Shown piece after piece: positions 1-64,000 of a stretch of 64,000 bases of DNA. The notes beneath the pieces are model-generated. The model searched no databases. It was not told the origin of the DNA and was given only the letters and a program-made list of their open reading frames with translations. Position 1 is the first letter of the stretch. Each line of letters begins with the position of its first letter. The position numbers were made by a program, and so were the translations under genes. The DNA is from Pseudoalteromonas gelatinilytica (lineage in GTDB: Bacteria; Pseudomonadota; Gammaproteobacteria; Enterobacterales; Alteromonadaceae): assembly GCF_001641615.1 (NCBI RefSeq), contig NZ_LRRU01000019.1:124001-188000 (forward strand), in the 5' to 3' direction.

Positions 1-1
1 C

Positions 2-1402
2 AGTGCTGTATCGACAATCAATGGTCTTCTTTGGGGAGAAGGCCAAATTCTTATCTATATTCTTCTGTTTGCTGGGATCTGGTTTTCGGTAAGGTTAAAG
101 GCGATTCAATTGGTTAAGTTTCGCCATATGTTTAGCCTATTAAAGTCGAGTAGCAGCACCGATAAAAACTCAATTAGTTCGTTTCAAGCTTTATGTACTG
201 GTCTTTCAGCTCGCGTGGGCACAGGTAACCTTGCAGGGGTTGCCGTTGCAATTTCGTTAGGGGGCAGTGGCGCAATATTTTGGATGTGGGTGATTGCCAT
301 TTTGGGCATGGCCACAGGCTTTGCCGAGAGCGTACTTGGGCAAGTTTATAAAGTCAGGGATGCCAATGGCGAGTTTAGGGGCGGGCCTGCTTATTATATT
401 CAGCAAGGGTTAGGCAGCAGAGCGCTTGCGGTGTGTTTTGCCTTTTGTTTATTCCTTGGTTATGGCTTTACGTTCAGTGCCATGCAAACGAATACCATTA
501 CCGATGCCCTTAATTACGCATTTGAAATTCCAACTTTGTATTCTGGTATTGTGATCACGATACTGGCTGGCTCTATTATTTTAGGCGGCTTTAAAGCTAT
601 TGCCCGCTTTGCTGAACGCATTGTGCCAGTCATGGGCATTTTATTTGTACTTGCCGCTATCATAATTACTTTACTGAATATCGGTAAAGTACCTGCGATG
701 ATTGAAGATATTTTACTTTCAGCCTTTGGCTTACAAGAGGCAGGCGCAGGGGCTATGGGCGCAGCAATTAAAAATGGTATTCAGCGAGGGCTTTATTCGA
801 ATGAAGCCGGAGCGGGTAGTGTACCCCATGCATCAGGCTGTGCATCGCCAGTACCAAATCACCCAGTCACTCAAGGCTACATTCAAATGCTAGGGGTGTT
901 TTTCGATACTATTGTGTTGTGTAGCTGTACGGCAGTGATTATTTTATTAGCTGATATTGATATTAGCGGCGAAATGGAAGGAATACGCTTAACTCAATCT
1001 GCGATGACAGCACATATGGCCGCTGGGGGCATTTATTTTGTGGCAGCTGCAATTTGTTTATTTGCATTTACTTCTGTGGTTGCAAACTATGCCTACGCAG
1101 AAAGTAACCTACATTTATTTAAACTAGATAATAAACTCGGCCGAGGTATTTATACCTGTTTATATTTATCCATGATGATTTGGGGGGCATCGGCCACCAT
1201 TAAACAAGTGTGGGATCTTGCAGACATTGCTTTAGGTTTAATGACAGTGGTGAACGTTATCGCTATCATACGCTTAACGCCAACGATCTTATCTGTGACA
1301 AAAGACTATCATAGTCAACGTGAAGCAGGACAAGAGCCGAGGTTTGACTCTGAAAAAGTGCAGGTTCAAGGTCAAACAGAACAAGGGATTTGGCGAAAAT
1401 AA
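2..1402 (+). CDS. AgcS-family sodium:alanine/glycine symporter (5' end outside window)
   Basis: Inner-membrane carrier that imports small neutral amino acids with Na+. The reading frame is open from base 2 with no in-frame start. It encodes the family's usual early segment (STINGLLWGEG, then a membrane helix, then VRLKAIQLVKFRHMF), so the true start lies left of the window and any start near base 110 is an artefact. The hallmark GLSARVGTGNLAGVA and the GLYSNEAGAGSVPHASG loop are both present, along with about ten hydrophobic segments. The gene ends 27 bp before the patatin gene on the same strand, so the two may be co-transcribed. The family is clear; which amino acid it carries cannot be told. 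Confidence 0.93.
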   Translation, partial: SAVSTINGLLWGEGQILIYILLFAGIWFSVRLKAIQLVKFRHMFSLLKSSSSTDKNSISSFQALCTGLSARVGTGNLAGVAVAISLGGSGAIFWMWVIAILGMATGFAESVLGQVYKVRDANGEFRGGPAYYIQQGLGSRALAVCFAFCLFLGYGFTFSAMQTNTITDALNYAFEIPTLYSGIVITILAGSIILGGFKAIARFAERIVPVMGILFVLAAIIITLLNIGKVPAMIEDILLSAFGLQEAGAGAMGAAIKNGIQRGLYSNEAGAGSVPHASGCASPVPNHPVTQGYIQMLGVFFDTIVLCSCTAVIILLADIDISGEMEGIRLTQSAMTAHMAAGGIYFVAAAICLFAFTSVVANYAYAESNLHLFKLDNKLGRGIYTCLYLSMMIWGASATIKQVWDLADIALGLMTVVNVIAIIRLTPTILSVTKDYHSQREAGQEPRFDSEKVQVQGQTEQGIWRK

Positions 1403-1429
1403 GCTAAAACAATAACGAGAAAAGTAACC

Positions 1430-2479
1430 ATGATAGATATTTATGCAGGGCCAAGTGCTGCAAAAGTAATTCAAGAGCAAGGCCTGTCTGCCGGTTTGTT
1501 CAATACATTTTTAGGGGCAAGCGGTGGACCCAAATGGTTTACATTATTTGGTTTAGATAAATATCTATTTGGTGAATTTTTTAAAGACCGTACCACACCT
1601 TTAAACTTATTAGGATCAAGTGCAGGGGCATTTAGAGCTGCCTGTTTTGCACAAAACGACCCTGTTGCCGCAATATCTCGATTAGCAAAGTCATACTCTG
1701 AAACACGTTATTCATCGAATAAAGCAAAACCAGAAGAAATAACAACAAAAGCACGAGAGTTATTAAGCACTGTTTTTGCTGAAAATGGTATTCAAGAAAT
1801 TATTAACAACCCTATTTTTAAAGCCCACTTTATCGTTGCAAAATCGAATGGCTTTACAGCATCAGAAAACAAAGTGATGCAGTTAATGGGGTTATCTAAA
1901 AGCTACTTAGTCAATCGAATGAATAGGCGTTTGTTAAGCAAGCAATACGAGCGTTATGTATTTCAGCCTGCGGATAGTCAGTTATCGTTTTCAGATAACA
2001 ATACTTTCAATACCCATACTATTGACCTTAGCGAAGATAATTTAGCTGATGCATTACTTGCTTCAGGTTCTATTCCATTAGTCATGCAAGGCATTAAAAA
2101 TATCACAGGAACACCACCAGGTATGTATCGTGATGGCGGTATTATCGATTATCACTTTGACCTAAGTATTCATAATGACGGGCTTATTTTATATCCGCAT
2201 TTTAATAACAGCCCAAAAGCAGGTTGGTTTGATAAGAGTTTAAAACGGGGTATTACCCCAAGTAATTATGATAATGTGGTGATGATCACTCCATCAGCTG
2301 ACTTTGTTGCTTCATTACCTTTTGGCAAAATCCCCGATCGTAAAGACTTTACTGACCTTGATGCTGATACACGAATTAAATATTGGCAACAAGTATTCAA
2401 AGAAACCGAACGGTTAGCAGAGGCATTTGATGCGGTGTGTACTAATAAGCACACACCGAAAATAAACCTTATCAAATAA
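1430..2479 (+). CDS. Patatin-like phospholipase family protein
   Basis: Probable serine lipid acyl-hydrolase of 349 residues. The patatin signature is complete: a glycine-rich oxyanion loop (GASGGPKWF, about residues 29-37), the nucleophile elbow GSSAG at 62-66 with Ser64, and the DGG motif at 235-237, whose Asp235 completes the Ser-Asp dyad. No signal peptide is visible, so it probably acts in the cytoplasm. It follows the symporter gene by 27 bp. Substrate unknown. Confidence 0.85.
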   Translation: MIDIYAGPSAAKVIQEQGLSAGLFNTFLGASGGPKWFTLFGLDKYLFGEFFKDRTTPLNLLGSSAGAFRAACFAQNDPVAAISRLAKSYSETRYSSNKAKPEEITTKARELLSTVFAENGIQEIINNPIFKAHFIVAKSNGFTASENKVMQLMGLSKSYLVNRMNRRLLSKQYERYVFQPADSQLSFSDNNTFNTHTIDLSEDNLADALLASGSIPLVMQGIKNITGTPPGMYRDGGIIDYHFDLSIHNDGLILYPHFNNSPKAGWFDKSLKRGITPSNYDNVVMITPSADFVASLPFGKIPDRKDFTDLDADTRIKYWQQVFKETERLAEAFDAVCTNKHTPKINLIK

Positions 2480-2490
2480 TATTGCTTTCA

Positions 2491-4065
2491 CTACTTAAAC
2501 TGATTAATCAAAGATGTTTGCTCAGTTACTTTACTTAGTAACGCTTCGCAAAGTTGCTGTGAGGTATGGCCAAGTTCAGTACACTCATGAGCAAAGTCTT
2601 GCGCTGAGGTTAAGTTGGTAGCAATAACCTGGCTTGCTGTGAGTTGTTCATTCATTGCATGCGCTATGATGCTATTGAGCTCGCTTAGTTTGATAGACTG
2701 GGCTTTAATATGGTCTAAACTATCGCCGCTTTGATGTGCTAGTTCAACACTTTTAGCCGACAAGTTAAGTCCATCGTTCATGGCAATTTGAGCTTGTTTT
2801 GAGGCATGTGTCAGTTGATTTAGCACATTATTTATTTCTTCAGTTGATTGCTGTGTACGCGATGCCAATGCTCGAACTTCACCTGCAACAACAGCAAAGC
2901 CACGGCCATGGTCACCTGCTCGGGCAGCTTCGATGGCCGCATTTAAAGCAAGTAAATTTGTTTGATCAGCAATGGCATTTATTTCAGATAAAATTGCCAC
3001 AATGTGCTGGTTACCTTCAATTAAGTTTGCTACTTGGCTACTTGCAGCTTTGAGTTTTTCATCAAGTTCACTGATTGAATTTATCGTTTGCTTGACCGCC
3101 AGTGAGCCTTGTTCGGTTGCTTGATTTGACTCTTCAGCAGCCTGATTTGATTGCATTGTGCTCGATGAAAGCTCATTAATTGAGGCCGTCATTTGCTCTG
3201 TGGCAACAACAATTTGCGAGACTTCATCAGTTTGTTTATTTAAAAGTTCCGTCACGTTATGGCCTGATTCTGCACACTGTTGGGCGTTATGATTAACGCC
3301 CATGGTCACATCATTAACACGACCAACAACCGCTTTTAATTTTGCTTGTTGCATCTCTAAGGCAAGATGTAAAAAGCCAGATTGATCATTGGTACCAGAA
3401 TACAGATAAGCCATTAAAGGGTTGTCGTAGACTTGTTTTGCTTTAGTAATCAGCGCTAAATATTTTTGACGCCAAAAATACATGACTCCATTGGCTGATG
3501 CCAAAAGTAGTACTAGTACACAGTTAAAAATATTGAATTCAGAACTCAAAACGGCAGCCAAACAACCTAAAAAGCTAATGAGCAATAGGGCACTTATGTA
3601 AAGAGTGGCATCAAACTTTGTTGCAGTGGCATGAGATTTTTGGTTATTGTTTATTTTTGCGTATTCATCGGTTGCTCTTTGTATAACCTCATCACTTTGC
3701 TTAGTTCTTACAGATTGAAACTCAACCGTACGACCATTGCTATCTTTGATTGGTGTTACAAAAGCATTCACCCAATAGTAGTCTCCATTCTTACAACGAT
3801 TTTTAACAGGCCCCATCCAAGATTGACCATTTTTGAGATGCTGCCATAAATCTGCAAAAGCCAGTTTCGGCATATCAGAGTGACGAACAAGGTTATGAGG
3901 TTTACCCACCATTTCGTCTAATGTGTATCCAGCTATTTTACAAAACTCATCATTGGCATAGGTAATATGGCTTTGTAAATCTGTCGTTGAAAGAAGGATG
4001 TCAGATTCAGAAAATTTAACTTCGGTATTGGTATTAATTCTATGTTTCACGTCAAAATCACCCAA
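2491..4065 (-). CDS. PAS-domain methyl-accepting chemotaxis protein (Aer-like)
   Basis: Chemoreceptor of 524 residues. An N-terminal PAS domain (about residues 20-120, with [11 protein letters not shown] and a [17 protein letters not shown] core) probably senses redox state or a small ligand in the cytoplasm. Two adjacent hydrophobic segments at about 150-200 form a membrane hairpin with almost no periplasmic loop, the arrangement of the aerotaxis receptor Aer. The C-terminal half is the coiled-coil signalling domain with the highly conserved hairpin ([20 protein letters not shown], then [15 protein letters not shown]) that contacts CheA/CheW. FAD binding is possible but cannot be established. 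Confidence 0.92.
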
Positions 4066-4263
4066 GTACAGCTTTGCATTCAGATAGTTAAATTAGCGGA
4101 CTAAATAAACAGGCTGAGAACAAAAAATGAATCAGTGCTAAATTAGCAAAGAATGTTTATAAACAATTTAGCGATTAATCAGTAAAAAAGAACTAGGAAA
4201 ATTCCGGTTTTATGTTGCAAAAGTTAATATTATTTAACTAAGAAAAGTTAGGTGCCTGAGTTA

Positions 4264-4299
4264 AAAGTTGGCTAAAATTGTAAAATTTAGCCAACTTGA
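4264..4299 (-). terminator. Hairpin terminator after the 4314-4631 gene
   Basis: The arms AAGTTGGCTAAA and TTTAGCCAACTT face each other across a short AT-rich loop, with T-rich sequence on both sides. It lies directly downstream of the minus-strand small gene. The T-tract is short, so termination strength is uncertain. Confidence 0.6.
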
Positions 4300-4313
4300 T
4301 TTTTAAAAATACA

Positions 4314-4631
4314 TTAATCACGCAAAATAAAATCACTTTGACAGGGCGCTTCACCAGGGCTTTGATCTAATTTTGCATTTGGGCAATTTTTAGTAAAAAA
4401 TAGCGCTTCTTCTAAAGAGTTCATTTGGCTGCAATATTGACGGTCATCACATTCATACTCTGGCTTTTCATAATCTGATAGTGTGATTTCACGGTTGTGA
4501 CTGTAATTTAATTTTACGGGATCAATGATTTTTGTTTGCAGCGTTTCCGTTGGTGAGATGCCCCCATAATTAACTGCATAATAATCCCATGCGAAATAGC
4601 CGATAATGATGATTAGAAAAAACTTCCTCAT
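4314..4631 (-). CDS. Small membrane-anchored protein with degenerate Excalibur-like domain
   Basis: A 105-residue protein with an N-terminal hydrophobic segment (FFLIIIIGYFAWDYYAV) that serves as signal or anchor. The C-terminal region, ECDDRQYCSQMNSLEEALFF followed by NCPNAKLD and PC, resembles the Excalibur calcium-binding family as I remember it (CDGRxYCSxMxSCxEAxxF, NCPGxxMDGDxDGIPC). Two key features are altered: the central Cys is Leu, and the DGDxDGIP calcium loop has become DQSPGEAP, so calcium binding is doubtful. Function unknown. The domain assignment is a resemblance, not a proven match. Confidence 0.6.
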   Translation of the reverse strand: MRKFFLIIIIGYFAWDYYAVNYGGISPTETLQTKIIDPVKLNYSHNREITLSDYEKPEYECDDRQYCSQMNSLEEALFFTKNCPNAKLDQSPGEAPCQSDFILRD

Positions 4632-4906
4632 GATGAATCCTTGTTATTATTGTTTAGACTAATGTGAATCGTGAGCGGTATTAAGGCCTAAGCCTTATGG
4701 CCCAATCCGAAAGTCTTACTATAATAAGGTGAAGAAATAATATTAAGTAAAATTAGTGGCTTATGAATTAAATACGAAATTTCTGATAGTGTTGATAAAT
4801 CAAAAGTTTGAACTTAACAACAGTTTTAAGTATTTAATCATTAGAAATGTTGGGTTTAGAAAACTAGTTAAATTAATTGCCGATACATGAAGATTACAAT
4901 GTATTT

Positions 4907-4934
4907 GCTTCCCATAAATTACGTTATGTTAAAT
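4907..4934 (+). other. dif: Candidate dif (XerCD recombination) site
   Basis: This 28-bp site has the architecture of a bacterial dif: XerC arm GCTTCCCATAA (4907-4917), 6-bp centre ATTACG (4918-4923) and XerD arm TTATGTTAAAT (4924-4934). The XerD arm is identical to that of E. coli dif as remembered, and the XerC arm matches E. coli GGTGCGCATAA at 8 of 11 positions. The inner CATAA...TTATG symmetry is intact. It lies in a non-coding stretch (4632-4992). On a unidirectionally replicating chromid, dif should be near the end point of replication, which fits its position 12 kb from the Ter sites. Confidence 0.72.
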
Positions 4935-4938
4935 AATT

Positions 4939-4974
4939 AAAAGTGGGAGTTAGGTTGCTAACTAGCCCACTTTT
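4939..4974 (-). terminator. Terminator after the SYLF lipoprotein gene
   Basis: Outer arms AAAAGTGGG and CCCACTTTT enclose an inner AGTTAG/CTAACT pairing, forming a long hairpin that immediately follows the minus-strand gene. The rest of the 4632-4992 gap holds the dif-like site and a small hairpin TAAGGC/GCCTTA at 4682-4697; no further gene is visible. Confidence 0.65.
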
Positions 4975-4992
4975 AGAAGGGTTTTAAATTGC

Positions 4993-5556
4993 TTAATTTA
5001 GCTCAGAATCGACCCAAAACTTGGTGCCTTTGAGTACGGCTTGTAGTGCAAGGCCATTTTCGGTTAAAGAATAAACGGTTACTTGGTCGGCAATTGCTTC
5101 AGCAACTAAAGCACCACCTTTATCTTCATATTTTGCCGCTGCATCAGCGTTTCCACCGAATGCCCATCCGTGTTCAATAAAGCGATTTACTGCTGCTTGA
5201 TTATGAAAAACCATCACAACATTAAAGTCTTTAACACCTAAACCTAGGCCCAAACCTGCTTCACCCATATTCATATAAGTTGATTTACCGGTTAAGTTAT
5301 TTTTTACTACACCATAACCACCACCAAAACTGGCTAAAACAACATTGACGTTGGCATTATCAAAAACCGCGTAACCGGCAGAGTTTGCTATTTGTTGTTT
5401 AACATCTGGTTTTTGTGCATAAAGCTTACTTAATGTATTATTTTTCATGCTTTGCACTAAAGCACGTTTTTCATCGGGTGATGCACTACCTGTAGTAACG
5501 CAACCGGTTAAAATTGTCGTGATCAAAACTAAACTAATAGCGATATACTTTTTCAT
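4993..5556 (-). CDS. SYLF-domain (YSC84-like) lipoprotein
   Basis: Predicted lipoprotein of 187 residues. The start at 5556 is preferred over an upstream ATG because AAGGA lies six bases before it and because it places a proper lipoprotein signal (MKKYIAISLVLITTILTGC) at the N terminus, with lipobox LTGC. The body has the SYLF features: NSAGYAVF, a glycine-rich GGGYGVV, GLGLGLGVKDFNVVMVF and a C-terminal LxGTKFW. The family binds lipids; the bacterial role is not settled. It is probably attached to the inner face of the outer membrane. Confidence 0.87.
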   Translation of the reverse strand: MKKYIAISLVLITTILTGCVTTGSASPDEKRALVQSMKNNTLSKLYAQKPDVKQQIANSAGYAVFDNANVNVVLASFGGGYGVVKNNLTGKSTYMNMGEAGLGLGLGVKDFNVVMVFHNQAAVNRFIEHGWAFGGNADAAAKYEDKGGALVAEAIADQVTVYSLTENGLALQAVLKGTKFWVDSELN

Positions 5557-5690
5557 ACATATTCCTTGAATATTAGTATGGCAATCTAGTAAATGTTGCA
5601 AATACTAAAGATATCTTAAGTCCAATACTAGACAGTATCGGACTTTATGGTAATCTTATAACTAGTTATTTTACAAGAAATTACATCATT

Positions 5691-6902
5691 ATGCTCGTTG
5701 CTCTCGTCGATACACTAAAACAACTGCGTTACCAAATTGCCCATCTTGAAGATGATACTCTTGCAACAGAATATCCAGAACTTGATAACTTTATACATCA
5801 CGTTGGATTGACTGTTGCTGAATCAAAAAATGACTTAGTTTTTCTTTATCAGTTTTTGTATGTGTATGGCCGAAAATCAGAAGCCACATTTAATCGTTTT
5901 CGAAATGAGCTTGAGCGTTTTTGTTTATGGTCGTGGTTGGTTGCTGAAAAATCGGTATTTGATCTAAAACGTGACGATATTGAAGCTTATGTTGATTTTA
6001 TGGTTGAACCAGATTCAGCCTGGTTATCAAATTCAGTGCAATGGCGTTATAAAGATGAACAAGGGATAAGACGACTCAATACAAATTGGCGCCCTTTCAT
6101 TAATAAAGAAAATATTGCTAGCCAACAAACACTCGCTGCTATGTTTACAGCACTCAATGTTTTTTATAAGTTCGCAATATTAGAAGAAAAAACATTTGCT
6201 AACTTTGTACCCGTTGTTAAAAAGAATAGCCCTTACTTAGTGGTGCAATCGCAAATCAAAATCCCCGATACACTCAGTGATATTCAATGGGAATATGTTT
6301 TTGGTGTTACTCGGGATTTATGTGAACAACAGCCTGATTTAGAAAGAAATTTATTCACTCTTGCTTGCTTAAAAGGGTTGTACTTACGAATATCTGAGTT
6401 ATCAGAACGACCTCAGTGGTCACCCGTTATGTCACATTTTTGGCAAGATAATGATGGCTTTTGGTTTTTAAGAATAATGGGGAAAGGTAATAAATTACGT
6501 GATGTTACTTTAAGCGAAGATTTTATCACGTATCTAAAACGGTACAGACTTTACCGTGGTCTACCTGCCCTGCCCCGCGTTGATGAAGCTGAACCGCTTG
6601 TTCACAAAATTCGTGGTAAAGGGGGAATGACTGTTCGACAAATTCGCCGTTTAGTACAGCAAAGTTTTGATTTAGCAAAACAATCATTATTAGATGACGG
6701 CTTTAAAGATGATGCGGAACAACTTGAAGCAGCCACTGCTCACTGGCTAAGACATACCGGTGCAACACACGATGCGCAAACAAGACCTCTTAAGCATTTA
6801 TCTGAAGATTTAGGTCATGCAAAAATTGCTACGACAGATCAAATTTATATTCAAACTAATATAAAAGAACGCGCAAAGTCTGGAATAAAAAGGAAAATCT
6901 AA
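5691..6902 (+). CDS. Tyrosine recombinase (phage-integrase family), 403 aa
   Basis: DNA strand-exchange enzyme. The C-terminal catalytic set is complete: Arg233 (RISEL), Lys265 or Lys268 (MGKGNKLR), His351-xx-Arg354 (HWLRH), His376 (LGHA) and nucleophile Tyr386 (QIYIQT). An N-terminal core-binding region precedes it (about residues 45-175). At 403 residues it is longer than XerC/XerD (about 300), and no phage, cargo or flanking att duplication is visible. Its stop overlaps the start of the antiporter gene (TAATG), implying translational coupling. It lies 0.75 kb from the dif-like site. It may be a resident chromid recombinase, but this is speculative. Confidence 0.88.
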   Translation: MLVALVDTLKQLRYQIAHLEDDTLATEYPELDNFIHHVGLTVAESKNDLVFLYQFLYVYGRKSEATFNRFRNELERFCLWSWLVAEKSVFDLKRDDIEAYVDFMVEPDSAWLSNSVQWRYKDEQGIRRLNTNWRPFINKENIASQQTLAAMFTALNVFYKFAILEEKTFANFVPVVKKNSPYLVVQSQIKIPDTLSDIQWEYVFGVTRDLCEQQPDLERNLFTLACLKGLYLRISELSERPQWSPVMSHFWQDNDGFWFLRIMGKGNKLRDVTLSEDFITYLKRYRLYRGLPALPRVDEAEPLVHKIRGKGGMTVRQIRRLVQQSFDLAKQSLLDDGFKDDAEQLEAATAHWLRHTGATHDAQTRPLKHLSEDLGHAKIATTDQIYIQTNIKERAKSGIKRKI

Positions 6903-8089
6903 TGGAATATACAATACTTGCATTAGTCGGTTTAGCTTTATTGTTTTACTCACTGACGATTCGGCAATTAGAGAGAACTGAAATTACCGGGCCAATGTTT
7001 TTTGTGTTGGTCGGAATTGCAATGTCTTACTTTTTACCAAGTGAGTTCAAATTAGGCGAAGCCGGACTCAGCGACATTTTACCTTTGGTTGAACTCACAC
7101 TCAGTATTTTTTTATTCACCGATGCAGCAAAATCAAAACTTCCTGTATTAAAACATAGTTATCAGTACCCTAGCCTATTACTTTTTGTCGCTTTACCAAT
7201 GACATTATTGTTAGGTGTGGCCGGTGCTTTATTTTTCTTTTCTGAATTGTCACTTTTTCAATCTGCTTTGATTGCGGTGATCTTAACGCCAACTGATGCC
7301 GCGCTTAGTAAGGGAATTTTAGAATGCACATCGGTTCCAGAAAAAGTTCGCGAAGGGATAAATACAGAAAGTGGTTTGAACGATGGCCTTTGCGTACCCA
7401 TCTTTTTAGTTTTACTTTTATTAGCTCAAAATCCAGAAAGTGCTGTAACTACCGTTGATACTCTACTTGTTTTTGCAAGAGAGTTAGGAGTAGCACTTGT
7501 TATTGCAGGCGTGTCGATGGCCGTCTTTATTCCACTTTTAAAAATTGCATTAGCACGCCATTACTTTGCAAATAATAGCAGTCCATTTTTATTGATTGGT
7601 TTAGTCATGGGCATTTTCTCTTTAACACAAAATTTTCATGGCAGTGGTTTTATTGCTGTTTTTGTAGCTGGACTATTATTTGATTACTTAGCACCTAAAA
7701 AAATTCGTTCTACATTAGTTAAAGATTCTGAACATATCGCTGAATTCGTTGCGCTACTGATTTGGTGTTTATTCGGTTTTGTATGTGGTCACTTAATTGT
7801 GAATGATATTACCTGGCCAATTGTTTTTTATGCGCTATTAAGTGTGACGATTTTTAGAATTTTGCCGGTACTACTTTCACTCATGTTTACTAATTTAAAT
7901 TTCAAAGACAAATTTACATTTGCTTGGTTTGGTCCACGAGGTTTGGCATCTATTGTTTTCACATTAATGGTGATGGATACAGCAATTACAAACAAAGAGC
8001 AAATTGCCACCGTAACATTAACAACCATTTTATTTAGTGTGTTTATTCATGGCATGAGTACCAAGCCCATCGCAAAAAGTTACCAATAA
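6902..8089 (+). CDS. Cation:proton antiporter, CPA1 (NhaP-like) family
   Basis: Inner-membrane Na+ (or K+)/H+ exchanger of 395 residues with about 12 hydrophobic segments. Family marks include LTPTDAALSKG and the NTESGLNDGLCVP motif, in which the conserved ND pair is the ion-binding signature of CPA1 exchangers. A third mark, GFIAVFVAGLLF, and a late GPRGLASIVF helix are also present. The long cytoplasmic C-terminal tail of many relatives is absent. The start codon shares its A with the recombinase stop, so translation probably depends on the upstream gene. Confidence 0.9.
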   Translation: MEYTILALVGLALLFYSLTIRQLERTEITGPMFFVLVGIAMSYFLPSEFKLGEAGLSDILPLVELTLSIFLFTDAAKSKLPVLKHSYQYPSLLLFVALPMTLLLGVAGALFFFSELSLFQSALIAVILTPTDAALSKGILECTSVPEKVREGINTESGLNDGLCVPIFLVLLLLAQNPESAVTTVDTLLVFARELGVALVIAGVSMAVFIPLLKIALARHYFANNSSPFLLIGLVMGIFSLTQNFHGSGFIAVFVAGLLFDYLAPKKIRSTLVKDSEHIAEFVALLIWCLFGFVCGHLIVNDITWPIVFYALLSVTIFRILPVLLSLMFTNLNFKDKFTFAWFGPRGLASIVFTLMVMDTAITNKEQIATVTLTTILFSVFIHGMSTKPIAKSYQ

Positions 8090-8114
8090 AAAAGGCGCGT
8101 TAAGCGCCTTTTTT
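8088..8114. terminator. Bidirectional rho-independent terminator
   Basis: AAAAAAGGCGC, loop GTTAA, GCGCCTTTTTT. It sits between the convergent antiporter and ydiJ genes and can serve both strands. Confidence 0.92.
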
Positions 8115-8126
8115 ATTTTTTAAAAC

Positions 8127-11100
8127 TTACAGTAGCTCTGCAATTAATTGCAGTGGATGCTTTGGTTTAAATTTTTCATAGCGTTTCACTTGGCTACGAC
8201 AAGAAAACCCAGTTGCTAAAATAGTTTCAGGCTCATTATTAGAAATAATTGGTTGCCAACTCATTTCATAAAGTGCGCGTGAATTTTCTTGGTTTTGTTT
8301 TTCATGGCCATAGGTTCCTGCCATACCACAACAACCTGTACTAGTCGTATCTAGTTGTAAATTTAAATCAGCAAAGATGGTTTGCCAAACTTTAGATGCA
8401 TTTGGCATAGCTGTTGTTTCAGTACAATGACTTAACAATTTAAATGGTGAATTCGATTTTGTGGCAAGTGTAACCTGTTTGAAGTTTTGCGTTTGAAGCC
8501 ATTCATGCGCAAGTTCAACTTTAAAATTTCCACGGTTCTCTTTTAAAATTGACACATATTCATCTCGGTAACACATAACCAAAGATGCATCGAGCCCAAC
8601 TAAAGGTGCATTGATTTCACTGAGTGAATTTAAAAACTCAGCTGCATTTTTTGCTGTTGTTTTAAATTCATTTAAAAACCCTTTTACATGCTGTGCTTTA
8701 CCATTAGGTTTAAATGGTAATAGCATTGCTTTTTTGCCTAACGCTTTAATGACTTTAATAAAGCTTTCGACTAATTCGGCTTCGTAAAAACTCGTAAATG
8801 GATCTTGAACTATCAATACATATTCAGCTTGTTGTTCTTTGGAAAGTGAATTTAGTAATTCAAAATTGAATTGTTGATCTTTTGAAATACGTTTTGAAAG
8901 TTGCGGTACGCTTAAACTTGGTGTATCAACATAACCAATAGTATTTTTAATTAAACCTGAAACAAGTTTTGTATTTACTATTGGATTTACCACTTTAGCA
9001 AATTTTGCCATCACCGGTGCAGTTTGTTCGATGCCTGCTACTAAGTAATCTTTTGCTGGGCGTGCATAATAACTATGGTAGAAATTTAAAAAGCGTGAAC
9101 GGAATGTTGGTACGTCAACTTTAATTGGGCATGCAGTTGTACATGCTTTACAAGCTAAACATTCGTCCATTGATTCTTTCACTTCATGAGAGAAATCATA
9201 AACGCCTTTTTTCTTATCGCGACTATGTTGATAGCGCTCCCACCAAGTGATTACTTCACCATTGATCAATTCTTTTTCAACATTGAGTAAATCAATATTT
9301 TCAGACTCTTGAAGTCGTAACCATTCGCGCATTAAACTCGCGCGACCTTTTGGTGAATATCGGCGGTCACCTGTTACTTTATAAGACGGACACATTGGTG
9401 ATTTTTCATCGTAGTTAAAACACAGACCATTACCATTACAGGTCATCGCGTTATTAAATTCTGTTTTAACATCGATAGAAATTTCTTTGTCGAACCAGGC
9501 TCGCTTTTGATCGTCAACAGAAACGAGTGAGTCTTTACTTTCAATTGGCGTACAGATTTTACCTGGGTTTACTCTGTTATTTGGATCAAATGCCGCTTTA
9601 ATTTTTCGAAGTTGTGTAAATAAATGCTCGCCAAAAAATTCAGGGCCATATTCACTTCGATATCCTTTGCCGTGCTCACCCCACATTAAGCCGCCATATT
9701 TGGCAGTCAATTTAACGACTTCATCTGAAATATGACGAAGTAATTTTTCTTGCTCAGGGTCACACATATCTAAAGCAGGTCTTACGTGTAATACGCCAGC
9801 ATCAACATGACCAAACATACCATATTGAAGATTGTGGTTATCGAGAAGTTCGCGAAACTCAACAATGAAATCTGCTAAGTTTTCTGGAGGTACAGCTGTA
9901 TCTTCAGCAAAAGCTAATGGTTTTTGATTGCCTTTTACATTCCCTAAAAGACCCACTGACTTTTTACGCATTGCATAAATTTTTAAAATATCAGCCTTGT
10001 CATTCGTTAACTGATAACCGATCACGCCATTAGTTTGCTTTGTAACACATTCATCAAGTAACTTACAAAGAGTGTCTACTTTGTCTTTTATGTCTTCTGG
10101 TGAAACCGCATTAAACTCAACCATGTTGAGCCCTTGCATATCTTTGTTTTGAACATCGGTTATTAAGTCCGATACTGAATGCCAAATGATATCTTCACGA
10201 GCAAGGTTAAGCACTTTACTGTCGACTGTTTCTACCGAAGTTGCATTTGCTGCGACTAGAAAGGGTGAATGACGAAGTGCAGAATCAAAGCTATCGTATT
10301 TAATGTTAATTAAAGTCTTAAATTCTGCAATTGGCGTAATGTTAAGTTTCGCTTCTGTAACAATACCTAAAGAACCTTCGGAGCCAGTAATTAATCGGCT
10401 CATATCAAAGGTTTGTAAATCATCAGAAAAAATATGTTCTAAATCGTAACCGGTAAGAAAACGGTTTAAACGTGGGAATTTTTCTAAAATAGCATCACGG
10501 TTTTCAAGGCCAATATCGATAACTGTTTTATATAATTTACCTACAGTCGTGTTTTGTTCAGCAATTACTTTTGCTTTTTCAATAGGCATAGGGGTTGTTG
10601 ACATTTCAGTGCCATCAACAAGATAAGTAGTAAGGCCTAAAACGTGATCACTGGTTTTGCCATAAACCAAAGAGCCTTGACCAGAGGCATCTGTATTTAT
10701 CATGCCACCGATTGTTGCTCGGTTACTTGTTGATAAATCGGGGGCAAAGAAAAAACCATAAGGGCGTAAAAAGTCATTTAATTGATCTTTGATTACACCT
10801 GTCTGCACGCGTACCCAGTTTTCTTCGACATTGATTTCTAAGATTTCACGCATATAACGTGATAAATCAACAACTATACCGGGTGTTAGCGATTGGCCAT
10901 TAGTACCCGTACCGCCACCGCGTGGACCAAAGGTCAGTGATAAAAACGGATCACGTGAAGCAATTTGCATAGCAAGTTGTATGTCTTTTGCAGACTTTGG
11001 AAAGATGACACCTTGAGGTACTTGTTGGTAAACGCTGTTATCGGTCGATAAACTTAAACGTGTAGAAAAGCTTGCATCGGTATCACCACTAAAACCTTGT

Positions 11101-11171
11101 TTTTTAATTGTTTCTAAGTAATTAGATACGAGTTCTGTGGCAGCTTGTTGTTGGCTTATTGTTGCTATCAT
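8127..11171 (-). CDS. ydiJ: FAD/Fe-S D-2-hydroxyacid dehydrogenase, YdiJ type
   Basis: Large oxidoreductase of 1014 residues, essentially the length of E. coli YdiJ (about 1018), which oxidises D-2-hydroxyglutarate. Domains in order: an FAD-binding PCMH domain with PRGGGTGTNGQ and NRATIGGMINTDASGQGS; an FAD-oxidase C-terminal domain (GHVDAGVLHVRP, then WGEHGKGYRSE); a ferredoxin-like domain with CNGNGLCFNYD and CLACKACTTACPIKVD cysteine clusters for [4Fe-4S]; and a cysteine-rich CCG domain (CCGMAGTYGHE). Electrons probably pass to the respiratory chain. The N-terminal segment lines up closely with remembered YdiJ sequence. It is transcribed alone. Confidence 0.93.
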   Translation of the reverse strand: MIATISQQQAATELVSNYLETIKKQGFSGDTDASFSTRLSLSTDNSVYQQVPQGVIFPKSAKDIQLAMQIASRDPFLSLTFGPRGGGTGTNGQSLTPGIVVDLSRYMREILEINVEENWVRVQTGVIKDQLNDFLRPYGFFFAPDLSTSNRATIGGMINTDASGQGSLVYGKTSDHVLGLTTYLVDGTEMSTTPMPIEKAKVIAEQNTTVGKLYKTVIDIGLENRDAILEKFPRLNRFLTGYDLEHIFSDDLQTFDMSRLITGSEGSLGIVTEAKLNITPIAEFKTLINIKYDSFDSALRHSPFLVAANATSVETVDSKVLNLAREDIIWHSVSDLITDVQNKDMQGLNMVEFNAVSPEDIKDKVDTLCKLLDECVTKQTNGVIGYQLTNDKADILKIYAMRKKSVGLLGNVKGNQKPLAFAEDTAVPPENLADFIVEFRELLDNHNLQYGMFGHVDAGVLHVRPALDMCDPEQEKLLRHISDEVVKLTAKYGGLMWGEHGKGYRSEYGPEFFGEHLFTQLRKIKAAFDPNNRVNPGKICTPIESKDSLVSVDDQKRAWFDKEISIDVKTEFNNAMTCNGNGLCFNYDEKSPMCPSYKVTGDRRYSPKGRASLMREWLRLQESENIDLLNVEKELINGEVITWWERYQHSRDKKKGVYDFSHEVKESMDECLACKACTTACPIKVDVPTFRSRFLNFYHSYYARPAKDYLVAGIEQTAPVMAKFAKVVNPIVNTKLVSGLIKNTIGYVDTPSLSVPQLSKRISKDQQFNFELLNSLSKEQQAEYVLIVQDPFTSFYEAELVESFIKVIKALGKKAMLLPFKPNGKAQHVKGFLNEFKTTAKNAAEFLNSLSEINAPLVGLDASLVMCYRDEYVSILKENRGNFKVELAHEWLQTQNFKQVTLATKSNSPFKLLSHCTETTAMPNASKVWQTIFADLNLQLDTTSTGCCGMAGTYGHEKQNQENSRALYEMSWQPIISNNEPETILATGFSCRSQVKRYEKFKPKHPLQLIAELL

Positions 11172-11319
11172 GACGGTGATAAATTAAGGCATTTTGCAAA
11201 TTATATCATGCTAATAGCTAAGATAAATTGAAGATTTTACAGTTTGTAACACTCTTTTTATCGATTTAGGGTGCAATACTTTTATACTGTGTAATAAAGC
11301 AGCAAATGGAGATAATCAG

Positions 11320-11529
11320 ATGAAAAAAATTGCATTAATCAGTTTAGGTGCCTTGTCCATGTTATTGGGATTAGTTTTTGTCATTATTCCCGGACCGTCG
11401 TTGATCTTTTTTATTGCAGGTCTCTTCTGTTTATCTTTTTATTATCCTAAAGCGCGTGATTATTTAACCTTGTGTCAAAAAGCACTCACTAAGTCATGTG
11501 CATATATTGATAAAAAACTTGCTCGCTGA
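11320..11529 (+). CDS. PGPGW-type small transmembrane protein
   Basis: A 69-residue membrane protein with two hydrophobic segments separated by IIPGPSLIF, the motif that names the PGPGW family, followed by a basic cytoplasmic tail. AATGGAGAT just upstream supplies the ribosome binding site. The molecular function of the family is not known to me. It is monocistronic, and the structured repeat element begins six bases after its stop. Confidence 0.72.
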   Translation: MKKIALISLGALSMLLGLVFVIIPGPSLIFFIAGLFCLSFYYPKARDYLTLCQKALTKSCAYIDKKLAR

Positions 11530-11534
11530 TTTAA

Positions 11535-11848
11535 AAGGCGTGTTGTCCTTTGTAGATTAGACTTTGTTCACTCTAGGGGCGATTTAATCGCGGCGCGAGA
11601 TTTGTAACCTAGTGGGCTAAGTAAAAATCGAGCAAAGCTTCCGCGTCCTGCTCACGCCCCTTACCTACATCCATGTAGGTAACAAAGAGTTAATCGCCCC
11701 TAGAAAGAACCCGAAGGGCAGCGCGTGTTTGGCATTGATGCTGCGTTATCACCTATTTATGTGGAACAACCACACTACACAGGCTCTGCCTTGCCTAAAT
11801 ACCAAACACACTGCTGCAAAATCAATCATAAAAGGACAACACGCCCTT
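11535..11848. repeat. 314-bp intergenic element with nested inverted repeats
   Basis: The ends are inverted copies (AAGGCGTGTTGTCCTT at 11535-11550 and AAAGGACAACACGCCCTT at 11831-11848). Inside is a second pair (CTAGGGGCGATT at 11573-11584 and AATCGCCCCTAG at 11692-11703), a small hairpin CTACATCCATGTAG near 11665, and a third pair (GTGTTTGG at 11725-11732 and CCAAACAC at 11802-11809). The element is GC-richer than its surroundings and has no convincing ORF. It looks like a dispersed non-autonomous repeat or a structured RNA; copy number cannot be judged from one window. Confidence 0.75.
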
Positions 11849-11857
11849 CGAAGTAAC

Positions 11858-11887
11858 AAAAATGCCAGCTAAGTGCTGGCATTTTTT
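11858..11887. terminator. Rho-independent terminator after ppsA
   Basis: AAAAATGCCAGC, loop TAAGT, GCTGGCATTTTTT. It is placed to end ppsA transcription and can work on both strands. Confidence 0.9.
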
Positions 11888-11921
11888 ATATTAGAATCTT
11901 TATTTTAGTTAAATAAAGTAG

Positions 11922-14297
11922 TTAGTCGGCTAATTTTTTAGCAAGATATAACCAAGTCTCTAATACTGTATCTGGGTTTAGAGAAACAGAATCAATGCCC
12001 TGCTCAACTAACCAAGCTGCAAAGTCTTCGTGATCTGAAGGGCCTTGACCACAAATACCTACGTATTTGCCTTTTGCTTTAGCTGTTTGAATAGCCATTG
12101 ATAATAGTTTCTTGATTGCAGGGTTACGCTCATCAAATAGATGGGCAATTAAACCTGAATCACGGTCAAGACCTAATGTTAACTGAGTTAAGTCATTTGA
12201 ACCGATAGAGAAACCATCGAAATACTCTAAGAACTCATCTGCTAGTAAAGCGTTTGATGGTAATTCACACATCATGATTACTTTAAGACCATTTTCGCCA
12301 CGTTTAAGGCCGTGCTCTTCTAGTAATTCAATAACACGTTTACCTTCTTCAAGTGTACGAACAAATGGGATCATGATTTCAATATTAGTCATACCCATTT
12401 CGTTGCGAACGCGTTTAATTGCTTCACACTCTAGCGCGAAACAGTCACGGAAATCTTCAGAGATATAACGTGCTGCACCACGGAAACCAATCATTGGGTT
12501 TTCTTCTTCTGGCTCATATTGCTGGCCGCCAACAAGGTTTGCATATTCGTTTGACTTAAAGTCAGACATACGAACAATGACACGCTCAGGTGCAAACGCA
12601 CAACCTAGTGTTGCAATACCTTCAACAAGCTTAGAAATATAGAATTCTACAGGTGATTCATAACCTGCCATCATTTCTGAGATTTCAGCTTTTAGCTCGT
12701 CAGATTGAGCATCAAAGTTAAGAAGTGCTTTAGGGTGAACACCAATCATACGGTTGATTACGAATTCAACACGCGCAAGGCCAACACCTGCATGAGGTAA
12801 GCGTGCAAAGTCAAATGCACGATCAGGGTTACCCACGTTCATCATGATTTTCATCGGTAATTCTGGCATTTCATCAACACGTGAAGTAAGTACTTCGTAA
12901 TCTAAAATGCCTTCGTAGATGTAACCTGTGTCACCTTCGGCACACGAAACAGTTACATCTTGACCTGCTTTAATTAAATCAGTTGCGTTACCACAACCAA
13001 CAACAGCAGGAATACCTAGTTCACGTGCAATGATTGCTGCGTGACAAGTACGGCCACCACGGTTTGTTACAATCGCGGCTGCACGTTTCATGATTGGTTC
13101 CCAATCAGGGTCAGTCATGTCAGTAACTAGGATGTCACCTTGTTGTACTTTATCCATCTCATCGATTGAATTAAGTACACGAACAGTACCTGAACCAATT
13201 TTGTGACCGATTGCACGACCTTCAACAACTACAGCACTTGTGCCGTTTAGTTGGAAACGTTCCATTACGTTTGCGTCTTCATTTGAACGAACTGTTTCTG
13301 GACGCGCTTGAACGATATAAAGTTTACCGTCGTTACCGTCTTTCGCCCATTCAATATCCATTGGACGACCGTAATGTTTTTCGATAATCACAGCTTGCTT
13401 AGCAAGTTCTTGAACTTCTGCATCTGTGATTGAGAATTTGTTTGAAAGTGAAGAATCTACATCAACAATTTCAACTTGCTTACCGTGTGATTCATCCGCA
13501 GAGTAAATCATTTGGATTGCTTTTGAACCAATGTTACGGCGAACTACTGAAGGTTTACCGTTAGCAAGTGTCGGCTTGTGAACATAAAATTCATCTGGGT
13601 TTACAGCACCCTGTACAACCATTTCACCAAGACCATAGCTTGAAGTGACAAATACAACATCTTCAAAGCCAGATTCAGTATCAATACTGAACATAACACC
13701 TGAAGCTGCTTTATCTGAACGAACCATGCGTTGGATACCAGCTGATAATGCAACACCGCGGTGGTCATAACCTTGGTGAACACGGTAAGAAATAGCGCGG
13801 TCATTAAATAGTGAGGCAAACACGTGTTTAATAGCAGTCATTACTGCATCAATACCACGTACGTTTAAAAACGTTTCTTGTTGTCCTGCGAATGAAGCGT
13901 CTGGCATGTCTTCTGCTGTAGCAGATGAGCGAACCGCAAATGAAACATCTTGTGATGCGTCGCCATGTAATTGGCTATATGCGTCGCGAATGGCTTGGTC
14001 TAGGTTTGGTTGGAATGGTGTGTCGATAATCCATTGGCGGATTTCGGCACCGACTTTAGCGAGTGTATTTACATCATCCACATCCAATGTGTCTAAAATA
14101 TCGTGGATTTTTGAGTTTAACCCAGATTGCTCTAGGAACTCGTTGAATGCATCAGCGGTTGTAGCGAAACCACCTGGCACTTGAACACCAGCGTTAGCTA
14201 GGTTTGAGATCATTTCACCCAGTGAAGCGTTTTTACCGCCAACACGTGGAACATCTTGCATACCAAGCTCTTGATACCAGAGAACGTATTCTTGCAC
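11922..14297 (-). CDS. ppsA: Phosphoenolpyruvate synthase
   Basis: Converts pyruvate, ATP and water to PEP, AMP and phosphate, the first step of gluconeogenesis from pyruvate. The protein is 791 residues (E. coli 792) and opens with [25 protein letters not shown]. It has the ATP-grasp N-terminal domain, the swivelling phosphohistidine domain with [15 protein letters not shown] (catalytic His near residue 420), and the TIM-barrel PEP-binding domain ending in [14 protein letters not shown]. It is divergent from ppsR, whose product inactivates and reactivates this enzyme, which supports both assignments. Confidence 0.97.
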
Positions 14298-14449
14298 GGA
14301 TCTTTCTCCATAAACAAATTGTAGTACTAACTGTGAGAGTTAAGAAAGAAAACCTTCTAAAAAGGTCGTAGTCATTCTACACTGGCAACAGACCTCACGT
14401 AAACCGTGAAGCCCCTATTTTGCAGATAAAGGTAATAAAAAGGTTAATT

Positions 14450-15259
14450 ATGAGAACTGCATTTTATATCTCTGATGGAACAGCAATCACCTCAGAAGTC
14501 TTTGGTCACGCGACCTTATCAATGTTTCCTGTGGAATTTAATCACAAAACAATTCCTTTTGTTGAAACAGAAAAAAAAGCAAATGAAGTTAAGAACTTGA
14601 TTAATTCAACAGCACAACGTGATGGTGAACAGCCACTTGTGTTCTTTACATTTGTAAATCATGAACTAAGTGGAATCATAAAATCGTCGTGTGCGGTGTG
14701 TTATGACTTTTTGTCACAATACAGTGATAAAATTGGCGAAGAGTTAAAAGTTGCACCTGTACCTAAGGTTCATAGAACACACTCAATGCATGAAAAAAGT
14801 TATGATTTTCGAATTGATGCGGTGAACTATGCGTTAACTAATGATGACGGCGCTAATATTAAGAACTACTCTGAAGCTGACATTATCTTAGTGGGTGTTA
14901 GTAGAAGTGGTAAAACACCAACAAGTTTATACTTGGCATTACAATATGGCATTAAAGCGGCTAATTATCCGCTTACTGAAGATGATTTAGAAAGAGGCAC
15001 CCTGCCTGAATGTTTAAAAGCTTACAAGCATAAACTATTTGGGTTAACGATTGACCCTATTCGCCTTGCTGATATCCGCCAGCGTCGTATGGCTAATTCT
15101 AAATATGCGTCTTTAAAACAGTGTCGTATTGAAGTGCGCGAAGTAGAAATGCTTTATAAAAAACAAAAAATACAATACCTGAATTCTACGCATCATTCAG
15201 TAGAAGAAATTTCAGCGAAAATTATATCTGATACAGGTCTTGAACGACGTAAGTACTAA
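14450..15259 (+). CDS. ppsR: PEP synthase regulatory protein (bifunctional kinase/pyrophosphorylase)
   Basis: Controls PpsA by ADP-dependent phosphorylation and Pi-dependent dephosphorylation of a threonine near the catalytic His. The start at 14450 gives MRTAFYISDGTAITSEVFGH, the conserved beginning of the DUF299 family, with AAGG seven bases upstream; an ATG 30 bases earlier lacks this support. The P-loop GVSRSGKTPTSLYLA and the later NYPLTEDD are conserved. The length of 269 residues fits E. coli PpsR (277). It is divergent from ppsA with about 150 bp between them. Confidence 0.95.
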   Translation: MRTAFYISDGTAITSEVFGHATLSMFPVEFNHKTIPFVETEKKANEVKNLINSTAQRDGEQPLVFFTFVNHELSGIIKSSCAVCYDFLSQYSDKIGEELKVAPVPKVHRTHSMHEKSYDFRIDAVNYALTNDDGANIKNYSEADIILVGVSRSGKTPTSLYLALQYGIKAANYPLTEDDLERGTLPECLKAYKHKLFGLTIDPIRLADIRQRRMANSKYASLKQCRIEVREVEMLYKKQKIQYLNSTHHSVEEISAKIISDTGLERRKY

Positions 15260-15280
15260 CTACTTCTAGTATCGGACATT

Positions 15281-15309
15281 AAAAAAGGCTGCAACGTGCA
15301 GCCTTTTTT
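15281..15309. terminator. Terminator between ppsR and DAHP synthase
   Basis: AAAAAAGGCTGC, loop AACGT, GCAGCCTTTTTT. Convergent genes share it. Confidence 0.93.
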
Positions 15310-15324
15310 GGATAACTTAAGATG

Positions 15325-16674
15325 TTACTTACGTGCGTCTTTTAATAAATCAGCAACTAAGAAACCAAGTTCTAAAACTTGATCTGCATTTAAACGCGGG
15401 TCGCACTGTGTGCGGTAGCGTTGTGCTAAATCTTCATCTGATAAACCATAAGCACCACCCGTACATTCAGTCACGTGCTGGCCAGTCATTTCTAGGTGAA
15501 CACCACCTGGGTATGAACCTTCAGCTTTGTGAACTGCAAAGAACTGACTAATTTCACGAAGAATATTATTAAAGCTTCGTGTTTTATAACCTGAGCTCGC
15601 TTTCTCAGTATTGCCATGCATTGGATCTGAGCTCCAAATAACTTTACGGCCTTCTTGTTGTACTTTACGTACTAGTGCCGGTAGTTTTTCAGGCAGAACA
15701 TCAGCACCCATTCGTGTAATTAACGTTAAGCGACCTGGAATGTTATCTGGGTTAACGGCATCGATAAGTTTGATTAGCTCATCTGGGTCCATACCCGGGC
15801 CAACTTTCACACCGATTGGGTTTTTAATCCCTTTGAAAAATTCGATGTGGGCATGATCAAGCTGACGTGTACGCTCACCAATCCAAACAAAGTGTGCAGA
15901 ACAATCGTACCAGTCACCCGATAAATGGTCACGACGTGTTAGTGCTTCTTCGTAACCTAATAATAATGCTTCGTGTGATGTAAATAAGTCAGTTTCTTTT
16001 AAGCTTGGTGCAACAGTTGAGTCGATACCACACACTTCCATAAATTCAAGCGCATCTTGAATTCTGTCTGCTAGCTGTTGATATTTCTCTTTAAGTGGAT
16101 TCGCAGCAACAAAACCCATGTTCCAACGGTTTACTTGGTGTAAATCGGCTAAACCACCTTGCGCGAATGCGCGTAATAAATTTAACGTTGCTGCACTGTG
16201 ATGATATGCCGTCATTAAACGCTGTGGATCGGGTACTCGTGCTTGCTCAGTAAATTCAAAGTTATTGATGATATCACCACGGTACGAAGGCAGAGATACA
16301 CCGTCAATTGTTTCATAATCTGATGAACGTGGCTTTGCATACTGACCAGCCATACGCGCAATTTTAACGACAGGGCATTTACCGCCATAAGTTAAAACAA
16401 CGGCCATTTGTAAAAGCGTTTTAAATGTATCGCGGATATTTGCAGCATTAAAGTCACTGAATGACTCTGCACAATCACCACCCTGTAATAAAAAGGCTCT
16501 GCCTTCACATACAGCTTCTAATTGTTTGTATAAGCTACGCGTCTCTTCAGCAAATACTAAAGGTGGTGCGCTTTTTAATTGCCCTTCAACTGATTTTAGG
16601 GCTTCTTGATCTGGGTACTCTGGCTGCTGAAGTATCGGCAGTTTTCTCCAGCTGTCTGGGTTCCACGATTGCAT
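15325..16674 (-). CDS. 3-deoxy-7-phosphoheptulonate synthase, class II
   Basis: Condenses PEP and erythrose-4-phosphate, the first step of the shikimate pathway. The 449-residue sequence is the class II (plant/AroAII) type: [15 protein letters not shown] near the start, [11 protein letters not shown], the [12 protein letters not shown] loop that binds substrate phosphate, [25 protein letters not shown] and [15 protein letters not shown], with Cys, His and Glu metal ligands. Any allosteric control by aromatic amino acids cannot be read from the sequence. No other shikimate gene is nearby. Confidence 0.95.
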
Positions 16675-16875
16675 GTTCTTTCCTCATTCCTAACATAGAC
16701 CGTTAACGAAAACTAACTTATTGCACGTACTAAGTTCAAGGACAATATTCAGCTATTTATGATTATTTCGTTATTTGATAAACAGTTTCGATATTAACAA
16801 TTAGAGCTCCAATTTTTTATTGTTTTAAACCAGTTAGTTACACCTGTTTTACGATATTTTTAGTTGATGCACTAC

Positions 16876-16893
16876 AGAAGAACACATCTTACC
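16876..16893 (-). promoter_or_regulatory. Ter-like site 1
   Basis: The minus strand reads GGTAAGATGTGTTCTTCT. It matches the two other copies beside tus and resembles the first ten bases of E. coli Ter (AGTATGTTGT). Its predicted blocking face is to the right, so it would stop leftward forks. Confidence 0.62.
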
Positions 16894-16989
16894 TAAATCA
16901 AGCCATAGTGTAACCTCTGCTTTACATGTATAAAACATCCTTTTTTAAATCTACATTGATCAAATTAAAAAGTTGTACTAGCAAATACA

Positions 16990-17008
16990 CTAAAGAACAC
17001 ATCATACT
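16990..17008 (-). promoter_or_regulatory. Ter-like site 2 (closest to E. coli Ter)
   Basis: The minus strand reads AGTATGATGTGTTCTTTAG. Nine of the first ten bases equal E. coli Ter (AGTATGTTGT), including the G-C pair whose C is trapped by Tus when a fork comes from the blocking side. It would stop leftward forks, which is the direction of forks leaving the origin at about 19.5 kb toward this site. Confidence 0.7.
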
Positions 17009-17093
17009 ATATTGGGGTTAAGTATTAGGTCAGCAATAAAAAGAAATTAACTTTAAATAATCAAGTGATAAGATTAGAATTGAATTAAATTTA

Positions 17094-17112
17094 AGTAAGA
17101 TGTGTTCCTATG
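17094..17112 (+). promoter_or_regulatory. Ter-like site 3, overlapping the tus start codon
   Basis: The plus strand reads AGTAAGATGTGTTCCTATG, ending in the tus ATG. It would stop rightward forks. Tus bound here would also cover its own translation-start region, as E. coli TerB overlaps the tus promoter, so autoregulation is likely. The rest of the 16675-17109 gap is AT-rich, with no ORF seen. Confidence 0.66.
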
Positions 17113-17985
17113 AGTTCCAAGTTAGAAATACGTAGTCAGTTTGATTTAGTAAGTGAATTAACTCATTTATTTTGTGAAGAATTAAAGGAAGTGGGTTTTC
17201 ATAAGGCATCATATTATCAACTGCCAGATATCGATATAAACGACGAAAAGAAAGTTCCTTCTTCAATTAGTGTACATAAAATTGAAGGCGATGATGCTCA
17301 TAAACTAATTCTAAATTCCTTTGGTGATTTTTATAAAAAGACAGGATTAAGTAGTCGAGTTTTAAAAAGACATCCAGGCTTATTAGTTTTAAAAGATGTC
17401 GATAAGCAACATTTCATTGCACGGATAAATCAGTTGAATAAAGCCAAAGCTGATTTTAAAAATAGCGTAATAGCTATCGATAATAATGATGCGCGGTTTG
17501 AAGCGGTGCACAATGCAGTTCCTAATCTCATTACACTTGCTGCATATCGTAAGATTCATTTTGAAACTGAATCGCCCTACTCTGTTCGTTTTACTTGGAT
17601 GCACAAACATGCAACTAAAACGCTAACAAAAAAAATGGCTTTAGCAATGTTGGATAAATCGGCAAGTTATTCAAATCCAAGAATGATCGACCAACACTCT
17701 TGGCAAGCGCTAGTTGCACAAGAACAAAGTCGTGTTGCAAGTTTAGGTGATAAAGAAAAATTACGAATTCGCAGGCCAACAAGAGTTAGCCCACAAGTTA
17801 ATGTAAGATATACCGCTCAAAACCGATATCATGTTAGTGCTGCTTTACCTTTTATTTTGATCAATCCAGAACCTGATGTAAAACTTGGTACATTAACTGA
17901 TTATCAAAAACCTGAAAGCCACCCTCGTAAAAGAGAATATGATTTCTTAGTAGATAGACTTTACTTAGAACAAGTAACAGATTGA
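17110..17985 (+). CDS. tus: Replication terminus site-binding protein (Tus homologue)
   Basis: Monomeric protein that binds Ter DNA and halts the replicative helicase in one direction. It has 291 residues (E. coli Tus 309), and several blocks line up with remembered E. coli Tus. [20 protein letters not shown] matches [40 protein letters not shown] matches [34 protein letters not shown] matches LRFGWANKHIIKNL; and [19 protein letters not shown] matches AKLKIKRPVKVQPIARVWY. The latter includes the basic interdomain strands that grip DNA. No clear ribosome binding site precedes ATG 17110. It is convergent with the initiator gene. Confidence 0.9.
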   Translation: [291 protein letters not shown]

Positions 17986-17993
17986 TTATGTTA

Positions 17994-18017
17994 AAAAGGC
18001 CACATCAGTGGCCTTTT
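17994..18017. terminator. Shared terminator of tus and the initiator gene
   Basis: AAAAGGCCAC, loop ATCA, GTGGCCTTTT, between convergent genes. Confidence 0.88.
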
Positions 18018-18043
18018 CTATATAGTAGAGAGTATTAAAGAAA

Positions 18044-19258
18044 TTAGTCTTCGACTATTTCTTCAATTTTGTCTTCATCGATTAATACCGCATTCTCAAC
18101 GATACGTTTTCCACCTTGAATTTCGATTCGTTTGTTATGCTTATTAAGCGTAAGGATCTCATCACAAAATTGGTCAGACGGATGCATCTCGTAAGTGTAA
18201 TCAATAATATTACCTGTCTTGTCATCTTTAACATTGGTAATGTTATATTCAGAGATTGCACCTTTCTCTATTAAATCTTTCATTGTTGTCGTCATATCAC
18301 GACGCAAAGCTTTTAATTTATTTTCTGTAATTTCATCTGTCGAATAGATAGAACCGTATTTTTCCATGATTGATAATAGTCGGAAATGGTAGGTCTTACC
18401 CGGTGCCGCGTAACGCCATAAATGATATAAACGAAGCATCATCCAACGTGACAAACCGCGTTTTAATTCTTGCGCACTATTAAAGTAATAACCTTTATAT
18501 TCAAGGTTATCGATCATGTTATGAACGAAGGCATTTAAACATGCAACACACTTTACGTTTCCGCCTTGTCCTTTTTTACCGCTAAAGTGAAGTGACGACA
18601 AAAAGTTCATATTCGATTCGTAAAATGAATCATCAATATCAGAATTGCGAGTGTCGGTTGCTGAGTATCTAAAAGAAAGTTTAGAACCTTGCAAAGCTTC
18701 TAATGATTCTTTGATTTGCGGATACGGCATTGACTGGCCAACCGCTTTCAGCTCTTGCGCTAATTCATTCATTGAAAAAACAACCGCGTATTGAATACCT
18801 GATTTAAAATTAATTTTTACAATTTTACCTTTAGAGGCTAAACGAATTAAGGCACGCTCGACCTTTTCTTCACGATCAGATGGCCAAACAAGATATTCAA
18901 CATCTTCACCATCTTTTCTTGTGCTTACTACCGCTGGCGTAATTTTGATTTCGCCATCATAAAGAATGCCGTCAACTTTTTCAGAGATTCTTCGTGTTAC
19001 GATGGTTTTCTTTGGTGCTTCTTCAACCGGAAGCTTCTTATGACCAGAACGGACAAAACGTCCCCATAAATCATAATGATTAAAAGTATTTGAGTAAGCT
19101 CTCAAACCATGTGCAGCATTTTCAATTGAAACGCGCACATCTTTGTTGTCTGTAAATAGTGCAAGACTTTCATTATCTATTGCACTTTCCACCCCGTGGA
19201 TCTGCCCGCGTAATGTATCGGGTAAGTTATCTACCGAGATGTTGACCTTTCGGCTCAT
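18044..19258 (-). CDS. Replication initiator protein of the chromid (iteron-binding Rep)
   Basis: Initiator of 404 residues. The start at 19258 (MSRKVNISVDNLPDTL) follows GGAAATAAGAAC; an earlier in-frame ATG would add 18 residues with no support. The sequence reads as tandem winged-helix domains, as in plasmid Rep proteins. One is around EEKVERALIRLASKGKIVKI; a second is around SRWMMLRLYHLWRYAAPG through NKLKALRRDMTTTMKDLIEK. The tail is acidic (IDEDKIEEIVED). Position supports the role: it is minus strand, with iterons directly upstream, DnaA boxes and an AT-rich region beyond, then divergent parAB. Iterons at 19328-19459 lie within 70-200 bp of the start and probably repress it. Confidence 0.83.
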   Translation of the reverse strand: MSRKVNISVDNLPDTLRGQIHGVESAIDNESLALFTDNKDVRVSIENAAHGLRAYSNTFNHYDLWGRFVRSGHKKLPVEEAPKKTIVTRRISEKVDGILYDGEIKITPAVVSTRKDGEDVEYLVWPSDREEKVERALIRLASKGKIVKINFKSGIQYAVVFSMNELAQELKAVGQSMPYPQIKESLEALQGSKLSFRYSATDTRNSDIDDSFYESNMNFLSSLHFSGKKGQGGNVKCVACLNAFVHNMIDNLEYKGYYFNSAQELKRGLSRWMMLRLYHLWRYAAPGKTYHFRLLSIMEKYGSIYSTDEITENKLKALRRDMTTTMKDLIEKGAISEYNITNVKDDKTGNIIDYTYEMHPSDQFCDEILTLNKHNKRIEIQGGKRIVENAVLIDEDKIEEIVED

Positions 19259-19327
19259 TGTTCTTATTTCCAATTTTTCTTCGACAGTTAATAACAACAC
19301 ATAAAACTTCAAAAGTTAAATGTTTAA

Positions 19328-19797
19328 GTTAGTAAAAACTTGATCCGATCTTAATTAATTTCTTAGGATCAGTTTTATACTAACTCATTCGTAAAAGCTA
19401 ATTTTCAGATCAGATTTTTACTAAGTTATAGTTGATAGGTCGTGATTTTACTAACTCAGTTCAAATTATGTCCTGTGAATCGCCTTGTTAAGGCTAATTA
19501 ACACGACATAAATCTCCTTTTTTGAAATTGCATGTGGATAAATCAAGTTCAAGTTAGCATAGATCTGATCTGTACCAACTATAGATCAGATCCATACTAA
19601 CTAAATGCATTAGTTTACCGAGTTCTCAGTGCATAACTTTCTAATTTAGTTAGTAAAATTATGATCTACTCAGGCATATTTGTGAGTAATTTAGTGATTA
19701 AACTGTGCATAACTCAAAAGCCTGTTTTTTACTTAGTAATAAGCTGATCTGTGAGTAATAAGAGATCTGATCTTAACCAAGTAAAACTATGATCTGC
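19328..19797. repeat. Origin iterons (cluster I)
   Basis: Copies of GTTAGTAAAANNNTGATCTR or close variants. Plus-strand copies start at 19328, 19650, 19732, 19753 and 19778. Minus-strand copies lie at 19366-19384, 19406-19428 and 19441-19457, the last with the GATC changed. An inverted pair at 19552-19572 (plus) and 19581-19602 (minus) forms a near-perfect palindrome with doubled GATCTGATCT. The last three plus copies are in tandem, 20-26 bp apart, just before the AT-rich region, the usual place for initiator-driven melting. Confidence 0.85.
19533..19541 (-). promoter_or_regulatory. DnaA box
   Basis: TGTGGATAA on the plus strand, the exact complement of TTATCCACA. A second, TGTGCATAA, lies at 19704-19712 and fits TTATNCACA. 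They suggest DnaA assists the plasmid-type initiator. Confidence 0.78.
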
Positions 19798-19973
19798 TAT
19801 TTTATAAAATATTCAATTAAATCAGATAGATATTATTCTATTTTAGCATCTTAACCTTATATACCTATATACTTAACCGATATTAAACTTACTTATTTAT
19901 ACTTAGCATCAGTAAAGTTACAAATTTTTATTAAATGTCTTATTAATAAAAGGCATGTCGTCTTAAATACTTG

Positions 19974-20002
19974 TTTACAGCAATTTGAATGGACATTATA
20001 CT
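19974..20002 (+). promoter_or_regulatory. Predicted sigma-70 promoter of parAB
   Basis: TTTACA (19974-19979), 17-bp spacer, TATACT (19997-20002), 26 bp before the parA ATG. GAGGAAG just ahead of the ATG supplies the ribosome binding site. Confidence 0.66.
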
Positions 20003-20028
20003 TAAAGCATAACTTTGAGGAAGAAAGT

Positions 20029-21267
20029 ATGTCTATCAATAATAATGCGCTAGCCACTTATAGGTTACTAAAAGCGACAGCAGAAGTTGCTGAAAAATCG
20101 CTAGAAGGACGTATTCAACATTATCGTGCCCACCTTAAGTCTGAAGAAAAAGAACTTCGTACTTACACCCAAAAAGCAGCTGCTGATTTATTAGGCTGTA
20201 ATAATCGTACTTTAAAAAGACGCCATGATAATGGTGATTTTGACGAACTTAATATCAAACGTGGTGCAAATGGCCACTATGCTTACACACTTGTAAATAT
20301 TTTTGCTATGGCTGATATCATGGATATTAAGCCTGATCACCGTACTGCTGATGATAAATTGCAAGTAATTGTGATCAATTCACTTAAAGGTGGTTGTGGT
20401 AAAACGACTAGTATGGTGAATATTGCAGCGGCCCTAGCAACGACCAATATTAAACGTTACAGAATTGGTATTATTGATCTTGATCCACAAGGTTCTTCGT
20501 CAAGTTTCTTCCCTCCAAGTGAGCCTGATCCAATTACAGTTGGTGATTTAATGCGTGATTGCATTGAGCTTGAAGAAAATGAAACCTGGGATGAGTTAGT
20601 AAGCAACTCTTTCCTACCTACTCATATTCCAAATATTCGTATTTTACCATCTGGTATGGATGACTTTTATTTTGAACATGAAACAGCAACTTTATTAAAA
20701 GATAGCTCTAGTTACGATAAAACACGTCATTATCATAAACTGCTAGAAAAAGTTATTGAGCCGGTTAAAGACCAATTTGATATTATTTTAATTGATACAG
20801 CTCCATCTCTTAACTTTATGTTTTATAATGCATTAATGGCTTCAACATCGATGCTTATTCCTGTTCATCCAGAGGCTGTTGATTTTGATGCAAACAACAA
20901 ATATTTAAAACGTTTAGGTGAGATTTACCATACAGTTGCAGCCCTTGGTCACGAAGGCTGGGATTTTATGCAATTCTTAGTGACTAACTATGTTAAAGGT
21001 AACCATTCACAGCGCGACATCGTTAAAGATGTACGTAGTGCCTTTGGACGCCAAGTTATGAGCTATCCAATTAATCATAGTTCTGCAATTACTGCCAGCT
21101 CATCATCTTTTAATACTATTTTTGATCAAAAAACGTCAGATAGCCTGGCGAGTCGTGAGTCATTACTCCGCGCTCAAGAAAATATCAAAGATGTGGTTGA
21201 TGAACTTGAAATGCTGATCCGTTCGAATTGGCTATCAACTCAATCGACTCTCAATCCAGCTAAGTAA
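20029..21267 (+). CDS. parA: ParA-family partition ATPase with N-terminal DNA-binding domain
   Basis: ATPase that moves replicon copies apart during division. It has 412 residues. The N-terminal about 105 residues contain a helix-turn-helix (KAAADLLGCNNRTLKRR), the type Ia (P1/F, Vibrio chromosome II) layout in which ParA also represses its own operon. The deviant Walker A KGGCGKTT is at residues 120-127, followed by IIDLDPQGSSS (148-158) and Walker B FDIILIDTAPS. parB follows after 14 bp. Confidence 0.95.
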   Translation: MSINNNALATYRLLKATAEVAEKSLEGRIQHYRAHLKSEEKELRTYTQKAAADLLGCNNRTLKRRHDNGDFDELNIKRGANGHYAYTLVNIFAMADIMDIKPDHRTADDKLQVIVINSLKGGCGKTTSMVNIAAALATTNIKRYRIGIIDLDPQGSSSSFFPPSEPDPITVGDLMRDCIELEENETWDELVSNSFLPTHIPNIRILPSGMDDFYFEHETATLLKDSSSYDKTRHYHKLLEKVIEPVKDQFDIILIDTAPSLNFMFYNALMASTSMLIPVHPEAVDFDANNKYLKRLGEIYHTVAALGHEGWDFMQFLVTNYVKGNHSQRDIVKDVRSAFGRQVMSYPINHSSAITASSSSFNTIFDQKTSDSLASRESLLRAQENIKDVVDELEMLIRSNWLSTQSTLNPAK

Positions 21268-21281
21268 GGTAATTAATAAAA

Positions 21282-22244
21282 ATGGCTAAAAAACGTAAAA
21301 ACGATACCAGCTTAGACCCTTTTTCAACGTCTATCGAAAGCAGCAGTTTAGATGCTTTACTAGAGCAAGCTTCTGCTGGTGATGTTATCAGTATGCCTGC
21401 TCCAAGCGATCCTAATCGCCAAATCACTTTAGTGTGTAAGGTCATTCCAAGCTCAGAAATTGAAGCTAAAACAAAGGTATATGGTAAAAACCGCCGAGTA
21501 CAATCATTACTAAATGAAAAGTCAGTCGCTGATATTCTACCTGCAATTGCCGAAGACGGCCGTAACCAGCACCCTGCCCTATGTTGGGATAAAGGTGATG
21601 AAATGCTTGTATTAGCAGGCTCTCGTCGTCGTAAAGCATGTATCTTAAGTAACTCTGATTATTTAGTTCTAAGCTCTGAAGATTTTACTGATCAAGATGC
21701 TAAAATTCTTGCTGTATCATCAGATCAATACATTGCGCCAAGTCTATGGGAGCTTGGTCAGGCTTATCAACAGACCCGTGATGAGCTTATTGCTGAAGGT
21801 AAAAAAGGCTCTTATCGTGAGATTGCTGCAATTGAGGGGGTATCACACACTGCCATTGCTGACGCTATCAAAGCCTACGAGAACCTACCAGCGTCGGTTT
21901 TAAGTCTCTACCCTACGGCGAACCATGTTGGCCGTGAAGTGGCTAAAAAGCTTATTAGCGCTAAAGAGCGTGATGAGCAACTGTTCACCAAGCTAGTTAA
22001 TGACGTAAGTAGTGATGCCGAAATTGCGCAAATGACTAGCGATGATAAACGTGCTCTTGCAATAACTAAGCTATTAACCGCTGAACCAGCAGCCCCTAGC
22101 CGTCGTGAAGCGCTTATCGACAGTGAGTTTGTTAGCTTACAACGCAATATTAAAAGCGGTGATTTATCTGTCAAAATCGATAATAAAGTGATGACAGACA
22201 AACGCTTAGAGCAGCTAACTAAACTTTTAAATAGCTTTAACTAG
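21282..22244 (+). CDS. parB: ParB-family centromere-binding protein
   Basis: Binds the partition site and activates ParA. It has 320 residues, close to Vibrio ParB2 as remembered. The CTPase/ParB box GSRRRKA is at 113-119, a helix-turn-helix (SYREIAAIEGVSHTAIADAI) at about 177-196, and a C-terminal region that probably dimerises. Its stop codon lies at the very start of iteron cluster II, whose first repeat uses the final base of the gene. The matching parS was not identified with certainty. Confidence 0.93.
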   Translation: MAKKRKNDTSLDPFSTSIESSSLDALLEQASAGDVISMPAPSDPNRQITLVCKVIPSSEIEAKTKVYGKNRRVQSLLNEKSVADILPAIAEDGRNQHPALCWDKGDEMLVLAGSRRRKACILSNSDYLVLSSEDFTDQDAKILAVSSDQYIAPSLWELGQAYQQTRDELIAEGKKGSYREIAAIEGVSHTAIADAIKAYENLPASVLSLYPTANHVGREVAKKLISAKERDEQLFTKLVNDVSSDAEIAQMTSDDKRALAITKLLTAEPAAPSRREALIDSEFVSLQRNIKSGDLSVKIDNKVMTDKRLEQLTKLLNSFN

Positions 22245-22442
22245 TTAGTAAAATAATGATCTATCGCGCTTTTACAGTTAGTAAAAGCGTGATCTACTCT
22301 TCCTTTTTGTTAGTAAAATGATGATCTGAAAAAGCAAAATACAGCTCTTTTTGGGTTGTCAGATCAATTTTTTACTAACTTATCGCCCCTTTACAGGCTT
22401 TTTTGCACTTTACCCTGCTTGGTTAGTAAAAAAACGATCTGT
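22244..22442. repeat. Iteron cluster II, downstream of parB
   Basis: Five strong copies of GTTAGTAAAANNNTGATCTR: plus strand at 22244, 22277, 22309 and 22422 (the last with CGATCT), and minus strand at 22361-22380. The first three start 33 and 32 bp apart, about three helical turns, so bound proteins would lie on one face. GCCCCTTTACAG (22385-22396) and CTGTAAAGCCCCC (22439-22451) are half-copies of the 17-bp motif found elsewhere in the window. The gene-free interval runs 22245-22659 and nothing else is recognised beyond 22452. These may be initiator handcuffing sites or the partition site. Confidence 0.82.
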
Positions 22443-22659
22443 AAAGCCCCCACCTTGTTATTAACCTGTTTATATCTTGTGCGATTGTTGTTTGTTAAAT
22501 GCTCAGCCTATCACTTTTTAGCTTTTACTTTATCTAAATACAGTTTTTTACCAAGTTATCAGCTCCAACCAGTCTAATATTGCTCAATAGTGCTTTAGCT
22601 CTGGGCCGATCGATCATATACTGGCAGAATTATTTTTTGTTTATACTGCCAAAAGCGTT

Positions 22660-25600
22660 ATGTCTGCTAACTTATCCAAAAATGACTTATTAGCTATCTT
22701 TGAAGAAATCAAACAAGAGCAAGAAACTCAGTTTCCTCTGTCTGAGCGCTTCATTAAACAGCTGTTTAAGCCACATGTGTTAAGTAAAGCGAAAGAGTAT
22801 CACCAGAACGGCCAAATCAATTGGTTAGAACATAACAGTGATTTTAGTGTTATCGATGCATCTATGTTTGGTAACGAAGGAAATACCTTCACTCAGCATA
22901 TTGAGATCAGTAAATTACCAAGTGGCTTTTCGGTCGATTCACATTGTACTTGTGGTTCTAAAACCAAGTGCCGTCATATCGCGGCTGTGCTCCTTAAGCT
23001 CAAAATAGAACATTCTGGCGATTATGGGGAAGACTACATCATTAACGACTGGTTTAGTGAGCTTAAAACCCTTAAGCAAATTGCCAACGATAATGCCAAA
23101 CACGTTTTATTATTCGTCCTTGATGTAGAGAAATCTGTTGTCACCCTTACCCCTAAAATTGCTAATTATGATGCTGAGCATAATTATACTCTCGGACGAA
23201 ACCTAACCGAGCAGCAGTTAAATAGTTTTGTAACCCCCACTGATTTATTAGAAACTGATTTTCGTTTATATAGCTGGATCCGTTCTCAAAATGCCCTTGG
23301 TAAATTAGAGCTTAAAGGCCAATGGGGTTTTGCAGCACTGCAGCAATTAATTGCTACCCAGCGTTTGTTTTTAGGTCGCTCTCGCCAAGCAATTAAAGCT
23401 GATAGCATGCAAGCATTAGAGTTTGATTGGAAACAAAACAAAGACTTAACATCGTTGAGCATGACGCTTGCTGGCCAAGATAATTGGTTATTGCTTAAAA
23501 CAACCCCCCCTACTTATCTTGACCCTGAAAAACTAAAGGTAGGTCGTATTCGTACTCCGTTAACGGCAGATGAGATTGCTTTACTTGCCAATATGCCAGC
23601 TATTCACACAGAGAACTTTGACCGCGTTTATCAACAACTCAATGATAATTTTGGCGAAGGTGTGATCCCTCATGCATTTAAGCAAAGTAAAAAAAGCCTA
23701 GCTAGAACGGTATTCCCAGTCATCAGTATTAATAATGATGAGGGAACAATTCGTTTATCATTGCAGTTTAATTATCAAAACTCTTTGTATGATTTAAGCC
23801 AAGCGCCAGCGGATATACTAAATCAGTCATTAGAAAACACCGTTGTAAATGAGTTAACTAACCTTGGCTTTGAATTATGTAAAGGGGCTTTACAATCAGA
23901 GTTTGTCTTTAATAAACAATCAGTTATTCATGAGCACTGGTTAAAGTTCGAAATAATTCCAAACTTATTAAAACGTGGTTGGAAAATTAATGATGAGTTA
24001 GACGTCGGCAAAGTTCTAAAACAACTTTCACTGCAAGTTGAGCGTGGTAAAGGCCATCAGATAGTTGGTAAAATCGTGATCTCTGGTGTCAAAACTCAGC
24101 AACTATTTGTTACAGATAATAATACTTATCAGTCACTTAACAGACAAAGTGAACGCTTTTATTACTTTACAGTAGGGAAACGCTTTGCGGTGGTAGAAAA
24201 GGCCGCGATGATGCAACTTAATGATTATCGTGAACGTTTTGAGCATATTAAAACCCGTGACGAAATCTTAATGCCTTTATCGTTTTTGCCTAAGCTTATC
24301 GAGCAAAAAGCAATTAAGGTTAATATTGTCGACGATGCACTTGATGCGTACTTATCTGAACTAAATAGCTCACAACAACTTATTAAAAAGTCCGATATTC
24401 AAGGCTTAAACCAAGGTGTGCAATTACGTGAGTACCAACAGCACGGTGTTGATTGGCTTAACTTTTTAAAACGTCATCAACTTGGTGGTATTTTGGCAGA
24501 TGACATGGGGCTAGGTAAAACCTTACAAGTTATTGCCTTTTTAGCTAATGCCAAGCAATCACCACAAGCAGGCCCTACGTTAATTGTTTGCCCAACCAGC
24601 TTGGTCGGTAATTGGCAAAGCGAAATCAATAAGTTTGCGAGCAACTTAAAAATCACCACCGTATTTGGTGCTGCGCGCAGCGACCAATTACAACAGTTGT
24701 CGCAAGCAGATTGTATCTTAACAACGTACCCACTGTTGAAACGTGACATTGCCTTTTATTCGCCGCTGTATTTTGAAAACATCATTCTTGATGAAGCGCA
24801 ATATATCAAAAACGATGCCGCGCAGGTATCGCGGTTAGTTAAGCGCCTTAATGCTGACTTTAAGCTCTGCTTAAGCGGCACGCCTATTGAAAATAACTTA
24901 TTTGAGCTTAAATCTTTGCTTGACTTTGCAATGCCCTCTTTGCTTGGTTCGCAAACACATTTTAAGAGTTATTTTCAAACGCCTATTGAGCGTGATAACG
25001 ATGTTGCCCGTGCAGATGAGCTTAAATCGTTGATCATGCCATTTATCTTGCGTCGAACTAAAGCTCAGGTAACGCAAGAGCTACCAGAGAAGACTGAGCT
25101 AGTTAAAGAGTTTGAATTTGAAAGCAAACAAAAAGAAATCTACACCGGTATCACTGAATCTTTAGAACAGAAATTAGTCGACCTATTTGCGCAGCAAGGT
25201 GTGCAAAAAAGTAAGCTAGCCTTTTTAGATGCATTGTTAAAGCTAAGACAAATCTGCTGTCATCCAAAATTGATCGATCCTAGTTCACAGGCTGGCAGCG
25301 CAAAGCTTGAGTGGTTATCTAAGCATTTGCCTATCATGCTTAGCGAAGGTCGAAAGGTGATTATATTTAGTCAATTCACCATGGCACTTGATGTGATAGC
25401 AGAGCGATTAAATGAATTAGGCATCAGCTTTAGTATGCTCACAGGGCAAACACGACACCGCGACCGTGTTATCGAAGAGTTTACTCAAGGTGATACATCC
25501 GTGTTTTTAATTAGCCTTAAAGCCGGCGGTACAGGGCTAAACCTAACTCAAGCTGATACTGTGATTCATTTTGATCCTTGGTGGAACCCTGCTGTTGAGA

Positions 25601-25803
25601 AACAAGCGACAGATCGTGCCTATCGAATTGGCCAAACGAACCCAGTGTTTGTTTATAAATTGATTATGGCTAACTCAATTGAACAAAAAGTATTTAAAAT
25701 GCAGCAGCATAAGCAAGCCCTTGTTGATGCTTTATTTACCGAAAAATCAATGAGTTTCACTCAGTTTGATGAAAAGCAAATGCTCGCACTGATAAAAAAT
25801 TAA
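22660..25803 (+). CDS. SNF2-family helicase with SWIM zinc finger
   Basis: ATP-driven double-stranded DNA translocase of 1047 residues. N-terminal SWIM finger: CTCGSKTKCRHIAAVLLKLK (CxC...CxH, about residues 96-115). A middle region of unknown role follows, then the SNF2 motor: motif I LADDMGLGKTLQVIAFLA, DEAQ box, LSGTPIENNLFEL, and the second lobe with IFSQFTMALDVIAERL, SLKAGGTGLNL and DRAYRIGQTNPV. Bacterial relatives probably remodel nucleoprotein at transcription or repair sites. It is not RapA: it has a SWIM domain and lacks RapA's N-terminal arrangement. No ribosome binding site stands out before ATG 22660. Confidence 0.92.
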   Translation: MSANLSKNDLLAIFEEIKQEQETQFPLSERFIKQLFKPHVLSKAKEYHQNGQINWLEHNSDFSVIDASMFGNEGNTFTQHIEISKLPSGFSVDSHCTCGSKTKCRHIAAVLLKLKIEHSGDYGEDYIINDWFSELKTLKQIANDNAKHVLLFVLDVEKSVVTLTPKIANYDAEHNYTLGRNLTEQQLNSFVTPTDLLETDFRLYSWIRSQNALGKLELKGQWGFAALQQLIATQRLFLGRSRQAIKADSMQALEFDWKQNKDLTSLSMTLAGQDNWLLLKTTPPTYLDPEKLKVGRIRTPLTADEIALLANMPAIHTENFDRVYQQLNDNFGEGVIPHAFKQSKKSLARTVFPVISINNDEGTIRLSLQFNYQNSLYDLSQAPADILNQSLENTVVNELTNLGFELCKGALQSEFVFNKQSVIHEHWLKFEIIPNLLKRGWKINDELDVGKVLKQLSLQVERGKGHQIVGKIVISGVKTQQLFVTDNNTYQSLNRQSERFYYFTVGKRFAVVEKAAMMQLNDYRERFEHIKTRDEILMPLSFLPKLIEQKAIKVNIVDDALDAYLSELNSSQQLIKKSDIQGLNQGVQLREYQQHGVDWLNFLKRHQLGGILADDMGLGKTLQVIAFLANAKQSPQAGPTLIVCPTSLVGNWQSEINKFASNLKITTVFGAARSDQLQQLSQADCILTTYPLLKRDIAFYSPLYFENIILDEAQYIKNDAAQVSRLVKRLNADFKLCLSGTPIENNLFELKSLLDFAMPSLLGSQTHFKSYFQTPIERDNDVARADELKSLIMPFILRRTKAQVTQELPEKTELVKEFEFESKQKEIYTGITESLEQKLVDLFAQQGVQKSKLAFLDALLKLRQICCHPKLIDPSSQAGSAKLEWLSKHLPIMLSEGRKVIIFSQFTMALDVIAERLNELGISFSMLTGQTRHRDRVIEEFTQGDTSVFLISLKAGGTGLNLTQADTVIHFDPWWNPAVEKQATDRAYRIGQTNPVFVYKLIMANSIEQKVFKMQQHKQALVDALFTEKSMSFTQFDEKQMLALIKN

Positions 25804-25930
25804 ATTTTTTTAAAGTTTTTTTGAACTAATCAAATTTTGGGGCGTCTATTATTATGCTTGTTGTTAAATTGCAGTTTACATAAGCATTATGTTGATTTCC
25901 CATTTGGTTACTAAATTTTAGTAATGTTAG

Positions 25931-25959
25931 AGCCAGCTCACCTTGAGCTGGCTTTTTTT
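25931..25959 (+). terminator. Strong rho-independent terminator
   Basis: AGCCAGCTC, loop ACCTT, GAGCTGGCT followed by seven T. It lies 128 bp after the helicase stop. The interval 25804-26032 otherwise holds a small palindrome TTACTAAATTTTAGTAA near 25909 and no ORF. The distance leaves room for a short independent transcript ending here. Confidence 0.88.
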
Positions 25960-26032
25960 ATGCCTAAACCCCCTACTCTGCTGTCCGCTAATTCGTTATG
26001 ATGATGTGTCTTTAAGTTATTGAGTTTTCGTT

Positions 26033-27499
26033 ATGATTACAGAGCTAATTACACAGATTAATTGGCAAAGTGTAGTGCTTGGTGCTGCTGTAGGTGCTGT
26101 TACTAGTGGTGTCATTTTTGCCCTACAAAAAAGTCGCTTAAAAAATCAGTTAACTGATCTGCAAAATAGCCAGCAAATCCTGCAAAATCATTTAGAACAA
26201 AAGCAGCTGCAATTGCAAGAAACCCAGCTTACCCTTTCGCAGCTACAGCAAGATTACGCTGAACAACGTGATGAGTCTCAACACTTTAAAACCCGTTTCG
26301 TAGAACAAGAAAAACAAGCACAACAATACAACCAATTTTGGCGTCAAGTTGAAGCTGAGCTTGCTGATACAAAAGCTGCACTTAATCAGCGGGATGTTGA
26401 TTTAAGTACCTTACGAAGCACAGTAGAGCAAAAAGAACTGCATTTTAAAGAGCAGCTTAGTCATATCAAAGAAAGCAAAGAGCAACTCAAAAAAGAGTTT
26501 GAAAATCTCGCTAATCAAATCCTTGAAGAAAAATCGCAGCGTTTTAAAACCTTAAACCAAGAAAGTATTGAGCAATTATTAAAACCGGTTCAGGGTGAAC
26601 TAAAAGGCTTTCGCGATAAAATGGAATTGATCCACGTTGAAGATCTAAAGCAACGTGCAGCACTAAAAACTGAGTTATTGCATTTACAGGCTAAAAGCCA
26701 AGCCATCACCGAACAAGCTGATAGGCTGAGCACCGCATTACAAGGGCAAAAGAAAACCCAAGGTAATTGGGGAGAGTTAATGCTTGAAAATGTACTAGAC
26801 AGCGCAGGGCTGCGTGCTGGAGTAGATTATCAGCGTGAAGTGTCGTTTAACACCGAAGATGGCCGCTTACGCCCAGATGTTGTAGTGTATTTACCTCAAC
26901 AACGTCATTTAGTTATTGATGCTAAAACCTCTTTAAACGCGTATACACGCTATGTAAATGCCGATACAGAGCTTGAGGCTCAGCAAGCGCTTAAAGAGCA
27001 TGTTATGGCGGTGCAATCGCGTATAAACGAGTTAGCAAGCAAAGCCTACGACAGACTACCGGGTATTAACTCACCAGAAGTGGTGATCATGTTTGTACCT
27101 ATAGAGTCGGCTTTTGTTGAAGCGCTTAAGTACCAAAGTGATATTTATCAGCAAGCAATCGAAAAGAACATTTTAGTTGCTACTCCAACGACCTTATTGA
27201 CTAGTTTGAATATCGTAAAACAACTGTGGCGTTTTGAAGAGCAAACTAAATACTCAAAAGAGCTTGCCGCTCGTGCAGAGCGTTTTTACAACAAACTCAA
27301 TGGTTTCCTAACCAGTATGGAAGGGGTTGGTAAGCAATTAGACCGCGCCAAAGAAAGCTATGATAAAGCATTTTCTCAGCTGTATCGTGGTAAAGGAAAC
27401 TTGATTAAGCAGGCCTCTGAGTTCAAAGAATTGGGGGTTTCTGTTCAAAAAGAGTTACCCGTGGAAAGTGTTGAAAAAGCCCAATTAGAGTTAGATTAA
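26033..27499 (+). CDS. rmuC: DNA recombination protein RmuC
   Basis: Member of the RmuC family, which limits DNA inversion between short repeats. It has 488 residues: one N-terminal membrane segment (VVLGAAVGAVTSGVIFALQ), a long Gln/Glu-rich coiled coil (about 30-170), then the PD-(D/E)XK nuclease-like core, with GNWGELMLENVLDSAGLR, RPDVVVYLPQQRHLVIDAKTS (Asp...Asp-x-Lys) and VVIMFVPIESAF. Length and motif order fit E. coli RmuC (475). It is monocistronic. Confidence 0.94.
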   Translation: MITELITQINWQSVVLGAAVGAVTSGVIFALQKSRLKNQLTDLQNSQQILQNHLEQKQLQLQETQLTLSQLQQDYAEQRDESQHFKTRFVEQEKQAQQYNQFWRQVEAELADTKAALNQRDVDLSTLRSTVEQKELHFKEQLSHIKESKEQLKKEFENLANQILEEKSQRFKTLNQESIEQLLKPVQGELKGFRDKMELIHVEDLKQRAALKTELLHLQAKSQAITEQADRLSTALQGQKKTQGNWGELMLENVLDSAGLRAGVDYQREVSFNTEDGRLRPDVVVYLPQQRHLVIDAKTSLNAYTRYVNADTELEAQQALKEHVMAVQSRINELASKAYDRLPGINSPEVVIMFVPIESAFVEALKYQSDIYQQAIEKNILVATPTTLLTSLNIVKQLWRFEEQTKYSKELAARAERFYNKLNGFLTSMEGVGKQLDRAKESYDKAFSQLYRGKGNLIKQASEFKELGVSVQKELPVESVEKAQLELD

Positions 27500-27508
27500 A
27501 TGCGATAC

Positions 27509-27537
27509 AAAAAAGCCAACGTCATGTTGGCTTTTTT
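27509..27537 (+). terminator. Terminator after rmuC
   Basis: AAAAAAGCCAAC, loop GTCAT, GTTGGCTTTTTT. Confidence 0.92.
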
Positions 27538-27540
27538 GTT

Positions 27541-27580
27541 ATACCAATTCGCTTAATTAAGTATTATTGCGGATTGGTAT
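27541..27580. repeat. 40-bp imperfect palindrome of the ATACCAAT type
   Basis: ATACCAATTCGC at 27541-27552 faces GCGGATTGGTAT at 27569-27580 (one mismatch), with an AT-rich middle. I recall this kind of intergenic palindrome as common in Pseudoalteromonas and Shewanella genomes. It abuts the stop of the next minus-strand gene. Confidence 0.6.
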
Positions 27581-28284
27581 TAGTTAACAAGTTCAGCTGA
27601 CACGATATCGTTGAGCATCAAAAAGTGGTTAAGTACAGACTCTTCAAGCTCGAATACTTGCGCGATTTTTTCACCACTTGCTGACATCCCCGTTTGCGCA
27701 CCTGCAAACTCGATATGTAACCCTAAACGTTTCAGGGTTTGGGTATCGTAACTATAAATAGCAGCATCACGTTTCTCGGTAATACCTGGCATCATCCCTA
27801 TGATAGTAACCGCTTGTTCAACATTGATGATATCGAAAAATTGTCGCTCGGCGGTTTGCCATTTTGCTATATAGCTAGCGACCTCGGGCGGCTGCTCCAT
27901 TGGCACGTATAGTGGCTGTAATGAGCCGCCATGCCAGCCTATAACGGCTTGCTCTTCAACGAAGACATGTGGACTTGCGGTAACGACATAATTGGCGCAA
28001 GACGATGCACAAAGCTCGCGTACCACAACATTGAGTTGATATTCATGAACTAAGCCTCCGAAATGGAGACCTGCCATCACATCACCACCTTCGCTATTAA
28101 TAATTAAGGTGTTGATTTGCTGATCGCTATTTACTAATAATTGTTCAAACTTTTCAACATTTTGCTTTGATGTTTCGCCCTGAAAATAAATAGTGCCCGG
28201 CGATACCTCACTAATTTCAGCAACGCTTTGCTGTGTTGTTTTACAACCAACCAGCAGCACGCTCAATAATAATAAAAAACGCAT
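27580..28284 (-). CDS. ClpP/crotonase-fold lipoprotein (COG3904-like)
   Basis: Predicted lipoprotein of 234 residues. The start at 28284 (MRFLLLLSVLLVGC) is chosen over one 39 bases upstream because AAGG precedes it and the signal peptide then has normal length; the lipobox is LVGC. The core has ClpP-like features: INSEGGDVMAG forms the oxyanion glycine strand, and ELCASSCANYVV carries a serine between two cysteines where ClpP-like proteins hold the nucleophile. Protease activity is not proven, and the usual His/Asp partners cannot be assigned with certainty. Confidence 0.72.
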   Translation of the reverse strand: MRFLLLLSVLLVGCKTTQQSVAEISEVSPGTIYFQGETSKQNVEKFEQLLVNSDQQINTLIINSEGGDVMAGLHFGGLVHEYQLNVVVRELCASSCANYVVTASPHVFVEEQAVIGWHGGSLQPLYVPMEQPPEVASYIAKWQTAERQFFDIINVEQAVTIIGMMPGITEKRDAAIYSYDTQTLKRLGLHIEFAGAQTGMSASGEKIAQVFELEESVLNHFLMLNDIVSAELVN

Positions 28285-28410
28285 TAACAATGCCTTGAAG
28301 TTTTGTTTGTATACAGTGCGCAATTTAATAATATGTCATTAACGAACTGCAAAAATGGCATAGTACGTTTTTTTACTTGAGAAATAAATCCACATAATAG
28401 GAACAATTGT

Positions 28411-28986
28411 ATGAATATTGGAATTTACATCTATGATGATGCCGAAGTGCTCGATTTCTCAGGTCCGTTTGAGGTGTTTAGTACTGCCAAGCGCCTAGCG
28501 AATAATGACTGGCAAGTGAGTTTAATTGCCGAAAATGATAGGCCTGTACTTGCCCGTGGTGGTTATAGTGTAAACCCCCATTACAGCTTTGCTGATTGCC
28601 CTTTGCTTGATCTCCTTGTTGTGGTTGGTGGCGACCATACACGAGAGCTCGAAAAAGCAGAGGTTATTACTTGGTTAAAACACACAGCCACTAACACCAA
28701 GCGTGTTGCGAGTGTTTGTACGGGGGCGTTTTTGCTTGCTAAAACTGGGCTTTTAAACGGTAAAAATGTCACGACTCATTGGCAAGATCAACCTGAGCTG
28801 GCTGCTATGTTTTCTGATCTTAACGTGATTGCAGATACTCGTTGGGTCACCGACGGTAAGTTTACCAGCTCAGGGGGGATTTCTGCTGGCATTGATATGA
28901 GCCTAGCGTTAGTCGCTGAGTTTATTAGTTACGAACACGCCCTACTGACTGCCAAACAGATGGAATATCAATGGCAGACTTTATAA
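28411..28986 (+). CDS. DJ-1/PfpI family protein
   Basis: A 191-residue class I glutamine amidotransferase-like protein. The nucleophile elbow ASVCTGAFLLA contains the reactive Cys, and a Glu lies early (DDAEVLDFSGPFEVF), as in the isonitrile-hydratase/ThiJ branch. There is no AraC-type DNA-binding domain. The last six bases overlap the convergent LysR gene. Substrate unknown. Confidence 0.85.
   Translation: MNIGIYIYDDAEVLDFSGPFEVFSTAKRLANNDWQVSLIAENDRPVLARGGYSVNPHYSFADCPLLDLLVVVGGDHTRELEKAEVITWLKHTATNTKRVASVCTGAFLLAKTGLLNGKNVTTHWQDQPELAAMFSDLNVIADTRWVTDGKFTSSGGISAGIDMSLALVAEFISYEHALLTAKQMEYQWQTL
28569..28585 (+). repeat. 17-bp inverted motif, copy 1
   Basis: TGTAAACCCCCATTACA, inside the DJ-1/PfpI gene, followed by G. 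It belongs to the family TGTAAASSCCCNTTACA. Confidence 0.55.
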
Positions 28987-29862
28987 TTGTTCAGCAATAT
29001 AGTCGGTTATAAACTGCTTTAGACAGGCAGCCTTTTTACTCAGTAAACGTGCGCTTGGCCAGATTGCATAAATGTCGCGGTTTTCTCCTCGCCAGTGTGG
29101 CAGTACTTGAACTAGCTGCTGAGATTTTAATTCATCTATAACCTCAAACCGAGGTAACAAAGCGATACCTTGCTCATCACAAACTAAGTATTTTACAAAT
29201 CCAGTATCGTTAAAAGTACTAGCAAATCGGCACATGTGAGTATAAGTTGCATTCGTTTGAGTATTGGTTAGCTGCCACTTATTTCTCAACGTGGTACCAA
29301 TTAACCTATGTTGTTTTAAATCACTAGGCTCTTCTATGGCAGATGCCGAATTAAGGTATGCTTTAGTGCTTACAAATAAGGTATCAACACTGCCTAACTT
29401 TTTCTGATGGAGCATAGAATCAGCCTGCGGCCCTACTCTTATTGCTATATCAGCTTGGCTTTTACTGAGATCTTCAAGTTGGTTATTAAGCAGTAGCTCA
29501 AGTTGAATATCAGGGTACTGTTTAGTGAATGCGAGCCACATCGGCTTTAAGAAACCATGACTAATATTCAGAGGTGCTAAAACTTTAAGCTTTCCTGACA
29601 ATTGTGCTTTTTGCTCATTAAGCTGGCGGTGAGTTTGTTCAAATTGCTCAATTAATTCAACATAACTTTGAAAATACACCTCCCCTGCTTGCGTTAACGT
29701 GCATTGCCTTGCTGAGCGATTTAATAGCTGCTCACCTAAGCGTTGCTCAAGTCGTTGTAAGCGTCTCGACACTGTTGCGGTAGGCAGCGACAAGTTCTTA
29801 GCCGCATTACTTAGGCCGCCTTGCTTAACAATCTGTATGAATAGAGCGATATCGTCAATCAT
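28981..29862 (-). CDS. LysR-family transcriptional regulator
   Basis: A 293-residue activator/repressor. N-terminal winged helix: FIQIVKQGGLSNAAKNLSLP and TVSRRLQRLEQRLGEQLLNRS; C-terminal LysR substrate-binding domain (KLKVLAPLNISHGFLKPMWLAF onward). It resembles the branch typified by DsdC/AaeR-like single regulators (LIGTTLRNKWQL). It is divergent from the DUF2938-tpm pair 100 bp away, its likely target. Ligand unknown. Confidence 0.92.
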   Translation of the reverse strand: MIDDIALFIQIVKQGGLSNAAKNLSLPTATVSRRLQRLEQRLGEQLLNRSARQCTLTQAGEVYFQSYVELIEQFEQTHRQLNEQKAQLSGKLKVLAPLNISHGFLKPMWLAFTKQYPDIQLELLLNNQLEDLSKSQADIAIRVGPQADSMLHQKKLGSVDTLFVSTKAYLNSASAIEEPSDLKQHRLIGTTLRNKWQLTNTQTNATYTHMCRFASTFNDTGFVKYLVCDEQGIALLPRFEVIDELKSQQLVQVLPHWRGENRDIYAIWPSARLLSKKAACLKQFITDYIAEQL

Positions 29863-29962
29863 GATCTCATTTATGCAATCATAGTTTGTTTATCTTACTA
29901 TTTTTAGCACTTTTGCAATTAGATATCATGCCTTTTATTAAATCATTTAAGAGCATCTAATA

Positions 29963-30451
29963 ATGAGTGTTAATGATATTTATGTGATAACTTTTGTAGG
30001 CATAGCGGCGACTTTGTTCATTGATCTTTATGCTTTTTTGCTGGCTAAAGTGTTTAAGATCCCTTCATTAAACTTTTGTTTAGTTGGCCGTTGGGGCTTG
30101 GGGTTATTAGATGGAAAGTTTATGCACCAGAATATAGCAGCTAGCCCTGTTAAGCATTTTGAGTGCGTGTTTGGCTGGTTCGTCCACTACTTTATTGGTG
30201 TTTTATTTTCGTTTTTATTTATATTACTGGTCGGTATTGCTTGGCTTGAACAGCCCACCTTAATCGCTGCATGTATATTTGGATTAGCTAGCGTATCTAT
30301 GCCATTTTTTGTTATGCAGCCCGCTTTAGGGATGGGGATAATGGCTACGAAAACAGCAAACCCACTTCAAGCCCGCTTAAAAAGTGCTGTAACTCACCTA
30401 CTTTTTGGTGTCGGATTAAATTTATCAGCTCAATTCATTCAATTTATTTAG
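29963..30451 (+). CDS. DUF2938 membrane protein
   Basis: A 162-residue protein with four hydrophobic segments. It has the family's conserved GRWGLGLLDGKFMHQNI, the HFECVFGWFVHYFIGV segment and a late ALGMGIMATKTANP. Function unknown. tpm starts nine bases after the stop, so the two are an operon, probably under the divergent LysR regulator. Confidence 0.77.
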   Translation: MSVNDIYVITFVGIAATLFIDLYAFLLAKVFKIPSLNFCLVGRWGLGLLDGKFMHQNIAASPVKHFECVFGWFVHYFIGVLFSFLFILLVGIAWLEQPTLIAACIFGLASVSMPFFVMQPALGMGIMATKTANPLQARLKSAVTHLLFGVGLNLSAQFIQFI

Positions 30452-30460
30452 GAGTAAGTA

Positions 30461-31093
30461 ATGGACGCAAAGCATTGGCATCAACGTTGGGAAAATAACG
30501 AAATAGGTTTTCATGAAGGAGACGTTAACCGTTACCTAGATCACTATTTTACTAACTTAAATTTACAGCAAGGCGATACTTTTTTTGTGCCACTGTGTGG
30601 CAAAACTCACGACATTCATTATTTGCTCGCGCAAGGTATGCGTGTTGTTGGGGCTGAGCTTAGTGAGATTGCCATTAAGCAATTATTTGATGAGTTAAAA
30701 CTAGAACCCGAAATCAGCCAACACGGCGAGCTATTACGTTACCAAGGCGCAAATCTAACCGTTTGGGTAGGTGATATCTTTGCACTGACCGCGAATGAAC
30801 TTGGCACTATCAACGCGGTTTATGACCGTGCTGCCTTAGTTGCGCTGCCAAAGCCCATGCGCATTCGCTATACCCAGCATTTACTAGAGTTGACCAATAG
30901 AGCTAAACAATTAGTGGTGGTCTTTGAGTATCAGCAAAATGAATTTTCGGGTCCGCCGTTTAGTGTAGTCGCCGATGAGCTACATCAGCACTACGATGCT
31001 TTTTATCAGCTAACATTACTGTGCAAAGAGCCTCTCGAAGGTGGCTTAAGAGGGCAAATCCCCGCCATGAACGTTGCTTGGTATTTAAGTTAG
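30461..31093 (+). CDS. tpm: Thiopurine S-methyltransferase
   Basis: SAM-dependent methyltransferase of 210 residues. In bacteria it also detoxifies tellurite and selenite by methylation. The conserved start HWHQRWENNEIGFHEGDVN, the SAM site FVPLCGKTHDIHYLLAQGMRVVGAELSEIAI, and DRAALVALP are all present. AGGAG lies upstream. An iteron copy is embedded in codons 26-33. Confidence 0.94.
   Translation: MDAKHWHQRWENNEIGFHEGDVNRYLDHYFTNLNLQQGDTFFVPLCGKTHDIHYLLAQGMRVVGAELSEIAIKQLFDELKLEPEISQHGELLRYQGANLTVWVGDIFALTANELGTINAVYDRAALVALPKPMRIRYTQHLLELTNRAKQLVVVFEYQQNEFSGPPFSVVADELHQHYDAFYQLTLLCKEPLEGGLRGQIPAMNVAWYLS
30538..30558 (-). repeat. Isolated iteron copy within tpm
   Basis: The minus strand reads AAGTTAGTAAAATAGTGATC, a full match to the origin iteron consensus, 11 kb from the origin. 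It encodes LDHYFTNL of tpm on the other strand. Confidence 0.65.
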
Positions 31094-31205
31094 TACTTAC
31101 AAACTAGTGGTGTGTAAATTCACACCCTAATTGTGCGTTTTTGTGGCTGGTTATTGTATCTCTGTGCGTGCACTATAGTGATAAGCGTATTTAAGGAGCA
31201 CATTT

Positions 31206-32006
31206 ATGCAAAAGCCACGCGTTTTCTTTGTTTCACATGGCGGCGGTCCTATGCCTTTACTTGGCGATCCAAGTCATGCTGATATGGTTACTTGTTTGCA
31301 GTCTATTGCTGCAAAAATTCAAAAGCCGTCAGCTATTTTGATGGTGAGTGCACACTGGGAAGCGAACCCAATTAGCATCACTTCGAGCGCTGCTCCTGAG
31401 CTAATTTATGATTACTATGGTTTTCCTGAGCCTGCTTACAGTATTGAGTACCCAAGCCCTGGCGAACCAGCCCTTGCCGAAAAAGTACATCAAGCATTGG
31501 CAAAGGCTAATATCGATAGCACTTTAAACCCATCTCGTGGCTTTGATCACGGTATGTATGTGCCTTTGAAGATTATGTATCCAGAGGCAGATATACCTTG
31601 TGTGCAATTGTCGTTACATCCAAGCCTTGAGCCAAGCTTACACCTAGCGATAGGTGAGGCTTTACAACAGCTTGATTACGATAATTTATTGATCATTGGT
31701 TCTGGCTTTACTTTTCATAATATGCGCGCATTTTTTACGCCTGAAACAGCTGAAATTAAAGCGCAAAATATCGCTTTTGAGCAATGGTTAGTCGATGTAT
31801 GTGGCAATACTGAGCTGAGTGAGCAGCAGCGACAAGCTAAGTTATTAGAGTGGAAAATGGCCCCTGCTGCGCGTTTTAGTCACCCTCGTGAAGAGCACTT
31901 ATTGCCGTTACATGTTTGCTATGGTGCGGCGATGCGCCCTTGTAGTGATATCTACGAACTACGTATTGCCAACAAGCAAGCCAGTATGTTCTTGTGGGAC
32001 GATTGA
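31206..32006 (+). CDS. ygiD: Extradiol ring-cleavage dioxygenase, DODA/YgiD type
   Basis: Cytoplasmic class III (LigB-type) dioxygenase of 266 residues; relatives open catechols such as DOPA. Metal and active-site histidines appear in FFVSHGGGPMPLL, VSAHWEANP, SRGFDHGMYVPL and SHPREEHLLPLHV. AAGGAGCAC precedes the ATG. The GGTGTG/CACACC hairpin at 31109-31126 lies just upstream. The natural substrate is not established. Confidence 0.88.
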   Translation: MQKPRVFFVSHGGGPMPLLGDPSHADMVTCLQSIAAKIQKPSAILMVSAHWEANPISITSSAAPELIYDYYGFPEPAYSIEYPSPGEPALAEKVHQALAKANIDSTLNPSRGFDHGMYVPLKIMYPEADIPCVQLSLHPSLEPSLHLAIGEALQQLDYDNLLIIGSGFTFHNMRAFFTPETAEIKAQNIAFEQWLVDVCGNTELSEQQRQAKLLEWKMAPAARFSHPREEHLLPLHVCYGAAMRPCSDIYELRIANKQASMFLWDD

Positions 32007-32100
32007 GTTTAAGTTCAACCCCCCTGATAACACGATAAAAGCTCAGATTTTATAAGTTTATTTTGGTACGCTAGGTAAGTTAAAACCTAGGAACAACAAA

Positions 32101-34431
32101 ATGAACTTAATAAAAACATCAACCCTTGCGTTTGCTGTGGTTGCGGGTTTAGGTTTGCAAGCATGCTCAAGTACAGAGCAAGCGAGCACGCCATCAGCAA
32201 CAGTGAACGCAACGGCTAATCCGCTCTCGCTTGAACAAATTTATAAAGAAAAAGACTTTAAAGCTGAGCGTAGCACCTATTTTACGTGGCTCGATGATGG
32301 TACTGGTTATACGGTACTTGAAGAGCGCGAAAGCGATAAAAGCAACCAAGACGACAAAGCTAAAGACGATGAGCACGGCGTAAAAGGCAATGATATTGTG
32401 TTTTATAACGCCGATGGCACGGGTCGTAAGGTACTTGTTAGCTACGAAAAATTAATTCCCAAAGGTGAGAAAGAGCCACTCACTGTTGAAAGCTATCAAT
32501 GGTCTAAAGATGGTAAATGGCTGATGGTTTTTACCAATGGCGAGCAAGTGTGGCGCTCACGTAGCCGTGGTGATTTTTGGCTTTTAAACCTCGAAACTGA
32601 TTCGCTGTATCAGTTAGGTGGCGAAAACATCGAAGCGAAAAAGCTGATGTTTGCTAAGTTCTCACCTGATAGCTCAAAAGTAGCTTACGTGCGTGATAAC
32701 AACATCTACATGGAAAAAGTCGGCAGCAAGGCTGTGACTGCTTTAACCACTGACGGTAACGACACCATTGTTAATGGTAATTTTGACTGGGTATACGAAG
32801 AAGAATTTACCATTCGTGATGGTTTCCGCTGGAGTCCAGACAACAAATCAATTGCCTATTGGCAGCTTGATACCAGTGGCGTTAAATACTTCACCATGAT
32901 CAATAACACCGATGATCTCTACCCTACCCTTAAAGAATTTCCGTATCCAAAAGCCGGCGAGATGAACTCTGCGGTTAAAGTGGGTGTGGTCAGTCTTAGC
33001 GACAAGAAAACCCGTTGGGCTGAACTAGGTGGCGATAATCGCGATCGTTATATCCCACGTATTAGCTGGGCAGGTACTGGTGAATCTTTGATGATCCAAG
33101 ATCTTAACCGCCCGCAAAGCCACAACAAGGTTTGGTTATTCGACTGGCAAAAACAACAGCTGACTAAAATTCTTGAAGATAAAGACGATGCCTTTATTGA
33201 GTGGTTTTATAAAGCAAACTGGTCAAAAGACGGTAAGTTCTTTATTTGGCACAGTGAGCGTGATGGTTGGCGTCATCTATACCGTGTATCTCGCGATGGT
33301 AAAACGGTTGTTGATTTAACACCGGGCGAGTACGACATCATTGATATGCTAGCGCTCAACGAAGATAAAAACGTTATGTACTTTACTGCATCACCGGATG
33401 ATCCTGGCCAACGTTATTTATTCCGTACCTCGCTTGATGGCAGCTCTAAACCGGTGCGCGTAACGCCTGAGTCATTTGATGGTTCAAACAGCTATTACAT
33501 GTCTAAAGATACCTCTTGGGCGATGCATACCTTCTCTAAGTTTGGCACGCCACCAATGAAAGAGATTATCAAAGTAAGCGATCACAGCAATGTGAAAACC
33601 TTAGTTGAGAACACAGCATTAAAAGAGAAATTAGCGACTGAGCAATTACCGACTCACGAGTTCTTTACGGTTAATGCGCGCGATGGTGTTGAGCTTGATG
33701 GCTACATCATGTTCCCTGCGAATATGGATAAAAGCAAAAAATACCCAATCGTTTTCTATGTCTATGGTGAGCCATGGGGATCAACAGTACAAGACCGTTG
33801 GGAAGGCGACAGTTACTTATACAAGTCGTATCTAACTCAGCAAGGCTTTATTGTTGCCTCAGTTGATAACCGCGGCACACGCGCACCAAAAGGCAGAGAT
33901 TGGCGTAAATCTATCTACAAAAAAATAGGCTCTATTACCGTACGAGACCAAGTTGACGCCCTTGATGCAATGGCAAAACGTTGGGATGTCATTGATACCG
34001 ACCGTGTGGGTGTATGGGGTCACTCAGGTGGCGGTAGTTCAACGCTTAATTTGTTATTCCGCCATGGTGATAAATATAAAGTGGGTATTGCCTCAGCCCC
34101 TGTGCCAGATATTCGCTTGTACGATACTATCTACCAAGAGCGCTATGCAGGTAACCCAAATACCGATCCTGAAAGTTACGACAACACGTCTCCGATCACC
34201 TTTGCAAAAGACCTGCAAGGTAAGTTACTACTGATCCACGGTACCGGAGATGATAATGTACACTACCAAGGTTCAGAGCGTTTAATTAACGAATTAGTTA
34301 AGCACAATAAACAGTTCGAGTTTTTCTCTTACCCGAACCGTTCTCACAGCCTCCGTGAAGGTGAAGGCACTACCCTACACTATCACACTATGATGGCTAA
34401 CTTCTTCGAAAAGCATCTACTAAACAAGTAA
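32101..34431 (+). CDS. Dipeptidyl-peptidase IV-like S9 lipoprotein
   Basis: Exported prolyl peptidase of 776 residues. The N-terminal signal ends in a lipobox (LGLQACSS), followed by a Ser/Thr-rich linker. The beta-propeller DPPIV N-terminal domain (about 80-500) includes NFDWVYEEEFTIRDGFRWSP, in which the EE pair binds the substrate amino group. The alpha/beta-hydrolase domain carries VGVWGHSGGGSS (nucleophile Ser, with His-Ser-Gly-Gly instead of the usual W-S-Y-G), Asp in HGTGDDNVH, and His in NRSHSL. It probably releases X-Pro dipeptides in the periplasm or at the cell surface. Confidence 0.92.
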   Translation: MNLIKTSTLAFAVVAGLGLQACSSTEQASTPSATVNATANPLSLEQIYKEKDFKAERSTYFTWLDDGTGYTVLEERESDKSNQDDKAKDDEHGVKGNDIVFYNADGTGRKVLVSYEKLIPKGEKEPLTVESYQWSKDGKWLMVFTNGEQVWRSRSRGDFWLLNLETDSLYQLGGENIEAKKLMFAKFSPDSSKVAYVRDNNIYMEKVGSKAVTALTTDGNDTIVNGNFDWVYEEEFTIRDGFRWSPDNKSIAYWQLDTSGVKYFTMINNTDDLYPTLKEFPYPKAGEMNSAVKVGVVSLSDKKTRWAELGGDNRDRYIPRISWAGTGESLMIQDLNRPQSHNKVWLFDWQKQQLTKILEDKDDAFIEWFYKANWSKDGKFFIWHSERDGWRHLYRVSRDGKTVVDLTPGEYDIIDMLALNEDKNVMYFTASPDDPGQRYLFRTSLDGSSKPVRVTPESFDGSNSYYMSKDTSWAMHTFSKFGTPPMKEIIKVSDHSNVKTLVENTALKEKLATEQLPTHEFFTVNARDGVELDGYIMFPANMDKSKKYPIVFYVYGEPWGSTVQDRWEGDSYLYKSYLTQQGFIVASVDNRGTRAPKGRDWRKSIYKKIGSITVRDQVDALDAMAKRWDVIDTDRVGVWGHSGGGSSTLNLLFRHGDKYKVGIASAPVPDIRLYDTIYQERYAGNPNTDPESYDNTSPITFAKDLQGKLLLIHGTGDDNVHYQGSERLINELVKHNKQFEFFSYPNRSHSLREGEGTTLHYHTMMANFFEKHLLNK

Positions 34432-34450
34432 ATATGCTTTATTAAAAAAT

Positions 34451-34483
34451 ACCGCAGCTTAGATGTTAAGCTGCGGTTTTTTT
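34451..34483 (+). terminator. Terminator after the DPP-IV gene
   Basis: ACCGCAGCTTA, short loop, TAAGCTGCGGT followed by a T-run. Confidence 0.9.
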
Positions 34484-34491
34484 ATGCAAAC

Positions 34492-34508
34492 TGTAAACCC
34501 CCGTTACA
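34492..34508 (+). repeat. 17-bp inverted motif, copy 2
   Basis: TGTAAACCCCCGTTACA, followed by G, just past the DPP-IV terminator in a 34432-34724 gap with no other feature. Confidence 0.6.
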
Positions 34509-34724
34509 GATAATAAGCGATTCGTTTTGAGCTTTCCGCATTAGGCTGCACAAAATAACCCGCACCAATTTAAAAGTATTAAGCTACCTCTTAAGCCTCA
34601 TTAGATGGGCTTGTTTCGTGAATAAAATTCCATAATTCATTTGGTGATCTACATATTTTCTACACTTTTCAACCTTGCCTCTGTGGTAATTTTTTAAGCA
34701 ATAATTCATGTAGGGAATTTGGTT

Positions 34725-35948
34725 ATGAAATTAGGTAAAAAGGTGTGGCAATCACTGGCAGTAGTTGCCTTATTGGCAAACTTAGCGGCTTGTGGTGGCA
34801 GTGACTCATCGTCGTCATCAGATACAGATACATCGACTAGCGATAGCAGTGGTACTGATAACAGCGGTACTGACAACAGTGGTAGTGACAACAGTGGCTC
34901 TTCAAGTAGCTCAGGTTCAATTAGTGTCAGTGACTTCAGCGATATCAGTCTAGGTGACTGTGAGCTCGATACCAGCCTAGAGTCACTCGTGTGTGCTGCA
35001 AATGCATTAATCGACACGTTAGATGAAGATGAACTTGCTGATTTACAACTTGATTATTCAGACTCTGAAGCAAGAACTGTGTGGTCAAACTTACCGACGG
35101 GCAATGTAAGTCGTAATGGTATTGAACTTGGGGCATTAGACGATGAATCACTTGAAGCGGCGATGATGGTTGCGAAAGCGGCGCTGAGTGATGATGGCTA
35201 TCAAGATTTCTTAGGTGTTATTGCTGCGGATGATTATTTAAATGAGCTAGGTGGTGGTTCTGCTTACTCATCTGGTAAATATTATCTGGCGTTTTTTGGC
35301 GACCCAGATGTGAGCGGCGACTGGATGTTGCAGTTAGGTGGTCACCACTTAGCTTATAACATTACTTACTTAAATGGCGATGGTTACCCTGTGCCAAACC
35401 ATATTGGTACTGAACCTAAAGTCAGCTTTGAACTAGACTCGGCAAGCTATGCCCCGCTTGCGGATGAAGGTGATGCCCTCGTTGCTATGTTTGACTCGTT
35501 AAGTGAGTCTGAGCTTGCTGAGGCTTACTTAAGCGGTGAAAGCTATTCAGATGTATTAATGGGCCCAGATAACGGAAGTGGTACGTTACCAACTGATTAC
35601 CCTACAGGTGATAATCGCAAAGGGATCCTTGTTTCAAGTTTAACGCAGGATCAACAAGCACTGGTTACAGCAGCAATCGAGCAGTGGATCAACGACTACC
35701 CTGAAGAAGTGGTTGAAAACTTAACGCTAAGCTATGTAACGAGTTCTGCTTATGCAGATACCTACATTGCCTGGGCTGGCACTGAATCGGCTGGTGTTGA
35801 TGTGGATGTTGCCGGGACTTATATGCGTATTGATGGCCCTAACCTTTGGATTGAGGTGGCGTGTCAAAATGGGGTGATTATCAGTGATGAAACTCACTAC
35901 CATACAATGTTCAGGGATAAGAGCTGGGATTATGGTAATAATTTATAA
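34725..35948 (+). CDS. DUF3500-family lipoprotein
   Basis: Predicted lipoprotein of 407 residues. The ATG at 34725 is preferred to an in-frame TTG six bases upstream; GGGA precedes it. The signal ends at lipobox LAACGG, followed by about 45 residues of Ser/Asp/Gly-rich linker built from DNSG-type repeats. The body has the DUF3500 hallmark FFGDPDVSGDWMLQLGGHHLAYN, whose double His suggests a metal site. It ends three bases before the HupE-like gene, so the two are an operon. Function unknown; I recall DUF3500 and HupE genes together in other marine bacteria but cannot confirm. Confidence 0.8.
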   Translation: MKLGKKVWQSLAVVALLANLAACGGSDSSSSSDTDTSTSDSSGTDNSGTDNSGSDNSGSSSSSGSISVSDFSDISLGDCELDTSLESLVCAANALIDTLDEDELADLQLDYSDSEARTVWSNLPTGNVSRNGIELGALDDESLEAAMMVAKAALSDDGYQDFLGVIAADDYLNELGGGSAYSSGKYYLAFFGDPDVSGDWMLQLGGHHLAYNITYLNGDGYPVPNHIGTEPKVSFELDSASYAPLADEGDALVAMFDSLSESELAEAYLSGESYSDVLMGPDNGSGTLPTDYPTGDNRKGILVSSLTQDQQALVTAAIEQWINDYPEEVVENLTLSYVTSSAYADTYIAWAGTESAGVDVDVAGTYMRIDGPNLWIEVACQNGVIISDETHYHTMFRDKSWDYGNNL

Positions 35949-35951
35949 GCC

Positions 35952-37097
35952 ATGAAAGCAGTAATTAATCTCCTATTTGGGCTGACCTTTTTGGTCAGCC
36001 TCTTTTGTACCAAAGCCTTTGCCCATTCTGCTTCAACGAGTTCTGTGTTTATTGATACGCATAAACCACAGATTGAACTCGAAATTTATATACCCCTCGA
36101 TCAATTACGTTTAGCTGATGAAAGTTTATTTCCTTCACAAAGTGATGATCTAAAGCAGGTTAATTTCTCGGCTTTACAAGACTACATGCAAACACATGTA
36201 AGTATCACAACACAAAATTCTCAGTCGTTAACAGCACAAAAGGTTGATGATTTTGCTATCCATGAATTTGATAACGTACTGTTTATGGTAATGAAGATGC
36301 AATTTATCAAACCAGATAATTTTGATACCAGTGGTTTTTCTTTGCATTACAATGCCATTTTACACCGAGTTGTTACTCACAAAATTTATGTTTCGTATCG
36401 CAACGATATGCATGAAGTACTTAAAGCAAGTCAAGACATAGCAACCATAGGGTTGATCCGCTATCAGCGCGAAACCTTATTTATAGAGCCTGAAAAAATC
36501 ACTGCATGGTCTCAGTTTAAGCTGATGTTTGTAAATGGTATGAGCCATATTGCAGCGGGTATAGATCATTTGCTATTTTTACTTTGTTTAATTTTGCCCG
36601 CCCCTCTAGTTAGTGCCAATAAGCGCTGGCAATCAGTGGCACCTGTGCGCCAATGTGTTATGTCGGTAGCTAAAATTGTCACCTTCTTTACACTCGGACA
36701 CTCATTAACGCTAGCCCTGACGACGCTTGGTTATATTTCATTTCCTGCAAAGCCAATTGAGATTTTGGTTGCGGCCTCTATTTTAGTTTCGGCGTTGAAT
36801 GCAATCAGGCCGATCTTTTCGCAGTCAGCTATGTGGATAGCATTTATTTTTGGGCTTATCCATGGTCAAGCATTCGCGATAGAAATGAGCCATATGGGGT
36901 TTGATAGTCAGGCTATTATCGTTGCATTGGTTGCATTTAATCTGGGTATTGAAACTGTGCAGTTGTTAATCGTTATTTGCGTTGTACCCGTGCTAGCAAT
37001 GCTTGCCAGAACTTATTTTTATAATGCTATTCGAATTACATTATCAGTGCTGGCAATGGCGGCTGCGAGCTATTGGATTATTGAGCGAAGTGTGTAA
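35952..37097 (+). CDS. HupE/UreJ-family membrane protein
   Basis: A 381-residue protein with a signal peptide (LFGLTFLVSLFCTKAFA), a periplasmic domain of about 165 residues, and then six to seven membrane helices. Those helices carry the HupE/UreJ_2 histidine motifs HIAAGIDHLLFLLCLILP, FTLGHSLTLALT and FGLIHGQAFA, suited to moving Ni, Co or Cu ions. The metal is not determined. It is three bases downstream of the DUF3500 gene. A weak GGGCC/GGCCC hairpin follows the stop. Confidence 0.84.
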   Translation: MKAVINLLFGLTFLVSLFCTKAFAHSASTSSVFIDTHKPQIELEIYIPLDQLRLADESLFPSQSDDLKQVNFSALQDYMQTHVSITTQNSQSLTAQKVDDFAIHEFDNVLFMVMKMQFIKPDNFDTSGFSLHYNAILHRVVTHKIYVSYRNDMHEVLKASQDIATIGLIRYQRETLFIEPEKITAWSQFKLMFVNGMSHIAAGIDHLLFLLCLILPAPLVSANKRWQSVAPVRQCVMSVAKIVTFFTLGHSLTLALTTLGYISFPAKPIEILVAASILVSALNAIRPIFSQSAMWIAFIFGLIHGQAFAIEMSHMGFDSQAIIVALVAFNLGIETVQLLIVICVVPVLAMLARTYFYNAIRITLSVLAMAAASYWIIERSV

Positions 37098-37138
37098 TGA
37101 AAGGGCCTTATTTGGCCCTTCTTACTTTTAAAACAAAG

Positions 37139-38149
37139 TTACAAATAGGTGTTAAACCAATTAACTAGTTCTGATTCTAGTTGTTCTTTATGGTTCATTA
37201 AAAAGTGATTGTCACCGTCATACACCACAAGTTTATGGGGTATATGATGCTTATCTAGTGCTTTGGCAAATTGAATTGAGTTCTCGACCGATACTCGTTT
37301 ATCGTCACTGCCATGAATAAGTAATATGGGCACTTTAGGCGATAGCTTATCAACCCAGTTCATAACAGAGCGTGCTTCAAGCTCTGCTTGTTTGTTCTCT
37401 TTATAATTGGGAATACGACGCACATACACGTTTTTTTCCATGTTAGGTCTAAACGTAAGCTCTTTAACTAAATCGGTCGCCCCAGCAATGGTTACAATGG
37501 CTTTTATCTTGTTTGTGTGTTGCATGGCAAGGTGGGTTTGCATGCCGCCTCTACTTACTCCTAACATGCCAATACGGTTTTCATCTGCATTTGCTATGTG
37601 CGGAATAAAATCAATAAGCGCAAGTACGTCGTTAACATCTTTGCCACCAAACTCATCTAAGTCATCATTTTTAGTTAATGTACCGCGGTATTGGCTGCCG
37701 ATAACCACAAAGCCTTGCTCTGCTAAAGGAAATAAATTACGCATCATTGCTGCAAAATTAACATTGCCAAAATTACCATTGCCGCCGCGGTTATAAATTA
37801 ATACTGGAAGCTTATTCTTGATGACTTTAGGTTTGATGATATAACCAAGCACCTCAACATTATCGACCTGATATTTAAAATTATGGCAGGTTAAATTAGC
37901 TTTAAAGTTATCGAACATTTCTTGTGGAAAGGTTTCTTCAAAGGCTTTAATACGCTTTAAGTATGCTTCTTCGTTTTTAGCTTTGCGTTTATTCTTTTGC
38001 GCAATAAATTGGTGCCACGAATCATAGTCAGCAAAGATGCCTGTGAAGCAGTCTGTTTCTTTTGTGACATGTTCATCATCGATAATTTTCGCTGCGCTGG
38101 TAGAAAAAACAGCGAGAAATAGGCTGGCAAAGAGTAGTAATTTATACAC
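37139..38149 (-). CDS. Exported S9-family alpha/beta hydrolase
   Basis: A 336-residue protein with a signal peptide (LLLFASLFLAVFSTSAA). The catalytic C-terminal domain has the nucleophile elbow GVSRGG, the Asp region HGSDDKRVS and the His region DGDNHFLMNH, the order of prolyl-oligopeptidase-like hydrolases; there is no propeller domain. It may be a periplasmic peptidase or esterase. Convergent with the HupE gene. Confidence 0.85.
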   Translation of the reverse strand: MYKLLLFASLFLAVFSTSAAKIIDDEHVTKETDCFTGIFADYDSWHQFIAQKNKRKAKNEEAYLKRIKAFEETFPQEMFDNFKANLTCHNFKYQVDNVEVLGYIIKPKVIKNKLPVLIYNRGGNGNFGNVNFAAMMRNLFPLAEQGFVVIGSQYRGTLTKNDDLDEFGGKDVNDVLALIDFIPHIANADENRIGMLGVSRGGMQTHLAMQHTNKIKAIVTIAGATDLVKELTFRPNMEKNVYVRRIPNYKENKQAELEARSVMNWVDKLSPKVPILLIHGSDDKRVSVENSIQFAKALDKHHIPHKLVVYDGDNHFLMNHKEQLESELVNWFNTYL

Positions 38150-38282
38150 AACAACATCCTTATTGGTGACTAAAAGTTACGAATCCACAGTAACTTAAAT
38201 GATGGTTATTTGTATATAACTACTTTTTTACGTATCAAAACTTTTATATTATGAAAGTTAACTTATTGAATTGGAAGTCATA

Positions 38283-38789
38283 ATGAGCAATAAACCGCCG
38301 CATATATTAGAGTTACTACCTAAGCGTTACACCTTGTGGGGGTTATTATGTTTATCCTTGGGGTTCGCTATATTTGTAATTATATGGTCTCGAGCTCCTG
38401 AATACCGGCCTTTGGTACAAGATATGCGCTTAGTCAATGCCGTCAAGATAGTCGATGTACTGGACGTTGAAGAGATCCCTTACAAGGCTGATATTAAAAA
38501 TCATATTTTGTACGTCGATGTTCTTCATTCAGACCAAGCAAGGCTAGCACTTGCTAAAGTAGGTTTCGTCTTTGATTATCCAAATAAAGATACATTTAGT
38601 TCAATACCACAAGCATGTGCCTTACTTGAATCACAAGAAGCAAAGGAAAATAGGCCTATTCATCAAACTGAATGGTTTCTCCGATTAGTTCGCATAATAA
38701 TGGCCGCGATAGTACTTATTACTTTAATCTTGGTCGTTGTACGACCCATTTTAAAGAATCTTATTCTTGAAGATAACAACAAGGATTAA
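38283..38789 (+). CDS. Two-domain FliF relic (FliF/SctJ RBM1 with membrane ends)
   Basis: A 168-residue protein. The start at 38283 has GGAAG upstream; a start 12 bases earlier is less supported. Layout: membrane helix (about 19-35), a ring-building motif 1 domain (about 38-95; YRPLVQDMRLVNAVKIVDVL, then IPYKADIKNHILYVD, then QARLALAKVGF), and a second membrane helix (about 137-154) ending VVVRPILKNL, the mark of the FliF C-terminal helix. FliF is about 550 residues, so RBM2, RBM3 and the FliG-binding tail are missing. No flagellar or secretion genes are nearby. It is intact, with its own terminator, so it may be functional. Confidence 0.72.
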   Translation: MSNKPPHILELLPKRYTLWGLLCLSLGFAIFVIIWSRAPEYRPLVQDMRLVNAVKIVDVLDVEEIPYKADIKNHILYVDVLHSDQARLALAKVGFVFDYPNKDTFSSIPQACALLESQEAKENRPIHQTEWFLRLVRIIMAAIVLITLILVVVRPILKNLILEDNNKD

Positions 38790-38806
38790 TATACCTTTTA
38801 GCAAAT

Positions 38807-38829
38807 AAAAAGCCGCAATAAGCGGCTTT
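38807..38829 (+). terminator. Terminator after the FliF-like gene
   Basis: AAAAGCCGC, loop AATA, GCGGCTTTA. Confidence 0.78.
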
Positions 38830-38868
38830 ATCTGTAATGGGGCTTTACACTAAAATTAGGGTTTGGCG

Positions 38869-39327
38869 TTATTCAACCGAAATGAATACTTCAACTTCTT
38901 CACTGCTTTTATAAAACTCAAAGTCAGTTTTATATGCTCGAATATGCGGGCACTGTTCATTACTAAAGTACTGCCAAACTTGACCCCAAACATCGATAAC
39001 GGTTTGTGGCATTGCACCTTTGCCACTAAAGCGAAGGTAGTTACCTGTGGCGAGTGTCGTTTGTTCTATCTCTGATGATGTGACTTGCAGATCAGTACAC
39101 GCAAAGACATCAAACTCCCCTGTGACATCAGATTCATAATGAGTGTACACGCCATAAACTTGGCTAGATGGGGTTAATTTTGGCGCTATGTCTGTGTAAA
39201 ACTGCTGCCATAAGCCAGCTATTTTGGCACCTTCGCCACTCATTTCATTCATATTGCAGGTGCGAACTTTGAGGCCAAATAAAGTTGTCGGGTTGTCGAT
39301 ATTGATGTGTGTTACTTGCTGATCCAT
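38869..39327 (-). CDS. GyrI-like effector-binding domain protein
   Basis: A 152-residue stand-alone effector-binding domain of the AraC/Rob C-terminal (GyrI-like) superfamily. It shows the beginning FGLKVRTCNMNEMSGEGAKIAGLWQQFY, the central YGVYTHYESDVTGEFDVFACTDL, and the late FEFYKSSEEVEVFISV. There is no DNA-binding domain. Such proteins bind hydrophobic small molecules or buffer regulators. Isolated gene. Confidence 0.83.
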   Translation of the reverse strand: MDQQVTHINIDNPTTLFGLKVRTCNMNEMSGEGAKIAGLWQQFYTDIAPKLTPSSQVYGVYTHYESDVTGEFDVFACTDLQVTSSEIEQTTLATGNYLRFSGKGAMPQTVIDVWGQVWQYFSNEQCPHIRAYKTDFEFYKSSEEVEVFISVE

Positions 39328-39519
39328 TGCATTTATCCTTGCTTAATTTGTTCCCAGTAAAATACCAGAGCACATGTACTTTAACCTAGCCTTTTTAATT
39401 ATTTATTTTAAAAAGACTATATTTTGTCAACGGCCTTTACAGCTTAAAAAACAGTCATGGCATCCTTATCTGCATCAGGTTAAGATGGGTAAAATAACAA
39501 CAAAATCAGCGGGTGTTTA

Positions 39520-40146
39520 ATGAATAAAATCAATGCGCTTATCTACTTTCTAGCCTTTAGTAGCGGTTTTTGTATTATGGGAATTGAGCTTTTAGGCGGG
39601 CGAATTTTAGCGCCGTATTTTGGTAGCAGTGTGCATATTTGGGGCAGTATTATCACTGTATTTATGTTGAGCTTATCTATCGGCTATTTACTTGGCGGCA
39701 AGCTCTCAACCCGCAATCCTTCGTTAACTAAATATGGACTCATTTTCTTTGTGGCAAGCATTATGGTGGTGCCAATTGTATTGTTTGCAGAGCCAATTAT
39801 GACCTTTATTTTCACCCATATTGAAGACAGTCGTTACGGCTCGTTGCTGGCATCAACGGCGTTGTTTTTTATCCCTACAACAATACTCGGCATGATCTCA
39901 CCTTACTCAGTGCGATTATTGGTTACCGATCATGAAAAAAGTGGTCAGGTTGCCGGTGGTTTGTATTTTGTGAGCACCCTAGGTAGTGCGCTTGGTACGA
40001 TTATTACCTCTTTTTATATGGTGTTAGCGTTTGATGTTAACGACATCATTAAAACCTTTGCAGCGGTATTAGGCGCGCTTGGTTTGCTTGCAATTGCTGT
40101 TAGTCAATTAAAAACGAAGGAGCGTGCTGTATGTTTAGAATCTTAA
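39520..40146 (+). CDS. Membrane half of a split spermidine synthase-like protein
   Basis: A 208-residue protein with about six helices, matching the membrane N-terminal portion of the large fused SpeE-like proteins (SSGFCIMGIELLGGRILAPYFG, a conserved signature, and SVRLLVTDHEKSGQVAGGLYFVSTLGSALGT). In many bacteria this is joined to the synthase domain. Here it is a separate gene whose last 16 bases overlap the next gene in another frame. Confidence 0.83.
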   Translation: MNKINALIYFLAFSSGFCIMGIELLGGRILAPYFGSSVHIWGSIITVFMLSLSIGYLLGGKLSTRNPSLTKYGLIFFVASIMVVPIVLFAEPIMTFIFTHIEDSRYGSLLASTALFFIPTTILGMISPYSVRLLVTDHEKSGQVAGGLYFVSTLGSALGTIITSFYMVLAFDVNDIIKTFAAVLGALGLLAIAVSQLKTKERAVCLES

Positions 40147-41021
40147 TGCTTTGTTTGATCATGACATTGCCTTTTAGCAGCTTAGCCGAAGTAATACATA
40201 AAGAGCGCTCGCTTTATCGCAATATTTTAGTGGAGAAGACTGGCGATTTACTGTGTTTAAAATTTAACGAAAAAACCCGTAAAAGTACGCAAAGCTGTAT
40301 GTATAAAAGTAAGCCTAAAAAGCTGGTGTTTAATTACACCAAAATGACGTTTGCAAGCTTACTATTTATTGATGATCCTAAAAATGTACTGATCATAGGT
40401 TTAGGAGGAGGTTCACTCTCTAATACCATTCATGAGCTTTACCCTAGCGCTCATATCGAAAATGTCGAAATTGACCCTGCGGTAATAAAAGTTGCCCGTG
40501 ATTATTTTAGCTTTGTAGAAACCGATAACGTGACGTCAAAAGTGCAAGATGGCCGTATTTTCATTAAACGCGCCGCACTTAAAAAACAAAAGTACGATTG
40601 GATTATTCTTGATGCCTTTAATGGCGATTATATCCCTGAGCACCTTCTCACTAAGGAATTTTTTGCAGAAGTAAAAAGTATACTGGCTGATGGCGGCATT
40701 GTTGCAGCAAATACTTTTTCATCGAGTAAATTGTACCAGCATGAGTCGGCAACTTACTTTGATGTGTTTGGTGACTTTGTTAATGTTGTGACCTATGAAA
40801 ACTCTAATCGCATTATTTTGGCAGGATTCGAGACTATGCCTAGCCAGCAACAATTAGCAGAACGCGCCAATAAACTCGCAAATAAGTTAACCCCTTACGA
40901 TGTTGATTTGCAGTTACTGCGTGAACATTTGTTTTATACTAAGGGTAATCAAGATTGGCCCGCGGATACCAAGGTACTCACTGACCAATATTCACCTGCG
41001 AACTTGTTAAATTATCAATGA
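40131..41021 (+). CDS. Exported spermidine synthase-like protein
   Basis: A 296-residue aminopropyltransferase-like protein with a signal peptide (LMLCLIMTLPFSSLA), so it is probably periplasmic. The SAM-type site VLIIGLGGGSLSNTIHELYP, the acidic VEIDPAVIKVARDYF and ILDAFNGDYIPEHLLTKEFF are present. Activity outside the cytoplasm is hard to explain without decarboxylated SAM, so the true reaction may differ. It overlaps the membrane half by 16 bp and the TlpA gene by 4 bp (ATGA): a tight three-gene operon. Confidence 0.82.
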   Translation: MFRILMLCLIMTLPFSSLAEVIHKERSLYRNILVEKTGDLLCLKFNEKTRKSTQSCMYKSKPKKLVFNYTKMTFASLLFIDDPKNVLIIGLGGGSLSNTIHELYPSAHIENVEIDPAVIKVARDYFSFVETDNVTSKVQDGRIFIKRAALKKQKYDWIILDAFNGDYIPEHLLTKEFFAEVKSILADGGIVAANTFSSSKLYQHESATYFDVFGDFVNVVTYENSNRIILAGFETMPSQQQLAERANKLANKLTPYDVDLQLLREHLFYTKGNQDWPADTKVLTDQYSPANLLNYQ

Positions 41022-41494
41022 TCAAACACATCTTAATTGCATGTCTTTTATTAACGAGCTCTGCTGCTATGGCAGAGCAATCTTCTACTGCTCCTTTAAC
41101 TGCAAGTCAGCAGCAATTGTCTAAACTACTGAGCCAATATAAAGGGAAAGTTGTGTTACTCGATTTTTGGGCATCTTGGTGCAGCCCGTGCCGACGCTCG
41201 TTTCCTTGGTTTATTGCCATGCAGAGCAAGTATCAACAGCAAGGCCTTAAAGTAGTTGCTGTAAACATTGATGTTGAGCGCGGTGATGCCGATGCATTTT
41301 TAGCTGAGTTTGCAGTGAACTTTAATATTATTTACGACCCAGATGCTGTTATTGGCAAGCAATACCAACTTAAAGGGATGCCGAGCAGCTTTTTAATTGA
41401 TAAAGAAGGCATAGTACGATTCCAACACACAGGATTTGTTGCTGATAAATTAGACCTCTATGAAAGCCATATCAAAGAGTTAATTGCTAAATAG
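41018..41494 (+). CDS. TlpA-like periplasmic thioredoxin
   Basis: A 158-residue thiol-disulfide protein with a signal peptide ending SAAMAEQ. The active site is WASWCSPCRRSFPW (CxxC), and a cis-proline loop GMPSSFLID is present. It is translationally coupled (ATGA) to the exported spermidine synthase-like gene, which suggests work on the same process in the periplasm. A small hairpin TGTTCG/CGAACA follows at 41523-41541. Confidence 0.87.
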   Translation: MIKHILIACLLLTSSAAMAEQSSTAPLTASQQQLSKLLSQYKGKVVLLDFWASWCSPCRRSFPWFIAMQSKYQQQGLKVVAVNIDVERGDADAFLAEFAVNFNIIYDPDAVIGKQYQLKGMPSSFLIDKEGIVRFQHTGFVADKLDLYESHIKELIAK

Positions 41495-41570
41495 TGTGAT
41501 TAGGTAGATAACTTTTGCTGTTGTTCGCTTTTATCGAACACAGCTATCTATTTTATTAATTGCACTAATA

Positions 41571-41618
41571 TTTACTTAGCATGCTAACTACATTAAAATA
41601 GTTAGCATGCTAAGTAAA
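41571..41618. promoter_or_regulatory. Operator of the MarR gene: 20-bp perfect inverted repeat
   Basis: TTTACTTAGCATGCTAACTA (41571-41590) and its exact complement TAGTTAGCATGCTAAGTAAA (41599-41618) are separated by 8 bp. Each arm itself contains the 12-bp palindrome TTAGCATGCTAA, so two regulator dimers could bind 28 bp apart. It ends 11 bp before the MarR start and overlaps the expected promoter. Confidence 0.85.
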
Positions 41619-41629
41619 TGGAGCGCATC

Positions 41630-42106
41630 ATGTCTTCCACTCCCCCTTTTCACGAAACTCTTGATTTAACATTATGCGGCAGTATGGGCCGTGTGCATCG
41701 TTTATGTCGCGATGCTGTCACTTTGGCGGTTGAGCCTTTGGGCCTTACTCAATCTCGCTGGACTGCGATGATGCACCTGTTTCATTTAAACCAAGGTTGT
41801 ACGCAACAAGAGTTGGCAAATAGCTTAGGCATTGAAATGCCTTCACTAACTCGCACTATTAAGCAGCTTGAGCAACAAGAGATTATTGCTCGTAAAGCTG
41901 ACGCTGAAGATAAACGTAGTAAACGTCTGTACTTCACTGAGCAAGGTCTACAATTGTTAGACACATTGCAGGTGATTATTGCCGATGTGAAACAGCATCT
42001 TTATGCCGATTTAACCACTGAGCAACTCGATACCATGGCGCATGGCTTAATTCAGATGGAACAGAATGCCCGTCAGTGTATCCGTCATTATTCAGGAGAT
42101 AAGTAA
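41630..42106 (+). CDS. MarR-family transcriptional regulator
   Basis: A 158-residue dimeric repressor. The start at 41630 has GGAG six bases upstream; the earlier ATG at 41618 lies in the operator arm. The winged helix is RWTAMMHLFHLNQGCTQQELANSLG, recognition helix MPSLTRTIKQLEQQ, and wing KADAEDKRSKRLYFTE. It resembles SlyA/EmrR types. It sits first in an operon with an EmrA-like adaptor and a DUF2955 membrane protein, so drug-induced release from the upstream operator is likely. Confidence 0.93.
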   Translation: MSSTPPFHETLDLTLCGSMGRVHRLCRDAVTLAVEPLGLTQSRWTAMMHLFHLNQGCTQQELANSLGIEMPSLTRTIKQLEQQEIIARKADAEDKRSKRLYFTEQGLQLLDTLQVIIADVKQHLYADLTTEQLDTMAHGLIQMEQNARQCIRHYSGDK

Positions 42107-42110
42107 CGTT

Positions 42111-43172
42111 ATGACACCAGATCAAAAGTTTGCCCGTTACGTAAAAATCTCTTTAGCGGGTTTTATTGTTTTATTTTTATATTTTGTGATTGCCGATTTG
42201 TATATGCCTGTTACACCGCAGGCCCGTGTGTATCATCCGGTTGTGCAAGTGACCCCACAGGTAAGTGGTCGTGTGACTGACGTGTTAGTGACTAATAATC
42301 AAGCCGTCGAAAAACAGCAAGCCTTGTTTAAGATTAACGATGAGCCTTTTGAGCTTGCCGTGCAACAAGCTGAACTTGCATATGATGATGCAAAACTACA
42401 AAACCAACGTTTAGATAGCAGTGTGAAGGCAATAGAAGCACAGTTAGCGGCTGCTCAAGCTAAGCTACATGAGCAAACGTTGCTGTTTGAACGCGGTGAG
42501 TCGCTATTGAAAAAGCGTTCTATTTCAGAGCAAGAGTACGAAACTATCAATGCGAACTATCAATCAAGCAAAGCCAATGTGGCTGCAATTGAAGCCCAGC
42601 TTAGCGAGGCTAAATTAGCGCGCGGTAAAATAGGGGATGACAATTTAGCGCTTCGCCATGCTCAAAACCAGCTTGAGCAAGCAAAACTAAACCTGTCGTA
42701 CACCACAGTGACAGCTGATACCGACGGTAAAACAGCAAACTTACAGGTAACACCGGGTACCTATGCTAATAAGGGTCAGCCGTTAATGGCGATTGTTGCT
42801 AATAAAGCTGATTTAGTGGCTGATTTTCGTGAAAAGTCTTTAGTTCACGTGCAAATTGGTAGTACTGCAAAAGTCAGCTTTGATGCGCTACCGGGCAAAG
42901 TGTTTACAGGCAAAATTGTTAGTTTTGAAGCGGGTGTGAGTGATGGCCAGCTTAATGCCAACGGTTTACTCAGTGCCACTGAAAGCAGCAACCGTTGGGT
43001 ACGAGATGCACAGCGTCAACGTATTCATATTAAGCTAGATGAACATCAGATGCTGGCAAAATTTCCAAGTGGTGCGCGTGCAACCGTACAGCTTTTGCCT
43101 GACTCTAGCATTGGCAGTTGGTTTGCAAGCATGCAAATTCGCTTCATTAGTGTTCTGCACTTCATTTACTAA
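42111..43172 (+). CDS. HlyD/EmrA-family membrane fusion protein
   Basis: A 353-residue periplasmic adaptor. The start at 42111 (MTPDQKFARYVKIS) lies just past the MarR stop; an AGGAG overlaps the end of marR. It has one N-terminal membrane helix (ISLAGFIVLFLYFVIADLYM), a lipoyl half (VVQVTPQVSGRVTDVLVTNNQAVEKQQ), a coiled-coil hairpin (about 85-190), then the second lipoyl and beta-barrel region with DFREKSLVHVQIGSTAKVSFDALPG. It works with the DUF2955 protein in export. Confidence 0.92.
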   Translation: MTPDQKFARYVKISLAGFIVLFLYFVIADLYMPVTPQARVYHPVVQVTPQVSGRVTDVLVTNNQAVEKQQALFKINDEPFELAVQQAELAYDDAKLQNQRLDSSVKAIEAQLAAAQAKLHEQTLLFERGESLLKKRSISEQEYETINANYQSSKANVAAIEAQLSEAKLARGKIGDDNLALRHAQNQLEQAKLNLSYTTVTADTDGKTANLQVTPGTYANKGQPLMAIVANKADLVADFREKSLVHVQIGSTAKVSFDALPGKVFTGKIVSFEAGVSDGQLNANGLLSATESSNRWVRDAQRQRIHIKLDEHQMLAKFPSGARATVQLLPDSSIGSWFASMQIRFISVLHFIY

Positions 43173-43185
43173 GGCTGGGTGAGTT

Positions 43186-44220
43186 ATGTCAGTATTGCAA
43201 CTCGATGGTAATGGCTTACGCCAAGCACTACGCATTGCTACGGGCTCAGCATTAGGGTTTTCACTGGCAAAATTGATGAACTGGCCGAATGGTATCTTTT
43301 TTACTGTTTATCCTATGCTATTGCTTGGTTTAGTGCCTGTGCTTAACATGCATATTATTCGTCAGTTTTACGCAGGCGCGGTGTTCAGTGCGCTGTTTGT
43401 GCTGGTTGTGCAAGGGTTGTTTGCACACCTGCCTGTGGTAATGACGATGATGAGCTTTATCGCTTTTGCCTTTTTGTTCTATCAAATGAGCCGTGGTGCT
43501 AACTTTTTATTTGGCGCCACAACGGTGGTGAGTTTGTCGATTCAATTACATTTTTCGACCTACACCGGCGGTGGTGTCAGTATTTATCCGCTGATCATTA
43601 GTAACGCTGTTGCAGTTGTCGTAACTGTGCTGTTTTCGATGCTAATGCATGGTTTATTCCCTGATGTTGCACCACGGCAAGGTCGGGTAATGCCAGAGAA
43701 AGCAAAAGAAAGTATACGCCATGAAGTATTACTTTGTTCAACCGTAGCGACTTTATCATTTGTTGTATTTCAGGTCTTTGATTTACAGGATTCAATTTCA
43801 GCTCAAGCAGCCTCGGTACTGATATTGTTTTCGTTGTGCTGGAAAGCAGCTGGTATGGCCGCGTGGCAACGTGCAATAGGCACCCTAATTGGGTGTAACT
43901 TAGCGTTAGTGGCACAGTTATTTTTGTATAACCACACCGATATTTTGATATTTCCGGCGTTAATTCTGTGGATTTTGACTTTTATCTTTAGTCGTTATCA
44001 CATAATTGGTGGCGGTATTCCGGGTGTAGGCTTTGGTATTATCACCACATTTGGTATTTTGTTTGGTCAGTCATTAGGGCCGGGACAAGATCTCGTATAC
44101 AGCGCGCTGTATCGTTTTTCGTCAGTGTCTGTGGCGATACTATTGAGCTTATGTGCGGTGTATATAATGCATCACATCTTAAATCGCTTTGAAATAACAA
44201 GGCATCATACGTTTGATTAA
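43186..44220 (+). CDS. DUF2955 membrane protein (FUSC-like exporter partner)
   Basis: A 344-residue protein with about ten helices in two similar halves, beginning LRQALRIATGSALGFSLAKLMNWPNGIFFTVYPMLLLG, the typical start of DUF2955. It carries the GGGIPGVGFGIITTFGILFGQ segment. Always found beside an EmrA-like adaptor in my recollection, it probably forms an aromatic-compound or drug efflux pump with it. Third gene of the MarR operon. Confidence 0.85.
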   Translation: MSVLQLDGNGLRQALRIATGSALGFSLAKLMNWPNGIFFTVYPMLLLGLVPVLNMHIIRQFYAGAVFSALFVLVVQGLFAHLPVVMTMMSFIAFAFLFYQMSRGANFLFGATTVVSLSIQLHFSTYTGGGVSIYPLIISNAVAVVVTVLFSMLMHGLFPDVAPRQGRVMPEKAKESIRHEVLLCSTVATLSFVVFQVFDLQDSISAQAASVLILFSLCWKAAGMAAWQRAIGTLIGCNLALVAQLFLYNHTDILIFPALILWILTFIFSRYHIIGGGIPGVGFGIITTFGILFGQSLGPGQDLVYSALYRFSSVSVAILLSLCAVYIMHHILNRFEITRHHTFD

Positions 44221-44234
44221 AAATCAAAATGCAC

Positions 44235-44266
44235 AAAAAAGGGAGTTAATCAGAACTCCCTTTTTT
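44235..44266. terminator. Bidirectional terminator overlapping a gene end
   Basis: AAAAAAGGGAGTT, loop AATCAG, AACTCCCTTTTTT. It ends the efflux operon and overlaps the last codons of the convergent chitin-binding gene. Confidence 0.88.
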
Positions 44267-44563
44267 ATTATTTGGTTCGAAAATGGTGGGTAAAGACTTA
44301 AGTAAATCGTCTTGTTTTTTTACAACACTCTGTACGCAGGTTTTTGAGGCGACATCTGCAACCCAAGCGCCCCATTGTGAACTACCAGGTTCTTCACCTG
44401 GAGTTGCCCACCATCTGGCTTTATAAAGAATTTCGTTATAACAGGTTTCACTACCTTGCGGATACGCGTTTCCGGCTTGCCATGAATCTACAGCAAAGCC
44501 CGACATAGGCAAAGCTGACAGCGTTATCATTGCAGCGGCAACAATGCGTGATTTCTGGCCCAT
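44246..44563 (-). CDS. Exported single-domain carbohydrate-binding protein (CBM5/12)
   Basis: A 105-residue secreted protein. The start at 44563 (MGQKSRIVAAAMITL) has AAGGAG six bases upstream. The signal peptide probably ends near SGFA. The mature part is one chitin-binding module, WQAGNAYPQGSETCYNEILYKARWWATPGEEPGSSQWGAW, with the aromatic residues that stack on chitin, plus a Cys pair. There is no enzyme domain. The C-terminal residues KKGSSD are encoded inside the terminator hairpin. Confidence 0.84.
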   Translation of the reverse strand: MGQKSRIVAAAMITLSALPMSGFAVDSWQAGNAYPQGSETCYNEILYKARWWATPGEEPGSSQWGAWVADVASKTCVQSVVKKQDDLLKSLPTIFEPNNKKGSSD

Positions 44564-44698
44564 ACGCGGCTCCTTCATTAGTGGTGAGTTTGTATGACTA
44601 TTATAGACGCGGCAGGATTAACCATCAATTAACTTTGTTAACAAGTTACACTTCTTTACAGTTCTGCTTATTTTTGACACGATCTTCTGATGTGAAAG

Positions 44699-45112
44699 TT
44701 AGAATTTTACATTTTTTCTTAATACTTTTGTTTGTCCCCTTTTGGTTTTGCTGTCCATGCGTTTTCTCTGAGAACTTTTGCTTGGTTTTGTCGCTCTGCG
44801 CGCCTTTTGTACTTGTGTGGCATTAACGATTAATTCTTTCAAACGATTAAGCGCGTCTTCTTTGTTCATCTCTTGCGTGCGATGACTTTGCGATTTAATG
44901 ACAATAACGCCCTCTTTGGTAATTCGAGAATCATTTAAATTAAGTAAACGCTGTTTGTAAAAGTCAGGTAGTTTTGAGCGCTTAATATCAAAACGAAGAT
45001 GAATTGCAGTGGCTACTTTATTGACGTTTTGGCCGCCTGCACCTTGCGAGCGGATCGCACTAAAGTCGAGCTCCCATTCATCAATTGTGACGGTATTAGA
45101 AATAATTAACAT
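44699..45112 (-). CDS. arfB: Alternative ribosome-rescue factor ArfB
   Basis: Peptidyl-tRNA hydrolase that frees ribosomes stalled without a stop codon. It has 137 residues, the GGQ catalytic motif in SQGAGGQNVNKVATAIHLRFD, and the basic C-terminal tail (KKARRATKPSKSSQRKRMDSK-type) that enters the empty mRNA channel. Length and layout fit E. coli YaeJ (140). Confidence 0.95.
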   Translation of the reverse strand: MLIISNTVTIDEWELDFSAIRSQGAGGQNVNKVATAIHLRFDIKRSKLPDFYKQRLLNLNDSRITKEGVIVIKSQSHRTQEMNKEDALNRLKELIVNATQVQKARRATKPSKSSQRKRMDSKTKRGQTKVLRKNVKF

Positions 45113-45224
45113 CAGGTTCAGTTAACTGTGGTAAAAAAGGTATTGTAACATTTGTAATTGGCCAAACATAATCGCTCTATCATGTGAGCCAATTGCTAAC
45201 CATTTTGAAAGAAAGGAGATCACG

Positions 45225-45782
45225 ATGAAAGCACTACTTATTTCTATTAGTCTACTGGCGATGAGCTTTTCTAGTTTCGCAGAAGATATTACTGAAAGCC
45301 AGCTACAGCGTTATATAAAAGCCTTACCTGCTGTGGTCAATTGGTCACAAAATCAGTCTGAATTAGATACTGTAAATCTCGGTGGTATGCTAGGTAGTTC
45401 TGATGGTGTTGACAGTTCGTCAGTAATGGATGCATTAGGCCACATTAAAGATCACGAGCTATACACAGAGTTTGAAGCCCTGACCAAGCAATATGGTTTC
45501 ACACCTGAGCAGTTAGTTACTGTTGGCTCAGAGGTATCAATGGCGTATTTAGAAAACCTTAAAGCGGGTATGTCAGAAGAGAACAAGCAACGTGTAAATC
45601 AAGCAATGAGTGGTTTACAAAGCCTTACGGCATCATCATCTGATGCGGGGACTCGCTCAATGGCAGGTGCTTTAGAAGGTGTTAAAGCAAGTACTGCAAC
45701 AGCAGATGTTAGCGAAAGTAACGTTAACTTAGTTAAGCAGTATATGCCGCAGTTAAAAGAATTGTTCGCAATGTTGCAGTAA
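45225..45782 (+). CDS. Exported protein of unknown function, helical
   Basis: A 185-residue protein with a clear signal peptide (ISLLAMSFSSFAED). The mature part is mostly helical, with two similar stretches (ESQLQRYIKALPAVVNWSQNQ and ESNVNLVKQYMPQLKELFAML) at its ends and a Ser/Ala-rich centre. GAAAGGAG precedes the ATG. I do not recognise the family. Monocistronic, with a terminator after it. Confidence 0.7.
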   Translation: MKALLISISLLAMSFSSFAEDITESQLQRYIKALPAVVNWSQNQSELDTVNLGGMLGSSDGVDSSSVMDALGHIKDHELYTEFEALTKQYGFTPEQLVTVGSEVSMAYLENLKAGMSEENKQRVNQAMSGLQSLTASSSDAGTRSMAGALEGVKASTATADVSESNVNLVKQYMPQLKELFAMLQ

Positions 45783-45800
45783 CAGCACAATAAAATAAAG

Positions 45801-45826
45801 AAAGCGGCTAAGAAGCCGCTTTTTTT
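45801..45826. terminator. Terminator between convergent genes
   Basis: AAAGCGGCT, loop AAGA, AGCCGCTTTTTTT. Confidence 0.92.
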
Positions 45827-45830
45827 GTGC

Positions 45831-46565
45831 TTACTCAAATACCATCGCGTTTTTTAGCTGCTGCTTTTGTTCTGCAGTTGGTAAAAATCCAGTTTGTACA
45901 AACTCATTAAGGCTTGAGTGACGTTCAAAGTAAAGAATATCAAGGGCAAAACGATTCATGCCGTACAAGCCCCGATGGATCATATTTGCCGAAAATATGA
46001 GTAAGTCACCTTTTTTGAGTGCCACACTTTTACCGCGAGTCAGTGAGTCACTATTGCTAGCGCCCTGTTGTTCTAATCTAACAGTTAACTCTTCATCAGA
46101 ATCCCAGTTTTTATGACTACCCGGTATTAGTTCTATTCCCGGTTCATCTTCAAAAGCAACGCGGCAATGTAATACTTCAGGGCCGCTAAGAGCGGCCTTT
46201 TGCGCATCAAGCTCTAAGTGATACTGCATATCGCGATGCCAATAATTTGCTTGTTTAGAGTTGTAAGGGTTAAAGAATAGTTGAGTATTCATAAACTGAG
46301 GATCAGCAACAATACCTTTAACCTGTTTCAATAGAGTGTTAGCGCTGACAAACTCAAAAAGAGCAAACTTTTCCTCAACACTTAAACATGCAGCGCCAGT
46401 CAAACCTGAGCTATTAATCCCTCTGGATTGGTAAAAAGGTTGGTTTTCTTGCAACCAGTGATGATGAAATTTATCGAGAATTGGCCTTACCTTGCTAAGC
46501 TCACTCTCTGTGTAAAGGCCCTTTACATGGTAGTAGCCATTTTCAGCAAAAAAGTTATTTTCCAT
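45831..46565 (-). CDS. Phytanoyl-CoA dioxygenase-family Fe(II)/2-oxoglutarate oxygenase
   Basis: A 244-residue PhyH-type hydroxylase. Iron ligands: His and Asp in YWHRDMQYHLE and the distal His in ANMIHRGLYGMNRFALDI, where the following Arg binds 2-oxoglutarate. The terminal GLYTESELSKVRPILDKFHHHW is the family's N-terminal helix. It is three bases from the uracil-DNA glycosylase gene. Substrate unknown. Confidence 0.87.
   Translation of the reverse strand: MENNFFAENGYYHVKGLYTESELSKVRPILDKFHHHWLQENQPFYQSRGINSSGLTGAACLSVEEKFALFEFVSANTLLKQVKGIVADPQFMNTQLFFNPYNSKQANYWHRDMQYHLELDAQKAALSGPEVLHCRVAFEDEPGIELIPGSHKNWDSDEELTVRLEQQGASNSDSLTRGKSVALKKGDLLIFSANMIHRGLYGMNRFALDILYFERHSSLNEFVQTGFLPTAEQKQQLKNAMVFE
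46511..46527 (+). repeat. 17-bp inverted motif, copy 3
   Basis: TGTAAAGGCCCTTTACA, a perfect palindrome around one central base, inside the start of the oxygenase gene. It lies 184 bp left of the distal iteron cluster. Confidence 0.55.
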
Positions 46566-46568
46566 TTT

Positions 46569-47150
46569 TTACCTTGCTAAAATTGCACGTATTTTACTAC
46601 TAAGCTCAGGCAATACTTGTTGCTCAAACCACGGATTTTTCTTTAGCCAGATATTATTGCGAGGGCTTGGGTGAGGCAGTGGCAAGTAATTTGGCCAATA
46701 TTCACGCCACGATTTTACTAACTCAGTTAAGGGCAGCTGCTTAGTGTGGGGTAAATGATATGCCTGCGCATACTTTCCTAAGATAATGGTGAGCTCAATA
46801 TTATTTAGTTGCGCTAAGAGCTTTTCACGCCATGCAATCGCGCACTCTTTTCTTGGCGGTAAATCACCTGATTTTCCTTTGCCAGGGTAACAAAAACCCA
46901 TCGGCAAGATAGCAAAATTGTGCTCATCGTAAAATTCATCGCTTGTTACACCAAGCCAAGAGCGAAGCCTTTGCCCGCTTGAATCATTAAAAGGTTTGCC
47001 ACTTTCATGTACTTTAGTTCCTGGCGCTTGACCGGCAATTAAAATACGAGCTCGAGGATTAAATTGAATAACGGGCCGCGCCCCAAGAGCTAAATGAGGC
47101 TCGCAGATCACGCATTTACTAACTTGTTCAATTAGTGTTTGAGTACTCAT
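46569..47150 (-). CDS. Uracil-DNA glycosylase family protein
   Basis: A 193-residue member of the uracil-DNA glycosylase superfamily (COG1573 type). Motif 1 is LIAGQAPGTKVHESGKPFNDSSG and motif 2 is LPHPSPRNN; a Cys pair near the N terminus (CVICEPH) could be part of the Fe-S ligand set of family 4/5 enzymes, but a complete set is not visible. Probable base-excision role in the cytoplasm. The first codons contain an iteron copy. Confidence 0.82.
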   Translation of the reverse strand: MSTQTLIEQVSKCVICEPHLALGARPVIQFNPRARILIAGQAPGTKVHESGKPFNDSSGQRLRSWLGVTSDEFYDEHNFAILPMGFCYPGKGKSGDLPPRKECAIAWREKLLAQLNNIELTIILGKYAQAYHLPHTKQLPLTELVKSWREYWPNYLPLPHPSPRNNIWLKKNPWFEQQVLPELSSKIRAILAR

Positions 47151-47169
47151 GAGTTAGTAAAAATATGAT

Positions 47170-47532
47170 CTATGCTTGTTTTGACCAAACTGCTAACTCG
47201 TTACCACTTGGCTCTGTGAAGTGAAAACGACAGCCTCCAGGAAAATCAAACAAGGGCTTAATAATTGTGCCACCGTGTTTTTCTACCTGCGCTTGTGTCT
47301 CTTTAATATTATTTGAATAAAGCACCAGTAGCGCGCCGCCATTATTGGTTAAGCTAGTTAATGGGGCTTGATAAAAACCGCCATCAAGGCCTGCTGATTC
47401 AGCGCTAAAGGCCGTGTATTCAGGGCCATAATCGGTAAATTGCCATTTAAAAACCTGATGAAAAAATGCTTTTGTTGCGGCTAAATCTTTAGCAGCAAAT
47501 TCAACATAATTTAGGCTATGGTGGTTCGACAT
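47170..47532 (-). CDS. VOC-family (glyoxalase/bleomycin-resistance fold) protein
   Basis: A 120-residue single VOC domain: NYVEFAAKDLAATKAFFHQVFKWQFTDYGPEYTAF, then LLVLYSNNIKETQAQVEKHGGTIIKPLFDFPGG, RFHFTEPSGNELAVWS. The terminal Glu and His-type metal positions are plausible. Substrate unknown. It sits between the UDG and racemase genes on the same strand, 9-20 bp from each. Confidence 0.87.
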   Translation of the reverse strand: MSNHHSLNYVEFAAKDLAATKAFFHQVFKWQFTDYGPEYTAFSAESAGLDGGFYQAPLTSLTNNGGALLVLYSNNIKETQAQVEKHGGTIIKPLFDFPGGCRFHFTEPSGNELAVWSKQA

Positions 47533-47541
47533 GGTGTGCTC

Positions 47542-48234
47542 CTAATTTAAACTATTCTCAAGCGCCATAGCGCAATGAAGTGCTGTACTATCAAGTAGTG
47601 GAATCGATGTATCTGCTTGTTGAACTAACAAGGCTATTTCGGTGCAACCAAGAATAATGGCTTCAGCACCTTGCTGAGTTAGATTATCAATAATGGTTAA
47701 ATACTCGGCTTTAGATTCTGGGCTGATGATGCCTTTACATAGTTCATCATAAATCACTCGATGCACTGTTTCACGCCCCTGAGCATCAGGAATTAACACC
47801 TCTATCGCGAATTTATCAGCTAGCCGTTGTTTGTAAAAGTCTTGTTCCATGGTGAACTGGGTACCCAACAAAGCCACTTTTTTAAAGTTATGTTGGATCA
47901 GGTTTTCACCAACTGCATCTGCAATGTGTAATAAAGGAATTGCAACCGCCGCTTGTACTTGCTCAGCTAGTTTATGCATGGTGTTGGTACAAATTAATAA
48001 ATAATCCGCGCCCGCAGCTTCAACTTGCTTAGCGGCTTTAATGAGTATCTCGGCCATCTGTGGCCAATCTTGTTGCTGTTGTAGCACTGCTATTTCTGCA
48101 AAATCGAGACTGACGAGTACTATCTTGGCACTGTGCAGACCCCCAAGTTTGTTTTTAACACCTTGATTTAAAAGCTGGTAGTAACTTTGTGTAGACTCCC
48201 AACTCATGCCACCGATTAAGCCTATTGTTTTCAT
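47542..48234 (-). CDS. Aspartate/glutamate racemase family protein (YgeA-like)
   Basis: A 230-residue racemase. Conserved start MKTIGLIGGMSWESTQSYYQLLN; the two catalytic cysteines are in LICTNTMHKLA and ILGCTEIALL. E. coli YgeA acts on several amino acids. It probably supplies D-amino acids or recycles them. Last gene upstream in the minus-strand run 45831-48234. Confidence 0.9.
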   Translation of the reverse strand: MKTIGLIGGMSWESTQSYYQLLNQGVKNKLGGLHSAKIVLVSLDFAEIAVLQQQQDWPQMAEILIKAAKQVEAAGADYLLICTNTMHKLAEQVQAAVAIPLLHIADAVGENLIQHNFKKVALLGTQFTMEQDFYKQRLADKFAIEVLIPDAQGRETVHRVIYDELCKGIISPESKAEYLTIIDNLTQQGAEAIILGCTEIALLVQQADTSIPLLDSTALHCAMALENSLN

Positions 48235-48435
48235 TACAACTCCCTTTTTATTTACTTAACACCATATGATATTGCACAGAACAAAGCTAGCAGATCATTA
48301 TTTTACTAACAGTTCGACTTAGTTTGATTTGTTTCACTATTTAATACGTGCATGCAAATGATAACTACTATCTTTTATATTTGTCGGCGATATAATACGG
48401 GGTTTTCTTCTCGTGTTATTTTTTAAGGGATTATC

Positions 48436-48780
48436 ATGCATTCTCAATCATTAGATGCAGTGACAACCAATCGCCCTAAAAATACAGCTAAAAAGCGCTC
48501 TGTGAGCCTATCTTATCGTGTTGCTGTGTTTTTGCGTTTCGTTGCGGCCATTATTGGTGGTTACGCCTTTACCAGTGTGCTTATTTCATTACTCGCTGTG
48601 TTATTACCACTTAATAAACTCGACAGCGTGCTGTTAACCACGACTCTATCGGTATTTTTTTACTGTTGTGTGTTTATTTGGGTATTTGCGGTTAAGTCTT
48701 TAAAGACGATTTGGATCACTATTTTACTAACAACTGGTGGGCAATTGCTGGCCCTTTCATTGATTAAGGGATGGTTATGA
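48436..48780 (+). CDS. DUF3649 membrane protein (iron-uptake operon)
   Basis: A 114-residue protein with three hydrophobic segments, beginning with a basic stretch (KKRSVSLSYRVAVFLRFVAAIIGGYAFTS). This start and length fit DUF3649. Translationally coupled to the PepSY gene (ATGA overlap). In my recollection DUF3649, PepSY and DUF3325 genes together handle ferric siderophores at the inner membrane. The stretch WITILLT is encoded by an iteron copy. Confidence 0.78.
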   Translation: MHSQSLDAVTTNRPKNTAKKRSVSLSYRVAVFLRFVAAIIGGYAFTSVLISLLAVLLPLNKLDSVLLTTTLSVFFYCCVFIWVFAVKSLKTIWITILLTTGGQLLALSLIKGWL

Positions 48781-50378
48781 AAGAGAGCTTTTTCCGCTCA
48801 ATGACCTGGCTTCATACCTGGGTTGGCCTACTGGTGTGCTGGTTACTGTTCTTAATCTTTTTTGCTGGCACCATCAGCTTTTTTAAGGATGAAATCACTA
48901 TTTGGGCCAAGCCCGAAACACACCATGTGCAGCATCAGGCGCAACGGGTTCAGTCTCAAGCCGATCAAATTAATTATGTGTTTGCGCAATTACAGCAACA
49001 GGCACCTAATTCATTATCTTGGCGAATAAACTTACCTGAGCCGCGTAACCCTATTTTAAGCTATGGGTTTGCTGAGCCTAAACAGCCTGGTCAGCGCCGT
49101 GCGCCTTTCAACTATACGTATCTAGACCCTAATACCTTAGAACAATTGCCTGAGCCTCGGGATACTAAGGGGGGGAATTTTTTCTATCGTTTGCACTTTG
49201 ATTTACATTACATAGATGTATTTACTGCGCGGATAATTGTTTGTTTAGCTTCATTATTTATGTTGGTTGCGCTTATAACTGGCATCGTGATCCACAAACG
49301 TATTTTTAAAGATATGTTTAGCTTTAGAGCAAACAAAGGTAGCCGAAGTTGGCTTGATGCACACAATGTTTCGTCGGTGCTGGCATTACCATTTCATATC
49401 ATGATCACCTACACGGGAATTATCACGTTGATATTTATGCTGTTCCCCTACCCTGCCGAAACCGTATATGAAAATGGCTTAAGGCAAATGTTTGATGAGG
49501 CATTGCCTATTAACAAACGTGCCAAGCCTTGTGAAGAGCAGCGCCCTATGGTGGCAATCAAAGATGTATTAGATCAGATTTATACTAAGTCACCGAATGC
49601 TGACATTAGCTATGTGTTTGTAAGAAATGCCAATACAGCGACCTCACAAATTGTGGTTTATTTGGCAACCGGCAAAGAGGTTGTAGATAACGGACCACGC
49701 TACTTATTCAATGGTGTAACAGGTGAGCTTGAAGCGAGTTCAGGCGAAGATTGGAGCGCTTCGGCGCAGTTTTATGACTCAATGACAGCATTACATAGCG
49801 GTCGCTTAGCGGAGCCTTTACTGCGTTGGTTGTATTTTTTCTGTGGTGTTGCAGGCTGTGCCATGATAGCTACAGGCTGCATCATGTGGGCTAAGCGCTT
49901 ACGCGAGAGACTCAAAGCAGGCCAAAAACCAAGCTTTGGACTTAAGCTCGTTGAGACACTAAATTTAGCCACACTGATGGGCTTACCCCTTGCAACCGCA
50001 GCGTTCTTCATTGCCAATCGTTTATTACCTTTAGAGTTAGCTGGGCGTGCCGATAAAGAAATACTCGTGTTTTTCTTAGCGTGGCTGGCGATGTTAGTTG
50101 TTGCTGTGACTGGCCGAGAAAAACGCCACTGGCGCTATAGTGCTTGGCTTAACGCGGCTGCTTGCTTATTAGTACCTGTGGTAAATGCGTTGACAACAGA
50201 TGGTAATTGGATCACGTATTTACTAACTCAGCAGTGGGCCTTATTCGGTATTGATAGTGCGTTTATTTTTGCTGGGCTGCTGTTTTTACTACAAAGCAAA
50301 AAAATACCTAGCCATAAAACCGCTACAAATAAGACTAAATTAAATAAAAACAGGCTGTTAAAGGAGCAACAAGGATGA
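48777..50378 (+). CDS. PepSY-associated TM protein (PiuB-like)
   Basis: A 533-residue inner-membrane protein. The ATG at 48777, with AAGGG six bases upstream and an ATGA overlap, is preferred to one six bases earlier. First helix FFRSMTWLHTWVGLLVCWLLF, PepSY-type periplasmic segments around RLHFDLHYIDVFTARIIVCLASL and WLDAHNVSSVLALPFHIMITYTG, and several further helices. His pairs in the helices resemble haem-b ligands of ferric reductases, so reductive iron release from siderophores is plausible. Confidence 0.87.
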   Translation: MKESFFRSMTWLHTWVGLLVCWLLFLIFFAGTISFFKDEITIWAKPETHHVQHQAQRVQSQADQINYVFAQLQQQAPNSLSWRINLPEPRNPILSYGFAEPKQPGQRRAPFNYTYLDPNTLEQLPEPRDTKGGNFFYRLHFDLHYIDVFTARIIVCLASLFMLVALITGIVIHKRIFKDMFSFRANKGSRSWLDAHNVSSVLALPFHIMITYTGIITLIFMLFPYPAETVYENGLRQMFDEALPINKRAKPCEEQRPMVAIKDVLDQIYTKSPNADISYVFVRNANTATSQIVVYLATGKEVVDNGPRYLFNGVTGELEASSGEDWSASAQFYDSMTALHSGRLAEPLLRWLYFFCGVAGCAMIATGCIMWAKRLRERLKAGQKPSFGLKLVETLNLATLMGLPLATAAFFIANRLLPLELAGRADKEILVFFLAWLAMLVVAVTGREKRHWRYSAWLNAAACLLVPVVNALTTDGNWITYLLTQQWALFGIDSAFIFAGLLFLLQSKKIPSHKTATNKTKLNKNRLLKEQQG

Positions 50379-50710
50379 TGGAGTTACTGCAATTTAGTCT
50401 CTGCTTTTTAGGGTTTAATTGTTTTGCACTTGCAAAATTCAATCATTTCCGTGATGTATTCAAAAAGAAATTAACCGAAAAACAGCGAAATAGCTTTTTA
50501 TTAAGCGGCTGGATCAGTATTTTACTAAGTTTAGTGCTTTGCGTGCTGTCAGATGCTGGGTACGGCGCATTGCTGTTTTGCGGTTATATGGCTTTAAGTG
50601 TACTTATGCTCATGATTTTATACAGTTTTACTGTTTCATGGGTAAAGCATGTTAGCGTATTAACTATGTCTGTTTTGCTATTGTGTGGCTTTTCGGTGAT
50701 GATTTTCTAG
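50375..50710 (+). CDS. DUF3325 membrane protein
   Basis: A 111-residue protein with four hydrophobic segments (LLQFSLCFLGFNCFALAKFNHF at the start). Starts in an ATGA overlap with the PepSY gene. Third gene of the iron operon. An iteron copy lies in its middle (GWISILLSL) and another just past its stop. Confidence 0.75.
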   Translation: MMELLQFSLCFLGFNCFALAKFNHFRDVFKKKLTEKQRNSFLLSGWISILLSLVLCVLSDAGYGALLFCGYMALSVLMLMILYSFTVSWVKHVSVLTMSVLLLCGFSVMIF

Positions 50711-50910
50711 CTTAGTTAGTAAAAAACTGATCTCATGCCAATTTGCAATAATGCTTAATGGAGCAAATTGTTTAAAAAAAATGGGTAGGCAATGCCTACC
50801 CAAGCAGGGGATTAAATTGGGGGATCACATGTTGCTTCAATTTAACGATGCATAGTTTGCCTAGCATCCATTACAGTTGTGTTGCACATTAGTGATAGTT
50901 TAAAGACAGT

Positions 50911-50927
50911 TGTAAAGCCCCTTTACA
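50911..50927 (+). repeat. 17-bp inverted motif, copy 4
   Basis: TGTAAAGCCCCTTTACA at the end of the lipocalin gene; with flanks the arms extend to 8 bp (TTGTAAAG/CTTTACAA). It lies 174 bp right of the distal iteron cluster. Confidence 0.6.
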
Positions 50928-51456
50928 AGCGACTATGGTCAACATAAATAAGCTCGTCTGTTTTAAAACCATATTCTTTTGCTGTGTTTATAAAGTCCTG
51001 CATTTGCTGTTTTGTCACGGTCGGTGTGCGCGACAAAAACCATAAATACTCTTTGTTATAACCCGTGATATAAGCGTATTGATAGTCTTGCTTATCTAAT
51101 TCAAATACTACATATGAGCTATAGAATGGCCCAAAGAATGAGACTTCTAAGTGGCCTATGTCTTGTTGCTCTGCAAACTTCGCTTTACCTTCAGCTTGCT
51201 GCCATTCTTGCTCTTCAGCGCTGTAACCTTTATTGATAACTTTTACACTGCCATCAGGGTTAATTGAGTATTCGGCGGTAATGCCCTCAAGGCCGCGTTC
51301 AAATGAATGATCTAAACGTGCAATTTCGTACCAAGTCCCTGTGTATTTGTTTAACTCAAAATTATCGACGGGTTTGATGTTGTCTGGCACGCCAGTACAT
51401 GCAGACAAAATGGCAGTGATGCACAAAATCCCGATTAACTTTAATGATGTTTGCAC
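50923..51456 (-). CDS. blc: Outer-membrane lipocalin lipoprotein
   Basis: A 177-residue lipoprotein; signal LIGILCITAILSAC, lipobox LSAC. Bacterial lipocalin signature NKYTGTWYEIARLDHSFERG, middle GKAKFAEQQDIGHLEVSFFGPFYSSYVV and the final FLSRTP. Binds lipids or lysophospholipids and is thought to help outer-membrane upkeep under stress. Confidence 0.92.
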   Translation of the reverse strand: MQTSLKLIGILCITAILSACTGVPDNIKPVDNFELNKYTGTWYEIARLDHSFERGLEGITAEYSINPDGSVKVINKGYSAEEQEWQQAEGKAKFAEQQDIGHLEVSFFGPFYSSYVVFELDKQDYQYAYITGYNKEYLWFLSRTPTVTKQQMQDFINTAKEYGFKTDELIYVDHSRL

Positions 51457-51560
51457 GTTTTTACTCCCTTTAAAAATTAAACAAATTAATACGTTAATAG
51501 CACTAATTTAGTTCAATTACGGTAAACTATTAATGTCTAAAATTAAAGATTGAGAACAGC

Positions 51561-52010
51561 ATGAAGATTTGGGTTGATGCAGACGCCTGCCCCGTCGTTA
51601 TTAAAGAAATATTGTTTCGTGCCGCAGAGCGCACACAAACCTTTACCACATTAGTGGCGAACCATGCGATGCGAGTACCCCCTTCAAAGTATATTAGCCG
51701 TTTGCAGGTATCTTCTGGGTTTGATATTGCCGATAACGAAATTGTTAAGCGCATCGAGCCAAATGATTTGGTGATCACCGGTGATATTCCTTTAGCTGCT
51801 GAAGTTATCGAAAAAGGCGCACAAGCGCTTAATCCACGCGGTGAGTTGTATACGACTGAAAACATTCGCTCACGTTTAAATGTTCGTGATTTTATGGAAA
51901 CAATGCGCTCAAGTGGCGTTGAAATGGCCGGTGGCCCACCGCCGTTAAGCCAAGCTGACCGCCAAAACTTTGCAAATAATCTTGATCGAATCCTCGCTAA
52001 AAAGTCATGA
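51561..52010 (+). CDS. YaiI/YqxD-family (DUF188) protein
   Basis: A 149-residue protein starting [25 protein letters not shown], the family's conserved beginning, with late [25 protein letters not shown] and a [20 protein letters not shown] tail. The acidic residues in a PIN-like fold suggest a nuclease-type site, but no activity is known to me. Overlaps the next gene by ATGA. Confidence 0.9.
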
Positions 52011-52549
52011 GTGTCGTTAATAGTGCGCCATTGCAAGGTTTTGGTGATGAGGCGTTTAAAGTCGCTGTTTATATAGAAAAGCGCCCGCCGATGCCTGCTT
52101 GGCAACAGCTTAAGCATTTGCATGTAATGCAACCCGGCCAAATAAACGAAATAAACCAAGCATGTGGCAATGGTTGGCGCAAAGTTTTTAATGTGTATGG
52201 CAAAGTACTTTTTGCACTACCAAGTGAATATTATGATTTTGCTAAAAGAGCACCTGATTGGCAGAGCTTTCGCGATGAACAACTACTGCAAGCACATAGC
52301 CAAACTGCATTACTGTTTAGCCCACCGATATTAGGCAAACCAGAGCAATTACATATAATTGCAGGGCGAACTCATGCTAAACAGCTTATAAATGACGGGC
52401 TTTTGCATTGCCAATTAACTTGGCTTGATGATGAATTTGCCATTAGTAAATCAGATAAAGTGATTGTCTGCCCCTATTTTGACTACCGCCAGCTAAGCAA
52501 TATTAAAATTGCACGACTTAGCCAGCTTGTTGCCGATATTTTTTCTTAG
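52007..52549 (+). CDS. Conserved protein of unknown function, 180 aa
   Basis: A soluble 180-residue protein ([21 protein letters not shown] region near the start; [54 protein letters not shown]). It is translationally coupled to the YaiI gene. I recall similar proteins next to yaiI in other Alteromonadales, perhaps DUF6942, but function is unknown. Confidence 0.7.
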
Positions 52550-52619
52550 TTTCTGGTTTATTGCGTTATTGAGTTAGCAAACTAAGCTTTAAATACTGTA
52601 AAACTTAATAGTACTCTAG

Positions 52620-52988
52620 ATGAAAATACTGGTCGTTGACGATATGCCACTTATGCGCCACGTGTTGATAAACATGTTGCGTAGGCTTGAATATAAGGAT
52701 ATAACGGAGGCGACAGATGGCGCTCAAGCGTTTGATTTACTAGAAAAACATAAATTTGATCTCGTTATCACTGATTTGCACATGCCGAAAATGGATGGCA
52801 AATGTTTGCTTAATCATATTCGCGAAACTCCTGAACTAAGCGATTTACCCGTACTAATGGTGACCTGCGAAGACAGCAAGCAAACAGTCAATGAGATGAT
52901 TACAGCAAAAGTGAACGGCTTTATTATCAAACCATTTTGTTTAAATACACTGCAAAAACAGTTAAGTCGAATTGTTAAACCAGAATAA
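52620..52988 (+). CDS. CheY-like single-domain response regulator
   Basis: A 122-residue receiver domain with no output domain. Phospho-acceptor Asp in LVITDLHMPKMDG, acidic pair VVDD near the start, conserved Thr in VTCED and Lys in FIIKPF. Close to CheY in size. No chemotaxis operon is near. The gene downstream encodes a periplasmic binding protein, so a shared sensing role is possible but unproven. Confidence 0.92.
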   Translation: MKILVVDDMPLMRHVLINMLRRLEYKDITEATDGAQAFDLLEKHKFDLVITDLHMPKMDGKCLLNHIRETPELSDLPVLMVTCEDSKQTVNEMITAKVNGFIIKPFCLNTLQKQLSRIVKPE

Positions 52989-53014
52989 CCTGTTAAAAAC
53001 TGGAGTTAAGAGCG

Positions 53015-53827
53015 ATGTTTAAGCATTTAACAATAGTAAGTTTATTCACTGCCAGCACTGCAATGGCGAGTGCTGAACAATTGACTTTATATACTGAAGT
53101 GTTCCCTCCCTATAACTTTGTGGAGCACAATCAGCTCACTGGTATTAACACCAAAATCATGGAATCTTTGTGCGAAAGAGCCAAGTTGAGCTGTTCGTTT
53201 AGTGTATTGCCTTGGAAGCGCGCAATGTCACTAACCCTCGCCCAACCGAATGCAGGAATTTACTCTACTTCACGGACCGCAAAGCGAGAAACTCAATTTT
53301 ACTGGGTTGGCCCTTTGGTATCTGGGCATTCATGTTTATACCGTTTAAATAATCGCAACGACATTAAAGTAACGAGTACACAGTCGTTGCAAAACTACAC
53401 CATTGGCGTATCTCGTGGTGATGTTTATCAAACCGTTCTTGCTGATTTTAACCTTACTGAAGGCCAGCAATTTTTAACTTACTCAAAAAAGTTCGAAGAG
53501 CTTAAAATGTTTAAGCAAGGCAAGCATGATTTGCTTATTGGCTCCTCTCTCACTCTGTCATCACAATTGATGAATGTAGGTATGAGCCCAGACCAAGTAA
53601 CGCCGGTATTTGAGTTAAAGCACCCTGCTTTAGTGGGTAATTACTTGGCACTTAACAAAAACACATCGCCAGAGGTGGTCACTAAGCTGCAACACGCCCT
53701 CGATACCATAAAGCAAGAAAACCTGATTGATCCTCTTGTTGATCAGTTTGTAGAAGAGGATAGGCACTCTCACGGCGAAGCATCGACAGTTGCACAGCAG
53801 TGCTTAAATGGGTCTGCTATTTATTAA
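53015..53827 (+). CDS. Periplasmic solute-binding protein (SBP family 3-like)
   Basis: A 270-residue protein with a signal peptide (VSLFTASTAMASA). SBP_bac_3 features: LTLYTEVFPPYNFVEHNQLTGINTKIMESLCERAKL and later GVSRGDVYQTV and LLIGSSLTL. It has the ring-type family length but no ABC transporter genes beside it, so it may be a sensor or an orphan. Ligand unknown. The gap 53828-53968 holds no recognised feature. Confidence 0.82.
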   Translation: MFKHLTIVSLFTASTAMASAEQLTLYTEVFPPYNFVEHNQLTGINTKIMESLCERAKLSCSFSVLPWKRAMSLTLAQPNAGIYSTSRTAKRETQFYWVGPLVSGHSCLYRLNNRNDIKVTSTQSLQNYTIGVSRGDVYQTVLADFNLTEGQQFLTYSKKFEELKMFKQGKHDLLIGSSLTLSSQLMNVGMSPDQVTPVFELKHPALVGNYLALNKNTSPEVVTKLQHALDTIKQENLIDPLVDQFVEEDRHSHGEASTVAQQCLNGSAIY

Positions 53828-53968
53828 ATTGGAGAGATTTTAGGTAAGTTAGCCGCTATTTTTCTTATTTTTGAAGTCAATCGTGATTTTTCGCGCTCGA
53901 ACGCAAAGCCATTGCCTCATCTTTAATTGCTTTTTATAGTGATTAAAACAATAAAAAGGGCAAGAACT

Positions 53969-55666
53969 ATGAAACCAACTCCACTCTTTAAAAGCTTAGT
54001 GCTAGCAGTATGCTTAGGCGCAACAGGCGCCTCTCAAGCTTACGATCGCATCACTGGCCATAACTTTGCTAGTCGTTCTGAAGTCATCGCACAATCAGGT
54101 ATGGTTGCAACATCACAGCCGTTAGCTACGCAAGTGGGCTTACAAGTATTAAAAGACGGTGGTAATGCCATTGATGCAGCTATTGCGGCAAATGCAGTGC
54201 TTGGTCTGGTTGAACCGACCGGGTGTGGAATTGGTGGCGATTTATTTGCCATTGTTTGGGATAACAAAAGCAAGCAACTTTACGGTTTAAATGCCTCTGG
54301 CCGTTCACCACTAAGCTTGTCTTTTGATACTTTAAAAGCACAAGGTGACTACATTCCTGCTTATGGGCCATTGCCTGTGTCGGTACCTGGTGCGGTAGAT
54401 GGTTGGTTTGAGTTACATAAAAAGTTTGGCAAAACACCAATGAAAGCCTTACTCCAACCTGCTATCGACTACGCTGAAAATGGTTTCCCTGTGTCTGAAC
54501 TGATTGCCTATTACATGCAAAAAAGTGTGGCTGCTCGTGGTAAATACCCAGGCTTCAAAGATGTATATATGCCTGATGGGGCAATGCCAGAAAAAGGGGA
54601 AATATTTAAGAACCCAGCCCTTGCAAACACCTATCGTAAAATTGCCAAAGGCGGCCGAGATGCCTTTTACAAAGGCGATATTGCTAAAGAAATTGGTCGT
54701 TACATGAAGGAAAACGGCGGCTACTTATCCTATGAAGATTTAGCTGCCCACCATAGTGAATGGGTTAAACCTGTGAGCGCCGATTATAGAGGGTATACGC
54801 TTTGGGAATTACCACCAAATGGCCAAGGTATTGCTGCACAGCAAATTCTCAATATTCTTGAAGGTTACGATATCAAAGCAATGGGCTTTGATAGCCCAGA
54901 ATACGTACATACCTTTGTTGAAGCGAAAAAGCTCGCGTTTGCAGATCGTGCTAAGTACTACGCCGATCCAGCATTTAACACCATTCCCGTACAAACACTC
55001 ATTTCGCAGCAATATGCTGATGAAAGACGCAAACTGATAGACCCTAATAAAGCCGCAAAACGCGACCATGCAGGCCCAGTAGAAGGCGATACCATTTATA
55101 TGACGACCGCCGATAAAGACGGCAACATGGTTTCACTTATTCAAAGTAATTACCGTGGCATGGGCTCAGGTATGACACCGGCAAAATTAGGTTTTGTATT
55201 GCAAAACCGTGGCGAAATGTTCGCGCTTAAAAAAGGCCACATGAACCAATATGAGCCAGGCAAACGACCATTTCATACAATCATTCCTGCGTTTGTCACC
55301 AAAGATGGCAAGCCATATATGAGTTATGGTGTAATGGGCGGTGCCACACAGCCACAAATGCATGCTCAAATACTGATCAACATGATTGATTTTGGTATGA
55401 ACCTGCAAGAAGCCGGTGATGCACCGCGTATTCTGCACACAGGTTCATCGCAGCCAACCGGTGAGATTATGGAAGACGGTGGTTTTGTTAGCTTAGAGTC
55501 AGGTTTTTCGATGGAAACCCGCCGCGAGTTAATGAAAAAAGGCCACACCTTACAAGACGCGGTTGGCCCATACGGTGGTTATCAAGCAATATTGAAAGAC
55601 CCAAAAACCGGCGTTTATTACGGCGCATCTGAAACTCGCAAAGACGGACAGGCCGCGGGGTATTAG
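53969..55666 (+). CDS. ggt: Gamma-glutamyltransferase
   Basis: Periplasmic enzyme that splits glutathione and moves gamma-glutamyl groups. The start at 53969 (MKPTPLFKSLV) gives a normal signal peptide (LAVCLGATGASQAYD); an ATG 42 bases upstream would spoil it. The precursor has 565 residues. Large-subunit signatures: GGNAIDAAIAANAVLGLVEP and GCGIGGDLFAIVW. The autocleavage nucleophile is the first Thr of the small subunit in DTIYMTTADKDGNMVSL. Late GYQAILKDPKTGVYYGASE. Confidence 0.94.
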   Translation: MKPTPLFKSLVLAVCLGATGASQAYDRITGHNFASRSEVIAQSGMVATSQPLATQVGLQVLKDGGNAIDAAIAANAVLGLVEPTGCGIGGDLFAIVWDNKSKQLYGLNASGRSPLSLSFDTLKAQGDYIPAYGPLPVSVPGAVDGWFELHKKFGKTPMKALLQPAIDYAENGFPVSELIAYYMQKSVAARGKYPGFKDVYMPDGAMPEKGEIFKNPALANTYRKIAKGGRDAFYKGDIAKEIGRYMKENGGYLSYEDLAAHHSEWVKPVSADYRGYTLWELPPNGQGIAAQQILNILEGYDIKAMGFDSPEYVHTFVEAKKLAFADRAKYYADPAFNTIPVQTLISQQYADERRKLIDPNKAAKRDHAGPVEGDTIYMTTADKDGNMVSLIQSNYRGMGSGMTPAKLGFVLQNRGEMFALKKGHMNQYEPGKRPFHTIIPAFVTKDGKPYMSYGVMGGATQPQMHAQILINMIDFGMNLQEAGDAPRILHTGSSQPTGEIMEDGGFVSLESGFSMETRRELMKKGHTLQDAVGPYGGYQAILKDPKTGVYYGASETRKDGQAAGY

Positions 55667-55675
55667 GTTCGGGAG

Positions 55676-56338
55676 CTAACTCCCAACCACATACCCTGCA
55701 AAACCAAGTACTTTAAAATACTGTTTTGGGGTGCTGAAGCGGGTTTCATTCATTAACTCTGAAAAACGAATGCGGTCTAATGGGTAAAACTCGTGCTCTA
55801 GGTTGTGGCGCATGCGTTCTACGCCGACCTCGGTTAAACCTAACTGTGTACACAGCTGTAGTTGAGATTCGCGCTCAAAAGCGGTTTCTGGGCGCATTAA
55901 ATCGGCAATGTATAAGTTGCTCGATTTTTTAAGCTTGCTGTGAATCGCTTTTAATAGCGCTTTTTTATCGCCGTTATCTTCAACAAAGTGCATTACCAGT
56001 AAACACAGTGCGGCGTCACATTGAGTGTCGATGTCGTTGATATCACCGCAGTGAACTGTCACGCGATCGCTGATGTTATGCTGGCCAAACTGTTGCTCGG
56101 CAATATCGAGCATGTCTTGTGAAATGTCTTGAGCAATAAACTGCCAGCTTGGTTTTAGCGCCGCTAATTCAATGATTTCTTTACCTGTTCCGGCACCAAC
56201 TACTAAAATGCACGCATCATCGCTCAGCGTGGTTGCTAATTGGGCTGCGGTTGCTTGATGTAATAGCTCATAACCTGGAACTAGGCGCAAAATGCGTTCG
56301 TCGTAGTGATTTGCTTCTTCGTGATTAAAAGTTGGCAT
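55676..56338 (-). CDS. Class I SAM-dependent methyltransferase
   Basis: A 220-residue methyltransferase with the SAM-binding loop ILVVGAGTGKEIIELAAL and acidic second motif around IAQDISQDMLDIAEQQFG. The start is ATG 56338, ten bases from the sbcC stop. The acceptor substrate cannot be inferred. Confidence 0.88.
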   Translation of the reverse strand: MPTFNHEEANHYDERILRLVPGYELLHQATAAQLATTLSDDACILVVGAGTGKEIIELAALKPSWQFIAQDISQDMLDIAEQQFGQHNISDRVTVHCGDINDIDTQCDAALCLLVMHFVEDNGDKKALLKAIHSKLKKSSNLYIADLMRPETAFERESQLQLCTQLGLTEVGVERMRHNLEHEFYPLDRIRFSELMNETRFSTPKQYFKVLGFAGYVVGS

Positions 56339-56347
56339 GCTAATCCT

Positions 56348-59300
56348 TTAAATAACTGAGATGGTTGAATAACCACCTGGTTTTTTCGCTACATGCACTT
56401 GGGTGGCAACGCGTTCGGTCATTTCTGATACGTGAGAAATAACTCCTACTTTGCGGCCTTGTGCTTGTAGAGAATCAAGAGCATCCATCGCGATGCTTAA
56501 CGTTTCACTGTCCAACGTACCAAACCCTTCGTCGATAAACAAAGAGTTTATTTGCACTTTATTCGACGACAACGAGGCAAGCCCTAGCGCCAGTGCTAAC
56601 GACACTAAAAATGACTCACCGCCAGATAATGTATTAACAGAGCGCTGCTCATCGGCCATGTCTTTATCGATAATAGCGATATCGAGCGTTTGCCCTATGG
56701 CTGTTAATTTATAGCGTTTATTTAGTGTCTGTAAGTGACTATTCGCGTAGTGCAGCAGTATTTTTAAGGTTTGCGTTTGCGCTAAATTACGCATGGTTTT
56801 GCCGCTGGCATCCCCGAGCACCTTATTGAGTAAATGCCAGTGCTCATAGCTTTTTTGCTGCTCAACTAATAGCTTTTGTTTATCTTCAAGTGCTTGGCTA
56901 TTTTGTTGATGGGTTTTAAGCTCAGTTGCAACTTGCAATAATGCGTTATTCGCTTGTACTTGTTGCTCTGTGGCTTGATTAAGCTGTAATTGCAGCTCAT
57001 CTTCACCGAGAGCTGGCTTTTCTTTTTGGTGCTGAGCCAATGCCTGTTGTCGTTGTTTTAAAAGCGCCTCTGCGTCTTTTAAGCTACTTTCGCTGGTGTG
57101 GTAATCTGCCAGAGTTTGTTTAATTTCAGCGTGGTTTATCGTTAATAGCTGACTAACTGCTTGCTCATCCAAACTTGGGTGCTGCGCTTTAAAATCGTTA
57201 AACCACAGACTAAAGCGCTCATTAAGTGCTGCTTGCTCTGCGGTGAGTTCTTTTTCACGCTCGTCAAAATTGGCGATTTGAATGGCTTGTTCGTCACGCG
57301 CCTTCACTGCATTACTATGGTTTGTCTGGGCAAGTTGCAGTGCCTGCTGCGCTGAATCTATCGCCTTTTCAAGCTCTGCTATAAACTCATCTACCGATAT
57401 CGCCGCGTTACTAAATAAGCCCTCGCGCTTTGATTGTATCTGCGTTAATTCGTTTTCAGTTTGGCTTAGTTGCTCGTTGTACTGAGTTAAAGAGGCATGT
57501 GCTTCGTTAAGCTGCGGCGTTACATGTGCAAGGTGCTGCTCAATGGCTTTTAAGCTAGTTTTAAGCTCATCCGCCGTTTGCAGCGAAGCTTGATAAGCCT
57601 CAACGTGCTCTGCAATGTTCTCTAAAGAAATGCTTTGTGTATTGAGTGCCAGCCACCAAGGTGCACTGGCGAACTGTTGATTCAGTGTCGTATAAAGCTG
57701 CTGATGCTCATCATTGAGCTCGTTTAAACGTGTTTGCTGATTATTCAGCTGTTGTTGTAATTCGTTTAACTGCTGCTCTTTGCTATGTAGCGCTTGCCCT
57801 TGCTGATTATACTCAGCTTGCTTAGCCGCAAGCGTGTTTTGCAGCTGCTGTTGCTGCTCGAGGGTTTTGTAGTATTGCTGTTTTTGCTGGCTGAGCTGTT
57901 GCTGACGCTCGTTTAACTGATCTTCGGTTAAATCATTTAGCTCAGTACGATTAGCTGCCATGGTTTCTTTGAGGCTTTGTTGTTGCGCGCTTAGCTCTGA
58001 GATTTGCCCAGTTAACGAGCTTATCTGTTGGCTGCATGCCGCCAGCTCATTACTTTTAGCTTGCTGTAATGCTTGCTGAGCTTTTAAGTGCTGTTTTGCG
58101 TTAGTTAACTGGTTGGTAAAGTCGTTAATAAGTTGACTAAATTGCTCGTTTACCATTTCTTCATGCATAAACGGGTGCTCTTTTGAGCCACATACTGCAC
58201 ACGGCTCTCCTGCCTTTAAAGTGGCGCGTAACTGGCTGACCCCTTCACTGGCTCTAAGCTGCACTTGCTGTAAGTTTTGCTCACAAAACGAAACCTGCTG
58301 CTGTGCTTGCTCTGCCCCTTGCTGCGCATCTTTTAATGCTGTTTGTAGTTGCTGCTCAGTTTGGCTTAATGTGTTTAGCTGGGTTTGCCAATTTTTTAAC
58401 TGCTGATGATTAGTTTGCCATACTTGGCGCTTTTCAATCAGGTGTTTAATCGCCTCAAGCCCCGCATCAATATCTGCCATCGATTGGGTGTTTAAACTCG
58501 ATTTAAAGGCAGTATCTTGCTCATTTAGGCGCTTAATTTCTTGCTCAAGGGCTTGGTATTGAGTTTTATACTGCTGCGCAGCTGCTTGCTGCTCATCAAT
58601 CTTAGGCTGAAGAGACTTTACGTTCTGCTGTGATTGGCTAATTGTGCGTTGTTGCTGGCTAAAGCGGCCTAACTCACTTTTATAGAATGACCAGTCTTTC
58701 GCTAATGGTTGCCATTGCGCGTGTGTTTCTAAATAGCCATTGATTTGCGCTTGTTGCTCTAGCTGTTTTTGCTGCTCGGCTTTATGGCTATTTAGTGTAT
58801 TAGTCAGCTCTTGATGATGGTGTTTCGCTTTATCAGCTTGTACTTTTTGCGCCGCTGCTTGCTGGTTTAATACGGCAAGTTGCTTATCTAACTCACGGGC
58901 CTGGCTAATAATAGGTTGCGCGTCTTTTTGTGCTTGCTTTGCTTGGTTTAGTTGCGCGGTTTGCTTTTCAAGCGTTTGCTCAGCGTCTTTGATCAGTGTT
59001 TTATGGTCAACGTTTAAAAGCTGCTCACGGTTTTTGATAAGTTGCCCATGTTGAGCAGTAATCGTAGTGACGCGTTCACGGTTATCTTTTATTTCTAGGC
59101 ATTGCTGAGCTTGTTTCGCTTCAGTGGCTTTTTCAGCAAGCGCGTGCATTTGCTGCTGTAACTCTTGCTTTGCTTGCTCAGCTTGGTTCAGCTGTTGCTG
59201 CTGCTGAGATGCTTGCTTGTACCACGCTTGGTACTGTTCAAATTGTTTTATTTGTTTTTGTAAGTCAGCAAGTTTAGCCTCAAGCGCTTTTTGTTCTGTT

Positions 59301-60001
59301 TGTTTCGTTTCGACCTGTTCAGGACTTAAAACCTGATAGTTACTTAAACTTAACTTTAACTGCTCTAATGCTTGCAGCTGTTCTCGATGACGTTCAAAAA
59401 TTCGCTGACCAATACGGCTAAATTTATCGGTGCCTGTTAAACACTCAAGTAATTGCGCACGCTCATCTCCGGTTGCTTTTAAAAACGCAGCAAATTCATG
59501 TTGCGCAAGCAGCACAGCGCGTGAGAACTGCTCAAAGCTTAAACCGATAATACGCTCGATTTCTTTCCCTGCCGCGCTTCGATCGGCGATTAGGGTTTCA
59601 TCAGGTAATGAATACAGGCTATGTTGTGCGGGTTGTAATTTTCCGTCAGCGCGATTTCGCGCTCGGCTAAAGCTTAACCTTGCTCGGTACTGTTGTTTAT
59701 CTTGGCCAACAAAGTCGACTTCAGCAAAGCCCTGCCCTGCCCCGCGGCGTAATAAATTACGCGAGTCATTGAGTTTGATATTGTCGCCGTTAAAGTCAAT
59801 TTTATTGCCAGTATCGCCGCGTAATCTTGCTGTTTTGTTATAAAGCGCTAAGCAAATGGCATCGAGTAATGTGCTTTTACCCGCGCCGGTATCACCGGTG
59901 ATGGCAAACAACCCTGCTTCTTTTAAAGGCGAAGCGCTAAAGTCGACTTCGGCGTCTAAGATAGAGGCGAGTTGATGAACACGAATCGCTAAAATTTTCA
60001 T
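56348..60001 (-). CDS. sbcC: Exonuclease SbcC, SMC-like ATPase subunit
   Basis: ATPase partner of SbcD (the bacterial Rad50). It has 1217 residues. N-terminal Walker A: ITGDTGAGKSTLLDAICLAL. Two very long Gln-rich coiled coils flank the zinc hook CAVCGSKEHPF (near residue 602). The C terminus has the signature LSGGESFLVSLALALGLASL and Walker B LFIDEGFGTLD. It starts in a four-base overlap with sbcD. The complex cleaves hairpins and processes DNA ends. The coil is unusually rich in Gln (QQ runs). Confidence 0.95.
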   Translation of the reverse strand: MKILAIRVHQLASILDAEVDFSASPLKEAGLFAITGDTGAGKSTLLDAICLALYNKTARLRGDTGNKIDFNGDNIKLNDSRNLLRRGAGQGFAEVDFVGQDKQQYRARLSFSRARNRADGKLQPAQHSLYSLPDETLIADRSAAGKEIERIIGLSFEQFSRAVLLAQHEFAAFLKATGDERAQLLECLTGTDKFSRIGQRIFERHREQLQALEQLKLSLSNYQVLSPEQVETKQTEQKALEAKLADLQKQIKQFEQYQAWYKQASQQQQQLNQAEQAKQELQQQMHALAEKATEAKQAQQCLEIKDNRERVTTITAQHGQLIKNREQLLNVDHKTLIKDAEQTLEKQTAQLNQAKQAQKDAQPIISQARELDKQLAVLNQQAAAQKVQADKAKHHHQELTNTLNSHKAEQQKQLEQQAQINGYLETHAQWQPLAKDWSFYKSELGRFSQQQRTISQSQQNVKSLQPKIDEQQAAAQQYKTQYQALEQEIKRLNEQDTAFKSSLNTQSMADIDAGLEAIKHLIEKRQVWQTNHQQLKNWQTQLNTLSQTEQQLQTALKDAQQGAEQAQQQVSFCEQNLQQVQLRASEGVSQLRATLKAGEPCAVCGSKEHPFMHEEMVNEQFSQLINDFTNQLTNAKQHLKAQQALQQAKSNELAACSQQISSLTGQISELSAQQQSLKETMAANRTELNDLTEDQLNERQQQLSQQKQQYYKTLEQQQQLQNTLAAKQAEYNQQGQALHSKEQQLNELQQQLNNQQTRLNELNDEHQQLYTTLNQQFASAPWWLALNTQSISLENIAEHVEAYQASLQTADELKTSLKAIEQHLAHVTPQLNEAHASLTQYNEQLSQTENELTQIQSKREGLFSNAAISVDEFIAELEKAIDSAQQALQLAQTNHSNAVKARDEQAIQIANFDEREKELTAEQAALNERFSLWFNDFKAQHPSLDEQAVSQLLTINHAEIKQTLADYHTSESSLKDAEALLKQRQQALAQHQKEKPALGEDELQLQLNQATEQQVQANNALLQVATELKTHQQNSQALEDKQKLLVEQQKSYEHWHLLNKVLGDASGKTMRNLAQTQTLKILLHYANSHLQTLNKRYKLTAIGQTLDIAIIDKDMADEQRSVNTLSGGESFLVSLALALGLASLSSNKVQINSLFIDEGFGTLDSETLSIAMDALDSLQAQGRKVGVISHVSEMTERVATQVHVAKKPGGYSTISVI

Positions 60002-61230
60002 AGTAGGTCCTCTGCATTCAATTCATCGATCACTTGGCTTAGTAAGTTTTCTAATTCTTTTGGCACCGCCTGCCCTGCCATATCTTTATTGTTTGCAAAT
60101 GCTTGCTCTAAAAGTGAATGTGGGTTTAGCGCTTCAATCTGCGAGACATCTTCAAATAGAGTTTGTTCATCGTCTTGCTGATAGCCCTGCTGACGTACCC
60201 TTTCAATACCACAGAACTTAACTTGCTTACCTTCAAGGGCTTGTTCTATTTGTTCTCTGAAAGTGGTGTCAGTGTCATGGGCGCTCAATTTAACCCGCAG
60301 GTATGGCGCTAAATCTTCATCCGTTAAATCGAGCTGTTTTATAAGCTCACAGAGTTCGTTTAGTGGCACACAGTCTTTTTCTGGCAGCAACATGACTTTA
60401 CAAAAGCTAGGAATGTAAAGGGGGTTTACAGAAGTACCTGAGTCACTAAGCTCGACTAGCACAACTTGATGCTGATAGCGTCTTTCAGAAAATGACATCG
60501 GCATTGGCGTGCCACTGTAGCGAATGGTCTCTTTCTTCGCGACGGTTTGAGCCTTATGAAGATGCCCTAGCGCGACATAATCAGGTTGATCAGTAAATAT
60601 GCTTGCCGATATCGCATCTTCACCACCAATAACTAAGTTACGTTCAGAATCAGATGAGATGTCTCCGCCTTTTGCATGCAGGTGGCCCATAGCAATTAAT
60701 GGCGCGTTAGGTAATTCGTTTGCTGCTTGTAATGCATCTTTGTAAGCAAGGGCAACGGCTTGGTTGTAACTTAACGGTTGCTCTTGTTGGCGGTTATAGC
60801 TGCTTAAATCGCTGCTACGTAAAAATGGCATGGCAACAACATTCGCATCGCCGTTTTTTGTGCTGATTGGCAGTACCACTTCATGAGGAGCATTGCTATC
60901 AAAGCGGCCAACAACATAGGTATCAAACTGAGCCAATAAAGGCTTTGCCGCCATAATACGATTTGCTGAATCATGGTTGCCAGCAATAATCACTATGTGT
61001 AAGTCAGGGCAATGCTGCTTAGTGGTTTTAATAAATTGGTAGAGTTGGTTTTCTGCGCTGGCAGGAGGTGTTGCCGTATGATAAATGTCACCCGCAACCA
61101 GTAGTAAGTCAATCTTCTCTGACACAAGCGTATCGGTTAACCAAGCTAGAAATGCTTGATGCTCATCGAATCGGGAATGCTCGTAGAATTGTTGGCCTAA
61201 ATGCCAATCAGATGTATGAAGGACTTTCAT
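59998..61230 (-). CDS. sbcD: Exonuclease SbcD, nuclease subunit
   Basis: Mn-dependent nuclease (the bacterial Mre11), 410 residues (E. coli 400). Phosphoesterase motifs in order: LHTSDWHLGQQFYEHSR, LLVAGDIYHTATPP, IIAGNHDSANR, MGHLHAKG and YVALGHLHKAQ. The C-terminal capping domain precedes the four-base overlap with sbcC. Confidence 0.95.
   Translation of the reverse strand: MKVLHTSDWHLGQQFYEHSRFDEHQAFLAWLTDTLVSEKIDLLLVAGDIYHTATPPASAENQLYQFIKTTKQHCPDLHIVIIAGNHDSANRIMAAKPLLAQFDTYVVGRFDSNAPHEVVLPISTKNGDANVVAMPFLRSSDLSSYNRQQEQPLSYNQAVALAYKDALQAANELPNAPLIAMGHLHAKGGDISSDSERNLVIGGEDAISASIFTDQPDYVALGHLHKAQTVAKKETIRYSGTPMPMSFSERRYQHQVVLVELSDSGTSVNPLYIPSFCKVMLLPEKDCVPLNELCELIKQLDLTDEDLAPYLRVKLSAHDTDTTFREQIEQALEGKQVKFCGIERVRQQGYQQDDEQTLFEDVSQIEALNPHSLLEQAFANNKDMAGQAVPKELENLLSQVIDELNAEDLL
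60414..60430 (-). repeat. 17-bp inverted motif, copy 5
   Basis: The minus strand reads TGTAAACCCCCTTTACA inside sbcD. Confidence 0.55.
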
Positions 61231-61299
61231 TAAACGCTCTTATTATTTATTAAGAGCGTCAATATACCTAAGCTGAGCCAAGATGCCCAGCCTGGTTTG

Positions 61300-61536
61300 T
61301 TAACTTAAGCTATACCAAGCAAAAACCACCATTGGCAAAGCTAACAATGCCATTATCATAGGTACTTTAAGCGCTTTAGTTTGCTTAGCTTGTAAAATCT
61401 TAAGGGCATTTGTTTCATTACATGCTGCTACTTTGTCGATATAAAAATACCCTGAATCTAGGTACTGTTTACAATTTTGTTCGTCCGCTGGAATTGCAAT
61501 TAGTTCTTGTTGTTTTTTTAGGATATAGAAATCCAT
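61300..61536 (-). CDS. Small C-tail membrane protein, paralogue A
   Basis: A 78-residue protein. The start at 61536 (MDFYILKKQQELIAIPADE) has GGTGAG upstream and aligns with its neighbour; the longer reading is not supported. It has a soluble N-terminal part of about 45 residues (DKVAACNETNAL), a basic stretch, then one membrane helix (VPMIMALLALPMVVFAWYSL). Paralogue of the protein at 61670-61906. Family not recognised. Confidence 0.65.
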   Translation of the reverse strand: MDFYILKKQQELIAIPADEQNCKQYLDSGYFYIDKVAACNETNALKILQAKQTKALKVPMIMALLALPMVVFAWYSLS

Positions 61537-61669
61537 ACGCTCACCGAATTCTATGCTGATTACCAAACATTTTGGGGTTTAAATTCATGCTTCGCAGACC
61601 CCAAAATCAAAAAAGTGGGCGATTTTAAATACAAATGGCAGTAAATTTCAATAGCAAATGTCGCAAAAT

Positions 61670-61906
61670 TTAATTTATTGCAAAAATAATGGCAATTAAG
61701 GATAAAATTACCAGTGTAGTCGGGTAAATTAGCCATTTTTTAGACCCATTTACACCAGGAGATGTCCGAGATAATGCATCTGACTCATCGCAGGCTGCAA
61801 TGACCTCGACAAATTCAAATCCGCGTTCTTTGTACTCGTTTAGAATTGATTCTTGAGCAGGAATGGCTGCTAAACGAGAGTCTTTTTTTACAATATAAAA
61901 CTTCAT
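61670..61906 (-). CDS. Small C-tail membrane protein, paralogue B
   Basis: A 78-residue protein sharing with its neighbour the frame MxFYIxKKxxxLxAIPAxE, then YxxxGFxxxxxxAACxExxAL and a C-terminal helix (WLIYPTTLVILSLIAIIFAI). The two genes are 133 bp apart on the same strand and look like a tandem duplication. Upstream bases contain AGGGTGAT. Function unknown. The 61907-62177 gap holds only the 17-bp motif. Confidence 0.68.
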   Translation of the reverse strand: MKFYIVKKDSRLAAIPAQESILNEYKERGFEFVEVIAACDESDALSRTSPGVNGSKKWLIYPTTLVILSLIAIIFAIN

Positions 61907-62009
61907 CTAATCACCCTTTCATCATTAACTAGAATTTAAGCAGAGTATCTACTTATTAACTGTAATACTTTGGGATGAATTAGTGCTGAACTAAAATTAA
62001 CCAGTGTTT

Positions 62010-62026
62010 TGTAAACCCCCTTTACA
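62010..62026 (+). repeat. 17-bp inverted motif, copy 6
   Basis: TGTAAACCCCCTTTACA, followed by G, 152 bp ahead of the M1 peptidase gene. Confidence 0.6.
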
Positions 62027-62177
62027 GGACTTTATTTAAGGCGAATTCACTGAAAAAAATTGGCTCGCTTAGATGTGCTGAATACTACCTGAAAAATCCC
62101 GCACTTTATCGTTATTTTATTGCAACTTTGTTAGCAGTTTGCGATGGTACGCTGGCAAATTAATTACAGGATTAACA

Positions 62178-64000
62178 ATGAAAAAAGCAGTTCTTAAGTT
62201 GAGTGCTTTGGTATTGCCTTTAGCAGTATCTTCAGCTGTCATGGCGTCATCTGTTGAGCAAACTAAAGGCTCATTCGTTGACAAGTTCCGTCAGCTAGAT
62301 GAAGCACTTCCAACTCCAAACGTATATCGTAGTGCAGCCGGTGAGCCCGCTGAACATTACTGGCAACAGCAAGTAAACTACGACATTGATGCAAAGCTTG
62401 ATGAAAAGAAACGCCGCTTAACAGCAAGCCAAACTATCGAATACAAAAATAACTCGCCGCACACGTTAAAGTATCTTTGGTTACAACTAGACCAAAATAT
62501 CTTTAAATCTGACTCAATTGCTGAAATGACATCTACTTTCAATGGTAAAACATTGCAAGGTGACCCTCAGCCTAAAGAAACTAAATTGAGCTTAGGTCAG
62601 TTACGTCGTCAGCAATTCATGGCCGACAACGAGCTGGGTTATCAAATCGCCAATGTTAAAGACGAAGACGGAAAAGAGCTTAAAGTTACTGTCGTCGATA
62701 CCTTAATGCGTATTGACCTTAACAAGCCACTTAAACCGGGTAAAGACGTTGAGTTCAGCATGGACTTCGCCTTTAACATTGTTGAAGAAGATGCCGTTGG
62801 TGCACGTTCAGGTTATGAACACTTTGAAGAAGATGGCAACGATATCTTCTTATTAGCACAGTGGTTCCCTCGTCTTGCTGCATACACAGATTATGAAGCA
62901 TGGACGAACAAAGCCTTCTTAGGCAGTGGTGAGTTTACGCTTGAATTTGGTAACTATGATGTTGAGTTAACCGTACCTGCTGACCACATCGTATCGGCAA
63001 CGGGTAAACTTGATAACCCAAGCAGCGTTCTGACGAGCACACAGCGTAAGCGCCTTGAGCAAGCTGAAGATGCTAAACGTCCTGTTTTCATCGTGACTGA
63101 AGAAGAAGCGTTAGAAAACGAGAAAGAAGGCACAGACAAAACAAAAACATGGCACTTTAAAGCTGAAAACGTACGTGACTTTGCGTGGGCGTCTTCACGT
63201 AAATTTATGTGGGATGCAAAAGGCTATCATCAAGGTGGTAAAGATCAGCCGTTAGTAATGGCGATGTCTTTCTACCCGAAAGAAGGTGGCGACCTTTGGA
63301 AGAAATATTCTACCGAAGCTGTTGTTCATACAATGCAAGTGTATTCGCGCTTCTCGTTTGACTACCCTTACCCTGTGGCCCAGTCTGTAAATGGCCCTGT
63401 AGGTGGTATGGAATACCCAATGATCACCTTCAATGGTCCGCGTACTGACCTACAAGACGATGGTACTCGAACTTATTCTCAAGCAGAAAAACGCTTCTTA
63501 ATCGGCGTTGTTATCCACGAAGTAGGTCACATTTACTTCCCTATGGTGGTTAACTCTGATGAACGTCAATGGACGTGGATGGATGAAGGTCTAAACAGCT
63601 TCTTAGATGGTGTTGCTGGTCGTGAATGGGACCACACAATTCCTTGGGGTGTTGAGCCTCGCGATGTTGTTGATTACATGAAGTCTGAAAACCAAGTGCC
63701 AGTTATGACACAGTCAGACAGCGTATTACGTTTAGGTCCGAATGCTTATACTAAGCCAGCTGCTGCACTTAACATTTTACGTGAAGTGATCCTTGGCCGT
63801 GAATTATTCGACTTTGCATTCAAAGAATATGCACAGCGTTGGAAGTATAAACGCCCTACTCCTGCAGATTTCTTCCGTACTATGGAAGAAGCGTCAGGTG
63901 TTGACCTAGATTGGTTCTGGCGTGGTTGGTTCTACACCACAGATCACGTTGATATCTCGCTAGACAAGGTTTACCAACTGCGTTTAGATACTAAAAACCC
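62178..64000 (+). CDS. M1-family (gluzincin) metallopeptidase, 3' end outside window
   Basis: Exported zinc aminopeptidase; 607 codons are present and the frame is open to the right edge. Signal peptide MKKAVLKLSALVLPLAVSSAVMAS. An N-terminal beta domain (YWQQQVNYDIDAKLDEKKRRL), the GPVGGMEYPMITF substrate loop that replaces GAMEN, then the zinc site VVIHEVGHIYF with the third ligand in WTWMDEGLNSF (HExxH...E). The later LGPNAYTKPAAALNILREVILG fits the C-terminal helices. The ribosome binding site is weak (ACAGGA). Confidence 0.92.
   Translation, partial: MKKAVLKLSALVLPLAVSSAVMASSVEQTKGSFVDKFRQLDEALPTPNVYRSAAGEPAEHYWQQQVNYDIDAKLDEKKRRLTASQTIEYKNNSPHTLKYLWLQLDQNIFKSDSIAEMTSTFNGKTLQGDPQPKETKLSLGQLRRQQFMADNELGYQIANVKDEDGKELKVTVVDTLMRIDLNKPLKPGKDVEFSMDFAFNIVEEDAVGARSGYEHFEEDGNDIFLLAQWFPRLAAYTDYEAWTNKAFLGSGEFTLEFGNYDVELTVPADHIVSATGKLDNPSSVLTSTQRKRLEQAEDAKRPVFIVTEEEALENEKEGTDKTKTWHFKAENVRDFAWASSRKFMWDAKGYHQGGKDQPLVMAMSFYPKEGGDLWKKYSTEAVVHTMQVYSRFSFDYPYPVAQSVNGPVGGMEYPMITFNGPRTDLQDDGTRTYSQAEKRFLIGVVIHEVGHIYFPMVVNSDERQWTWMDEGLNSFLDGVAGREWDHTIPWGVEPRDVVDYMKSENQVPVMTQSDSVLRLGPNAYTKPAAALNILREVILGRELFDFAFKEYAQRWKYKRPTPADFFRTMEEASGVDLDWFWRGWFYTTDHVDISLDKVYQLRLDTKN

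What the first reader, a model, noticed from the sequence alone, without database searches (positions are those of the whole stretch)
46711..50737. Eight origin-type iterons clustered 27-31 kb from the origin
Copies of GTTAGTAAAANNNTGATCTR keep the fixed spacing between TTAGTAAA and GATC and recur in 4 kb after a nearly empty 16 kb. Several are inside genes and shape protein sequence (WITILLT, WITYLLT, WISILLS). Vibrio cholerae chromosome II has comparable distal initiator-binding sites that titrate RctB and link initiation to replication of that region. This could be an independent version in a different initiator family, and the GATC would add methylation timing.
Basis: partly seen in the sequence, partly recalled or inferred. 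Interest (0 to 1): 0.87.

Follow-up and report, generated by a model that had tools for sequence, protein, structure and literature searches.

The report
Replication-control sites of a second chromosome
A marine bacterium's second chromosome carries, shortly after its replication origin, a conserved cluster of the same DNA signals found at the origin, and a matching cluster sits at one place on the main chromosome; together they look like a brake and a timer that keep the two chromosomes in step, similar to cholera bacteria but with an initiator unrelated in sequence.

Summary
The window is the origin region of a Pseudoalteromonas chromid. TTAGTAAAANNNTGATC occurs exactly 15 times in 4.8 Mb: 13 in this window, 2 on another contig. 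A matrix trained only on ori2 and post-parB sites recovers ten sites at 46.7-50.7 kb. In 34 of 34 relatives read at that locus there are 6-12 sites. In the four host genes tested, the most codon-conserved stretch of the gene overlaps a site. The locus lies on the early-replicated side of ori2 in 38 of 38 genomes compared.

Beyond the finding: the same matrix finds a cluster within 2.3 kb downstream of fbaA on chromosome 1 in 59 of 59 relatives, divergent in 55. It is a candidate for the unidentified Pseudoalteromonas counterpart of Vibrio crtS. Its position leaves 0.18-0.41 Mb more to replicate than the chromid needs in 15 genomes, but this weakens after phylogenetic correction.

RepA binding, titration and triggering are inferred; I found no binding data. 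RepA shows no sequence relation to RctB; a low-confidence model suggests a shared winged-helix fold.

The parts
18044..19258 (-). repA, chromid initiator (404 aa; the listed 422-aa ORF probably starts too far upstream)
   Evidence: Start placed at the Met where the shortest relatives begin. Relatives in 59 of 60 genus genomes. Pseudoalteromonas RepA+ori2 shown to replicate in PMC7858055, section 8 read.
19259..20028 (.). ori2 with nine iterons >=16 bits (19327+, 19364-, 19405-, 19435-, 19552+, 19581-, 19648+, 19731+, 19776+), 13 GATC, DnaA-box-like TGTGGATAA 19533 and TGTGCATAA 19704
   Evidence: 73 of 73 loci have >=3 iterons here
20029..21267 (+). parA2
   Evidence: AAA_31 over cut-off; partition_RepA, below cut-off
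21282..22244 (+). parB2
   Evidence: ParB/RepB/Spo0J family plasmid partition protein, below cut-off; no Pfam match
22243..22442 (.). post-parB iteron array: 22243+, 22276+, 22308+, 22359-, 22421+
   Evidence: present in one large group of relatives and two divergent species, absent in the other group
24063..24084 (+). single iteron inside the SNF2-helicase gene
   Evidence: same position in close relatives
30536..30557 (-). single iteron inside the thiopurine methyltransferase gene
46702..46723 (-). distal site 1 (in uracil-DNA-glycosylase-like gene)
   Evidence: 16.9 bits; overlaps the top codon-conserved window of that gene
47103..47124 (-). distal site 2 (same gene, 5' end)
   Evidence: 23.0 bits; windows 8-10 of that gene, among the highest after site 1, lie here
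47152..47173 (+). distal site 3 (mostly intergenic; overlaps the 3' end of the glyoxalase-family ORF by 4 bases)
   Evidence: 28.8 bits
47893..47914 (-). distal site 4 (racemase gene)
   Evidence: 18.9 bits; found only in near relatives; codon conservation of this gene not tested
48290..48311 (-). distal site 5 (intergenic)
   Evidence: 27.3 bits; a site near this place in most of the first 20 loci
48711..48732 (-). distal site 6 (114-aa ORF, peptide WITILLT)
   Evidence: 23.0 bits; in 21 of 34 relatives at this place; top codon-conserved window of the ORF
49569..49590 (-). distal site 7 (PepSY_TM gene)
   Evidence: 24.4 bits; 30 of 34 relatives; top codon-conserved window of 535 codons
50207..50228 (-). 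distal site 8 (PepSY_TM gene, WITYLLT)
   Evidence: 22.0 bits; only in near relatives, no codon-conservation peak
50509..50530 (-). distal site 9 (DUF3325 gene, WISILLS)
   Evidence: 22.3 bits; 30 of 34 relatives; top codon-conserved window
50714..50735 (+). distal site 10 (after DUF3325 gene)
   Evidence: 26.1 bits; 21 of 34 relatives at this place; loci L112-L125 have 6-12 sites in the 1.05 kb around it
4911..4934 (+). dif2-like site, likely end of the chromid replication path
   Evidence: 3 mismatches to the pattern (G000:C11:128911-128934)
17110..17985 (+). tus (replication terminus-binding protein)
   Evidence: E 2.7e-90, below the curated cut-off

Best explanation
The cluster is a set of binding sites for the chromid initiator RepA outside the origin. 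The fork that runs from ori2 over parAB copies it early. Doubling these GATC-bearing sites soon after initiation would take free RepA away from the two new origins and so prevent a second start in the same cell cycle: a brake like E. coli datA or the distal RctB sites of V. cholerae. It is one arm of a three-part network. The second arm is a divergent iteron block on chromosome 1 behind fbaA; its replication would signal ori2 to fire so that both chromosomes finish together, as crtS does in Vibrio. The third arm is ori2 with, in one group of species, the post-parB array. Shown here: the sites, their restriction to these places, conservation, DNA-level selection in four genes, early position, the chromosome-1 partner. 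Inferred: RepA as the binder, titration as the effect, triggering by the chromosome-1 block.
For: Sites. Genus-wide: 60 of 60 genomes searched (own included) have exact copies. Distal locus: 6-12 sites in 34 of 34 relatives read, with the host protein only 48-63% identical in the divergent ones. Synonymous-codon conservation peaks at a site in 4 of 4 genes tested. Early side in 38 of 38 genomes compared, 27-178 kb from ori2 (in 14 of them the distance was taken round the circle). In 10 complete genomes 110 exact chromid sites: 27 in ori2, 82 within 200 kb on the early side, 1 elsewhere. RepA as binder: iterons in ori2 in 73 of 73 loci; a P. carrageenovora plasmid with a 50%-identical RepA has three copies beside that rep gene, while its ParAB-like pair (25% and 21% identical) lies about 12 kb away without them; the IncC RepA (27% identical) has its own 19-bp iterons beside it; the RepA model, though poor, matches RctB, pi and RepE best. 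Chromosome-1 block: >=2 sites in 59 of 59, divergent in 55 of 59 at 14 bits; 297 hits near fbaA, none elsewhere in those loci, 12 in the reversed control. PMC7858055 passages: the two chromosomes end in synchrony, no crtS-like site found. Position: remaining chromosome-1 path minus chromid path is +0.18 to +0.41 Mb in 15 of 15, SD 0.074.
Against: No binding or copy-number data were found. With independent contrasts the position correlation falls to r=0.50, P=0.06, and the partial correlation to -0.30, P=0.27. Six of 15 chromid path lengths rest on an assumed replication mode, and G040's only chromosome-1 dif-like hit was replaced by the antipode (with it the lag would be about 0.69 Mb). Seventeen of 60 genomes lack an intact strong orthologue of the PepSY host gene, and G049 has no exact site beyond the post-parB array. 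At 16 bits the chromosome-1 block has >=2 sites in 57 of 59 and is divergent in 52; four loci show one orientation only at 14 bits, G016's sites lie 2 kb from fbaA; 4 of 10 complete genomes have no exact copy in the block and 3 of 11 exact chromosome-1 copies are strays. Two plasmids with 48-50% identical RepA lack the motif. GATC-less variants exist.
Confidence: 0.65

Rival explanations
1. The sites are the chromid centromere: ParB2 binds them, and the arrays serve segregation rather than initiation.
For: An array lies directly behind parB2; no separate parS2 was looked for or found here.
Against: Iterons lie in ori2 in 73 of 73 loci while the post-parB array is missing in a whole group. On that plasmid the motif is beside the 50%-identical RepA, not beside the 21%-identical ParB-like gene. 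The motif is not a palindrome. A block on chromosome 1 would be odd for a chromid centromere.
Confidence: 0.14
2. The chromosome-1 block and the distal cluster are both passive sinks for RepA that only set its free level; there is no timing signal from chromosome 1 (this overlaps with the best explanation for the chromid cluster).
For: Both consist of the same iteron; Vibrio crtS is described as a unique RctB site (PMC5991422 passage), and that it is not built of iterons is my recall.
Against: The block is at one gene in 59 of 59, divergent in 55, kept when the downstream neighbour changes; termination synchrony needs some signal (PMC7858055 passages).
Confidence: 0.2
3. The sites are operators: RepA or another regulator controls the genes around them.
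For: Some sites lie between genes (47152, 48290, 50714).
Against: Seven of the ten lie inside coding sequence of five different genes; the locus has moved and turned relative to ori2 but kept its sites; the gene behind the chromosome-1 block differs between species.
Confidence: 0.07
4. Relic of an ancestral origin or integrated plasmid.
For: Iteron-type repeats are plasmid-like.
Against: No rep gene among the genes of the cluster named; selection at codon level; site number stays 6-12 while the arrangement differs.
Confidence: 0.03

Closest known systems
Distal RctB sites of Vibrio cholerae chromosome 2 (Baek and Chattoraj 2014, PMC3937223, passages seen)
   Same: Initiator sites on the chromid, about 40 kb from the origin, duplicated early; [quoted passage not shown] iterons contain GATC.
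   Different: Here 10 sites in 4 kb, iteron TTAGTAAAANNNTGATC rather than TGATCA-centred 12-mers; initiator without detectable sequence similarity to RctB; chromid that in most species replicates one way (PMC7858055 passages).
crtS of Vibrionaceae (PMC5991422, PMC5854411, PMC6090056, passages seen)
   Same: One locus on chromosome 1, conserved across the group, placed so that both chromosomes can end together; several GATC (12 in the 320 bp counted here).
   Different: Here it is visibly built of origin-type iterons in divergent blocks. Function untested here.
E. coli datA / DARS (as described in PMC3937223 passages)
   Same: Initiator-binding loci outside the origin that tune initiation; datA close to the origin.
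   Different: DnaA and nucleotide switching; RepA is not known to me to bind nucleotide.
Iteron plasmids of the IncC RepA type
   Same: RepA homologue at 27% identity with 19-bp iterons beside it.
   Different: Iterons far from the origin or on the host chromosome were not examined there.

Membership tests
Two-winged-helix iteron initiators (RctB/RepE/pi superfamily) | Two winged-helix DNA-binding fold | tested here: inconclusive
Two-winged-helix iteron initiators (RctB/RepE/pi superfamily) | Repeated directional sites of about 20 bp beside the initiator gene | tested here: met
RctB family | Sequence homology to RctB | tested here: not met
   hhalign of a 7-sequence RepA profile with a Vibrio RctB: probability 4.1, 34 columns (identity of that protein as RctB)
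Distal initiator-titration locus (V. cholerae chr2 / datA type) | Origin-type sites clustered outside the origin, early replicated | tested here: met
   (direction of replication inferred from dif2 and skew)
Distal initiator-titration locus (V. cholerae chr2 / datA type) | Initiator binds; extra copies lower origin copy number | not testable with these tools
   needs ChIP/EMSA and copy-number assays
crtS | Single conserved chromosome-1 locus carrying initiator-type sites | tested here: met
   59 of 59 relatives; fbaA on the dnaA contig in 16 of 16 genomes with a chromosome-1 contig of 3.15-4.25 Mb
crtS | Sequence of Vibrio crtS | not tested
   no crtS sequence was fetched; PMC7858055 reports no similar site (passage)
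crtS | Position tracks chromid replication length | tested here: inconclusive
   SD of lag 0.074 Mb, shuffle P 0.0008, but contrasts r=0.50 P=0.06
crtS | Its replication triggers ori2 | not testable with these tools
   needs relocation and marker-frequency analysis
ParB centromere (parS) | ParB binding | not testable with these tools
   indirect evidence against:

The most novel reading that the evidence does not exclude
Pseudoalteromonas has evolved, from a plasmid initiator distantly related to that of IncC, its own two-chromosome replication checkpoint: a divergent iteron block behind fbaA on chromosome 1 is the timer that triggers the chromid, and the distal chromid cluster is the matching brake. 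It would be a second inter-chromosome trigger system beside RctB/crtS, working on a chromid that mostly replicates in one direction.
Probability: 0.52. Interest if true: 0.92.

Novelty: new variant of a known kind. Interest (0 to 1): 0.82.

Why it matters
How secondary chromosomes are timed to the main one is known in mechanism for Vibrio crtS, with methylation-based control named for Agrobacterium (PMC13342612 passage). PMC7858055 and PMC13342612 name further timers as an open question (passages). This work gives coordinates for a candidate brake and a candidate timer in a marine genus in which conjugation and plasmid replication assays have been done (PMC7858055 passage). That makes the question directly testable and would show the same kind of circuit around a sequence-unrelated initiator.

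Tried and rejected
Chance: rejected. Protein constraint alone: rejected for four genes; site 50207 shows no DNA-level peak and may be lineage-specific; the racemase and glyoxalase genes were not tested. Porin promoter element for the chromosome-1 block: the next gene differs between species. An E. coli-like dif pattern matched in 2 of 17 genomes; the pattern read from those hits matched in 18 of 18, not always on chromosome 1. RepA in Pfam/NCBIfam: no family at 0.001, only weak ones or none at looser limits for it and its plasmid relatives; PDB by sequence: nothing useful. Deepening the RepA alignment from viral contigs gave one relative, so the model stayed poor. RctB profile match: none. Plasmids of P. 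donghaensis and pTML1 with RepA at about 50% and 48% identity show no iteron near rep (one 14-bit match 8 kb away in the first); the P. spongiae plasmid stretch read has none (only one side of its rep was read).

It has a second, unrelated replication gene with a ParAB-like pair 25% and 21% identical to the window's, and weaker iteron-like matches (17.6, 14.7 and 11.2 bits; three control matches of 11.8-12.7) near the first rep gene. My earlier wording that no par genes were seen was too strong; the ParB rival went from 0.12 to 0.14 and the best explanation from 0.66 to 0.65. Gene names fbaA, porin, phoB and phoR, first given by eye, were confirmed.

Rows dropped: the position test used 15 of 17 near-complete genomes; G001 (no repA in its assembly) and G020 (chromosome 1 in pieces) were left out; G040's only chromosome-1 dif-like hit (1.135 Mb) was replaced by the antipode, G059 had none and got the antipode; G008, G021, G025, G046 and G047 were taken as one-way with dif2 14 kb from ori2 and G002 as two-way. 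The distal test used 34 of 42 relatives with an intact strong PepSY orthologue (not fetched: G004, G014, G015, G027, G031, G037, G041, G043; the split G038 gene also not). One search used 38 genomes that I picked as having both markers on one contig, own included. Listings were cut by the tools. The relatives are close ones only, capped at 80. Chromid-less relatives were not tested for the fbaA block.
Full report
Where it lies. The window is G000:C11:124001-188000 of a 4.8-Mb, 23-contig genome. It carries tus, repA, ori2, parA2, parB2 and an SNF2-type helicase gene, like the conserved origin cluster of the Pseudoalteromonas chromid described in PMC7858055 (section 8 read), where RepA plus ori2 were shown to replicate. 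Of 73 loci of close RepA relatives, 72 are titled Pseudoalteromonas and one is an unnamed MAG.

The observation. Up to two mismatches, the iteron occurs 23 times in the window (shuffles: mean 1.08, maximum 4). A matrix built from 12 ori2 and post-parB sites alone scores ten places between 46702 and 50735 at 16.9-28.8 bits, one at 30536 and one at 24063, and nothing else >=16 bits outside ori2 and the post-parB array; at >=9 bits the window gives 35 hits and the reversed window 8. Exact copies in the whole genome: 15, of which 13 here and 2 on contig C10. At two mismatches genome-wide the motif is noisy: 147 against 76 in the reversed control.

Conservation. 60 of 60 genus genomes searched (own included) have exact copies. 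Around the PepSY_TM orthologue in 34 relatives the matrix gives 383 hits >=14 bits against 10 in reversed sequence. Each of the 34 has 6-12 sites (>=16 bits) in the 5.2-kb locus; the PepSY and DUF3325 sites are in 30 of 34, the 114-aa-ORF site and the one after DUF3325 in 21 of 34. Twenty loci have scattered sites with 2-3 in the 1.05 kb around DUF3325's end; fourteen have 6-12 there. Seventeen of 60 genomes have no intact strong PepSY orthologue; of those looked at, G002, G017, G042 and G050 have other groups of sites, G049 has no exact site beyond the post-parB array. The post-parB array is in one large group and in L191 and L195, and missing in the other group (L135 is cut before it).

Selection on DNA. 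In codon alignments (30 to 35 sequences) the seven-codon stretch with the highest identity of synonymous codons overlaps an iteron site in the UDG-like gene, the 114-aa ORF, the PepSY gene and the DUF3325 gene: 4 of 4 genes tested, first of 105 to 529 stretches each. The second PepSY site (50207) shows no such peak.

Place in the replication cycle. A dif2-like site lies at 4911-4934, on the tus side. GC skew is positive from 24 kb rightward and negative between 8 and 24 kb. With the one-way replication and dif2 near ori2 reported in PMC7858055 (passages) this suggests that the fork leaves over parAB and meets the cluster within about 30 kb. In 38 of 38 genomes compared the locus is on that side, 27-178 kb away, in either orientation (for 14 of them the distance was taken round the circle). 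In ten complete genomes 110 exact chromid sites fall 27 in ori2, 82 within 200 kb on that side, 1 elsewhere.

Who binds. I found no binding data. RepA is favoured: iterons lie in ori2 in 73 of 73 loci; a P. carrageenovora plasmid with 50%-identical RepA has three copies next to that rep gene, while its ParAB-like pair, 25% and 21% identical to the window's, lies about 12 kb away beside another rep gene without strong copies; IncC RepA, 27% identical, has 19-bp iterons of its own. Two other plasmids with 48-50% identical RepA lack the motif near rep. The RepA model is poor (mean pLDDT 50.9), but its best matches are RctB domains 2-3, pi and RepE. A profile comparison with a Vibrio RctB finds nothing.

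The chromosome-1 partner. The two exact C10 sites belong to six matches (up to two mismatches) at C10:233089-233335, three minus then three plus, between fbaA and a porin gene, followed by phoB and phoR. Behind fbaA in 59 relatives the matrix finds >=2 sites in 59 of 59 at 14 bits (57 at 16), minus-then-plus in 55 (52 at 16), 297 hits within 2.3 kb of fbaA, none elsewhere in the same 7-kb loci, 12 in reversed sequence. In 16 of 16 genomes with a chromosome-1 contig of 3.15-4.25 Mb fbaA is on the contig of dnaA; for the own genome, whose C10 is 409 kb, chromosome 1 is inferred from that. Exact copies on chromosome 1 in ten complete genomes: 11, of which 8 in the block (6 genomes) and 3 single strays. 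In 60 loci the longest ORF within 2.2 kb behind the block matches phoR in 31, the porin in 25, phoB in 1 and none of these in 3, so the block does not belong to one downstream gene.

Position test. For 15 genomes the chromosome-1 path left after fbaA minus the longest chromid path is +0.18 to +0.41 Mb, mean 0.26, SD 0.074; the best of the tried fixed fractions of the arm gives SD 0.107; shuffling fractions among genomes reaches the observed SD in 0.0008 of 20,000 trials. G017 fits only when its dif2, 411 kb from ori2, is used (one-way replication would give about -0.2 Mb). Phylogenetic contrasts weaken this: r=0.50, P=0.06; partial -0.30, P=0.27. I count it as suggestive. In Vibrionaceae the crtS-to-ter1 distance against the chromid arm was used in the same way, with a shift read as a delay (PMC5854411 passages).

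Mechanism (inferred). Early doubling of the distal sites would lower free RepA and block a second start; GATC in the sites, with Dam and SeqA encoded, could add a hemimethylated window. A second motif class with CGGTTT in place of the GATC half (42 hits against 2 reversed at up to one mismatch in the partly redundant loci L021-L204) suggests that some sites would be insensitive to methylation. The chromosome-1 block would act as timer. In V. cholerae the distal chromosome-2 sites inhibit and the chromosome-1 site enhances replication (PMC3937223 passages).

Print. Searches of the held library list no paper that, by title, abstract start or the passages I saw, describes RepA iterons outside ori2 or a chromosome-1 trigger in Pseudoalteromonas; PMC7858055 says no crtS-like site was found and that the mechanism needs study (passages). 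PMC8496264 names crtS only for Vibrionaceae in the passages seen; PMC12053903 has neither 'crtS' nor 'iteron'. Most subscription papers are not held.

Noticed in passing
L022:11400-11600 (G000:C11:195.4-195.6 kb, about 7 kb beyond the window): Five copies (up to one mismatch) of a GATC-less iteron variant (AGTTAGTAAAAAATCGGTTT type) next to degenerate GATC sites; the variant also occurs in post-parB and distal regions of relatives.
   Followed up: partly
window 45876-45897: A weak site AGTTGGTAAAAATCCAGTTTGT resembling the GATC-less variant, 0.8 kb before the distal cluster.
   Followed up: no
L205:1904-2429: P. carrageenovora plasmid pKCTC22325 carries three chromid-type iterons beside one of its two rep genes, so chromid and plasmid may compete for initiators.
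   Followed up: partly
L210:2767-3879: A 128-kb IMG/VR viral contig encodes a RepA-like initiator (30% identical), possibly a phage-plasmid.
   Followed up: no
L033 (G001:C1): A one-contig, 99% complete genome has the chromosome-1 block but no repA in its assembly; chromid missing from the deposit or lost.
   Followed up: no
G047:C2:479690-479991: A further group of five exact iterons 184 kb from ori2, in this one of the ten genomes listed.
   Followed up: no
window 4911-4934: Chromid dif2-like site; the dif-like sequences of the genus differ from the E. coli type.
   Followed up: partly
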